Below are positions 1-64,000 of a DNA stretch of 64,000 bases, piece after piece. A program made the position numbers and the translations under genes. Within the stretch, counting starts at the first letter, position 1. Each line of letters begins with the position of its first letter. Under the pieces are notes generated by a model. That model was not told the origin of the DNA and did no database searches. It was given only the letters and a program-made list of their open reading frames with translations. The stretch covers positions 5,332,001 to 5,396,000 of the forward strand of contig JAKZAN010000004.1 in NCBI GenBank assembly GCA_023053545.1, read 5' to 3'. Source of the stretch: Lepidurus packardi. Lineage: Eukaryota > Arthropoda > Branchiopoda > Notostraca > Triopsidae.

Positions 1-92
1 AATTGTACGCTAGCGTGGGGCGACGTTGGTTCGGAGATTCGGGCGTGACTGGATAATTTTGGAGTGTTTCTTGGTTGAGTTTGAGAGGTATC

Positions 93-974
93 ATGGGCGT
101 ACGTGTGGAAACTATTTCTCCTGGTGATGGTAAGCTTGACAAGTAGTAATTAAAAACGGTTGTCGTCGTGTAGGTTGTAGTTATTTCATGTATGCACACG
201 TCGCGGTATGCCGGAACGCGGAAGGATTTCTAACTAACTTAAACTTGACTTGATTTTGGTCTCTTTGAAGGGCAAACTTTCCCCAAGAATGGCCAGACAG
301 TAAGTGTACATTACACTGGAACTTTTGAAGATGGGTCCAAGTTTGATTCCTCCAGGGATCGAGGAACTCCCTTTAAATTCCGCATTGGTCGTGGTGAAGT
401 CATTAAAGGATGGGATGAGGGAGTAGCTCAGGTATACGCTAGATAAGCGACTTTACTGTTTCAGTATTAGTTACATAAAGCTAATCTTGTTATGTTCTAT
501 CCAGATGAGCGTTGGTCAAAGGGCTCGGTTGATTTGTTCTCCTGACTACGCCTATGGATCTCGGGGACACCCTGGCGTATATCCTTTTATATTCTAAATT
601 AATCTTGGGCAAGTATACGGAATACCGTCTTGTAGTCTTGCTCAAACTTCCATGGTTTTTAGCAAGGTTTCAAGCAACAGATTACTACATAAGTAGCTCC
701 GAGCATAGTTTCTGTTTTCTGCATTGAAAAATTGAAATTTTTGTTCATTTTAAAGTAATCAGAGGTTTCAGTTGCTGAGTAATGAAATTACTGAATTGTT
801 TGTCCTCCATAAATGAAAGCTGGAAACGCCAGTAGAAGTTTCGGTACTTTTCCATATACTGTATTTAAAGAATTATATGACAGAAAACCTAATGAACATT
901 TTCCTTAACTCCACTGCACTATTCCTCCCAACTCTACTTTGGTATTCGATGTGGAGTTGCTGAAGGTGGATTAA
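93..974 (+). CDS. FKBP1A: FKBP12-type peptidyl-prolyl cis-trans isomerase
   Basis: Cytosolic prolyl isomerase of the FK506-binding family; in animals it binds FK506/rapamycin and calcium-release channels. Four exons are read at 93-129, 271-431, 505-578 and 920-974, giving 108 residues, the usual FKBP12 length. The start [13 protein letters not shown] is typical. Ligand-pocket residues are visible: the Tyr of VHYTG, the Asp of KFDSS, the Phe of PFKF, VIKGW, DYAYG, GHPG and the last strand LVFDVELLK. The first two introns are GT-AG; the third is AT-AC (separate entry) and without it the reading frame runs into a stop right after GHPGV. The 3' end faces PSME3IP1 tail to tail. Bases 1-92 hold part of the 5'UTR or promoter. 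Family assignment is secure; the symbol is by homology. Confidence 0.95.
579..919 (+). other. U12-type AT-AC intron in FKBP12
   Basis: The intron begins ATATCCTTTT, an exact match to the minor-spliceosome AT-AC donor consensus, and ends TTCCTTAACTCCACTGCAC, where TTCCTTAAC (901-909) is the consensus U12 branch site about 11 nt from the terminal AC. Removing exactly 579-919 joins GHPGV to [12 protein letters not shown] in frame, which is the conserved FKBP12 sequence. No GT-AG pair in the region gives this product. Confidence 0.9.
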
Positions 975-1182
975 ACGCGATGCCTAGCTGTCGTGTTAAC
1001 CCATCAGAAATATTTAAGCTTATGCCGACCTGAGCTATTCAATTTTCCCCCTCAATCTTTCATCTTTTTGTGTCTCCTATTAATTTACCTATCCTGTAGT
1101 TGTTTAGTTTGTTAAACACTACTTGTACTCCCCCACAGTAACCCTCGGTACAACACGAATTCACGGAAACAACGTTATTTCA

Positions 1183-1201
1183 TTTATTTATCACATTTAT
1201 T
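1183..1201 (-). terminator. polyadenylation signals of PSME3IP1
   Basis: Two minus-strand AATAAA hexamers (plus-strand TTTATT at 1183-1188 and 1196-1201) lie 40-58 nt downstream of the PSME3IP1 stop. The rest of 975-1240, between the convergent FKBP12 and PSME3IP1 genes, must hold both 3'UTRs; nothing else is seen there. Confidence 0.55.
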
Positions 1202-1240
1202 TAGCTTGAATAAGTTTTTGGTTTTACAACGTGGAAAAAT

Positions 1241-2200
1241 TTAATCAGAATCGCCACACTTTTTTGGAATTGGTCGTCCGCAAAGGTCATATTTAACGCA
1301 CGTGTCCAGTTTGACGTCAGAAGAATCCGAACTGTTGTCGCTATCACTCGTCTCGTAGTTCCCAATGCCGGGCAGGATCGCTACGCATTCCAGGGCAGAA
1401 GGGTGCTGAACGGCAGTGATTAGAGCTGGTTTGAGTAAAGGAGAGATTAGCTCTGGTGAAGCCTGGGATTTGTCTTTCTCCGAATTAAAGCTATTGTTGG
1501 GATCTTCAGATTCAGTTTCCGAAACGGATGACGTACGACGTTTAGTGTCCCGAGGATGCTCTTCAGAATTCTTACGCTTAATTACTCCTGCGAGTAGCTG
1601 TCCTTGCGATTTTTTCTGAGCGCCAATGGATGTAAACTTGTCTCGTGAAGCGAGTACTTGCTTCGCGTCGAGAGGCTTTTTCAGTTCTGCTTTTACTCGT
1701 TCGTCAACGGCTTGTTCAGCCATGGAAACAACAGCTCGCCTGTATTCTTCCAAAGCCTCTCGTTCCTCCTTTTGCCGTCTCGATTCTTCTTCCATCTTGG
1801 ATTTGTCGACCAAATCCAAGAAGCCGACTTCATCATCGTCCAGACCTCGTACCAAGTTTTCTACGTAAAATTAGAATATACATGAAGGATATTAGTTTTT
1901 TTTAAATGAAACGCATACTTAATTTGCGAGATTCTTCCCATTCGTCATCTTTCTTGTCCTTTTGCTCTTTTAGGCGCTCGTAGAGTGACCTAGGATCATA
2001 TTCAGGCTCCGGTGCGTCTAGACCGTACCGTCACGTTGTGGGTGCCAAATTTTAAGTACGTATGTATCTTGAACATTACTAAAGCTTTGTTAAAACTTTT
2101 TACCCAATGGTTGCTCTGCAGTCCTTACTCGCTCCCAATCGGCTTGGCGCAGCTTGCGCTGCTCTTCCAATTCAGTTTCGGTTACAAAGCCAGAGCTCAT
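1241..2200 (-). CDS. PSME3IP1: PSME3-interacting protein (FAM192A/NIP30 family)
   Basis: Nuclear partner of the PA28-gamma (PSME3) proteasome activator in vertebrates. Three exons on the minus strand, 2104-2200, 1919-2017 and 1241-1860, give 271 residues against about 254 in human. The start MSSGFVTETELEEQRKLRQ, the block EYDPRSLYERLKEQKD and the junction block NLVRGLDDDE are hallmarks of the NIP30 domain. The C-terminal half is charged and disordered, with LLAGVIKRKN, a hydrophobic VAILPGIGNY stretch and an acidic serine cluster (ETSDSDNSSDSSD) like the CK2-phosphorylated segment needed for PA28-gamma binding in the human protein. All introns are GT-AG and phases match. It is convergent with FKBP12 and divergent from the helicase at 3026. 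Family identity is secure; function is by homology. Confidence 0.92.
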
Positions 2201-3025
2201 AATGCCAAACAAGTATTTCTAGTGTTTAAACATTAACTGAAAGAAAAACCTACTCAACTAGATTTGGGGAAATGCCGTCTACCAGCAACAACTTTATTCT
2301 AACAGCTCAAGTACTCGTGTTTTCAGTTCGCAATTCGTAGTTTCATTACTTGTTATCACTAACTTTGGAAACGCCATGTGAAATCGAAATGTGAAATTGG
2401 TCTATGTAAAATGGCAAATACGAAGCGAGAAATGGTAAAATGCGAAATGGGTAAACTGCAAAACGTAGTACAAAACGCATTAAAATGGAAAATTCTATTC
2501 AAACATTTAAAACGAAAATTATAATTATATTGAGATATCAAAGACTGAAACACGAAAACTAAAAAGGTAAAGTGTGATGTTAACATATAATTATTAAAGT
2601 TCTTCAGATGAGTCCTTGTAAGAGACCTTGTAAGAGTCCTTGTACTCTAATTACAATTATAATAAAACCTTTGTTGCAGAACCAAATCTTTAGACCAAAT
2701 CGTACTGACTTACGTAGCCAAGCGACATATTGCAGCGTGTTCGCACGGTGACGTTTCGCATTCCGCGGTTTCTTCACGCGTCGATACCGAAATTTCTGAC
2801 GATTCAATTCCAGAGAGAAATTTGATCCCGATACGTCAGACGGAGAAAAGTGTGAAAGAGCGTGGAAGTGTGTTTTGTATTTTTTTAGCCGGCTAGGTCC
2901 TTATACATTTTTTCTTACTTGTAAGCGACAAGTCAAAAGGTAAAATGATTTCTTTTTAGTATACCTATACGTTAAGAAACGTATACTAGTCCTTTTTGTA
3001 AATAATAGTAAGTTTTCTTTAGATT
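2201..3025. promoter_or_regulatory. divergent promoter region, PSME3IP1 / DDX43-like
   Basis: This 825-bp stretch separates two head-to-head genes and must contain both 5' ends. A GT donor near 2940 (AAAAGGTAAAATG) and an acceptor ending TTTCTTTAG just before the helicase start suggest a spliced 5'UTR for that gene. Positions 2360-2500 are a degenerate low-complexity array of AAATGNGAAAT-like words, and 2610-2644 holds three copies of a 12-bp unit (GAGTCCTTGTAA with variants). No TATA box or other clear core element was identified. Confidence 0.45.
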
Positions 3026-6786
<3,761 letters not shown>

Positions 6787-7063
6787 TGCTTCTTATATAA
6801 AAAGTGTGCCTGTTTGGCCATGTGAAACTGAAAAATTCTATGTAACCCAGAAAATTCCATTATGCTTTGTAGAGACGGCACAATGTATTACGAGTTTTGG
6901 TACATTTCATTGTTCTTCAAGATTTGGGGGAGTGCTTGTAGCCGGTTCTAAGCCCAAACTTCTACGCAATGCGGTTACGCTCAGGGAAGGATCAGCGGTT
7001 TCACTTTGCTGTAGATCAGATGTTTGCAAAGGGTTTTTGCATACCTAAAATAGGTAAATTAGA
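6787..7063. other. 3' ends of convergent DDX43-like and TBRG1 genes
   Basis: This 277-bp gap lies between two stop codons facing each other. It must hold the 3'UTRs of both genes. An open frame overlapping the helicase end continues here but shows no family resemblance. No clear AATAAA was found on either strand close to the stops. Confidence 0.5.
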
Positions 7064-8067
7064 TTAATTGACGTGAAACGGTGAATTAAAGTAATTTACT
7101 TCGAACTTCTGCCATTTATATTTTGCAAGCTTTTTGGAGCCCAGCAAACTTTGAATCAGGTAATGGCCAGTAGGGTGCCCATACCCAAAGAATTCCGCTC
7201 CTTTGCATTGCGGAGGGGGTAAACTGCCCAATCCTAGCGCGTAGTAAACCTTCTTGAGTAGCGATGCGTGACATTCGTCTGCAGTTGAAGCGGATATCGT
7301 CAAGCCGGGCTCGGAATCGGTGGAGATTTCAAAATGCGGTTGTCCATCCTTGTCGAAGATTTTGCAGGTGTATTCACACGCTATGTGAGGGTTCTTGACG
7401 CCGGCGTAAGCTCGAGTGGAGCAAAAGCCAGACGTGTAAATGAACTGTTCGTCATGGTAGCTCGCTTTGTCAGACATGACCTCTCCCAGACTGTGGATTG
7501 TTAGGTCTCCAAGGGTCAAAGGTAAAACAGGACGGCCCAATACATCCAACGGAACAGCCTGGACCATTTTTTTAGCCTTAGCGCGACCCTGGGCGCTTCT
7601 TCGTCCGCCAATTTCTGATTTAACATCTTCTGGAAGCGACAGTTTAGATGCAGGCCGTTTGACCGCAGGTTTCTTCTTGGCTAAGGCATCCGGTGTTGGA
7701 GCAGCCAAAGACAAAGCCGCTGATGAAGAAGATTTGTTGACACCTTCTAGAGGCTCTGTACAAAATCGTCTTCAAATTTAGCTAAACAAGTTAAGTACTA
7801 ACTAGAAATTTACCTGGCGATTGTTGAAGTGTTAAAAGTTTTCTTAGTAGGTATTTACGCTCTTCTTGGGCGATTATTAACTGGCGTTGGAGCTGAGCTG
7901 CTCTATCACACAATGCTGCATTTTCCTGGAAGTAAAAGGGAAACCATTTTGAAAAATGAATGTATATAATAGTTGAAGTAGTCTTAACTTACATAGGCTA
8001 TACCTTTGACAATTTTATGTAAGACTTTATATTTTCTTTCATATTTGCCGTCTGTTGCTGGCGGCAT
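7064..8067 (-). CDS. TBRG1: TBRG1/NIAM-like nuclear protein with FYRN and FYRC domains
   Basis: Three minus-strand exons, 7993-8067, 7814-7925 and 7064-7755, give 292 residues (human TBRG1 is about 411). Exons 1-2 encode a short coiled-coil segment; ENAALCDRAAQLQRQLIIAQ followed by EERKYLLRKLLTLQ matches the N-terminal signature of TBRG1. A basic Lys/Ala/Pro linker follows, then FYRN (LTLGDLTIHSLGEV to FIYTSGFCSTRAY, about residues 140-180) and FYRC (CEYTCKIFDKDGQPHFEIST to GAEFFGYGHPTGHYLIQSL). FYRN/FYRC occur in chromatin proteins such as MLL; vertebrate TBRG1 is a growth-restraining nuclear protein linked to ARF/p53. The start is the first ATG of exon 1 and precedes the conserved coiled coil. 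The protein is shorter than in vertebrates, mainly in the linker and C-terminus. A repeat related to a MITE begins 17 bp upstream of the ATG. Confidence 0.92.
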
Positions 8068-8083
8068 TTTTGTTTTTGGGAGC

Positions 8084-8250
8084 ACTGGCTAGCCCGACCG
8101 TTTCTTGTTTACAATTTCAATCAGCAAACGCATAAAGCAGATTCAGCCATGTTGGAGGAGGTGCCTAGCGATCCGATGCAAACCATACTAGCCTTATTTT
8201 GCTCCAGGTGGGTCATTTTAGGTTAAGTTACGTTAGGTCAGATTAAGTTG
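8084..8250. mobile_element. partial MITE copy at the TBRG1 5' end
   Basis: About 165 bp here align with 16720-16905, the left half of the MITE between EXO1 and PRIM2. Shared blocks include ACTGGCTAGCC, CCTAGCGATCCG, GCAAACCATAC, GCCTTATTTTG and a TTAGG-like tail (ATTTTAGGTTAAGTTACG). The right inverted repeat seen in the other copy is missing, so this is a one-ended or truncated copy. It lies just upstream of the TBRG1 start, in the promoter or 5'UTR. Confidence 0.7.
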
Positions 8251-8544
8251 GAAATGTATATTGTATGCGTGGGTTTTAAATACAAATAACTTCAAGCAAA
8301 CACACGGCCTTGTAATCATTTGAAAGATTTTGACTTGTGAACTAGGTAAGGATTTTTTATTACGTTTTAAAATAAATACAAAGGAATATTATATAAAGTA
8401 ACGCGAGCTTCTAGAGAATGCAAGGTACAGCTATAGGCGAATCGGCACATTCGTATAAATCGAACAAAAATGTATATGGTACCCACGTACACCAGCCTTT
8501 TTAGTAAATTGTATTTATAGAAGTTTCAACATACATTAAATATA

Positions 8545-8620
8545 AAAGCGTGACCGAGTGGATAGCACGCCAACGTGGGGTGCGAGGGTTCCTAGGATCG
8601 AAACCTGGTCGAGGCACTTT
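8545..8620 (+). repeat. tRNA-like SINE head (putative)
   Basis: TGACCGAGTGGAT (A-box-like, as in Leu/Ser tRNAs) is followed about 50 nt later by GGATCGAAACC (B-box-like). The cloverleaf pairs poorly, so a functional tRNA is unlikely. Spacing and the unique tail to about 8800 suggest a tRNA-derived SINE or a tRNA pseudogene. No second copy was seen in the window. Confidence 0.4.
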
Positions 8621-8866
8621 ATTTCGTCAAAAAAACTATTTATATGGCTCGCTTTCTCTGTTCCTTATGCCTTCCCAGCAAGGTTCCTATACCCATATAC
8701 GAAAATGTGATCATGAATTCGAATATCGGGGAATCGAGCAGGGGAGTTGGGAACAAGGAAAGGGGCGAGGCCCTCAGTTTTTGACGATTTTTGAAGGGGA
8801 CCCCCTTGATATAGCATTATTCCTTATGGAGAAAAGCACTGAAAAAGCTTCTCCAGCTTGAAAAGG

Positions 8867-8985
8867 AGCCACGCCCCCTTTTTGGTCCAATCCACCAATA
8901 GGATCCATTGTTGGTGTCGAAGTCGCGCCCCCTTCTTGGCGATCCATCAATAGGACCCATTGTTTGTGTCGAGGCAACGCCCCTG
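8867..8985. repeat. 52-bp tandem repeat, 2.3 copies
   Basis: Units at 8867-8920 and 8921-8972 share CGCCCCCTT, GATCCA or CAATCCA, CAATAGGA, CCCATTGTT or TCCATTGTT, and GTGTCGA; a third unit starts at 8973 and stops after CGCCCC. No coding role is apparent. Confidence 0.75.
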
Positions 8986-11189
8986 TAAGCAATATTTTTT
9001 GGAAAAATCTCACAAAATTTTTTTAAATATTCGCTTTTTAATTTCAATAATTAGAAATCGTACAACAAGACATTTGTGGAAACTCGATTTTACGGGGAAC
9101 ATGTTCGGTACATCGAAAAAGCAAATAAGGCATTCAGGAGGGTGGGGAGAGCAAAAATGTGAATAGTTCTTGAATCCAATTTTTTGAGCTAACAAAAGTC
9201 ACATGAAACAAATTAGGAAAACTGAGCGCTAGAGCAGGAGGAATACGCTGTACAATAAAAGCAAAAAGTTTTGAAAATAAGCCATACAATTTTACTGAAT
9301 TCTCAAAAATTTTACAATGATACACAAAGTCGAACCCGAAAGCTGCTATGCTGAAAATCGGGCACCCTTCCAATATGTCAATTTTGCCTTGACGTACTAT
9401 ACAACAGCGACACAGGAAGGGTAATAATTGATGATTCACAGTCTGAAGATCCATTGGTAAGTACGTGGAATCAGCAAGGAATCTTATTAATCGTTTAACG
9501 TCTGCACCTCTTTCTGCATACCAAACCAGAAAGCCGTTAAACAACACCTACGGTAAATTAATTAGGTCTAAAATTCATATAAACACATGGCAGATTATGC
9601 ATTACCAAAGGTTTCGGTGCAGTTTTGACCCTTCTTTTGAAGTTCTCCCAGCGTTAAAACTGCACAGTCCAATAACAATGATCTTGATCGCCGTTCAATC
9701 CTGGTAGTAGACAGAAGGACGATTCGACATACGAACGACATTTAACCCTCTCAGTCAGAAGCCAATGCGATATCGAGTTGAAGAAGTTTTAGCTCAATAG
9801 CTAGCTAACCACACAGAGATTCAAGCATTTGAAAGCCGTACTAATAATTACGTCATAAAGAGACGAACTGCAACGGTTCTATTCTATTAAACTATAAACA
9901 TTATTGTAAATAATATTTCCCATACACAACTCCCACACTAAATCCGTAACTGTCCCACGTGGCACGCCATGTTTTCACTCAGCTTCATTTGCATAAAGGA
10001 TGTCTCTCCTAAAAAATAAAAATTGCGAACTGAAGCAGGCAAAAGATAGGAAAGAATAACTCCAGCGGCATCTTGTTTGGACTCGTCCAGCCTAAATTTA
10101 ACAAACTTGTATGTTTTAAACGTAATAAAACTTCTACACACGCAAACGTTTGAAATGAAACACCGCACTGAAAACACGCCCAAACTTCCAAAACGAAGCT
10201 AAATGAATGCTCTTGAATCACAGAAATGTTGTGCGCAACTACAAATGGAGTAAGTTAACAAAAGTTTCTTAAAAACCACCAAATATTCTAAAATTGAAAC
10301 GTGAGAAAGGAATTCTGCACCCATATCCATCTTGTTCGGCTGCACGAGCTCGACTGAGGCGAGACGAGGCTGCAAGCTGGCTAGAACGCCCCTTGCGGAG
10401 ATTTCGCTTTCGCGCTATTCAAAAAAGAAGTTGTTCCAATTTGGATGAAAAGTCGTTGCATGTTATCTGTATTTGTTACTTAATTTAGCATCCGATCTTC
10501 TGCTATCAGTTGTGCATTATACATTTCGTAGTATGTGCTTTCTGTATTTTTTATATTTGTTTGTATTTTTTAACATCCGGTATTCTGCTGAGTTTAAAAC
10601 AAGTTTCTAGAGCCTTTTAAGGCAACAATAATTGACAATGAAAAACAAGGCGAAGTTACGTACCTTGACGTGTCTAGAGACGTCACAAGGAGTCCAAGTC
10701 AGTAATTTGAGTAACCTGGAATTGAACTAATAATGAATTGGAGTAAGTGAATAGTGAGTAACACAAAGATTGTCCGAACACAACGCAAGTTTGACCGAAG
10801 CAGATTATTTAAACTGAATAAACTTTTTCTGTTTTCTTTACGCAGACGATGAAGTACAAGAGGCTTATTATTGTAAATAAACCCTATTTATACCATGGCC
10901 GTCGAGCTTATTCACAACACTGGAATTCTTATAAAAATTCAAGAAATTTGTGGGCCTAAATAAAATGGCTACACTAAGTAGTCGTTTCACTTTGGAGAAG
11001 TTTGGTTAGCTTATTACGACACTAGAAGCAAAAACATTTGATTTTACTGACGCCATGAAGCCTTCTCGCGACTCTGCACTTCGAGCTACAACATTTTAAC
11101 GTATTCTGCATTATTTAAGTTATTATTAAGCAAAACAGGCAAAAAATAAACGAAAGGAAACAGTCAAAGGTAACCGACGCTTATCTGGA
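8986..11189. other. stretch without a recognisable gene
   Basis: Both strands were read for conserved protein segments, tRNAs and inverted repeats. A 137-codon open frame on the minus strand (9134-9547) has no motif I recognise and no clear start or splice context. The rest is AT-rich unique-looking sequence. Confidence 0.5.
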
Positions 11190-11271
11190 ATCAGAGAAAG
11201 CTATAAGCTCAGGTCAATGAAGGTTATCTGTAGTCAGGAAAGGCTAGCTGAGGTCAACGAAGGCTACTAAC
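11190..11271. repeat. short degenerate tandem repeat next to P-like element
   Basis: Two units of about 40 bp share ATCAGAGAAAGCTA or GTCAGGAAAGGCTA followed by GAGGTCAA or CAGGTCAA, then GAAGG. The P-like element is inserted at the end of the second unit, which supplies the left 8-bp target duplication CTACTAAC (11264-11271). Confidence 0.5.
11264..11271. repeat. target-site duplication, left
   Basis: CTACTAAC directly precedes the left terminal inverted repeat and is repeated exactly at 13657-13664. Confidence 0.88.
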
Positions 11272-11784
11272 CACAGTATAAAGGTTTCACAGTATGGTAA
11301 CTGGGGGTATCTTCCAATGTAAAGGGACATTGCGCGATTTTGAAAGTTTTTCTCCCGGAAATGATTATGCTGGATCTTGGTATTAAAGTCTTACGGTAAA
11401 AGTCTTTCACTTCGCATTGCTTGCTAATCCGCAAAGAAAGACAAGCACTTGCTACGTTCTACTGTTTTTAATTTCATATAAATAGCGTCGTCTCATCAAC
11501 TCGTCAGCAATTGCTATTGCGCTTCCGTGCCGTTTGTTGCAAATTTCACAGAGCTCACTCGCAATTTCTTTCAAAGCAGATTTTTACCGTTTTCTTAACA
11601 CGACTCTGTAATGTCTCTTTTTTTCAAGACGAATTACGGTTTAATTAAATTAAACTTTTTCATTAAGTTTTCATTTCGGTAATATAAATTTTAGCTAAGT
11701 GTAATATAAGTGAGTGTGTTTATAAGTGAGTTTTAGCTAAGTGTAATATTAGTGTAAAATAATAGTTAAGCTAGTTAATTAAAC

Positions 11785-13203
11785 ATGCCTAGCGTACTTT
11801 GTTGTGTTCCTTTTTGTAAGAACGCATCCTATAGAAAACCAGCAGGAACAAAGTTTTTTCGTATTCCGAATGACAATTGTTCAGAATTATGGTTAAAGGT
11901 TATTAGTAAAGAGAGATTAGTTTTACCAAAAAAAGGTTTACGCATATGCTCAGAGCATTTTCGAAGTTGTAAGCAATCTTCTTGCTATCGACATCCATTT
12001 ATTCCTGTTTGCGAACCACCCGAAGGCCATTTTACAGTCCAGTTAGCTTCGACATCCATTTCTGCTGAGCACAACTACGCGCAAAAACAGTTCTATAGAA
12101 ACGTCTCTTTCTCCAGTTTCCCCAGAAATTCATAGTATTCCGGACATTCACCCCGCTAAAGAAACGATTGTTTCCCCAGCTTCACCAGAAATTAGTAGTA
12201 TTCGGGACATTCACCCCGAGACTATCGAGACTATCGATCTTGACGGTTTTCATGCCTCTTTAGATGGTTTGGAATTGTATAGTGAATTTGAATATGGTAA
12301 CTTTTCTACTTCCAAAATCCCAACCTTACCCCAGGCATCTTGTTTGCGTGCCGATTGTGCTGCTGTTTCAAAAAAACTTGCGCATGCCGAAAAATTAGTA
12401 TCAATGTTAAGAGTACAGTTAAAGAAAACCCGTTCTGCTTCAACATTAGTTAAACACAATTTAAAATACGCGCAAAGGAAAGTCAAAGCCCTTAAAACCA
12501 AGTTAGCAAACGAGGTGGAGAAAAATGTAGAATTAGAACAGAAGATCTCTGCCCAAGCCAAGATTCAGCCAAGATTCAGCGGATGTCTGACAATAGTTCA
12601 GGTAATTGTGAATTACTAGGAGCTCTTCAGACTCGGTCTTCCGTTCCGCTTTTGTCTTTAGAAGATTTTCAAGAAAACGCCAAATTTCGCGAGGGAACAG
12701 AGGCGCTAAGAGAAGAAGTTGAGTGGCATCCGGACGAGTTAGAGGAGACGGGTTTTGTTTACGTTGTTGGGTATTTTTTGCGTAAAATTTTTCAGCGCCA
12801 TGATTGTCAGTTTTGCAAGTCTCGTACTGTACAGTGTAACCCAGCATCCGCTCATACGTACACCGAGGAAAGGGCGTACAGTAAGCGACCTTCATGTGGA
12901 AGCTTAATAGTCCCGAGCGAGGCCTTTATTCAGTATCTTTTTAAGTGTGAGTCCGCTTTTCAGGAAACTTATCAGGAATCCTTTTGTGAGCCAGGGATAG
13001 TTAGTGTTATTGTTGCTAAACTTAAACTGCTTGGTTTATCGGAATTGACATGCGAAGCTTTTCCAGTTGATTATTTTTTTAATTTGTTCGTTCGAGTTAG
13101 GATTTACTATACACTTAAAGAAGAAAATGTAGCTGTAGCAGAAAGAGACGTAGTTAAACGTGTTAAGAAAAATACTAAACTTGCAAAAGTTAGTAACATT
13201 TAG
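11785..13203 (+). pseudogene. frameshifted, internally deleted THAP/P-element transposase
   Basis: Three open segments lie in order. 11785-12135 starts MPSVLCCVPFCKN and forms a C2CH THAP DNA-binding domain (conserved Trp in LWLKV, and RICSEHF). Reading then shifts by one base near an A-run about 12085; the next segment, to about 12580, carries two copies of SPEIxSIxDIHP and a coiled coil (SKKLAHAEKLVSMLRVQLKK onward). A second shift comes from an exact 11-bp tandem duplication (CCAAGATTCAG twice, 12563-12584). The third segment, to 13203, has VYVVGYFLRKI, CQFC and CGSLIVPSEAF, like the C-terminal domain of THAP9 and P transposases. The RNase-H-like catalytic core expected between the coiled coil and this domain is absent. 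The remaining layout (THAP plus coiled coil) resembles P-element deletion derivatives, but the frameshifts argue against a functional product. Confidence 0.85.
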
Positions 13204-13280
13204 GAATAGTTGTAAAGTACCAATGTAATGGATAACTCGTATATAGACATAAATAGTCATAACAACACATAGACATTAAT

Positions 13281-13340
13281 ATACATGGGTATTTTATAGT
13301 ATATGGGGTCAAACCTGTATACTATAAAACACCTATGTAT
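13281..13340. repeat. hairpin near the right end of the P-like element
   Basis: Two 23-nt arms, beginning ATACATGGGTATTTTATAG and ending CTATAAAACACCTATGTAT, pair with about two mismatches around a 14-nt loop. It lies downstream of the transposase stop and may act as a terminator or subterminal transposase-binding structure; that is inference. Confidence 0.75.
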
Positions 13341-13656
13341 GGGTTGCAAAATAGACTGCCTCCTCGTGGTGCAACCTGGGTAACGCGAAATAGTCTATAA
13401 TGTGTATACGTGTTGTGCTTTGACCTAGTTAATTCATCTTTTATTTTAAGCTCACATAGTTTAAAGCAATAGATTTAAATTACGCGCTTTGTAAACCGTC
13501 GTGACCTTTTTTGAACTGCACTGGGAGGTTTGCGAATGTACCCTTTCATTTTCTGGCCTTTTACCTGAATATTACTCGGGGGACCGAGAAGGTCGTCAGA
13601 AAACCTTAACATTGGAAGATAGCCCTGTTAGCATACTGTGAAACCTCTATACTGTG

Positions 13657-13664
13657 CTACTAAC
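13657..13664. repeat. target-site duplication, right
   Basis: CTACTAAC directly follows the right terminal inverted repeat and is identical to 11264-11271. Confidence 0.88.
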
Positions 13665-14278
13665 TGAACCAAAGTGCTTCTACTTTTCTATTTCACCGTA
13701 TCAAGTTATAAGCTATTACTGAAATAGAGAATTAATTATTTAACCAAAATCGGCAAATGTTCTCGCATAATAAATTTACTTAAAGGACAACATGTACAGA
13801 AATTCGAGAAAAGCATGTGTCCCAGCTTTCTTTAGAAGTCTTTTAGAATCTTTGAATAAAGACAGCAATTAATATTAAGTTCCCAAAAAAAGGTATCGAC
13901 AGTAATTCTTATTCGAATATTTGAGATAATTTTACGACACATACAAAGTATATTTATTTCCCGAAACAGTCACCGTCACTCACGACTTTCTACGGGAAAT
14001 CGTTTGCATTTCATCCTAACTCTTTCTAGTTGCAATCCTTCAAAACCCGTAAAACGCATGTTCAATTTACCCCATCCAAATGTTCCTTTAGTCAATCCGC
14101 ACATTTACGGATTCACTTCGGCGGAATGCAAACATGTCTTTCAAGTTAAGTTGCCGTTTGCTACTTTTAGTTACCGACTTGGATAGCTTCATGGGAGACT
14201 TAGAAAAGTCGCTATCCTTTTCAGCAATTGGCTTAGATTGAGTTGCCGGAGGTGTCAACTAATGTGTAGAAAAAAAAT
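13665..14278. other. stretch without a gene, 3' of EXO1
   Basis: This region lies between the P-like element and the EXO1 stop. It probably holds the EXO1 3'UTR; a minus-strand AATAAA occurs near 13950. No conserved coding segment was recognised. Confidence 0.45.
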
Positions 14279-16593
14279 TTAAAAAGTGAGTTTTTTGCAT
14301 TTAATTACTAGATTTACCAGCTCAACGGAATCACGAGTCTCGTAATCCAGACTTGTTACGGTCTCCGCAATGTTTGATTTTGGCACAACGCACTTGAAGG
14401 GCTGCAGAGTTAAAGGCGATGCAGTTATAGGGTAAAGTTCTTTGCATGTCGAGAACGACAATTTGCTTTTCAAAGTTCCTAAGCGTGTTTGCTTAAAATC
14501 TTTGACCGGACTTGGGGCAATTTGAATGTTGATTACGTCAACATTTTCTTCGTCTTCAAGAGACTTAGCTTTCAGCGTTTCCTCTACGACATCGCATTTA
14601 ATACCGCAGTCCTCGAGGAGTTCGTAATTCGCCGGACACAGATCACTCAATTGTTCGCTTACATCCAGTTTATCTAACCATTCAACTTTCTTCTCGAACT
14701 GATCACCTCGACTTGATTTGCTAGCAAAATACCTAGGAAAACACGAGAACACATTCAGTATTATATAAAAGCGAAACCAAAATTACTCACGGACTGACAA
14801 CAACACAGTTGGTTTCTTCATCTTCGATTTTCCGCCCTGATTTAGCAAAAGGATTGTATCGTCTGCCTACTGGCGTACTAATAACTGTTTCAGCTTTTTC
14901 TTGATAAAAACGTCTCTTCAAGACCGGGGACTTGTTGCTCGCTTGTAAATATTGTGTGCAAAGCTCAGAGGCAGTTAACTCTACATTTGCAATCTCTTGC
15001 AGTACTAGACACGAAGAAATGTTCTCATATTTAAACGCACCCAAGTACGAAAGACAATTGTTCTACCTTCCTCCCTTTTTCTCTTCACGGTATTGACAGT
15101 TTTGGTCAAACTGACACTTACAACTGTGTTCACGGATTTACTTATGCTCATATCCTTACTCATAGATAGTTCAACAAGCAGGGGCATCTTTTCATATGAT
15201 CTTGACCAAATGCTATGGCGATTTCCAGATCTTGATTGAAGCTAAATTCTACAAGTTAATTAAAATAATAACAAACTGGTAATCATTCACTTACGGTTCG
15301 ATCCGGATCAAAATTATCGATTCTTTCTAAAGTATTCACTTCCAAATTACCAATGGCGAGTTGAAAGGCAGTTGCAGGTTCCAAAACAGCTCCAGCATAT
15401 GGCATTGCTGTTGCACTAGTACCAGGAGGATACGATGTCAGGGGAATCAATTGTCTTTGTAACGGATCGTAGACCAACTGATGCACGAAAGTGTTTTCTG
15501 CCTCTACGAACGACTGCACGTAATCTGACGTGACTTCCAACTGAGGCATTTTAAGATAGGACGGGATTTTGTACAAAATCTAAAATAAAAATTAAAAAAA
15601 TTAAACACGAAAGAGTTACAAAAAATAACTTTTACCCGGGTGAGGTCAGGATTAGTTACGCTGCTAAAGAATTTGAAGGCTTTGCCAAGCCCAATCCCAG
15701 GCAAAGACGGCAAATAATCACAGCCAGACATGATACACATACGCCTAAACTTTTCTGCTGAGAAATTATGAGTTTGTCCTTGCAGCGAAAGACCTAATTT
15801 GGCCTTCTCTACCAGAAAACCATTTCCGACTGCATCCATTTTAAACAAGACCTAGCGAAAGATTAGAAATGTGAAACTATTGTTAGAAAACTGAAAGAAA
15901 TTATCGAGAAAAGGCTTACTCTATTACATCCAAAGGCCAAGAGATCAGAATCTTCTGTAATCACAAGGTCTATTATACCTTTCAGATCCAGGTACGCCAG
16001 TTGAGCATCTGCCTCATAAGGTGCCACAATGCAGTCGACATTACAGGATCTACATGCTTTGATGAGATCTAAGGCCATGGCTGATGTCACATCCACACAT
16101 CGCTGAAAACATTCCCTTGCTTCTTTCAGCTTCCCTTCTCTCAAAAACTCTTTTGCTTTAATTAGGTTTTTCGAGCGATTCCTTGTTGGAAAAAACGAGG
16201 ATTATAAAATGAAACATATAAATATGTATAAAGATAAACTTACTCGCGTCGTTTTCGTTCTGTAAAAGACTTTGAAGGTAACCTCTGACCATCAAATACC
16301 AGAATCGGCTTAATCCCATGGGAAATGAGCATCCCAACATACTTCATGCAATACGTTACATACCTAATCCAATAACTCATGATAATTTATTGTAATAAAA
16401 AACAAGGATAAATATAGAAGCGTCTACTATACTGATTTGTTTTTTCTCCTTTAGCTAGTTTTTCAGCACAAGCAAATGCTCCTTTATGAAGCCAGACATA
16501 CGCATCTACTCCCACAGTGCAGCCTTTGAACTCGCGAACATGTGCTTGTTTGGTAGACTTCTTAACAAACGGTAATAAACCTTGAATTCCCAT
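14279..16593 (-). CDS. EXO1: exonuclease 1 (XPG/Rad2 family 5'-3' exonuclease)
   Basis: Nuclear 5'-3' exonuclease and flap nuclease of mismatch repair and end resection. Eight minus-strand exons: 16433-16593, 16244-16363, 15920-16181, 15636-15851, 15295-15579, 15067-15241, 14791-15004 and 14279-14732; 628 residues, shorter than human (846) in the disordered tail. The N-domain has [25 protein letters not shown] and ILVFDGQ; the I-domain has [12 protein letters not shown] and [12 protein letters not shown], giving the metal-binding acidic residues; the helix-two-turn-helix region is [17 protein letters not shown]. The block [12 protein letters not shown] to YAGAV also matches EXO1 and excludes FEN1 and GEN1. 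The C-terminal half is poorly conserved, with no clear PCNA box seen. Every junction is GT-AG and phase-consistent. It is divergent from PRIM2 with a MITE between. Confidence 0.94.
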
Positions 16594-17246
16594 GATTTAA
16601 CCACGAAATTACGTTTCCTACGTCCGTATCGACGAGCAACGTGCTACCTATCCCGCCAATTCGAACAAAAACAAAAGTCGGGTTCCAAAATACACTCTCC
16701 TTCTTTCTTTAAAAACAAAACTGGCTAGCCGGACCCTTTCTTGCTTACATCTAAAAGCTGCAAGCTCATAAAAGCGGATTCACCAATATGTTGGGAAGGC
16801 GCCTAGCGATCCGCAGCAAACCATACCAAAGCCTTATTTTGTTCCAGGCGGAGCATTTTAGGTTAGATTACGTTAGGTTAGGTTGGTAAGGTTAGGTCAG
16901 ATTAGTTAGATAGTTTAATGGTATAGTTCTAAATACCGCCTTGGGAGAAAAAACAGACCACGTGAACCGCCGAGGGTTTTATGCGGTTGCTGAAAATTGC
17001 AAGAGGCGCACCCTCCAACACGGATGAATCCGCTTTTATGCGTTCGCTGTTTCAAAAGGGTCGGGCTAGACTAACGTAAGGAAATTTCTGTTCATGGAAC
17101 GTTAGCGAATACCTCCCGAATGACGTTCAAAGACCACCCTTCTTTCTCCCCTCGCACTTTCGACAATTTCCCGCCAAATCCTACGTAGAGCTCAAACAAC
17201 ATAAACACTCGTCGATTTTTGTATACCTTAAGTAATTATAACCAAA
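16594..17246. promoter_or_regulatory. divergent promoter region, EXO1 / PRIM2
   Basis: 653 bp separate the two start codons. About 350 bp of it is a MITE (16720-17076), leaving about 126 bp on the EXO1 side and 170 bp on the PRIM2 side for core promoters and 5'UTRs. No defined factor site was identified. Confidence 0.5.
16720..17076. mobile_element. MITE with about 80-bp terminal inverted repeats
   Basis: The left arm (CTAGCCGGACCCTTTC, CATAAAAGCGGATTCA, GTTGGGAAGGCGCCT) is repeated inverted at the right end (read inward: CTAGCCCGACCCTTTT, CATAAAAGCGGATTCA, GTTGGAGGGTGCGCCTC). The centre contains a TTAGG-like array at 16857-16909 (GTTAGGTTAGGTTGG and variants). No coding capacity. A related one-ended copy sits upstream of TBRG1 (8084-8250). 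Superfamily is unknown; no clear target duplication was found. Confidence 0.78.
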
Positions 17247-19305
17247 ATGGAATTTTCACCCAAAAATCGCCCTTCACGTCAAAGACGAACAAGACTTTTG
17301 AAGTTGGAAGGTATCTCTCATTATTTGGAAGGTCCAAGTTTACAATTTTACGTCAAACCCCCCTCCGAAAGCGTTTCTCTTGAAGAATTCGAGAAACTTG
17401 CCACGGACAGACTAGCTGGTAATCCTTCTTGTTAGTAATTATGTTGAATTAACATGTTTTGTCTGTACAGTTCTAAGGTCTGTGGAAAGAATAAATCTGG
17501 GCAAACATATTAAGTTTTCAAAGGAATGGGCTGAAGCATTTCGGACCGACTTGAGGAAACAAAAGCTTGAGCATTTTATCAATTTGGTAAGCAAAAATTA
17601 TTCAGTCGCAAATACGGTCATTACAGAAACTCTATTTTTAGCATCGTAGCACCAATACTGACGAACAGCAAGATAACATGATAAAAGCTCGTCGGGAAGA
17701 CTACTTGTCGCACTTCTTACTTCGCTTGGGACTCTGTCGTACAGAAGAATTGCGCCGTTGGTTTGTTTCCCATGAAACAGACCTTTTCCGATTTAGATTC
17801 GACTTAGCATCGTCTGGAAACATACACGAATTCCTCAAAGCCAACAGCATGGACTTGGACCTCGTATATATCAACGCATTTGTTCGATTAAGTCAAAAGA
17901 GATAATACGTTTGTCCTTAGGTTGGAGATAAAGAAAAAGTTAAGCTTTGCAGCTTCCTAACAGCCGCATCTCCATTGTTAACCGCAGCTAGACTGGATAC
18001 TACCAACATCTATCGTGTGCGGTTTACCCAAGCTGTAGACCTAGTTCGTACGCGAAGGGTGTTCCTAAAAGGAGGCTTTGCTTACATCCCTGAATTCGAG
18101 CTGGGCTCAATCATTGGCGCAGCTTTTCGTGCTCACATGTCTCACGTCTTGGCTGTAAGGGTCAAAATCCTTTTTTTTCATAATGTACCCCCATTTTGTG
18201 TCATGTTTAGTTAACCGCGAGGGCCATACCACAATTAGACGAAGACGAGCGTCTGAAACGCATTCTACAGGACTTTGATAAACGTTATACTGGTCAAGAT
18301 TCCCAATCGTTCCTCAAGTCGGATGCTAAAGGCGTTATTAGTGCTGATATGATTGAAGGGGTACATTTAAACTACTAATGCAATGAAAACACAAACTTTT
18401 GCAACCTTCTTTTTTTTTCTTTTTAGCTTTCTAAAACGTCCTTTCCATTGTGTATGAAGTTTTTGCACGAGTCTGTACGCACGCAGCACCATTTACGCCA
18501 TGCTGGGCGCATGCAGTACGGCCTGTTCATCAAAGGCATCGGTGTCCCTCTGGAAGAATCACTTAAGTTCTGGCGGGGCGAATTTTCGAAAACTATGGAT
18601 TCAGATAAGGTACTTAAGCAACACTTTTTGTTCCCCTTACGAGCGACCAAGAACTAAATGTCCCGTTTTAGTTTGAAAAGCAATATGCCTACAATATTCG
18701 CCACAATTACGGCAAAGAAGGAAAACATGTTAACTACACACCGTACTCTTGTATGAAGATAATTAATAGCAATGTTGGTCCTGGAGATCAACACGGTTGC
18801 CCGTATCGTCACATGGATGCAAATGTTCTTGCTGAAAAGCTATTAACATCCAATATCACCCGCCCAGGAGCTGTAAAAGTAGAATACAGGACTATTTTAC
18901 CCCTGGTTATATAACCTAATTGATTGGTGATCTTTAGGAAATCCTGGAATTGACCAGAGGAGGTCATTGTCAAATTGCGTGCCAAAGATACTTCGAGGAA
19001 ACGCACGGCCAACCTTTGCAAGGTGGTCTTCACCATCCGAATCAATACTTCCAAGAAAGCCAGAAACTCCGAACAAGTGGAGTGAAACATGAGCCAAGTA
19101 ATATCCGTACACAGTAACTCAAAAAAGTCTCGTTATTCACCATGTTGCTATAGGAGTTGCCTTGGAGAACGTAAAAACCGTACGAGCCGTTATGCACACG
19201 ACCATGCAATCTCAGGCGAGTACTTCCAAAGTGGAAAGTCACGACGTCATGGAATTGGATGACGATGACATGGATGGTTATGATTTATCCAGCTTGGATG
19301 CCTGA
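17247..19305 (+). CDS. PRIM2: DNA primase large subunit
   Basis: Regulatory subunit of primase in the DNA polymerase alpha-primase complex. Nine exons: 17247-17418, 17471-17586, 17642-17863, 17921-18154, 18211-18360, 18427-18609, 18672-18878, 18938-19097 and 19154-19305; 531 residues (human 509). Recognised blocks: [95 protein letters not shown] and HHPNQYF. The four cysteines expected to ligate the 4Fe-4S cluster are present in [22 protein letters not shown] and IACQRYF. The tail is acidic ([16 protein letters not shown]) as in other PRIM2. All introns are GT-AG; the last exon needs a donor inside GAGCCAAGTAA, otherwise the frame stops early. Head-to-head with EXO1. Confidence 0.94.
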
Positions 19306-20166
19306 ATATTTTCGTGTTTTTTTTTTTTTTTTAGTAAAGATTGAATCGATTGCAGTACATGTACGATAATAATCTCGGCGTTTTATTTAAGCCAAGGGCC
19401 TTTCATCACTTACTAGGTTTTTCACGTTTTTAGTAAAGCCGCCATTTCTTTGAAACCATGGGATTTGACTTTGTCGATGATTGCATGGCAATCAACGGCG
19501 ATTAAGTACTGCAGCCACCGTTGCAGTGAATGATTTATCAAACAATGAATTACGTCTTCTCTCTTTTTCTACTGGTTGTTAAAAAATAGGTCCATATACA
19601 ACGTGATTCAGGCTAAGGGGGCATTAGACCAAACTCATGAATAAGAATCCATAAGGGGCAGGACGCTGTTCCTTTGCTGGCTTGCAAGACAACGCAATAA
19701 ACCGCTCACAACAAACCAAAAGAAACCCAAAACAACCTGAGATTTAGAGTTCATTAAGTCACCATAATTTTGTTTTATCCCTTTAAGGCCACGGTGTAGT
19801 GCAGATTGCATAATTCTCATTAGATATTTATTGTCAAAAGACGGCACTGACGTCATACCCCTATACCATGAGAATTGTGCAACTTGAAACATAAATTTAA
19901 AAGGAATTTAACGATATAATCGAAAAATTCATCTTTAAATATCTTAATAAAAATATCTTAAAACGCTGCGTCAAAAGATTTAGATATATGATTTATTTAA
20001 AATTTCCATAACTTGAATAAGTTTAAATAAGTATGATATCAGTGCCATCTTTTGTTGAAGAAGATCAACTACTTGCAGTACACCGTGGCCTTAATAAAAC
20101 TCTTATGATAAAACTTATTAACGTACCTGCGGTCACAACCGTATGGGAGTCCTAAACCACCGTTTT
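19306..20166. other. intergenic gap between convergent PRIM2 and transporter
   Basis: It contains a T-run (19318-19333), the PRIM2 3'UTR, a TTAA-flanked MITE (separate entry) and presumably the 3'UTR of the transporter. No gene was recognised. Confidence 0.5.
19787..20090. mobile_element. TTAA-flanked MITE with about 75-bp inverted repeats
   Basis: The 304-bp element starts GGCCACGGTGTAGTGCA and ends TGCAGTACACCGTGGCC. The inner parts of the arms also match inverted (AAAAGACGGCACTGACGTCA against AAAAGATGGCACTGATATCA). TTAA flanks both ends (19783-19786, 20091-20094), the target choice of piggyBac-like elements. It has no coding capacity. Its centre carries a minus-strand AATAAA (19992-19997), about 170 nt past the transporter stop. 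Confidence 0.78.
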
Positions 20167-23100
20167 TTACTCGTCCGGCATCACTGAACTTGGGGCAACT
20201 TCCAGCAGTAACTGCAGAAATGTGGTGATCGCGCCTGATGGATGATAATACACAAACTCCGGTTAATATAACACCGCGGAAAACTGCGGAAAACAAAATA
20301 TAGACTTTTACCCATGCCCGGAAGCACCATCTTATAGTGGACAAATGGGACATAAAATATCAGTCCGGCTGCAATGAACATCGATGCGTAAAGGTACCTA
20401 TTACAAGGAAAAGAATTCCGTTATTTCCAAAAACTCCCAAGTAAATTTTTGTGGAGGGTTACTTACTCTAGCTTGGGCTCGTCGATAATTGGTGCAATCA
20501 CCAAATAGATGGAAGCAATGAGGACTATAATTGGGATTATGATGGGCACCTTATAGGGTCTAGGAGCGCCTTTTCGTGTGAACCGCATGACAATGAGTGC
20601 TAACATAGCCCCACCGTAAAAGATCCACGCCGTGAAGCTGAAGAAATTAATAAGACTTGCAATATCACCCGGAATGATCATGGCCACTGCAATCAATGTC
20701 TTTATTAAAAGAAGGGGGGGAAAGTCTCGAATTAGAATCTTTCATGTTGCGTTATTCAATTATATAATCATTCATCGGTATAAATGATGTTCTTACATTA
20801 AAGAGTAATGCAGGCGAAGGTGTGAGGCGCTTGACGTTGACATAAGATAAAATATCCACCAAATGTCCTTCTCGACTAGCCACGTAGCAGAGTCTAAAGG
20901 GGTATGGTCATAGGAAACATTATAATAAATTCTTACAGTCCATGTGTGCGAGAGATGATCTTAGGATGATGGTTTACGCATGGAGGCGCAGGTTGGCAAG
21001 AAGGACTAGGGTAGTTCTGGTGGTGTGTTTCGCAATGTTTAGGAATGAACACGCACCGCGACTTCGCCTCTCCTCGTCAATACCAGCGTCGGAGTTTTAA
21101 GACCGCCCACCGCACGCGAAGTATAGATAGTGAAGGCATACAAAAACTCATATAAGCGTAAGAAAAATGGGCTACAGCTACCTTCCGCCCACGAAGAGGG
21201 TTCCGTTAGCAGCTCCGAATGTGGAAATACACACGGCTAAAGGTATAAGCCAGGCCATGACACCCAAAGTTCGATTTCCAAACGTCTGTTTCCCAAAACA
21301 AGAGACAACAAAAGACACGAAAATGACAGAAGGACATACGTTATAAGCGATCACATCACTCTTATGTCACCCGACAGAAATTGCACACACAAAAAACTGC
21401 ACACATGGAAGGGGTATAATACAACATGCCACTGAAGTGCAAGCACAAAGCCAGAATGACGAAGAAAGCAATACAGTGATAAAAATGTGCCAATCAAACC
21501 TTCCAGCGGTAAATTGGGATCCGTTAGCAGCTCCGAAAGTCGACATGGCTACCGCTAGAGGAATCAAAAAAGCTACGGGTCCGAGCACTTTATTGCCCCA
21601 ATCCTACATGCCAAATCGGTGAAATCAATCACTGCAGCGTGCAAATTAAAATTCTAAGTGATCCCAGTGACATGCGTTCCACAACAATCTTAACAATCCC
21701 CTAGTATATAAAAAAAAAAACGTGAGGCATACAAACTTACCACAGCAACCGCTTCGGAAGCCATCATCTCATCCGGAGAGAGAACGGCAAGATAAGCCAC
21801 GTTGACCATTAGGTAACATACCGTGACTAAAGGTATTCCAATGAGAATAGATCTCGGTAAGTTTCTAGAAATAAAAAGCGCCCCTTTTTGAGCTACTTTT
21901 CCAAATATATCGGAATCGGAAAATGTCAAAACAATAAAAAATGGCTTACACGAAAGGGTTTTTGAGTTCCTCGGTTACGTAATTGAGGTTGTTCCTGCAA
22001 CAATATATTTTATGTTTTTTATATTATTTCAATAAAACGAAATTCTATCATGACATGTCCCCCGAAATTTTTTTACCATCCATCATATGCCCAAAGCCCA
22101 CTATAAAACGCTGTTGCAATGTCGCCATACGAAGTCGTGGATCCACGGAATCCTTGAGCCAAATATTGGGTATTGCCTAGTCCAGAAAACGTACATGAAA
22201 ACCGAATCTCGCAAGAAATCTAAACAAGAAAAACCTCGCATGAAGATAAGAATTAGAACCATTATACTCACCGATGCCAATCATGTAAAGTCCTCCTGCA
22301 ACAATAATGGCTACTGCTATCAACTTCGCGGCAGTGAAAATGTTCTGCACTTTCGTGGCCAGTTGCACGCTGAAGCAGTTGATAAAGGTAATCAAACCTG
22401 GATTTCCCATTCCAGGCAAAAAAATTCAGAAAATAAACACGGATTAGTCTAAAAGACTTAGGGCTTAAAAGTAACGCATATAAATAACACAGCAAGCTTA
22501 GATAAAAACTTAATCCAAAAAGCTTACACATGCACGCAACCGCCAGGAGTTTGAATGTCAGTTCGGATTCAAATAGATTATCGCAAAACCCCACGCGTTC
22601 CATTACAGGTCTGAGGGAGTACTTTGCAAAACTTAAGGAAATAATGGCCAAGGAAGATGGTTTCAATAGTAAAACCGACACCCAAGAATACAAAAAGGCA
22701 GGTATAGGACCCCAGAATCTATGCACGGGTCCAAACGCATCCAAAAAGTAAGCATATTCGCCGCCGGACTTGGGAATCAATGTCCCCAGTTCGGCATAGG
22801 CCAAAGATCCTAAAAAACATAAACAACAAACACAAAAAGTAATCCCTTTTGGGTCAAGCAAATCAACCAAACTGTAGTACCAAATGCTCTAAAACCATGC
22901 AGTTAAAAATATAAATATATAAGATTGAGGCATTCGCTGTCATTCGCTCTACACTACGCTTTCCGTTCGCCATGCCAATACTCTGCGTATGAACAATGAA
23001 TACCGATAGTAGCCGCGCAGACGAGCTTAATAACCACAGTTGGCGGTTCGCATTCCGTGACAAAGGCTTCGACTGTGTATTTCGCGAACGACAAAGTTAT

Positions 23101-23538
23101 GATGGCCAGCTGGGATGGTTTCAGCAATAAAGTGGATACCCAGCAGAATAAAAAACCCGGCAGATCACCAAATGCTTCCATAAAGTACGCGTACTCGGCC
23201 CCTGACTGTGTAATCATTGTACCCAGTTCCGCATAGCCCAAGGCGCCTTTTATTTTATTAATTATTCACATGAAAATATGCCTCCAATGAAATTTTGCAG
23301 CTTTGAGGATTTGGCAGATATTATGGCATTTTTAAATACCTAGCATAGAAAGGATTCCGCAGGCGACCCAAGTGACCAGAAACAAGCCTGGAGAACGGGT
23401 GCGGATGAGTAAGTCAGAGGGTGACACGAAGATGCCGGACCCAATCATGGTACCCACAATTAAAGCCACCCCACTGACGAGTCCCACCCGTCTCTCGAGG
23501 TGAACAGCGTCATTCGCCGTTGCTCCGCCCCTCTCCAT
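20167..23538 (-). CDS. SLC7A9: b(0,+)-type amino acid transporter, SLC7A9-like, with two alternative exon pairs
   Basis: Plasma-membrane light-chain amino-acid exchanger of the APC/LAT family. Minus-strand exons: 23340-23678 (5' limit uncertain), A 23004-23246 or B 22528-22809, 22272-22397, 22077-22176, 21950-21994, 21741-21864, C 21500-21603 or D 21182-21285, 20797-20893, 20467-20699, 20312-20397 and 20167-20234. From the ATG at 23538 the A+C form is 474 residues (human b0,+AT 487). TM1 has the [12 protein letters not shown] substrate motif; later blocks [64 protein letters not shown] and [10 protein letters not shown] fit SLC7A9 better than LAT1/2 or y+LAT. An upstream coding exon may exist, since the first exon has an acceptor at 23679 and stays open above the chosen ATG. 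Pairing with an SLC3 heavy chain is known for the family, not seen here. Confidence 0.88.
21182..21603 (-). other. duplicated exon pair C/D (TM8 region) of the transporter
   Basis: Exon C (21500-21603) and exon D (21182-21285) are both 104 nt with phase 0 in and 2 out. They encode [20 protein letters not shown] and [20 protein letters not shown], each followed by STFGAANG, then SQFTAGR or TLFVGGR. Each alone restores the SLC7 sequence up to [10 protein letters not shown]; together they would shift the frame because 104 is not divisible by three. That is strong structural evidence for mutual exclusion. Confidence 0.88.
22528..23246 (-). other. duplicated exon pair A/B (TM2-TM4 region) of the transporter
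   Basis: Exon A (23004-23246, 243 nt) and exon B (22528-22809, 282 nt) encode homologous segments: [20 protein letters not shown] against [20 protein letters not shown], then [18 protein letters not shown] against [18 protein letters not shown]. Both have good AG/GT borders and the same phase (1 in, 1 out), and each alone completes the domain when joined to 22397. Splicing both would duplicate membrane helices, so mutual exclusion is the likely use. B is longer by 13 residues, mostly around [13 protein letters not shown]. Confidence 0.85.
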
Positions 23539-23678
23539 TTTGTCCCCGGACCCAGAGCTACCGGAGTCCCGCGGCGACAACGAGCTGGATGACAAAGATA
23601 GCGCGGAGGCTCCGCCCGCTTTGTCGGCATCATTGCCAATGTGATTTCGATTATTGGGGGTCGAACGTTTCCGGCCTC

Positions 23679-26174
23679 CTATCGAAAAGAATAAGCAGTA
23701 AGTGAACAAGTAAGCAATTCAACATCAAGACTCTGTTCAACATTGAATTTCTGTTTTTACCACAAGTAAAGCGAGATTAATTGGCTTACAAGGCTTTAGC
23801 CTCTTGTGAAGTCAAGGCGATGCAACCGAAGTTATTGATCGCGCGAGAAGGTATACAAGTATGTTTTTGAGGGTTAAATTACGAACAGACCTGCGCAATG
23901 CGAGCGAATAGCAACAGAATCGCATTTCCCAAACTAGCAGCCTCGCCTCAATTCCTCACGTTATTTCTGCGATTCGAAAAGAACGATTTGCTTTTTTGTG
24001 ACGTATTTCTTCCTGCGAGCTCTCCCGTCAAGCTCATTAAGGTCACTATTATTTTGGCACAGCTGCCAGAAAAAAAAGAAGATTCCAGACTTGCCTATTC
24101 TATAAATAGGGTTACGTGAATGAATGAAAATACGTACATGAGAACATGCTTAACATTAACGTTCCTACTAAACGCAGAGGATTAGATACATACAATGCCA
24201 ACGCCAAGTTCGCAAAACGGAGATTGAAAGCCTCCCTTAAAAGAAAAAGGAGGTTGAAAATAAAAGCAACGGAATTTGCAACCCCGACTCAGTGGCGTCT
24301 TTTGCACGTCGTCCTAGCCTTCGTAAAAAGCACACAGAGAGATATATCGCCACCACGTGAGCTTTTCTAGATTGCGGGGAGAAGGAAGGAATGGAAACAG
24401 ACCAAACGAGCTAAATATGGACTCGGGGAACGAGGACATGGGCGAGCCTAAAACAGCTTACCAAGACCACAGCCAAAAAGGTTGGGCTACTAATCCCAGA
24501 AAAACGTTGCATCTTTACGCTCAGGGCCAAGTCCACTATACAATAACGAGCCACATGAGCCACATGAGGGAATCGAGCTCGCAAAAACCTTCATTTGCCA
24601 AAAGGGTGAAGAACAAAAACTTAATAATAAACAGACTAAGAAACGCTCCCCAAATTTTGGCACCTGCACGTACACATGTTTACAAAATGAGGAACGACAA
24701 GTCACCAAGGAGTTTAAACTTCTCAAATTTGTGTGGGGTGATGCAAGGTTTTCGTTTTACCTGAAAGCAAAGAGGTGTCATACTGAACCATTTCTCACGA
24801 GACAAACTTGTGTACTAACAGCGCCGTCGCCAGTACATCGACTCCGTGGTTGTCGGGAGGATTAAACGACGGGGACGACGCTGTGATGCTACAGTTTGGG
24901 GCGTCGTGCGCATCGCATGCCGAAAACGCCGTGTTAAGAGTCACGGAAGACTCGTTGACTTTTCTTAGGGGTCGCTATTTAGGAGTAATACATAAAGTCT
25001 AACAGCAACAGCTCCGAAATCACTGATGTTATTAACGTGTCGGAGCACACGACTTCCTGAGCGTAAAGCCGAACCTTAAGCAAGCCATTCAAAGTTTCCA
25101 AACTGAACGGAATGCTTCATTTTTCCTTTCTTTTTTAATTAAAAAAAGTGAGAAAAGGCGTCGTCAGCTTGGACCATCGGTTTGGCGCTGGAACAGCCCT
25201 GCTATTTTAGATTAAAACCTGGCTTAGCTAAATGAAATTGGAATGGAAAAAAGAATTCGCTCTGCCCAATAAAGAAAGACAAATTATGAACTGGGTTCCA
25301 CCAGTGGAACGTGAGGGCGACTTTACAACGAAACAATCACACTACAAATATATTGTTAAAAAAAAAGACTACAAACTTTATACATGAAGACGTTAGGATT
25401 GAGTTACGACACGAACAATTGAAACGTGCAACTGAATTCGCAATAGAACACGTCTGGTATTTTAAATTCGAGTCTCTACTGCCCGAGATGCCAATTCTTT
25501 CATTGACAGGTCAACAGGGTAAGACTGATTTAAAAAAAAAAAAAAAAAAAAAACAGAGAAAAAAATGGAAAAAAACGCTCAGCACCCACTTTCAAAGCGA
25601 TAAAACGGAATTAACGCAATGGAAGGTATTTTTTTTACCTTGAGAACTCGTTACGACGCTGTCATTTTCAATTACTGGCTTTTCAGAGACATATGAAGTG
25701 TTATCCATGCTGAACCTGAAATCCAGTCGCGGACAAGACTAGTTTTCTGTCTCCTGATGAGCGATTGTTTATTTCGCTTGTGAAGCTTTAGACTGGAATG
25801 AAAATGAAAATTACGAGAGAGGATTTTGACGACTTGAGTTCGCAACCGACACTGTACGAATGACTGACTTCGTTAAGCAGTTGTATTTCTTGAGCGTGAT
25901 ACCACAAACTGATAAGTCGAAAGGATTTGTGAGGGAGGGGGGGAACAAAAAGTGAATTCCGAAGTTCTTTTTTGTGGCAAAGCGGTAAATTTGCATTAGC
26001 GTACAAAAACAAGTCACTATACCAATTTACAAACCATAAATACGTCGAGATAAGTAATTCAAAATCTAGTGCACTAATGCATTAGTGAATGAAGCTAAAT
26101 GCATCTACACAACTGAACTTCACCCAGGAAAGAATTTAAATTGTTGAAAGAATTGTTCTTTTTTAACAAAAAAT
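23679..26174. other. stretch without a recognisable gene upstream of the transporter
   Basis: It probably contains the transporter promoter and any upstream 5' exon, which I could not place. An A-run of about 20 occurs near 25530-25550. Several short open frames show no family resemblance. Confidence 0.45.
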
Positions 26175-26247
26175 TACCCCCGGCGGGACTCGAACCCGCA
26201 ATCCCCGGCTTAGGAGGCCGATGCCTTATCCGTTAGGCCACGGGGGC
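26175..26247 (-). tRNA. tRNA-Arg (anticodon CCT)
   Basis: The minus strand folds as a 73-nt tRNA: acceptor GCCCCCG with CGGGGGT plus discriminator A, A-box TGGCCTAACGG, anticodon stem-loop with CTCCTAA giving anticodon CCT, and T-arm GCGGGTTCGAGTCCCGC. A T-run just downstream (minus strand, about 26168-26174) can serve as Pol III terminator. No intron. It decodes AGG. Confidence 0.95.
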
Positions 26248-26337
26248 GTTTAGCTCGTTGAGCCAGGTAATTATTGTGAAAGATTTTCGTATTTTTTTGG
26301 CAACTGTTGTAGATTGTGTACTTACCAATCGAAGTAC

Positions 26338-27213
26338 GTATATAAAGTTTATATAGGTACTAAACAGCAACCAAGTTGCGCGTACAAGGAACTACAGTTG
26401 ATGTCGCTTACTGTGATCACTGGTTATTAGAATCAACCGCATTATGGAATCAAATTTTAAAGGGCCGATACAAACGATAAAATCCGTAGTAGTCTAAAAG
26501 GCTATTAGAACCAATTTTCGGATATTGGAATCACTTTCAAAAGAATCTGCAAACGTACAGTAACGAAACTACAGTAGTGATCGCTACATGGACTTTGCAT
26601 ATTGACAAATGACATGGCTTTTACCTCAATCCTGTCATTTGCAGCCCACTACTACGCATTGGGGACATCCCTTCTAAACTCCCCAGTCAATTAAATGAGA
26701 AGGTTATTCAACTGAATGACCAGATCCTTTAAAATTACAAGGGATGTCGTGTTGAGAACCCTACCTAAGCCTAGGAATATGCTTCAAAGGTGTAGTGTTA
26801 GTAGTGTTTTAGACGTGTGGTTATAAAAAACAGTGACGAACAAGAAAAGAGTTGATTTAAATGTAAAAGAGAAGTTGCGGCTCACTGAAACTTATGACAA
26901 GTTAAATTTAAATGATTTTCCATGAAGGGAAGTGGCTGTTAAGTTAGGAATTGATCAATCATCTCTAAATAACTTTTTGAAAAATCGTTACGAAATAAGC
27001 AATAGTGGGTTTAGTGAATCAAGAAAAAAGAAACATGTGTGAAAGTGTCAATCGCGCCGATTAATCGTAGCTTTTATTGCATATTTCCAATTTTCGGGTA
27101 TTAGAATCTCCGCATTATTCACTTGACAAACGTGATCACAATAAGCGGCATCTACTGATGTATATAGTTTATATAGGTACCAAACGCCAACCACGTTAAG
27201 CCTATAAGGAACT
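26338..27213. repeat. 55-bp direct repeats flanking a Tigger-like element
   Basis: 26338-26393 and 27160-27213 share GTATAT...AGTTTATATAGGTAC, AAAC.GCAACCA or AAACGCCAACCA, and AAGGAACT. They bracket the element at 26395-27157. They are too long for a target duplication of this class, so they may be an older tandem duplication into which the element jumped. Confidence 0.6.
26395..27157 (+). mobile_element. Tigger/pogo-like relic, copy 1
   Basis: Ends match as inverted repeats: CAGTTGATGTCGCTTACTG and, from the other end, CAGTAGATGCCGCTTATTG, both followed by TGATCAC. Inside, about 26840-27040, is a CENP-B-type HTH relic (KKRVDLNVKEKLRLTETYDK, then REVAVKLGIDQSSLNNFLKN) with an in-frame stop. 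No catalytic domain. A related inverted copy lies at 35461-35885. Confidence 0.72.
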
Positions 27214-28079
27214 CGTTGCGTTCCTTTTTAAATTTTATTACTATTAATAAAGTGGCATAGTAACTTAATGCATGTCGAAAAAAAATTAAAGCGTGAGCTA
27301 AGTGTAATTAAAGGATGCTTAAAGTGTTCCTTGCCCTAGACAAAGACGTAGTCTTTTTGAACTCATCGACAAACCAACTTTCCGAAGAAGAGTAACTAGA
27401 AATACGCACAATTAGTACATTACCCACCGGTACCTTTTAATTTTAATGCTAGAAAACTGCAATAATAGATCAATACTGAATAATAAATCACTATGTACCG
27501 CGGTACACCATGTCACGAAATCAAATATTATGCACCTACAGAATCACAAAACTTTTCCCCATAATCAGCTTAATTCGGAACCTGAAATGAGTCATATTCA
27601 AACGAAATGTAAATAAACTTATATAACGTTCATGAATAAGTCTTTTAAATTTGATAACAAGAAAAACTCTTCCAAATCTGCCTAGTGAATATTTTGTCTT
27701 TCGTTAGTTCAGGAAGTGACAATAGTTGAGAGAAGCCAGCACTTTTATTGGCTTCAGCTATCAAGGTACTACCTTTAACTACACAATACGACATTCTTCA
27801 GGCTTGTGACACCTTTTCATTGTTACCATAAATCCCTTCACCGCTGCACCTTGGAGACACAAACAAATAAGTGGAAAAAATCACGTGATACGTTCGAAAG
27901 TTAATAGTCGTCGATTTGCCGCACCCAGACAGCAAATTTCTTTCTTTAGCCGAGTCGCATGCAATTAGTTGTTTTTGTAAAAAAAGTTTAAAATTGTCAA
28001 AATGAATCTAGTTTCATAACCAATCAGTCTTCTGCCTAGCACAGTTTTAACGCAACCTTTATAATGAGTCTTACTCCCC
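27214..28079. other. stretch without a gene, 3' of SS18
   Basis: It probably carries the SS18 3'UTR in its right part. A 14-bp perfect palindrome TGTACCGCGGTACA is at 27493-27506. Nothing else was recognised. Confidence 0.45.
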
Positions 28080-31000
28080 TTACATCGGCGGCTGAGCTTG
28101 ATGCTCGTAACCTGGGTAAGGTCCAGGCCCAGGTGGGCGGTATCCGCCGTATTGGGCTGGTGAAGGCTGTGGAGGATAGCCGGCCGGGTATGACGGCTGG
28201 TAACTACTCGCTGGCGGAGCGCCTGCCCATCCAGGATAATGCGAAGGAGCTCCTTGAGTTGGATACGCACCAGGTTGACCGGGTTGAGGCGCTAAAGTTT
28301 TTTTTAAAAAAATTGAATACGCGACAAGACCAAATTGCTGGGCGGTTATAGATCAACTCAAAATCATTCGCTTTTGTCATCAAAGTTCCTAATTCCACTT
28401 TGGGCACTAACAAAATTAAAGTTGATAATCAATAAAGTAAGCAATGATGGTACACCGGTATTAAACGGGCAACGCGACACAGGAACGACTCGACACAAGA
28501 ACGCCCTGTACCCGACACAAGGGCGCCGGGCACCGAGAGAAGGACGCCAGATCCATAATTTTTTAAGGGACCAATGAACTTCGAGTTCACAAGCTTAGGT
28601 TACGTTAGGCGTCCTTCTGTTCGGATGTTATGCACTCTCTAATCTCGGTGTCGCTTATCAACGAACAGACTTTTTAAACTTCCATTGGTCCCTTAAAAGA
28701 TTATGGACCTGGCGTCCTTCTTTCGAGGCTCGACGTCCTTGTGTCGGGTACACGGAGTCCTTTTGTCGAGTCGTCCTTGTGTCTACTTCCCATTAAACTT
28801 CTTGGTTCTTATGAAACTGAGTACATTTAATGGGAATTCCTATTTCGACCGTCTCTTATAACACGTAATTTGGTGAACTTTGGGCACATGTTCACTTTAG
28901 TCCCACATTCTGAATACAAACCCACGAATGAAGACTATAATGTTGGGACTGGAATGTGGGGACTAAAGTGAACAAGTGCCGAACTTGGTAAATTTGGCTT
29001 ACCAGGTGCATAGCCGGGCTGTTGAGGGGGCGGGCCTCCACTATTAGCATACTGTCCGGCATATGGAGCACCGGGCTGCTGAGGATAACTACCTTGGGGA
29101 GCTCCTGAAAATTTTTAAGTTAAAGATTTACTATAAAAGTGACTTTAAAGTATCTTTTTGCGTACCGGGATACGAATAGCTGGGCTGCTGTTGCCCAGGA
29201 GGCGGTGGGTGACCAGCAGGAGCTGAAGAAGTGGGCGGCGGCATTCCCGGGTTTGTATAAATGGGCTGTTGGGGAGGAGCCGATGAAGGTGGCGCACTCA
29301 CATTACTTTGAGTTACATTTAACGGCTGTTGTTGTGGTTGTTGTTGCGGAGGACCAGGAGGAGGAGGGCCAGGTGGTGGAGGACCTGATGAGTTATTGGG
29401 CGGCGAATAACGACCTTGAGCTCCTGTAGTAGGCGGACCTTGGGGCTGCGCTTGCAACGGAGGCGGTCCTTGTTGGGGAGGCGGGGCTTGTTGAGGCGGC
29501 ATTTGCTGGCTATGAGGGGGATAATTGGGGTAATAACCACTCTGAGGAGCGCTCACTGGCACCGACGGCGGAGGAGGGCCTTGCTGCGGCTGCTGATTAT
29601 GAGGCGCGTAATTTGGATAATAGCCTTGTTGGGGATAGCCTTGTTGAGGATACGACTGGGGGTAGCCTTGATTCTGAGGAGCATAGTTCTGCGGAGCATT
29701 CGACACTTGTGGATTTGGAGGACCTTGAGGGTTTCCGTACCCTTGAGCAGGTCCGTAACTCTGAAGGATATGTTTTTTAAGTATATTTATAGATTGAATT
29801 CCTATGTTTATGTCTTTTACTTGAGACGAATTTGGATTGGGAGGATACTGGCCCGTATAGGGCTGTTGGAGAGGTCGTCCAGGAGCCACGCCAGGTCCTA
29901 CGCATCGAATAAGTCGATTAGGAATTAGATTATGGTATGGATACACGTAGGACCATTTACAATTGACTAAAAAGACGGAACAAGCCATGCAGGTGACAGC
30001 CTAAAAAGCACTTTTTTAGTACGCACTATTATTAACAGCCAAGTCCAAATGAGCAGACATTCTAAAATTAAGACAACGATGTATGATGATGAAGTGCCCT
30101 TTTTTTACCTGCGCCATAGGGCGGGTTCCCATAGGGATAGCCACTTGGCATGCCACTACCTATAGACGACCCAAGTCAATCAAACCTTGATTATGCTGTA
30201 TGAACAAAAGTGATGAACACAAGCATACCACAAAAATAATAAGAAACAATCCAGTCATGTTAATATGATTCCTGAAAGCCTCTTCAACACAAAGATTGGA
30301 GTTGCTCCAAAGAATAAGCCTTCAAAAGAATGAATATATAAGGGTGACATTTGCACAATGTGATGTTTCGAAGTTATTGAATTAGGAAGTTCCTGAGGTC
30401 AAGCAACCTGCACACTTGTCGAAAGGGGGAAATATTCTGTAGAAGTAATTTTTGGATTTCAAATTACTAAGATTACAAAAATATGGATTAAACTAACAAA
30501 ATTTTCTGAGTTTTATCCATGCGCAAGCTATGCAGGCTGCCAAAGCTGAGGATTGTCTCCCATTTGTGTAAGAAAAAGGGTATTTGAAAATACAAAGCGA
30601 AGAAAACCTTTGAAATGCCGAACAATATAGCAAATTAGAAAGTAATTTACTTGGTTGCTGCTGAGATTGTGGCATAGGAGGCGGTCTGTACGAGCCAGCT
30701 GAAGGAGCCTGGGCAGGCGGTTGTACAGAAAATGCGGCAGACGGTGCTATGGAGGCCGGAGGTGGTGCTGGAGTGGCTTGTAATGGGCTCGACGTTGGTC
30801 CAGGTGGCATTTCAGAAGGATTTGGACCTGGAGGACCTTGCCCTGACGGTTGCGGAGCTTGCGGCGGCTTCATGAGAAAAAATTGTAAATTAGTATAGCT
30901 TTCGGATACTTTTAGAGTCAGCAGTCCGCCTTACTGGCAACATGGATTGCACATTAGGAGCGTCAGCAAAAGAAGCCAAGAAAACCAAGTTTCGGTGCAG

Positions 31001-31261
31001 CATTTGCTGGTATTGCAGGCAATCTTGTAATTTCCCGCGGTTTTGGAAATCTTGAATGGTCATAATCAATTGACTATTTTCATCCAGCATCTAAAGTCAG
31101 GAAATAAATTACCTTTCATTTTTCGACTTGCTCAATGACTATAATATAATAATACTATAATAACAATAACATGACGTTACTTTCTGAATTTGTGCAGGGG
31201 ACGGCGGCGGCCTGCGTTGCTGTTGTTGTGGCGGCGGTTGCGCTGCGTACGTTACAGACAT
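28080..31261 (-). CDS. SS18: SS18/SSXT-family SWI/SNF (BAF) subunit
   Basis: Nuclear coactivator subunit of BAF chromatin remodellers. Eight minus-strand exons: 31181-31261, 30935-31090, 30651-30867, 30109-30159, 29821-29897, 29166-29760, 29003-29104 and 28080-28291; 496 residues. The start MSVTYAAQPPP mirrors MSV(A)FAA of SS18. The SSXT/SNH domain is AQIQKMLDENSQLIMTIQDF, then GKLQDCLQYQQMLHRNLVFL, in residues about 24-75. The rest is a Pro/Gln/Gly/Tyr-rich low-complexity region with YPQQGY-like repeats, like the QPGY domain. All introns are GT-AG and in phase. The intron 28292-29002 hosts two inverted-repeat insertions. SS18 and CREST (SS18L1) cannot be separated here; arthropods usually have a single gene. 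Confidence 0.92.
28460..28799. mobile_element. MITE with about 120-bp inverted repeats in SS18 intron
   Basis: The left arm (TTAAACGGG, GACACAGGAACGACTCGAC, GTACCCGACACAAGG, GAAGGACGCCAGATCCATAA, AAGGGACCAATG) recurs inverted at the right arm. The arms themselves hold several CGACACAAGGACG-like words. No coding capacity and no clear target duplication. Confidence 0.8.
28873..28990. repeat. foldback element, about 35-bp arms, in SS18 intron
   Basis: The left arm GGGCACATGTTCACTTTAG...CCCACATTC pairs with the right arm GAATGTGGGGACTAAAGTGAACAAGTGCC around a spacer of about 40 nt. It lies right next to exon 7 (29003-29104). Confidence 0.75.
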
Positions 31262-31919
31262 TATTACAAGTTACTACAAACGGTTTAAGAAATAGTACGT
31301 TGAAAGAAAGCAAACTTCAATCAGACAAACACAAATTTGTTCTGGTTTTGGGCGCACAAAACTTCTTGCTTGCAGTTGCACGAATACAAAGAATCGCTTC
31401 CTCTCGTTGCGCTTTGCGGCGTCCTTTCCTTTGCGTCTAAATCGATAAAGTCCGTAGGTAGGACGATATCAATTCCCATCGACCCCGACCTACCGAAGCG
31501 ATTTCGTCCTCAGTTGAGGCAAATGGCGTCTTTAAGGTGGGGTTTTGTGCTTCTGGCTCTGAATTTTTCTCTACAACTCGCAAGGTTTAGCGCTTTGGCG
31601 CCAAGTTTTACTTGAAGGAAGTTCCACATTTCCCTTCGAATGCAGGACACCATAGTCAGTCCAGTGTGCGATACTTATCAGCAGTACAAGGAGTTAATCT
31701 AACTAAACCGAAACCAATTCCGTAATTTTTAAGTGCATCACCTTCACGCGACAGCAGTCCAAGTGTTCCAAGTTGGCACTTGTTTTTTTCGAACTCCACT
31801 CTCCGTATCGCCTTAGTCCTTTCGTTTAATTGTCCTCTCCAGTTTTCGTGTGCATACAATCAAATTTGTACATTTTCCCTACCTTTCTTGAACTGAAAAA
31901 CCACCTGGAAAGCTGAGAA
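31262..31919. promoter_or_regulatory. divergent promoter region, SS18 / PCIF1
   Basis: 658 bp separate the two start codons and must include both promoters and 5'UTRs. No core motif or repeat was identified. Confidence 0.5.
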
Positions 31920-34900
31920 ATGGCTGAAATTAGCTCGAAGCGCGAACTAGCAGAATGGGATGCTGCGGCAGCAGCAGCCAATGGAACTCCGCCCCTTTCG
32001 CATCACCACCATCACGCCTACCATGCACAATTCGCACCCCATATTCCGTCTTCTTACGCATTACCCCAATCCCTACCTGCGTATGCCCAGCAGAGCTACT
32101 CGTACCCCTTACAACAAAGTTACCCTCCCCAGCAAATGCACTACCCACCCTTACCCCATTTGCAAATTTCTCCCCCTCCCACGCAATCTCAGCACTACGG
32201 TTTACCCTCGCCTCCCGTTTCTTTGCATCCTTATCAATCCTACGAGTCGCCCCATCCCACTTATCACCAGCACCCTCTCTACCACCACCCCCCTTACGGT
32301 CATCACTTGGCTCCGCCTTCGCAGCCCCAAGAAATGCCGTACAACCTTCCGGCTACACCTCCTACACCTACATCACACAGCATACCCTCCCCAGTGCTGT
32401 ACCATCCTCCTACACCCAACTCCATGCCCGAAACCCCGCCCCCTATAAGTAAACCCACTCCCCTTTCTGCTTTGCCCACCACGCCCATCACTCGAAGCGA
32501 GCTGCCACCCGTAACGAACCATGTCACGCAAGGACTGCCTCCGATGGTTAGCAATCATGTCCAGGTAAGAACTTACTCTTAAGTGCGTATTATTACGTGT
32601 AGTCATGTAATTAATTCCACTCGTGGGGGGAAAAAGTCTTATCAGAACGTTCCAAATATGAACGTTCCGGCACCTGCGCCTCAGTACTTGCTGGACGATA
32701 TCGGCGAGCTAACACCTGAGTTGCTAAATCAAGGCTGGAGGAAATGTTGGAGCAAACGCGAAAATCGATATTACTGTTGGAACCAAAGGACGGGCGAATC
32801 TTTGTGGGAGTTACCTTCTGCTCGACCAATGGTAAATAGTTAATTAAAAGATTAAACAGACCTTTTATAGCCTTGTTGAACTAGTATGATCCCGTATCCG
32901 ATCCACTGGGGATAGGGATACAACCGTCTCAGGTCGGCGGTGGAATCAAAAGACGGGCTTCCGAAGAAGCATTGGAAAGTCCTGCCGCCAAACGCTTCAT
33001 TCTCGCGTAAAATATCGCATATTAACATATGTTCGTGTTTTTTTATTTTATTTATTTTTTCTAGGGGGCCATGGGACTTGGAAGTGCCTACGAATGTGAT
33101 CATATGGGAACGCCTTGCGTCCACAGTACCACACCCACATCCCGATGTGGAAATCCTACGGTGCAATTTACTGGCTAAACTACGTCAGTCGTACCACGAA
33201 ATGTGCCATTCAAGAGAAGGTATTTTTATACCGCAATGCTGAGAAATCTTATTTTAATTAATAATGCTTTAGGGGTTGAAGCACCCAAGGAATCTTTTAA
33301 CCGGTGGCTTATGGAACGCAAAGTAGTCGATAAAGGCACGGATCCCTTATTTCCCATGCAGTGTGTCCCTGAAGTGTCCCAATCCATGTACCGAGAAATC
33401 ATGAATGATCTGCCCATGAAATTGGAACGGCCGAAATACACGGGTGATGCCAGGAAACAGCTGTCGAAATACGCGGAAGCCGCCAAAAAGATGATAGAAT
33501 CAAGGTACGTTCAAAATGTACAAAAAGAATGTACAGGTGCGCTAAAGATAGCTTTACAAGTGCGCAAAAGTAGATTTTACGAAATGCGCTAAAAATAGAT
33601 TGTTTTAATAAATTCCATAGGAACGCAACATCAGAAAGTCGCAAGATTGTCAAATGGAATGTTGAGGACACGTTTCAGTGGCTCAGAAAAACTGTAGGAG
33701 CTACGTACGATGATTTCCAAGAACGATTAGCCCATTTGAAGGTAAACTGCTGGGCATTTTCGGAAAATCCTGGACAAGAAAAATATGTGCATATTTTTAT
33801 TGGATTTTTTTTAGCGCCAGTGCACACCACACCTAACTGAGGCAGCCAAATCATCGGTGGAGGGTATTTGCTTGAAAATTAACACCTTGTCTGGCGAGTA
33901 TGCGAAGAAAATCAAGGACAGACAGCAAGAATTGTACAAAGAACAAGAATTGCCAGGTAAAATTACATTAATAATGATTCGCCCGTTAAATTAATTTCGT
34001 TTTTTCTGTTTTGTTTTTTATAAGACATGGACTCCGCTCCTCCTCTACTCCATTCTAGAAAAGTCTGGTGTTACCCGGTGCAGCTATGTTCACCTTGTCC
34101 ACGTCTTCCTCCTGTCGAATTTCTCCAAGACAAGGATCAAACCATGTTGCGTTATAAAGGAGACGCGGTTAGGATTAACACGCTTCATTTCCAGAAACTG
34201 GTACGTGTTTGAACACGATTTCACTAGAAAATCTTTCTAGAAAGCCTTAATATTGACGATTTGTATCATAGGAACAACTGTACCGATACAACTGTTTTGA
34301 CGACCGCAAGTTTGAGTGGTTTCTACCAAGAGTGTGGTGCCTATTGAAAAGGTACCACACCTATTTGGGTGTGGCAGCTGGAGAAGGGGCGGGCACACAA
34401 GGGGCTTTACCGGTCACCGTCTTTGAATGCCTTCAGAAACACTTTGGAGTGACCTTTGAGTGCTTTGCCTCGCCTATGAACTGTTATTTTAAGCAATATT
34501 GCTCAGCTTTTCCTGATACGGACGGCTACTTTGGATCAAGAGGGTAAAAGCTCTTATTTTTATTATTATTTTTAGAAGAAATGAAAGTTAAATGATTATC
34601 TCTTCGTATTTGAAGGCCTATTCTGGAACTCAAAGCCGTTTCGGGTTCTTTTGAAGCCAACCCACCTTTTTCAGAAGAACTGATGGAAGTGGCATTGTCT
34701 CACTTCGAGAAAATGTTGGGGGATTCCTCAGAGCCTTTGTCGTTTATTATGCTCATACCTGAATGGCGTGACCCCGCCCCACCTGTGCTCCGTCGTTTGG
34801 AAGATTCGCCATGGAAGAGGCGTCAAGTAGTGGTGCCCACGTATGAACACGAATATCGACACGGCTTCCAACACGTGGTTCCGAGAAGCGAACTGAACGT

Positions 34901-35081
34901 GAGAGCGGCCCATGGGACAGTGATTGTTTGGTTGCAAAATGAAGCCGGGTACGCACGTTGGGGGCCAACAGATGAACGCGTGGATGCTTTGCTGGAAGCG
35001 TATAGACCTGGTCGGGAACGGGAACGAGACAAGCAAGAGTTACTTAGTCCTCCCCGGCAAGAAACCCCTTCCGTCAGATAA
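31920..35081 (+). CDS. PCIF1: cap-specific adenosine-N6 methyltransferase (PCIF1/CAPAM)
   Basis: Nuclear enzyme that in vertebrates converts cap-adjacent Am to m6Am and binds phosphorylated RNA polymerase II CTD. Ten exons: 31920-32564, 32646-32831, 32885-33006, 33065-33219, 33273-33504, 33621-33741, 33815-33956, 34025-34200, 34272-34543 and 34616-35081; 838 residues (human 704). The extra length is a Pro/His/Tyr-rich N-terminus encoded by exon 1. A WW domain follows ([26 protein letters not shown]). Core blocks match human PCIF1: [60 protein letters not shown] and IPEWRDP. The catalytic NPPF motif is intact. The start is the first ATG; the low-complexity exon 1 makes the exact start less certain. 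Divergent from SS18. Confidence 0.94.
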
Positions 35082-35460
35082 AAAAGAAACCAAAAAAATG
35101 TGCGAGGTTACAAACAGTTTTTAAACTTTTTTTCTGAAAATCTGTAAATAGAAACTAACTATTGGCCAGTTTTTTGGTTCGTTGGTACGGTATACAATCG
35201 CGGGGTATGATTGGGACGCAAAAGATGTAGGGGTTTGTTTTTAGCATACAGAATTTTACCCGAATTTGCACGCTATTTTCTTTTCACCCGAGTAATGCTT
35301 CATTCTCTACAGATAAAAGAGCTTACCACGTTACACTGATGGAACTGGAAACTTCCAATTTCGCAATGAAACTGAAAGCTTATTCGAAATTAAAACGACG
35401 TACTATGGTGTCTACAAAAAACTACCAAATAGATATTCTTAGAGATCGCTTACGCAATTA
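35082..35460. other. PCIF1 3' flank, no gene
   Basis: It is AT-rich, presumably including the PCIF1 3'UTR. No conserved coding segment was seen. Confidence 0.45.
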
Positions 35461-35885
35461 GAGTAGATGACGCTTATTGGGATCCGTTTTTCAAGAGAAT
35501 GTTTCTTCTATTAAGCGGAGATTCCAATAACCGAATATCGGAAATATGCGACAAAGAAACAAAGCATCGTCTACTTTTTGACATTTAATCACATGTTTCC
35601 TTTTTCTAGATTCACTAACACCCACTATTGTTTATTTCGTTACGGTCAACTTTGATAGATATGATTGAGGAATTCCTAACTTAGGGCCGCTTCCTTTCGT
35701 GGCAAATCTGTTAATTTAATAACTTGTCGAAGTTTCAATGAGCCGCAACTTCTCCTTTATAGTTAAATCAACTCTTTTCTTGTTGGTCGCCATTATTAAA
35801 TAACCACACGTCTAAAACACAACTAACACTGCGCCTTTGAAGCCTACTCCTACGCATAGGTAGGGTTTTCAACGCGATTTGAACT
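35461..35885 (-). mobile_element. Tigger/pogo-like relic, copy 2 (inverted, truncated)
   Basis: One end (AGTAGATGACGCTTATTGGGATC) matches the inverted repeat of copy 1. The minus strand carries the same HTH relic (AAGAAAAGAGTTGATTTAAC onward, about 35590-35800) and the shared upstream block GTGTTTTAGACGTGTGGTTAT. Homology with copy 1 fades near 35885, before the second terminus, and the reading frame is broken by small indels. Confidence 0.7.
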
Positions 35886-37769
35886 TCTGCGGTTTAAGCT
35901 TCTCTTTCATTCCCTTCTTTCGTGTCCAAACCGAACCGAATTCCTAAAACTTGTTCAGAGTAAGCTGAAGATATAAAAAAATATTGATAGCATTTTCCTT
36001 TTATTCCCTTTGAACTATTTTAGTGTACTTATGGTAAACTGTACTGTTTCTATATTGACTAGTTACTAAATGCACCATATTTTAAGAACAAAAGTGACTT
36101 TAAGGGTAAAATTTTGTAGAATGTTTAGAGCTAAGTGAACCATCTTGACTTGGTCTGAACGCGCTTTAGAAGTCCGGTTGGTTTTGACTTGAAAGAAGGA
36201 AATGAAAGAGAAGTGTAAACCCGCATGGCCAGTAAAATCTAAAAAAAATAATTGGATAAGCAATCTCTAGGGTATCCATCGAGTAGTTTTGTTTGGACAC
36301 CATAGTAGAAAAAAGTTTGTATGAAGAATAATTAACGCCAAGAATTTTCAGGTTTTTCAAACAATTTTTCGTTTCCATGTGTGCCAGTATACACAGCAAG
36401 AAGATCACACGCGAGCTAGAAATAGGTAAATGTACAGCGTTTGCAAAAATCACGGTGCTTCACTCAAACAGCAAGGTTTTTTTTTACTACCGGAGGCAAT
36501 GGTGAATTTAGTCTCCGTCCGTAGATTAAAGAAAAAATGGCTCCACTTGCACAAATGACGCCAAGTCTTAAAAAAATCAAACGAACAAGGAAGAGAGAGT
36601 TTATGTCCCCACCCTATTTCTTGTTTTGTTTTTGGTCTTCACAGCAAATAGTCGGGAGTCTTATGTAACACTACAACTACAACCGAACTGTACACAATAG
36701 ACATAAAAATTCACACGAATAGGGAATTAAAGCTCCAGCGCAAGGACAAGTCAAAATTAGCCTCTGCCACGTTTCTTCGAGGTAAACTTTATACGAGGGC
36801 ACCCGACTATCAACTGATGGTGTAAAAAAAAACAAAAAAAAAACACAACGACTATAAAGATTATTCGCTCCGTTTTGAAACTTGCGCCCTCAAGTGGGTG
36901 GCAACGGTTTATGGAGCTGAAAAATCGTCCATCGATCAAAGATTGGAATGTTATGTATGAAAATCTGACCCAAAATTCACTGTCCAGAAGATTGCTGACT
37001 TGCAAAAATTGACAAGGATATACAAAGAACAAATTTCTACCGAAATAGCGACCAGGCACCCTAGTTTGGAATTTTCTTCAGGACAATTAGCACTGCAAAC
37101 CCTTAATTATAGAACTGAACTTATATGCCCAACCAGGAAATAATGCATGTCTGTACACACTACAAGTAACAACATTACACTCGAAAAACGCTTTTGTGAA
37201 AGGACGGTCTTCAAAATTTCTTACTACGAATAAAAGTACTATAGCAAAAAGTTTAAGCTGGAGTTCTTTTCAAGTAAAAAAATTCCCACTCCTGACATTT
37301 CTCGTTTTGCATCTTTGGAATAATTGCAAATGACTAAGTAAACCGAAGGTATTTTGCAAAGACGGAGATCTTGGGAATGTCTTTTCTTTCTTTTTACGTT
37401 CACGTTTGTTTTGCCAGTTGAGGACAATGGCCTCGCTCGCGTGACTTTAACTAAGCACAAAAAAATCCACCACATCCATCCATTTTCATGTTCCAAAACC
37501 GAGATCAACGAGGAGTGTATGTAACGGGGTAGGGGGGAATGTACGTCGTAAATACAATTAGCGCTTCCTTCTTGGGTAACCAGGCTTTTTGCTCCTTATC
37601 CTTCGACTTTCCAGAGGACCGAATACCCTCCACAACCCAAGCTAAAACACCTTTAAAGAAAAGAAAAATGGGAAAATTAGTCTCATATTAAGTACTCGTA
37701 CAAATGGAAAGATTCCTATAAAACCGAAACGAAATAACGCACCTTTTTGGAATGTGTTTATATCGCCAA
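35886..37769. other. probable 3'UTR and flank of the zinc-finger gene
   Basis: No conserved coding segment on either strand. AT-rich sequence with several homopolymers, consistent with a long 3'UTR of the minus-strand zinc-finger gene, but its 3' end was not located. Confidence 0.4.
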
Positions 37770-40700
37770 CTAATGCATAATGGCATCACCCTCTTCGTCC
37801 GCTAGCAAAGAAGTGGTGGGTGATGTGGTTCGACTGCCCGAACTACCCCCTTCGCTGCCCCCGCAGTAATGCTGGTGCTTGGAATCTTGGTGTTTCTTGA
37901 GATTATCGGAGGAGGAAAAGGTGGAGGAGGGGCACAGGTCGCATTTGTAGGGGCGATCTGGTACACTGCGTGCTGCTGACGCATAGTCGTTATTGTTGCC
38001 ATGCTTGCGAAGTAAATGCCGGTCGCAGTTGGATTTGGTCGTAAACCATAGTGGACATTGTGGACACTTGAACGGTTTCTGGCCAGTGTGAGTCAGAATG
38101 TGTCTCCGTAACGAGGACGTCCAGGGAAACTTGCGTGCGCAAAAGGGACACGCCACGCGATGCGGCGCCGAGGAGTACGCACTCTTCTTTTTGGGCGGTT
38201 TGGAGCTGTCCTGTTCGCCTCGATGACTGGTACTTTCATCCGAACCCGAGTGCTCGCTACTCGTACATTCCGTGTCTTCCGCACCCGTATCATGCTCGCC
38301 GCTCTCTTCGCCCATTTCCTCGCTGCTCCTCTGAAAGTAGTGCTGGAAATTATGGGCCACGGCATTGATAAGTAGTTTGTCCACACTCGCCAAGTCCTCC
38401 TCTCGGTGCGAACCGCCGGAACTGGGTTGTTTAGGGTGCGGTACCGTGCTGGAGACCACCACCGTGGTTGACGACGCCACTGTTTCCTTCTCTTCGTCAA
38501 TTACTAATTCGCCGTCTTCTTCCGGTTCCTCTTCGTCATCATCTTCCATGTCGTCGTGTTTCTTTTCCTCCTCTTTGATGTGTTCCCGCTTCATTTTCAA
38601 CTGCTGGGTAATCGCTTGACGAACCTGGTCCGAGATGGCTATTTTGGTATTAGCCACGACGGCTGACGACGATTCCTTTCGAGAGACTTCGGTAGACGAC
38701 GAGGAATCGGGGGTCATTTCCAGCAAACTGGCTGGCGCCGCAGCCAGTCTCCGAGCGCCTCGTGGACGGGTGGTCCAGACGTCGGGATGTTGCTGTTTGA
38801 TGTGTCGTTCCATGTTGGATCGGAGCGTGAACCGGGCGGTGCAGTGTTCGCAGCCGAAAGGTCGCTCAGTGCGGTATCTGCGCTGCTTTTGCTTCTTCAT
38901 GAGGACGCCATTCTTGATGACCATCTTGACGGGCCCGTTCTTGTCATCGTCCTCCCCCGCTCGGCTCTTAATGTGACTTTTGGGGTTGGACGCGGAAACG
39001 GACAACTGCGAGTGGGAGTTAGCGACGGGAGTGGAATGAATCACATTGGCGGAGCTAACTGGCATCAACAGTCCACTCTCGGTAGCCATTTGGTGCTGCT
39101 GAGCTTGTCTGAGCACGTCGTGGTGGGCCGCAGCCAAGGCTAAAGCCGACAAGTCCAAGTTGGCCGGGTAGCGCGAGTTCTCTTCGCTGCTCGTCTTGGC
39201 TTCGAGGCCCGCGAAGGGCGAGGGATTGTAGAAGAACGGTAGCTGGTGGTGTCCAAAAGGAGACGCGAAATACGGCAACGAGGGCATGAACAGCGACGAC
39301 GGGGTTAAGCCGGAAGGCGGCGAGATGTGTAACGGAGTTTGGGAGCTGGCGGGCGCCGAGGCCGTTTCGTTAACCGACGTAGGCTGACTGGAGTAATGCG
39401 ACGAAGGGGTTTTCGGTGGTGGACAGCTTTTAGCTTGGCGTTTTTTACTCAAATCCAGGACGTCTACGGTCAAATCCAACGGCGCGTCCTGGAAATCCTC
39501 TTCTTCCTCGTTCAAATCCTCTTCTTCCTCCTCAAGTTCTTGACGTTCTCGACGGCGCAATTGACGAACTTCCTCCATGTCTTCTTCATCTTCGTCGTCA
39601 TACTGTGTTGCTCGCGACTGTTGTTGCTGGAATTCGTTGGCGAGGGAGAAGGCATGCATGAGCGACGAGAATGGGTGGGGACGCTGGTCGTCGGACGAGG
39701 GTAAGAAGCCGCTGCTGCCCAGGTCGTCGGATTTGTTGCTGCGGCTGTAGCGATACTCGGGCGACACCGAGGACGCCGGTTTGTTGATGAGCGTGGAATC
39801 TTCGTTGGCGTGGTAGATGATGGCGGCTTTGAGCATGTCGCGGGTGTTTTGCCCGTGCCGATTGCGCAAGTGCCGCTCACAATTGGCTTTGGTTGTGAAG
39901 GCAAACTGACAGAGTTTGCACTCGTACGGTCTCTCGCCGTTATGCGTGCGCATGTGCCGGATGAGCGCGCCTTTATCCGAGCTAACGACCGGACACAGAT
40001 TGCAGCGATACGGCGGGTGAGTCAGGTGGACGCGATTATGGCCTTTGAGGGCGCGGAGATTGGGGAACATGGCCGTACATAGCTTGCACGGGAATTCGCC
40101 GCGCATCTTCATCTCGCGCAAGTGAGCGGAAAAGGGGTCGTCTTCTTCGTGACTGAGCAGGTCGTCTTCAATTTTCTGGGCGCTGAGGGACAACATGGCC
40201 GGGGACATCGGGGGTTGCGGGGTCCAGCCATTCGCTGAGCGGTTCGAGCCATTCAATGAACCCGGATGGGGGGACTGGCCCAGTTGCAAGTCCAAAACGG
40301 AGAAAAATGCTTCTTTGGACGACCTTTCGGCGGCTGAGCAGCTGCGCAAGCATTCGATCTCGGCTTCGTCATCTTCCTCGTACTTGTGGACTATTGACTT
40401 TGGGGGTTGTCGCAGGTCCAAGCTGGCGGAAAACTCGTCGTCGCTCGACTGGCGCTTTCGGCGTTTGCCGGTCGATGAAGCCTCGGAAAGGTAACTGGAA
40501 TGACTATGATCCGAGTCGTTATCTGACTCGTTGTTGTGCTGCTGATGGTGGATGGGGGTAGGAGGCGCGGTAGCAGAGGATGACTGCTCTTTGAGGGCAG
40601 CGCAATGCGTACGCGTATGTCGGTGCATGTTCCCGTTGGTGTTGAAAGCAGCCCCACAGTGCTTGCATTTGAAAGGTCGCTCGCCGGAATGCACGAGCAT

Positions 40701-43332
40701 ATGACGGTCCAAGGAACTGCCCGAGCTCAGAAGTTTCCCGCAAAGCGGACAAGCATGGGAACGTGGCGAGCCGGAGGTGCCTGAGAGGGACGACGCATCG
40801 TCTCCATCGTTGCTATAATGTGGGTCTGAATCGGGAGTTCCCCGTCGAGAACCTGAATCTGACACAACCGACTGTTGATCCATCGAAACAGCTACGGATT
40901 TCATTTCCGCCAAATCCTCACGAGGAGTGACTGCCACAGCCACCTGTTATGCAACGAGAAAAACAAAAAGAGGCGCACATATTAGTACAAATTGCACACA
41001 CAAGTACATATCCATGGCGTAGCTGAAATTGCGCCACGTTCCCGAGTTTCTAACCCGCACTACCACATGTAGGATTCTTGAGGAAAAGGGCTTACCTGGT
41101 GCTTGATAACACGCAAAGCTTTGCGTTTGCGGGCACCCACTAACGCCGAGGTTGTGTTTGTGGGAGTTGTAGTATTGGCTGTCATATTGACCGTAACGGT
41201 TGAAGTAGTTTCCGGACGCATATTGTCGGGATCCACAATGTTTGCAGCATCAAACGCTCTAGGCGGGCTATCGCACTCTGTAAGTACAAGTCAATAAGAC
41301 AATACAATCTCAATTCGTTAACATAAACACGTTCATCGTAGGTCCGTACTCAGAACTTAGATAAACGCTCCGAAAACCGTAAATTTTAATAAAGTAATGT
41401 TAGATTAACTACAAAAAGTTAATTACGTTCTGTGTAGCACACTCTTAATCCACACATTCTTTAACGAAAAACAAATCACTTGAAACTTTGGTCGCACACG
41501 ATAAAAACAAAAACTGAGACGTTTCTGACTATGAAATAGGATCAACGTAGTGACTCATCCCAAACACGTCTTTACTCCACGGGGATCAGGTAGTGTCTGA
41601 CTTGTAAAGACTGACTAATTCGAACGTTAAGGGCGAGTCTCAACCTGGGCAGCCGAAAACGGGAGAGTGCCGTAGACAAACCCCCCAACCTCTCGGACAG
41701 GCCAAACCTCCTCCTCGGCTAAGATAGGAAAAGGGAAAGAGGGAAATGTGCAGCGGTTGTGCCCTGACGCAGTACCGAGGAAGCTCAAATGACGTCAGGC
41801 GGACCTTTGATTTTATTGTTGAAGAAAAGCAAGAGGTTGAAGGGAACGGAAGTGATGCAAATGGGAAGACGGAGGTGCAAAAAAGGGAGGAGCTTAGGGA
41901 ATTTTTGGCGTTTTGCTTTCTTCTTACCAGATAGCGAATCTTTTGTGTCTTTTACTAAATGCCCCTTTACTTGTACCTTGATCGCTCTCGGTTAGTTAAT
42001 CGTCAAATTTATAAAATGCATTAAAGATCAGGAAGACGTGGGCGTAATTGCCACCACACCAGTTTCCTTTGATCCCCTATCTGGCTCCTCGATGCACGCA
42101 GGAAAAAACGCAAATGAACAACGGTGGTTTTCCGTAACGAATCTGTTCGCCACAAATCCGCGTTTCCTTCTGATATGGAGATAGCTATAAATACAAATTT
42201 TATAACTCACACACATCGGCAATGACTGTACCGTTTACGTATCCTTTAAATTCAGAATGTTTTACGGGGAATTTTCATTCGCCGATTAAAGAATTTCCCG
42301 TAAAATTCCTAATCTAGATTTAGCCGTAAGAACTTCCTGTAAGGCAGATAATAATGCAGTTTGCACATCTCGTGGTGGGGGGATTCTAGAATTGCGTGAG
42401 AGCTTGCCTCATTGGGCATCACACAGGTGCATGCCATGGGATCTGAATCATCTTCGTCGTCACCTTTCACGACTTGAGTGCGTTGCTGATAAAAAAAAAA
42501 CCCGGCTCCGAGGAAACTGGGATGTTTAAAGCAAGCCGGTTGGGCAGGTTTATCTCCCCTTTTGCTTGCTCACACGCATAAGAACACAAATACAGGACAC
42601 AGTCCACACCACGCCTTGACCACCCCAAAGAAAAAAGGTCGTTCATTTGCATAAGATTTTCCTTCCGGTGCCATGATGTGGTCCCACATCCGACTTGAGA
42701 CACAGGCATACAGAGCGAAGGAAATTTACCTGCTTTCACGTCTCGACGGTTTGGATTTCCCTTTCTTAAACACCTCGACACTAAAGGATCTCTTAGCTGC
42801 TGCATAACTAACATGTCTAACCAAAGAGACGATGCCAAATTCCACGCGTGTCTCACCCCATATTTATTCCTCTGACTTAATTTCCTCTTACGGACGTCCA
42901 CAAGTAGAAGAAAAAACAAAAGTAAGAGCAACAGAGTCGGATTTTTGGCGGATCAACTTCAGCGCATAACTACACATGTACTTGACGTCAGGTTTTTGGA
43001 AGGCCAAGACGCCACATCACGTCATCCCTAGGTGCATTTTCTTTTTGGATAAACATATAGATAAAAAACGGATGACTTGCGGTGTAAAATGACAATGATC
43101 CATTTCCAAGTTTGTTGGAATTACTCACATACAACCTGAGACTTGAAAAGTACACCGCATCACTACGGAAACAGTTCAAGAAAGAAAGAGCTCTCGAGGA
43201 GGAAACAATGATAATATTTAATGGAAGGGCATCGTTAACGCATTTTTTACCTGCTGTGCGTGAATGGACGTGGTCCATCGGCAAGGCCATGTCACTGTGC
43301 CCTGGAGAATGCACGGATGTGATGCGCATCAT
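37770..43332 (-). CDS. RREB1: RREB1/hindsight-like C2H2 zinc-finger transcription factor
   Basis: Nuclear DNA-binding repressor/activator; relatives are vertebrate RREB1 and Drosophila hindsight (pebbled). Minus-strand exons 43251-43332 (tentative), 41096-41277 and 37770-40943 give 1145 residues. Nine C2H2 fingers lie in four groups: two near residues 153-200 ([20 protein letters not shown], then [17 protein letters not shown]), three central ([54 protein letters not shown]), one [17 protein letters not shown], and three C-terminal ([52 protein letters not shown]). [14 protein letters not shown] carries CtBP-binding-like motifs after an acidic coiled segment. The proposed first exon starts [12 protein letters not shown], has an upstream in-frame stop and the phase fits, but the 1.97-kb intron and lack of conservation leave it uncertain. 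The two downstream exons are firm. Confidence 0.88.
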
Positions 43333-46248
43333 TAGGCGTCAATCACCTGTAAATGGATAAAACGACCCAAAACACTTCATTAGAACACTCACATAGTTTC
43401 TTCTCGCAATAGCTTCTTCACATTCAATAACCCTCAGGTAAAACACACACAAACAACTTGACCTAATAGATGATCCATCAGATTTGTGCGATAAATCAAA
43501 AGAGGATTGTTAGCGAGTTAGTGTTATTATTTGCTTGTTTCTTTTTCCTTTGTAGCTTTAACGTTTTTCCAGGTGCTCAAATGAGCTGAAACCCGTACTA
43601 CGGGAATCGTTTTACTACATAAATCGGCTGAGGTCTAGCACAGTCTAAGTCCGGCTAAGCTCACTTGATAACATCCAAGTAATATATGATTATTTTCGGG
43701 TTTAGTGATCAAAAGATTTGGAAAATTAAACTATTTTCCATTTATATTTACCACGGTAATGTACTCTTAGCCCTATAGAGTGATAGTGCAACACAAAAGA
43801 TGTGCATGGTATTCTTAAAGCCAAAGGGTAATACTAAGAAACAGCATTCCCCTACGCATGCAACATATCGAACCTCCCCCCTCGCCAGCCTAATCTCGCC
43901 AATAATCCTTTGCAGACGATTAGGTATGATACTAGGTATATATAAAGGTCTCCAAAATGTTTGTTTCCCTGTAGTTTTTAGCTTATAGAAAAGTTAGTCC
44001 TTTCCAATTCTGGAGCCTACCACACCGATCAACAATGCTTTCAACCCCCAAACTGATACAACACCACCAGATAAGAGTTGAGCATGGGGCAACCAGCACG
44101 TAGCACGTAGGCAAGAGGCCACATTTGGGTTGAACTTGATCCTTTTCTGGGAAATCTCACCTGCCTTTTAATGACGCGTCGATTGCTCTCGCTTGTGGAT
44201 TCGATGCCTGACGTGAAATTTCCAGATAGAACATCCGCTCGACACTGCGATGCCAGATCGCGATACTGTACTACTCGGCTCCAAGCCTTAAAAATGTTGT
44301 CTGACTCACACACGAACGAGACTGGTCTCTTAGCAAATGGAAACTTAGTGTATCCTTCTCTTTGGGATTTTCTTCAAAAAATGCACCCGAAACTGTAAAG
44401 ACAACCAACCGCTTGTCTTGGATGAATAGAACGAACTGACCGGCCCCAGATACACAGAAACACAATGCCACAAGGATGCCCCAAACTTGCGCAAGATTTC
44501 CGCCAGGCAAGAAAGGCTTCGTACTGGACTGGTCATCTGATGCTAAAAAGAACCACTCTCTCCATTATCCGAGGCAAGCTTTGGGTTGAAGGATCTCCCT
44601 AATTGGTTCATGATTCTTCAGGGAGTTTGCTGGCTCTTTCGTTAGAATTATATAACACGTAGCTGTTTGACCCGCCCTTCACTTCCCTCTCAAGCTGCAG
44701 AAAAGTTCAGCATGCTCCTAGAACTAGGCGAAGAATTTCGCAGAACTTACCTTGTCACGCATTGCTGTTTTCCTAGCTATTTAATTACACTAATGGTGTT
44801 ACCGATTTCTAGAATTTTCTCTCTTTCACCGTTTTATACCCTCTACACCTGACTGGGGCTCTTCGTAAGCAAAGGGTGCTAAACACACAACACAAGGCCA
44901 TTTGACTGACTAAAAAGCGTAGATCCGGATTAGGGGCTTAAACAACAATCAGATTTCTGATTTCTACAGCCAAAGAAATCAATTCCACCTGAAAACTCCC
45001 CAATATCCCGCATCACTTCATCCGAAAAATGACTCGAGCGGTTTGATCAATACCTAAAGTTGTCCCCGCAGTGGTAGTTGTCATGCCAACTTGCTTTTAA
45101 CATCCTCTTTTTTTCCCCACCTCATCCTTGTCTCCTTTCCTACATCACCTAATTTTAGTCTAAAATCTGCACCTTAATTACTGGCATATTTTTATATCTT
45201 TTTTTTTAGTTCCTTCGAAAAAGGAAAAGTGCCTCCAAACCCGCATGCACGATCCGTCCGTGCTTGCGCAAACGGGTCTCGAACCAGCAGACGAATCGAA
45301 ACTCGCACACATGTTTCCTTTCCTTGAGTACAAGCATCTCATGCGCAGTAAGGTACCTCGGAACCAAAGATTCTCCCGATTCCTGGATAAAGTTTTGACG
45401 CAGACAGGCAAAGGTGGCAAGGGGGGGGGGGACGAATCAATAACTTTCCCACCTTGGACTGACTACTACAGTATCACATAAAAAAATAAAATAAAAAGTG
45501 GTGCATACTCATTGGGGATGGTTTAGATGGGTCATGCGCCTGCTCTCTCTCTCTCCTCTTTCTCGCTCTGTCGCTGTGATAGTCGCTCTCCTACACACGC
45601 TCACCTGTTTCGTGCTTTTTCCCCAGCATAGGTCAGCATTAACCCCTCCCTGTCCCCCTTTCACCCCTTCGTGTTTCACCTGTGTCCCTTGGTTGTTGCC
45701 CCTGCCTGCCTTTAGCCCTCCTGCCAAGGCGTCAGTCCGATAAAGTCGCCCTTTTATTATTCAGAGACCCTGACAAATGGGCCGGAATAATTCCTCTTTA
45801 CTCCCTTCTCTCTCTTTCTCTCTCTCTCTTAACTCTCTCTGCGCCTTTCTGGAACGGTGGGACCGGACGCCCAGGAAATGTTACTATATATATATACATG
45901 TTAGCGTGTAATACACCGCGGGTCGTGTTAGCGCGGTCGTCGCCATGGCAACGGGGCACCTCTGCCTCCAAAACACAACACAACACCTCGGATGTGCGAC
46001 TAAAGGTGCCGGTCAATTTCCAGCACCCCTTGAACTGAATATACGTACGCTACATACATAATGTACCTGAGCACTTTGCTTTGCGATTCGGCTTCCCCAC
46101 TTTATACAGGTGACTTGTTAGCCACGATTTTCCCACCGAACGAAAACCCCCCATTTGTTAACAATCATATCACACAACTCTCACTCTCTGTCTCTTTATC
46201 TACTCTTAGCCATTATATTACTTCCCAACATTGAAATTTGAAGAAAAG
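43333..46248. other. gene-poor flank upstream of the zinc-finger gene, part 1
   Basis: No recognisable protein or RNA gene. Contains CT-rich simple repeats (45541-45570, 45808-45840) and a G10 run (45421-45430). Probably 5' regulatory sequence of the RREB1-like gene, by position only. Confidence 0.4.
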
Positions 46249-46367
46249 TTAGGCTTGACTTCAAACAACAATGAAACTTCAAGATAAATCAGACATTTTT
46301 CAAAACAACAATCAACTTCAGGAACATTAGACTTGTTCTAAACAACAATGAAACTTGAAAAAGCGTT
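46249..46367. repeat. degenerate tandem repeat of about 40 bp, three units
   Basis: Each unit contains TTAGACTTG-like or TCAGACATT-like sequence, then AAACAACAATGAAACTT or AAACAACAATCAACTT. Confidence 0.6.
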
Positions 46368-49300
46368 AAACAAAATAACGTTCAAAAATCGCAGAAAATG
46401 AAAGTCCGCTCCACATCTTCATGTTTGAAGGTTTCTATCTATGGATGTTCTTTTTATATGTTAACGGGAAGAAGAAAGTAATATTTAAGAAGGGGGGGGG
46501 GGGACCAGGTTAAGTCTAAAGCGAAAGGGGGAAAGCGCGTCTTTTTCATTGAAGCAAGGTGGATATCTTTCCCCAGCGCGGCTTCTCTTGGATCCCCGCG
46601 CCGAGCAGATGTCGATGGCGATGCTGCCGGCTTTTCTGTTTGCATATAAAAGTTGTGGGGTACGTCGGAGCAGGCGAAAAAGAAAAGCACATGTATACTC
46701 TCCTTCAGAGGCCCAAACCACCCGAACCGTCTTGAGACCGGCGAAGGTTTATTCAAAGGTGGAAGGTAAAGGTGTACTAATAATACCTCGAAGGAAAAGA
46801 AGAAAGGGGGACCAGATGTATAGGCCAGATGCTGCATCTGCTGTGCCTAGGTAGTTAAGGTAAAAACTACCTCGCTCTCTCCTTTAAACGCCAACTCCCC
46901 CCCCCCCCCCCCCCCTTCCCTAACTCCCCACAGTTCTAATTCTTTATCATGAAGAAAAAGCATGTGGACGAAAAATGTAAGGCGTTGGAGTTGAGGGCGG
47001 TACCTCTTGTGCCGTAAGATAGTTGTTGCAGCTGCTCTCCTTCTTCCAAGACACGCTAAACGTTGCTCAGGTTACAATGCATTGCATAGAGACACACACA
47101 CATCTTCTATAAGACGCACACCTGGACTTTTATCCATTTTATCCAAAGGGGGGCGAAGGTTAGTCTACATGCAGCAGAGAAGGAAAGATGAGGACTGGTT
47201 TATAACAAGAGAGCCCACGGACGACGTCTTACTATCATGATGATATGGATGCTCGCAGATGACACGCCGCAGCTGCCTCCAAGAAAACGCAGGAATCGCC
47301 AAGCAGCTGCTGTGCACAATAAGACCAACCTCTCGACCACCACCTCTCTTCTTTACTTTTCCTTGGGATGGCGGGCATTTCTTTTTTTTTTCTTTTTTTT
47401 TTTGGGGGGGGGGGGGAGAGTGTTGGAACTCGGCCTCTATTGTTACACTCGGAGCACAAAGAGTCGGTTTTCCAGAGAAGCGAGAGAGAGATTCTTCTGG
47501 TTTCCCATCTTCCCCTCCTTTGCAAACAAAACCGAAGGGAGAAAACCTCAAGGGCGGTTGGGGTAAAGGGAAGTTCTTCGAGTCTGCAGAGATCCGCAGT
47601 TTTCTATTCGTTCAACGACTTGGCAAAGAAACGCGTACAAGAAACGGCAGGTGTGAAGCGTGCCCGTGAAGACGCAACCCCGCTATCTTGTATCTGTTAC
47701 CCTCTTGCAAGGGGTGGAATACCCTCCTTAATCCACAAGACGGGAAAATGTTCTATCAGAACTTTTTCGATAAAGCCGGGTGCACTAATATAGTCTGCAG
47801 TCCATAACGGGACAAAACAAGCATATAAAAAAAAATTACTGATAAGGATTCCTGTCCCCTCATTGCTGGCATAGTTTCGTTATGAATGAATAATAGGAGA
47901 TTAGATTCCAGAACGGAGAATGTCCACTTTAAAAAAAAAAAATAGAAATAAAAAAATCGGGTTGAGATATAACGGTAAGACGAGAGTCTTGTGTATATGT
48001 GGTCAAATTTGCGCTTCGGGTCCCGTGCTTGTGCAAATATCAGCGAGTGACTTTCAAAGGGGGGTGAGCGGGGATGCAAAAAGGGGGGAGGTCGTTAAAA
48101 TCAGCAAGAGAACGTCTTGTATTGTCTTGAGTTTTCGCGGAGTCTCCATCTTTAAGACCTGTTGACGCTTGCAAGCACAGCGCAGAGCGAGTTTTCCCCT
48201 TTCGGAAGAAAATCTCCATAGCGGCAGACAGCTTTTTCTGAAGGAGTTGCGAGTCGGCATACGTTATAAGGGAAAAACCGAAACTGTGTTTCCGGCATCA
48301 ATACTTGTAAAGGCACGAACTTGGGAAATTAGGCGTTTCGAATTTCCCGCTTTACACTATTTATGGTTGATGGAAGGCCGATATTTTTTCCTTTTTTAAA
48401 TTTTTTTGGGGCGAGTGAATAATCTTCCTGTCCCGAAATCAAATCTACAATAAAACCATATAACCAAATCCGTCTGGGCTCGAACTACAAATATGCTTAT
48501 CAGTCGCTCTACGATATAAAGTTGGTATGCGGAGGCGTTAAAAGTTTCCTTTTTTCTGTTTTTTTTTTTTTCGAATGCGTCAAGACAAACTCGGAACAGT
48601 GTGGCAAAGGAAGTGAAGTCATAGGACTCGGTATCTTTTTCCCGCTCTTTCCCTTCCACCCACCCCACTCCTATAAGACGTTCTTCATTTAGCTTCACGG
48701 GAAGTCGTATCGGCATTTCTATCTCTCAGCCCGGGAAAACTTCGTTAAGGTTTAATCTCCCTCCGAAATTTCACGAGAACTCTATCAATAGTCTATAGGT
48801 TGGGCCGCAATTATCTCATTGCATACATGGTCACCCTTCCCAAACATACTGTTGATCTAACAAAAGAGGGTTATGGTGACATATCTGGTTGTCGCCAAAC
48901 TTTTACCCTCGTTAGGGGGTCACCCACAAAAATACAGAAACAGGAGACTGAACACAAAAAAGGGCACGCCTCTTGAGTTAAGTCTAAACCTAAACCCTCC
49001 GCACACACAGGCACAAACCTTATTTGACACCCTCTTGGGTAGGGCAACAAAACAAAAAAAACGACATGAAAACATACGAGGGCAAAAAAAAAAAAAGGAC
49101 GAGTCGAGGGAGGGGGCGAGAATGGCATCTTTGAGAGTAACTTCTCCTCCCTCATCTTTCTGCTAGGGCGTGGTCACCTGTGTGTGTGTGTGTGCAGGCA
49201 GGGTGGGGTCCTCATCTTCATTACGGGAAGAGCACCCCATATTACGCGGCTCAGGTGATGAATGGAACGCTAACGGAGATGAGCTAACTGCTATACAGCA

Positions 49301-49452
49301 AGATGAATAGGAGAGAGGGAAATATTGCCTATTAAGCCTCCTATTTTCGTTCTTAAACCTTGGACTGGACGCCTATGAAGTTAAACTGGGCTTTTCCTAA
49401 GCAAATTGAAATGATGTTCCTAGAAGATTGCAACGATTGAAACTTGTGACTA
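46368..49452. other. gene-poor flank, part 2, with homopolymer tracts
   Basis: Long G or C tracts stand out: G12 near 46491-46502, C19 at 46897-46915 and T-runs next to G13 at 47380-47416; a (TG)n run is at 49177-49195. A tRNA-like fragment on the minus strand near 48463-48530 pairs poorly and is not called. No coding gene was recognised. Confidence 0.4.
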
Positions 49453-49520
49453 GAAAATATGACTCGAAAAATATGATACTCGAAAAATATGATACTCGAA
49501 AAATATGATACTCGAAAAAT
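49453..49520. repeat. 16-bp tandem repeat, about four copies
   Basis: The unit AAAAATATGATACTCG is repeated, with the first copy lacking ATA. Related TACTCGA or ATTCGAA words continue to about 49625 in AT-rich sequence. Confidence 0.8.
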
Positions 49521-49625
49521 AAACTAAAAATAATATTTGAAATAATAATACTGAATGAATAATACTCGATGAATTATACTAGAAAAATAATATTCGAAAA
49601 AATAATGCTCAAAATCATGACTCGA

Positions 49626-52600
49626 AATCCCCTGTCTTTGAGTCAGAGATTTGACGCATTTACAGCTTTATACTCTTCCAACACACCCACATAGAAAAAG
49701 ACAGGCACATGTTACCCCAAAAGAGCATTTCATAGGTAGGAGATATGCAGGTAGAAGCAAAAAGTAACAGCAGCAGACTCATGGCGGTAGCAACCGGAAA
49801 TTGTCATCCTTGGTTGCTGAAGCAGCACACCTTTTAGCTTTTCGTCTTCTGCCCCTTAACGTCTTATACAAAGATCTATCTATCGGAGAGGCCTCGAACA
49901 CTTCAGTTTATATACATAAGACGCTTCTTATTCCCAACAAAGAAACCGAGATAGAGAAGGGGATCACCTGGCGTCTTCCCATTTTTCTCACCTGCTCGTG
50001 TGCTCTTGGCTTCCTATTTGCAATACGCCATTAAAGTGAGACGAAAAAAACTCTGAAACTCTGGCCAATCAGCTGCTTATGTATACCTCTTTCTTTGCTT
50101 TTCTCTTTGGCTTCAATTTCAATGCTTAGGCAGATAATGCCTAATCTCCACGACAGACACTGCTGCCTTCCTCTTGTTCGAGTTTTCTATCGTACCGCAG
50201 ATCGTGAATCATGCCCACGTTTCTCCTCAACCCGCAATCCAACTAGTAACTAAGTTAACCAAGTTTCCTTCAGAAGAGCCAAAGATAAAAGCCACAAGCA
50301 GCATTAGTAGGGAAAAAGCGCAATAAATTTCGACACCAAAAGCAGATGGAGAGATAGAACTTACCCCAGAATCCACCATCCGGGCACTTGTCAGTAATCG
50401 AATCGTCCACTAGGCACTTCCGATCCCTCGTAATGTAAAATATCTATAAACTTTTCACGTAGATTGTATAATCTGCTGGCAACTCTTTTCAAAGAATGTC
50501 ACAGCTCAATAAGACAAATATCCTTCACCACAAAATATCTTCAAAAGATGATGCCAATTATGCAAGTGTCACACTCAATCGACCTTGCCTGGTAAGTGTT
50601 AGATGTAAAGATTGAAGATTTGATCTTTCGCGATCGAATGTTGACACGGCTTGCTACGTTTCTTACGACAGTAAGTCAGAACCAGAAGAGATCGGAGAAT
50701 ATGATTGTTGTTTCAACTTGACAAGTATCACTTTTGTCCTTTGAGGGCACGCCGGTGACTGCTTGGAAATGTTGGTGAAAGCTTAAAGCGCCAGCCAGGG
50801 CAATCAGAAAGCAAACTTTGCCCACATAACAAAAAACAAACAAAAAAATAAGCTTTAAATACGCGAGCACCTGCACAAGTGTGTGTCCGCACAGGTCGGG
50901 GTCTCTACGCTATCTGAGTGTCGGCCCTGCACTTCTCGTGTCAAACTCGTGGATAACTCGCAGGCCAAAGCCCAAAACCGAGAACGTCCCTTCAGTACGG
51001 GTTGCTGTATACTCTTTCAATCTACCAACGTGCTCCCAACCGAACCAACACTACAATGCTCTCCTTCTCGTCTCACGAATAACGAAAGAAGAACTCCGTT
51101 CGCCACGCAGTTTGCTCCACGGATCTAAGGATCTAAAGGGGGCCAGGCTAGCAAAATAATAATAATAATAATAAAAAAGATAAGGGGCTTCCTTCCTCCT
51201 GCTGTATATAACGAACTCCATAAAATGAATGTGGATGGGAAGGAGGAAACCCATGTCTTCCAATACGATAATACGTCAACAATCCCAGGCTCCTTTCCCC
51301 CTTTTTTTATTGAAACACCTTACGTAACAATTTACACCGGGAAAAGGTGTGAGTAGCCGGCGCATCCATGTTTGCGCAGGCAATCGCAGGCTATCGAAAA
51401 ACGGTCTATAACATTTGTTTTGTTTTTGGCAAGAATGTTTGGCTTTCAGCCGCTTTGAAATGAAGAGATCGAGAAAAGTTGTGTCGACGCAGTCCGGGGA
51501 GTCAGTAAGGGAGATAGAGAGCAAGACACAGAGACAGAGAGAGAGAGAGACGAGGAGAGGAAAATGAGAAGGTCCAAGAGATGCTGATCTTATCGGAAAC
51601 AACACCTGCGACTGCGACTTTGCCCATACCCCGAAAAACCTACAGGCCGGATCGGTTTTGGCAGTCACAGTCGGATGCTTTGTTAGCAATAGCTTTTAAG
51701 ACTTTTTTCTCCGCTTTGCTGCTACAAGCCAAACAGCCAGCAGCTTCTGAGAATATCATCGTCGTCACAATGTGACGGACATGCCGCTGATTACACCCGG
51801 ATTACGGACAGTACTACTATGCAGAAATTTTTTCTAGATAAAAAGGATCCCCGGCAATGACAAAGGAATATAAGAGGACTTCGTCTTTCTTCTGCCTTCA
51901 AACCTCTTAAGCACACAAAATGCGTCAAATATTGCGGTCGCGGATTCTTTTCTTTTTTTTTTAAACTGAATCTTACGGCTTTGATGGGCCTTTTCCCATG
52001 CGGTGATAAGAGAATCACACACACACATACACACCTATCTTTCCCAACCTGATTTTGGCTCTTCCACGTCCATGGGAACCAATCTATCGGGGCAGAGAAC
52101 AAAAGAAAAAGTGCTAATTACAAAATTAAGAAGTCCCAGGATTAGGAAGTGGATACGCAAAAAAAAATATAATCACCCCTCCCAGACAGGGACAGTAAAT
52201 TAGGTATTGATATACCTTTGTACTATACACAGCAACAGCAACAAAAATTGGTAATTTTGTAAAATTGGTAATGGTAGAATTCAGTATTGTGGAACCTTTC
52301 ATAACAAGAAAATATTCTGAAAAAAAAATTTAAGATTACAATATAAGCAGATAGTTTAGAGCCATTATAGTTCAGAAACTTGCAACATTACAATAAAAAT
52401 AATAAGACTGTCTGAATTAAATATGGTGGTAGATACTTATATGTTCGTAAAGAATTGTAGAATGACAAACATTTATACAGTGCCTGAAAATTGTATGTAT
52501 TTTTGCGGTACTTTGGGGTTGACCCGACCTAAACAGCGCTATCAGCAGTCCTAGTTCCTTTTTCTTTTTCCTCTGTCCAGTTCAGGAACGTTTTGGTTAT

Positions 52601-55600
52601 TTAGTTTTGAGTTAAAACTCGCTAATATTTGTTCGCAAAGACCTTAAGCGATCAGTACAAACGAGTTTAAGAGGCCAAAGTTCTCTTTGGGAGGGGAGGA
52701 AAGCAAGAAAGACAGAAAAGTACGGTCCAGATGCTTATTTGTTTCCCATGAAAGTTCATCCCGACTGGGGTTTTCTGATAAGCCTCCCCCCACCTCCAAG
52801 TCAGCAAACACATATATCCAATATAATAAATCTAAAATACAAATACGTGAGATGCTGTTGTTTCATTTTACGGTTTGCTAGATACTCGGGGTCCAACAGT
52901 AACACGCCTTCCAACCTTGGAAGTTCTAACGCTCGAGATCTCCGACGTTCTCGACGGCAGGAATGGCCTGTAGCAACGGAAACGACGCCCAGGTATAAAG
53001 AGAAACCCACACATACTTCTCTATTTTCACCTGCTCTATTCCTTGGGCTCCCCCACCTCCCTCTTCATCCCAAGCCAAGCAAGTAAACCCAGCCATCCAA
53101 AAAGCAGCAGAAGTCTCTCTCTCCACTGTCTCTTTCTCTCTCTTTCCATCCCTAATCTCTCTACCTTGAAGACGCAGGGCAGGATGCGGGAGCCGACCCA
53201 AGCGACTCCAAGCCATTATCAAAGTCATCCATCCTCAACTTTGGCTCATCCCTTCCGTGGCAACAACGATGCAGATGATCTCAACGACCGAAACATTGAA
53301 ACAGACTTGAAAAATAAAAAATAAAATAAAAAAAAGCCTTCGAGCAGTAGCTGAACCAATCGTTAAGCAAAATCTGGGGTTTATCCTAATCGTCAATAAA
53401 AAAAAGTCATGCCTTTAGTGGAAGAAGTTGGGCATCTAGTAAGTCCAAATAAAAGCCTCGGCCTGGCGGAAACTTCTCAGGTATACACTCTTGCCTTGTG
53501 GCCATCCGTTATTAGGCTTGCCCAGAGGCTTCGCTCCTGGATTCTTTAAGTACCGCAGCGGAGAAGTGTTAGGTCCACCAGATGAGGCATATCCGGACTG
53601 GTGGGAATCTTGTTGCTCCCGAACTTGAACGTAAATGGGATGTTCTAAGGTTATGAATGGTTCCAGACCCACCATTGAGTGAAAAAGCGTAAAAGGATAG
53701 CTAAAAACCTCACACCAATCGTCCATCACATTCTCCACATCCCCCAATAATTTCCTTTCAGCCCTGTGTTAGCCTAGCATTTGGGTGTTTTTTCAGCATT
53801 TACTGACATTACGGTTACCGTATTTTTTATTATTATTATTTTTTTTTTTAAAAAAGCTTAGTATTGCAGGATTTTGGGTAATGTGTCGTGTTGTGCTTAC
53901 GGGGTTAGCTAGCGGCGGGCTGCTGACCGCTCTCACGTTCCATTCTATCGTCGTCTATTGTTGGAAGATGACCACAGGAAGTCATTCAGCATTATATTAG
54001 TTCACTGCATGGCACATGCAGTGTCTTTCCCGTGTGTGCGGGATGGGGATGTGCCGTTTTGAGGGGGAGTTCATCCCCACTATGACCGAAACTTCAGGTC
54101 ATGGGATTCCGTTGCCTCCAACCCAAAAATGTACAAAAATAAATAAGGAAGAAACAGATTTGCTATTTTGCTATACGTTTCCTCACTATTTCCCCTCCCC
54201 CACAACAAAATAAAATAAAAAAATAAAAAGTTTTTTTAATAATCCTGTGGGAGGAACTCTGGAAGATTCCTAGCCCGCCAGAAATAAGGAACAGCAAAAA
54301 AAAAAAAAAAAAAAAAATATGCAGTTCTTTAAGAGGCATTCCGTGGTAGAAAATAAAAATACAATAAATTTTGGCTGTTTTTCATCTTCCACCATGCCAA
54401 CGTGGGCCATGATGGTTCAGGTTGAGACGCCGCATGGAGAACGGACGAGTTGTAGCGTGAATGGCACGCGTGCAGGGCCTGGTGGCTTGGCACGACAGCA
54501 GCCTATAAAAGGGGAAGAGCCCCCTCTTCATTCTCTTTTTTTTTATATATATTTTCTTCGTGTGTTTGCCTCTTTTCAAACATTTACAGATAGGAACAAG
54601 ATGCGAACGAAATACGCTAGGGAATCCTACAATGCTATTAACTACTCAGCCTCGCGTAACACCAGGAGTGGTATCCCTTCATCATAGTCTCTTGGTGGTC
54701 CTTTTCTAAACCGGTTTATCGAAAAATATTCAAACGGATGTTTTCCTCCTTACCGACATCTTCGTCCGGAACTTTTCTCCGCCAAGAATCCCAAACTCGC
54801 TCCCTAAGTTTTGGTTTGGCCCATCCAGACCGCTTAAGGTTTAGTTGTAGTCATATCGGCTTTTAAGACAGGGCAAATCTTGGATCTAAAACTAGCTTCT
54901 CATTAATTCCTCGTAAAAGAGAATATCGGAAAGAGCTTTTCCCGGGGGAAAACAAACTTTTTCCCTCTACAGAGATGTAAACGTAAACACCGAAAGATCA
55001 TGTAGAGATTGAACTTCTTGTCTGCTTTCAGGACAGAAAATGCGCTAAAAGAAAAAGGCAGACAACTTTTATTGATGAAAAGTCTTAAGAGATTTTCTTG
55101 CTGAGTTTATAAAAAGCAAAGATACGGAGAAATAATTGAGATTTCCTCTAATTAATTTCGGCTTTTAAAATCCTTGAAAATGTGATTGAATTGATACTCC
55201 AGTAAAAATGACAGAACTGTAAGTCAAGACTTTTCCGAGCATCAAAGCCAGATCATATTTTCTAGGGTCTTAAAATGCCGAAATAAATACAAGGAAATTT
55301 TTGAAATATTTGCTAAGAAAACGTGTTGGCTCTTTGTCTTCATTCGCATCTCAACTTTGCTTCTTTTCGAAATTTTTATTTACTTGCCAAGGCTCTTCTT
55401 GAATGTATACATACCATAAACCCTTTATAGTAGTCAAAGGAAAGTGATAATAAAGACGTAAAGACCCCGTAAGCAACGATTGTCTTCTAATTAGCCGCTT
55501 GCTTGCCAAACGTAAAATTAGCAATTGTCTTCGGTGGGTTTGCACGCAAGCATTAGCAGAATCAGGTCTCAGCTAACTCACCCACTTTTGCTTTGCTTTT

Positions 55601-55710
55601 ATTTACAAAATAAATTTAAAATTGTATTTAAAATTTAATTCATTAATTCTATTTTATTACAAAATATAATAACAACGCCATATAATTGTTGTACATAACT
55701 ACGTTTGTAC
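49626..55710. other. gene-poor flank, part 3
   Basis: No recognisable gene. Holds (ATA)n near 51157-51175, a GA-rich run (51527-51552), an AT-rich block (52200-52520) and A-runs (54295-54318). A 103-codon minus-strand open frame (53436-53747) has no identifiable domain. Confidence 0.4.
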
Positions 55711-55980
55711 TGTACATAGTTATGATTATTTAACCAGTTATCTTAATTATAATAATTTCCTATAACCACAGTAATATCCAATTGAAGCAAGGAGTCGGGT
55801 GTTAAAAGCCTTGAAAAAATTACTGAAAATAGCCATTGCTTAGACTAATTCTTACACACATTTGTACATAGCTATGATTGTTTAATCATTTATCTTATTA
55901 ATAACCATTTCTTAATCACAGTAATATCTGATTCAAGCAATAAGTCAGGTGTTAGAATCCTTGAAAAAATTACTGAAAAT
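55711..55980. repeat. duplicated 119-bp segment
   Basis: 55711-55830 and 55863-55980 align along their length: TGTACATAG.TATGATT, ACCACAGTAATATC or ATCACAGTAATATC, AGTC.GGTGTTA and CCTTGAAAAAATTACTGAAA. A further TGTACAT occurs just upstream. Confidence 0.8.
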
Positions 55981-58900
55981 CGGCACTGAATTAAACTTTC
56001 TATAGTATTCTACAATACAATATTCTACAATATTCTAGCAAGAAAAATTATAGCTTTATAATAAATTGCATGTGGCACTTTTGGAACGCTAATTTCATCC
56101 GCTAACGCAGGTTTTGGAAAATTGAGCTTTCTAGTCTATGAAAGCCAGAATCCTTTTTTTTGCCTTTTTTTCTGGTAGTACTTACTGGAAGTCAGGAAGA
56201 GAGCAGCATATCATTTTGGCGTGAGCGATGGGGGGATTTGTGTAGAAGTTTCGGTTGCTACGGCAACGTCCAGGGATTCCCATAAAGACTGTTCCCAGGT
56301 CCTCGTGTTCCAGTGAGCATTATCGACTCGCAGAAGGTGGCAAGCCAAGCCAGGAAAAGCCAGGAAAAGGTAAACCATGCTAACAGGAAAAACAAAGAAA
56401 GCAAAAGAACAAGTTCTGAAAAAAAAACGGACGCTGTAAGCTGTTGTTAGTCGTCGGTGGGTGTTCGGGATGCACGTCCAAGGTTTCTTTCCTCCACGAG
56501 GAACTATACCCCCACCCCCCCCTTCCGAATGGCCTCCGCAGCGCCTTGTGTCTCTTTCTCTCCTTCATATCAAGTTTCTCTCGTCCAATCCTCGCCCAGC
56601 TTTGGCCTATGTCCTTTGCAGGGAAGAAATCAATACAACACCTTTGCCATGATCCAGGAAACTTCATTTTGCCTCACAACTCCCTTGCGCATCTGCGTCG
56701 ACAACGTCGGAGTCTTGATTACGCATCTTGGTCGCATCCAGCCAAGAGATGCGATTTGAGATGCTGCGGAGTGTGCGTCAAAGCTCGATCAGCTTCCAGC
56801 AAATCAGCGCTCTTCTCCCTCGTTTCATCTTCCACGAAGCTTTCATCTTCCCCCATAAGCCGACTGCAGACAGACGACTTCTGCCACGCAAAATCTCTGC
56901 GCAGCTCGTCGACAAGCCGCAACTTGGTAGGACGCTTCTCCCTCGCACCACTTTTGTCTCGTTTGTGAGCCAACACCGAGACGAGACAATTTGACCTCTT
57001 TTTGCTTATATTCCTATCACCCACTGTCTATTTGTTAAAAAAAAAAGAAGGAAATGTGTACTCGTCTAAAAAAATCAATTTCAGAGCGAAAATTACTCCT
57101 TTTCAGAACGTCAACTTTTTTTGCTTTGAAAGAGAGGAATTTTCACTCCCAAACAGCAATGTTTGCTCTATTTTTTTAGATTAGGGAGATTTATACACAA
57201 ACAAAATAAAACTCAACTCAAGGAGCGAAAACTACTGAAACGACGAGAGATTTTCTTTCCGTTTTTGTAGATAAGTTAAATCTTGCAATTTTTATGAGAA
57301 CTTCACTGCGAGAATGTGATTTTTACTTTATCGAGTCAGTTAAAGAAGACCTATCTTACCATCAGATATACCTAAAGCTAAGCTGAAACTTTTTTATTTA
57401 CTTCTTCACCTACTTCAATCACTTTACTAACTAAAAATCAATTTAGTTAGTAAGTGATTGGACTTACTGAATTGAACGAACGAACGAACTAAATACTTAC
57501 TAACTAAATATTAATTTAATTAATAAGTGATCCGATCAAGGAATGCTCGGTTTTAGAGCTCACACATATTGCGCTCTAAAAGAGAACAATTTTCCCTCAA
57601 GAGATCTGGACTTTTGTCAATGTTCCAGAATATTTCTAATTTTATTCCGAAAACTCTTGCAAAGTTAAGAACTGGATAAAATATTTATTCTTTCGCACTT
57701 TTATCCGCAACATTTCATGAGCAGACACCTAAGATTTCCCTTTCTAAAGCTACTAGAACATTCGTACAAATGTACTAGTAGTGTTCGTAGTAGTAATGCA
57801 AGTTGTACAGGGCCGGGCCACATGCAGCGTGTAGACTAACAATGCGTGGTATCGTGTATGCCGATTGTGTTGGCCAGCCAAGAGGAAATTATTGCAGTGG
57901 TAATGAAGGTTTTTTTTTCTCGGGAAAAAGAAAGAGAGGGAGAGAGGGAGAGAGAGAGAGACGCCGGAGACGCAATAAAAAGACCACCTTGCGTCTTGTA
58001 TTTGACTCTGGCGCGTACAGTACACATTCGGGGTTTCTCGAAGGATGTGGCAAGCGTTACATTTCGTAATCATGCATGGTCGCTGCTTCACAAAAGGGAA
58101 AGGGTCATTTCTGGAAATATCCTAATACATACAATACATTCCCAGAATAGCCCGCCCTTCGCTCGTGTTAGGAATTGCCTAGACGGAAATGAGATGACCA
58201 AGAAAAGAAGAGCCAACGACCGGAGCTTCGTATCTCTATAAATAAAGGAATTTTTTTATACCTACACATACATATGCAACCCGTTGAGAATATTATAAGC
58301 ATGGATCTTTCCGCCCGGTTGCCTTTTGCTTTGAGCTGTTACAAGATAGAACGTACTGTGCATCTACACCATACGCTATACCTGGGAATAGAGCAAAAAA
58401 GCCGTTGAGTTGGTATGGGAAACTCGCCATAAGGCTCTCTCTCGTTCTTCTTCTCAAGATATCTGGTTCCCAGAGTGTTTCCAGTGTGTTATAATGTTCA
58501 GCAGGATCCAACCGGAAGAGGCCAATGGGAAATATGCAAAATTAACCCGGCTTTTTCTCCCATGCAGCCCTTCATAATAATCATCCCAAGTTCAAGTCGA
58601 ACCGGTTAGAACTTCTTGGGCCTATGTGATTCCCGAAATGCAACTACAAGATTTGCTTAACTGTGTCGTTAAAGTTTTGAGTTGCAAAACTTTCTGGGTT
58701 GCCCTTGCACTCGAAAGGTCCTACAGCCTCATTAGACGAGAACATAAAAAGACGCATATAGAAATAAATAGTTAAAAAAAAGGTTTGGATCTGCTCATTT
58801 TTTAGCAAAAGTTGGCTGAGGCATACCGGTTTAGGCTAGTCGCAAAACTATTTCAAGATCTTGCCCAGATTCTTTCCTTTTTAAGATTTGGCCGAAAAAT

Positions 58901-60680
58901 GAACATCCTTGTTTCCCCTTTTTATGACAAAAAAGAGACCCTTGTATATTCTAATAAAGTAGAGACCTTTTTTTGTCTTTCGCTTTCGAAGGAAGTTTGG
59001 CAACTTGTTTACTCTTTTTGTGTAACGTTTGAGATCACAAGACGTTGAGAGGGAGTTTTTGTCGCGGATGTTTTTCGACGGAAATTGGGAGTTGGCAAAG
59101 AGCAGGTGCAATTTTACACAGTCTTGCCTGACTTGAGCTGCAAAAAGGAGCCCCAAATCTTGGTAACACCGTACACAAGAAGGTGGCCATTAGCGCGTGT
59201 TTGGTTATAGTCGGGTCCCCCCTTATGTGTTGTAGCCTGCTTTTATTGCAACGGCCGACTGGGCACTTGTTTCTCGCCAAATGCCACCCTCCTCCCCATA
59301 CTCTGATACACCGATACACACACATAGACCAGGCACCTACGCCAATTATCGAACGCCTCTCGAACGGATTTGGGTCATTTGCTTTCATTAGATCCGCTTC
59401 TTTACAGGAGAGAGAGAAAGAGTCAGCCATCTCTAATTCTCACTTCCTTCCAATTGAAAGACACTGGATTTTTTCGACAAGTGTGTGGTCACACGGATTC
59501 GGACTCGGATGGTAGGAAATTGCGGCAAGCATCAAAAGATGTTGGGGGGGGGGGGGAGTTCAAGGTATAGAGCATCATCCCTTCTCCTGCCTTCCACCTC
59601 GGCACCTGTGGCACAATTTTTTCTTTGATCTGATTCTTACCTTTTGTTAACGCTCTCAAGGTATAAAAGAGGCAGAAAAAAGACTTCTATAAAGAAAAAA
59701 GATGCGGAGTTCGGTTTTTGGTCATCAGACACAAGTGGGCAAAGTCATCTGCGGTCGGATGAAACAGAGAGAGAAAAGAGAGGGAAGAAAATTTCCGTTT
59801 CCACCTGAGTGGGCATCCAGGTGCAAAAGTCTCAAGCACAAGACTTCGAGCTCCTCCAAGTCCCTCCGAGAACGGTTGCTTGACATACCCTAGCGACTTT
59901 TGCTGGACTTGCTTACCTTTTTTTTTGTTCTGTCTTTGTAACTAGAGTTTGTTTTTCTTAAAAAAAAAGTCTTTTGGGACTAAAAAAATAAAGGACTCTC
60001 CCCTTCCCCAAAAGAAGCCGTTTTTACCATCTCTTTCGGTAGCTAAGATCTTTCTCTCTCACTCTATCTCTCAAAATGAGATTTTTAAAGAAAAAAATTA
60101 GATAAGATACGCTTTGGGCTGCACTAGCAGGCAAAATCGCTTCTTGTCTCTCTTGGACTGTAACACGCCGGATGCGTCGTGGCCAGAAGTTAACCTCTCT
60201 CTCCTTTTATCTTTTGCTACTGATGTTTTTAGTGGTTTTCAGAGGGGTTGATGGAAGGACGCAGTCATGGCCATGACGGTTTCATCAAGGTAAAAAAGCT
60301 GCCTCTCTGATCCTCCTCGTCTCCCTCCTCCTTCCTCCCTTCTCAAGAAGAACAGAAGCAGAACCTTGATTCACGATCATTCGCAGCCAAGAGAAAACGG
60401 CCTTTTGGGCTCAGGTGGATGTGGATGTTTGTGGATATGTGTTCCTCTTTTCTTATGCTGTACCTTTTAAATGGTCGGAAAAGTTATAGCGTGGTGGTCG
60501 TGGTGGCCGGATGCTGAAGCGCCATAGGGATTCTTATAGATACAAGAGGAACTGCTCGAAGGATCGGCAACCGACCAAAACTTTTACATTGGCTAACCCA
60601 CGCTATAGCAACAGAAGCCTGAACCTTGTAAGAAAAAGACAAAAAATGACTTGCCTCATAGTACAATAATCTTTTTTGCT
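55981..60680. other. gene-poor flank, part 4
   Basis: No recognisable gene. A GAGAGG-type run lies at 57935-57965, a hairpin at 57419-57457 and G12 at 59541-59552. Open frames here show only low-complexity products. Confidence 0.4.
57419..57457. repeat. short near-perfect hairpin
   Basis: TCACTTTACTAACTAAA and TTTAGTTAGTAAGTGA pair with one bulged base around a 6-nt loop. Parts of it (ACTTACTAACTAAATA, TAAGTGAT) recur up to 57530. Confidence 0.7.
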
Positions 60681-60790
60681 ATTATTCTTTAATTAATTTA
60701 TATTTTGGGAATTAATCTTTAACTGATTTATATTTTTGGTATTAATCTTTAATTAATTTATATTGTTGGTATTAATATTTAATTATTTTC
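60681..60790. repeat. 30-bp AT-rich tandem repeat, about 3.6 copies
   Basis: The unit ATTAATCTTTAATTAATTTA plus TATTNTTGGT repeats with few changes at 60711, 60741 and 60771. Confidence 0.85.
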
Positions 60791-61521
60791 GGAGCGGCCA
60801 AGTTATTTCCAGGAAGGCTTATTTTCCAAAAAAATCGTTACTTTCTGGAAGCTTGCATAGAAAGGTCCCTCGATAGATGTATATTCAAAGAAGGTGTACA
60901 CTAATTCAGAAATGTGTCGCCACGAGAGAGAGAGAGTGAACGAGAGAACGCAAGGGTTCTTGGTTCCAGTTCGTTTGATCAATAAAACATCATCTTGGTT
61001 ATATGTTGTATACGTGGGTGCTCCTGGCACTTGGACACTGGCACTGCACACACACGGCAGCTCAATTTTCCAAAGCCAAAAAAGCTGAGAGAAAAAAAGA
61101 AAAAAGGGATCCGCATATGCATTTTATATGGTTCGCAAGCCACATAAATGCCGCGAATATGTTAAGTATTAGGGGGCTTGCTGTCTTACCTTTGCCAGGA
61201 AGCTGGAGAGAATAAGGATTTTTGGGAAATGATATACAAGGAGGTGGGAGGGGGAGGAAAGGGGGAAAGAGAAGAAGAAAAAATGCATTGTTACCCTAGT
61301 TTCCTTAGTACCAAGCTAACAGGATGAGAGGATGAGTGAGAAGACAAAGGTGACAGGCGCATATTACCTTCTCCGCTTTTACTGGATGACAAAAAAGGGG
61401 GGAAACCTGAGGAAAGTCAATCCTGGACCAAAAACGACAGAACGAAGCCCCATCCGACAACCGTCTCCCATCTCGTAAACCGTCCCAAAAGATGACTTAC
61501 AGGAAGCAAAATGGGAAGTAG
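60791..61521. other. gene-poor flank, part 5
   Basis: No gene recognised; purine-rich around 61230-61280. Confidence 0.4.
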
Positions 61522-61815
61522 AATGCGTATAGCCAATTCTCCAGTAGCAGTACGGATCCACTCTTTTAAAAACGAAAACAAAATTAAAGAAAATCACCGT
61601 CTAACTTTCGTCCCTGCATCTTAATGTGTACAGCCAATTCTCCAGTAGCCGTACGGATCCACTCTTAAAAAAAAATTGAGAAAATTACCTTTCAACTTTA
61701 GTCCCGCATCTTAATGTGTATTCTCCAGTAGCCGTACGGATCCACTCTTTTAAAAAAAGTAATAATAAAAAATGAAGGAAATTACCTTCCAACTTTAGTC
61801 GCGCATCTTCGCGGT
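61522..61815. repeat. about 100-bp tandem repeat, three copies
   Basis: Three copies start near 61526, 61627 and 61717. Each carries ATTCTCCAGTAGC.GTACGG, then ATCCACTCTT, an A-rich middle, AACTTT.GTC and GCATCTT. The third copy lacks the ACAGCCA word. Confidence 0.85.
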
Positions 61816-64000
61816 GAGCTTAATTGTTGAGGAAATCCAGTTTTGTCAGAAAAAAAGAGAAAAGTAAGTAGAAAAGCACGACAGTTACTGGTCCTTCGCA
61901 CGCGCTGAGTACTTCGTGCCGTGCACCCATTTAATTAGCCAAGTTTTATTAGTAAAGACTCTTGACTTGAAGCCTAATTGCGCATGCTTATTTACCATTC
62001 CCGACAAATTGGAGGAGGACTGTATATACATCAAGCTGAGAGAGAATGTACCAAGACCAAGAATCTAAAAGAGACAAAGACAGGAAAGGGAAATTTGTCT
62101 TTTAGTTTCCCTCCTTGTTTTTGGTATTTAATGAGCGTCTTGTCGTCTTCATGGGAAACGGTCAGCCTCCAGTGCACATCAACTTTACTGATCAACCAAT
62201 ATAAGCAGATCCAATTTCTTGTGTCTCTCGGTTGAAAGTCTCATCGTTGCAAAGCTGCGTCCAAGTTGCGTATCAAAAAACCCCATCCTTTCGGAGAGCA
62301 GAGAGCGTCACGGAGGAGACGGCCCAGATAAGGTTACAAACACGTTTGCTTCTGGGCTCCATAGACTCTTGTCTAACAAAAAATACAAAAAACACTAGTT
62401 ATAGCTTAATATCAAGAGTTCACAAATTAAACACCTGCAGTGATGCCAGTCGTGGCCGAATTTTCTTTTCTTCAGGGGGTCCTGTCGAGAGTCAAACTTT
62501 TTTTTTCACGTTCTTTGCTTTAGGGAACGTTAGAAAAAGATGGAAAGAAAGACCGGAACTGGCACTTGTATCCGAAATCTGATAAGGGAGTCAAATTAAT
62601 TGCCTGGCATCTTCCAGCAAAAGCCTGCTGCACGAACGTAGCCCTCTTTTTAAGGCTCTTGCTCTTGTTTAAGCTCTTTGATGACCAATTATGAAGCCCA
62701 ACCCTTCCTAGTTTCTGGGCTTGGATGAAAAGAGGGAAAAAGCCATTATGCGAGTCACATTTGAAGGTGCAACGGCTCTAATGCTCATTGATATGAGATA
62801 AGTATTGGCTTAAAGAAAATTTATGGATCGAAAGGCCATGAACAAATGTGCGAACTGCTTTACTCGTCGAATCCAGAAATAGCAGCAACGCAAATACGAC
62901 TTGTTAATATTTGCCTTTTTTCATCTTGATCAAGGTTCTCGGTAAATAATTAAGAGCTATTTAATAGGTTCCGCTCACTGCATGATAAAGATATTTCCTC
63001 TCTTATCAGATCGAAGTATCCCTTCTGCAAGAGAATAAATTGAACATCTCAATTCAATGATTAGGGGTGAATTGATTTGTGTAAATGTCAATTCTCTTCC
63101 AGTTAAAATGATACTAACCAAGTTACATTCCAGTTAAATTTGATCCCCAACGTCCCTAAGGACGCACTTCCTAATTGCAGGTAAAAATAGACGGAAGTAA
63201 AATGGATGTCGAAAACCTATGGAATTCTCAGGAGGCCTTTCCAGATTTCTTCACCCCTTCCATATTAATCTAGTAGACTGATCAACGAGAAATTACGCGG
63301 ATTGCGCAATTGAGTCACATGAAAGAACGACTATATGACAGAAAAAATATGAAAAAATGAAGACTACACTTTCAAAATTTATTACTAGTGTTATGATCGA
63401 AGGCATAACACATAACACATAAGACATACGTATGCCCTTAACATATTTGAATTTATTTTTCTTTTGAACTTGGGACTTTTGACTTGTAAAGATCTTCAGT
63501 CAGCAAGACCTCTCCAATTATAATTGCTTTGTCGTAATAAGCTTCCTTTAAGCTGATTCTCTTATTTAGTTTTAAAGAAACTTACGTTCTTTTTTTCCCA
63601 GGAAAAGATACAACAGACAATACGATGTTATAGGCACTTGATGATCTAGCTGATTGAACTTTCTCGAGAAATACCAAGGTCAAATTATAGCAACCTAATG
63701 ACCTTATTTGAAGCCTCAGTGTTCGCCATTATCATTACAATCAAGGATTTTACAAGTCAACAGGTGCACTATAAGCTAAGCCCTGGACGGAGTTCTTTTC
63801 AAGCACGTAATAACGTGTGTAATGCCCCAAAAACTTACCTAGGAATCAAAATAATAAGAAAATCAGGCCGGAGTAAAGCTGCAAGTACCGGTTACGCGAA
63901 CCGGAGTGGGAAACATTCGACGGATTCACCTGATTTGCGAATTTTTCTTCGCTGGTTGCGACATGATCTCCTGCCAAGTCCGGCCCAGAGTAACCCTAAG
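61816..64000. other. gene-poor flank, end of window
   Basis: No recognisable gene. A near-palindrome CCGGTTACGCGAACCGG lies at 63887-63903. Nothing else can be supported. Confidence 0.4.

Follow-up and report, generated by a model that had tools for sequence, protein, structure and literature searches.

Background

Two neighbouring exons of equal length, each encoding a version of transmembrane segment 8 (TM8) of an amino-acid transporter, raise the question of whether one gene makes several transporters by choosing between them, how old the two versions are and what the choice could change in the protein. The exons lie in a stretch of 64,000 nucleotides from Lepidurus packardi, which is referred to here as the window, with positions counted from its first letter. 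A first-pass annotation had covered the TM8 pair, while the second duplicated pair of the same gene, A/B, was missing from its entry. The reading preferred here, and held to be likely, is that of an SLC7A9-like gene in which two exon pairs, A/B and D/C, arose by tandem duplication and are spliced in a mutually exclusive way. Each productive mRNA would then take one exon from each pair, and up to four proteins with one fold would result. Comparisons were made with paralogs from the same genome (108.6 Mb, 344 contigs) and with solved structures.

Results

Gene model

The transporter gene lies on the minus strand and, by exon assembly, spans at least window positions 23678 to 20167. The exon order in the transcript is E1, A, B, E3, E4, E5, E6, D, C, E8, E9, E10, E11, and all exon borders in the model are AG/GT. 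The first coding exon identified, E1 (23340..23678), encodes TM1 with the motif GSGIF; its 5' end and start codon are candidates only. It is followed by the alternatives A (23004..23246, 243 nt) and B (22528..22809, 282 nt), then by the constant exons E3 (22272..22397), E4 (22077..22176), E5 (21950..21994) and E6 (21741..21864), the last of which is joined in the model to either D (21500..21603) or C (21182..21285). The intron between D and C (21286..21499) is 214 nt long. The constant exons E8 (20797..20893), E9 (20467..20699) and E10 (20312..20397) come after D or C, and the last coding exon, E11 (20167..20234), carries the stop. Combining either of A and B with either of C and D gives four products, all open to this same stop, with 520 codons before it when A is used and 533 when B is used. 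No second copies of other exons were found when the exons from E1 to E9 were compared with the gene region, the remaining weak matches having E > 0.05. Elsewhere in the window, neighbouring reading frames (37770-40946, 34614-35081, 7064-7771 and 3023-3496) matched Pfam families for C2H2 zinc fingers, a PCIF1 WW-type domain, FYRN/FYRC and KH domains.

Identity of the transporter

The best PDB matches of the three isoforms searched were chains of b0,+AT (SLC7A9), with 556.5 bits for A-C, 528.6 for B-D and 529.6 for B-C; these matches of 529-557 bits compare with 383-397 bits for LAT1. Pfam AA_permease_2 was recognized in both the A-C and the B-D protein, and the A-C protein aligned with 6yup without gaps until near the C-terminus. 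In a tree of the constant exons the gene grouped with mammalian b0,+AT and six paralogs (L032, L033, L034, L037, L039 and L041) with support 100/99, and LAT1, xCT, L035, L036 and L042 fell outside this group. Asp233 and Asn236 of b0,+AT in TM6, and Cys144 in extracellular loop 2 (EL2), were aligned with identical residues in the A-C isoform, the Asp being encoded by E4 and the Asn by E5; in the B isoform a Cys was likewise aligned with the C144 position (HMMER). According to an excerpt of PMC9110406, Asp233 and Asn236 are important for cationic versus large neutral selectivity, the C144S mutant is disulfide-less and EL2 is bonded to rBAT. By sequence similarity, the gene is SLC7A9-like (b0,+AT), the light chain of a heteromeric amino-acid transporter, grouping with b0,+AT and not with LAT or xCT. 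b0,+AT is a transporter of the kidney and gut type and carries cationic amino acids and cystine together with rBAT.

The TM8 pair

The description of C and D as equal-length exons of phase 0/2 proved correct. Both are 104 nt long, with AG acceptors and GT donors (gtttga for D, gtagct for C), and both start between codons and end two bases into a codon, each giving 35 amino acids. D is the first of the two in transcript order. That they encode alternative TM8 segments was also borne out: LAT1 Cys335 and Ser342, which are assigned to TM8 in the part of a review consulted here (PMC8399266), align with exon C, and C and D align with each other without gaps. The amino acid identity of D and C was 64.7% (E about 1e-10) in a BLAST comparison covering the window and 13 fetched loci. 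At the nucleotide level 62 of the 104 positions are identical, and the same residue is encoded at 21 of 34 codons, whereas in 20,000 random-substitution controls the number averaged 10.7 (sd 2.0) and never exceeded 19. The similarity of C and D exceeds chance.

The pair has diverged extensively, with a dN of 0.42 and a dS of 1.61, the latter being rough since there are only about 27 synonymous sites. Since 21 of 34 residues were retained at a dS of about 1.6, more than in any control, it appears that neither exon was drifting freely for most of the time, which argues against long neutrality of either C or D and is compatible with a recent loss of use. Thirteen TM8 columns have a uniformity of 75% or more across 12 other sequences; C matches 11 of them and D all 13.

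It had also been claimed that joint inclusion of C and D would break the frame, and it does: D followed by C leads to a stop within C, with 474 nt remaining to the last junction, and the skipping of both leads to one in E8, with 401 nt remaining. With stops 401-474 nt ahead of the last junction, transcripts with either wrong choice would be expected to be removed by nonsense-mediated decay (NMD), so that frame and NMD together could police the C/D choice, though not that of A and B. These same stops would suit a gene in which the pair is mainly an expression switch, double inclusion or double skipping producing NMD targets that lower the transporter level rather than adding protein diversity. 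We think this quite improbable, because any 104-nt exon would suffice for such a switch, and it leaves unexplained both the two diverged TM8 sequences with their conserved residues and the in-frame A/B pair.

The A/B pair

Exons A and B, with 60.6% amino acid identity (BLAST) and the same phases, 1/1, form a second homologous pair in the gene. They cover the end of TM2, TM3 and EL2; their dN is 0.39 and their dS is saturated. Both pairs show GT-AG and compatible splice borders, similar length, the same frame and homology, the features by which WebScipio recognizes mutually exclusive tandem exons, as given in an excerpt of PMC3228551. Inclusion of A and B together leaves the transcript in frame (614 codons), as does the skipping of both (439 codons), and hence the reading frame alone does not enforce the A/B choice.

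Among the 12 introns of the model, the poorest splice sites are those of exon A, in both its acceptor (28% pyrimidine) and its donor (4 of 9 consensus positions). The sequence before it at 23247-23266, AATAATTAATAAAATAAAAG, has almost no pyrimidine tract, in contrast to the B acceptor. Exon A may be rarely used, or its use may be regulated. This weakness is one of several points that would fit a different explanation, in which each pair would include one relic exon, perhaps A and/or C, still open but hardly ever spliced in. Exon C deviates at two of the 13 conserved TM8 columns, and about 21% of 34-codon frames in the six introns beside the paired exons are open by chance, which makes openness by itself weak evidence of use. 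The relic explanation is nevertheless considered improbable. The residue retention between C and D, beyond any of the 20,000 controls, is hard to reconcile with it, as are the 11 conserved columns that C does match, the retention in A of Lys-Pro in TM3 and of a Cys in EL2 at the C144 position, and the AG/GT borders of all four exons.

Age of the pairs and the shared block

The first-pass annotation had attributed the TM8 pair to recent duplication or gene conversion on account of a shared word. The sharing is real, and the word is 18 nt long rather than 16: on the minus strand TTCGGAGCTGCTAACGGA occupies 21202..21219 (read 21219-21202) in C and 21520..21537 (read 21537-21520) in D, where it forms the codons for FGAANG. 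With up to three mismatches allowed, two matches were found in the window against 0.06 expected, and the only two exact copies found in the 108.6-Mb genome were those in C and D. The block consists of six consecutive identical codons, while only 3 of the 15 other same-residue codons match (permutation p 0.02, post hoc). A common codon preference is disfavoured as the cause, given that the block was absent from all 11 paralog TM8 exons examined, that the paralog codons vary at that place and that there was no other exact copy in the genome.

Apart from this block, there is little to suggest a recent TM8 duplication. Only 62 of 104 nucleotides are identical, dS is about 1.6, and 12 of the 21 same-residue codons differ in their nucleotides. 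A BLAST comparison between the introns on either side of C and D (plus strand, E up to 0.1) returned nothing beyond one 11-nt word, TTTGTATGCCT (E 0.04). This word lies on the minus strand close to the 5' ends of two introns, the one preceding D (21725-21735) and the one following C (21134-21144), and could be due to chance or be a splicing element. A recent origin is thus highly improbable, and on their divergence both exon pairs are taken to be old. The suggestion of gene conversion survives in a reduced form, as a possible local event confined to the 18-nt block and suggested by the run of six codons; the block may be a short conversion tract, or it could be a splicing element common to both exons.

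Paralogs and the polarity of the versions

The 13 paralog loci (L032-L044) were found to have one TM8 exon in 11 cases and none in two (E up to 0.01), a count that leaves aside matches on the contigs C42, C43 and C44, which are intronless frames, and on C239. A second TM2-TM3-like stretch at L037 was rejected as a duplicated exon; it has a stop, lies upstream of L037 E1 and looks like a broken neighbour. Several other b0,+-type transporter copies are themselves broken, carrying stops or having lost a splice site: L038 (C2), which sits between L037 and L039, L040 (C6), which adjoins L041, and L043 (C3). In the closest paralog, L032 (G000:C3:12094500-12100500; 59% identity), TM2 through TM8 and part of E8 form one open frame (2893-3816), as if its introns had been lost through recombination with a spliced mRNA holding one TM2-3 exon and one TM8 exon. 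Intronless amino-acid permease frames of 444-503 amino acids, about 30% identical, were also encountered (L005 on C43, L016 on C42 and L017 on C44); those of C42 and C44 gave identical scores, and the three are possibly bacterial contigs in the assembly.

Sequence features divide the exon versions between the paralogs and the outgroups. Exon B has an insert of seven residues between TM2 and TM3 that is shared by all six b0,+-type paralogs used in the trees, and the same place is also filled in the broken copy L043 and in the L037 fragment. The insert is absent from A, as it is from mammalian b0,+AT and the rest of the four reference proteins, and from L035 and L036. Position 12 of TM8 is Phe in D and in four of the six b0,+-type paralogs, the other two having Val, and is Trp in C, in both b0,+AT references, and in LAT1, xCT, L036 and L042. 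Exon C is in this respect outgroup-like and D paralog-like. Overall identity barely separates the versions. Against 6yup, A and B have 42 and 40 of 80 residues identical and C and D both have 20 of 35; against 7nf6 the counts are 46 for A, 42 for B, 19 for C and 21 for D. B is slightly closer than A to xCT (42 versus 39 of 80) and to LAT1 (39 versus 34 of 80). With identities so nearly equal, the polarity is drawn mainly from the insert and from borderline tree tests.

The fragments or broken copies L038, L040 and L043 and the distant L044 were excluded from all trees, and L042 also from the joint tree; in the A/B tree the L042 row is poor and includes read-through intron letters. Stops in paralog rows were written as X, and some best matches run into intron letters (e.g. 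L034 E9). The single-exon trees were weak, with A and B as sisters at p-AU 0.28 and C and D as sisters at p-AU 0.11. In the joint tree, whose rows were A+C and B+D concatenated, forcing AC and BD to be sisters cost 11.8 log units (p-AU 0.050). The placement of B-D with mammalian b0,+AT was rejected (p-AU 0.020), as was that of A-C with the paralogs (p-AU 0.0496). The best joint tree has B-D with the paralogs (86/92, below the star threshold); it does not have A-C with mammalian b0,+AT, a grouping that costs 2.5 log units to force and was not rejected (p 0.135). With borderline support (p-AU about 0.05), these results suggest that A and C are the ancestral versions and B and D the paralog-like ones.

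A further candidate explanation is that B and D did not arise by tandem exon duplication and were instead acquired from a paralogous gene, through ectopic insertion or conversion. Their position with the paralogs in the joint tree would be expected on this account, and both score highest against the paralog L034 (54 of 93 and 25 of 35 residues identical). It would require two separate exon-sized insertions with flanking splice sites, each beside its homologue, while ancient duplication followed by the loss of A and C in the paralog line takes fewer steps; ectopic entry is accordingly regarded as rather unlikely. The preferred reading remains that both exon duplications are older than the paralogs, which would have retained only the B and D types: A and C would be versions predating the b0,+-type paralogs of this genome, and B and D the type that is found singly in those paralogs. 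A bolder version of it, which we advance only tentatively, holds that the gene has two full sets of substrate-facing hash helices, an ancestral A+C set that is mammalian b0,+-like and a derived B+D set, chosen coordinately, and that the b0,+-type paralogs descend from or parallel B+D alone. If so, isoform diversity and paralog diversity would be two outcomes of the same ancient TM3/TM8 exon duplications.

Control of splicing

Several ways in which the choice between D and C might be enforced were considered. 1) Weak donors were rejected as a sign of regulation of this pair: D has 6 of 9 consensus positions and C has 7 of 9, within the range of 4 to 7 for the donors of the gene, in which only exon A stands out. 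2) Steric hindrance of the OGDH type, in which no more than about 50 nt separate the branch point from the upstream 5' splice site (an excerpt of PMC7969005), is unsupported by the sequence. The AG-exclusion zone of the D-C intron (73 nt) begins 140 nt from the donor and its one yUnAy is at 156, and the D donor and the branch point are probably separated by more than 140 nt. In the A-B intron the AG-exclusion zone begins 157 nt from the donor. 3) Incompatibility with U12 splice sites is disfavoured, none of the six introns beside the paired exons having a U12-like donor. 4) Complementary intron elements that enforce exclusion, which the first-pass annotation had proposed looking for, were sought in six intron pairs and two region folds, and none was convincing. 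The introns before and after D showed complementarity above that of 199 of 200 shuffles, as one of six pairs tested; for the other five, 16 to 183 of 200 shuffles were equally strong or stronger. The regions around D and C, when folded, gave weaker structures than their shuffles (z about +2), 99 of 100 and 20 of 20 of which folded at least as well. Beyond the policing by frame and NMD, the C/D choice would be made by regulators outside what the sequence revealed.

Position in the fold and substrate contacts

In an excerpt of PMC8399266, the hash domain is described as TM3, 4, 8 and 9, TMs 1-5 and 6-10 as pseudo-symmetric repeats, and the substrate side chain of relatives as directed mainly towards TM3, TM6, TM8 and TM10. 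The paired exons of this gene fall on TM3 and TM8, both helices of the hash domain and, from the 5+5 repeat, presumably symmetry mates. The same source suggests that T123 of b0,+AT matters for cystine; at this position A and B share a Ser, and at the one after it A has Gln and B has Ser. In the TM8 pair, both versions have Thr at the position of LAT1 Cys335; at the position of Ser342 and the one after it, C has Thr-Leu and D has Ser-Gln. These two changes, T/S and L/Q, at and just after the Ser342 position, are the C/D differences nearest to a modelled substrate contact. The FGAANG motif between the Cys335 and Ser342 positions is invariant. With the motif identical and its flanks different, the exchange of C and D would spare the most conserved part of the pocket and alter its edges and the rest of the helix.

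It is plausible, from residue positions, that the exchange changes substrate preference, as the first-pass annotation had also supposed. Splicing would in this way retune the transport path, in side-chain preference, affinity or the coupling of TM1 and TM8, and the A/B choice would also alter the loop through which the heavy chain is bonded. Should both pairs be in use, the gene would be an amino-acid exchanger that can be retuned by splicing at two symmetry-related substrate-facing helices, and its isoforms would make a natural chimera set for asking which helix sets the selectivity of SLC7 light chains.

Comparison with known systems

Alternative exons of this kind have a precedent in SLC7A2, where they are mutually exclusive. 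SLC7A2 and zebrafish slc7a1a (exon 6a/6b) have alternative TM8-TM9 segments, and the products CAT-2A and CAT-2B of SLC7A2 differ in substrate affinity, according to an excerpt of PMC7584565. The present gene resembles them as an SLC7-family transporter with an alternative segment involving TM8. With the boundary given in that excerpt, the CAT segment begins at about the second half of TM8, takes in the cytoplasmic loop and extends into TM9. Unlike CAT-2A/2B, C and D end with TM8, the next loop being encoded by the constant exon E8; the protein is a light chain of the heteromeric type, and there is a second pair for TM2-TM3. From the b0,+AT proteins 6yup, 6li9 and 7nf6, with which it shares Asp233, Asn236, Cys144 and the TM8 motif GAANG, the gene differs, in a comparison made at the protein level, by its two tandem exon pairs and by the seven additional residues between TM2 and TM3 in the B version.

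Mutually exclusive tandem exons are a known kind, of which this gene looks like a new case. Such exons recur in ion-transport gene families (an excerpt of PMC9741552), and 'SLC7' has no occurrences in the main text of that article. Among the matches listed from the open-licence literature, as titles and the starts of abstracts, there was no report of paired exons in an SLC7A9-type gene. Like the exons of Dscam, Mhc and Cacophony, as described in excerpts of PMC9741552 and PMC3228551, those found here are tandem and homologous, with equal phase and nearly equal length; unlike those genes, this one encodes an amino-acid exchanger. What this gene adds to these systems is the second pair, the placing of the two pairs on substrate helices related by symmetry and a partial correspondence of exon type to paralog type; this correspondence provides a test case for whether alternative exons come first and are later split up into gene families.
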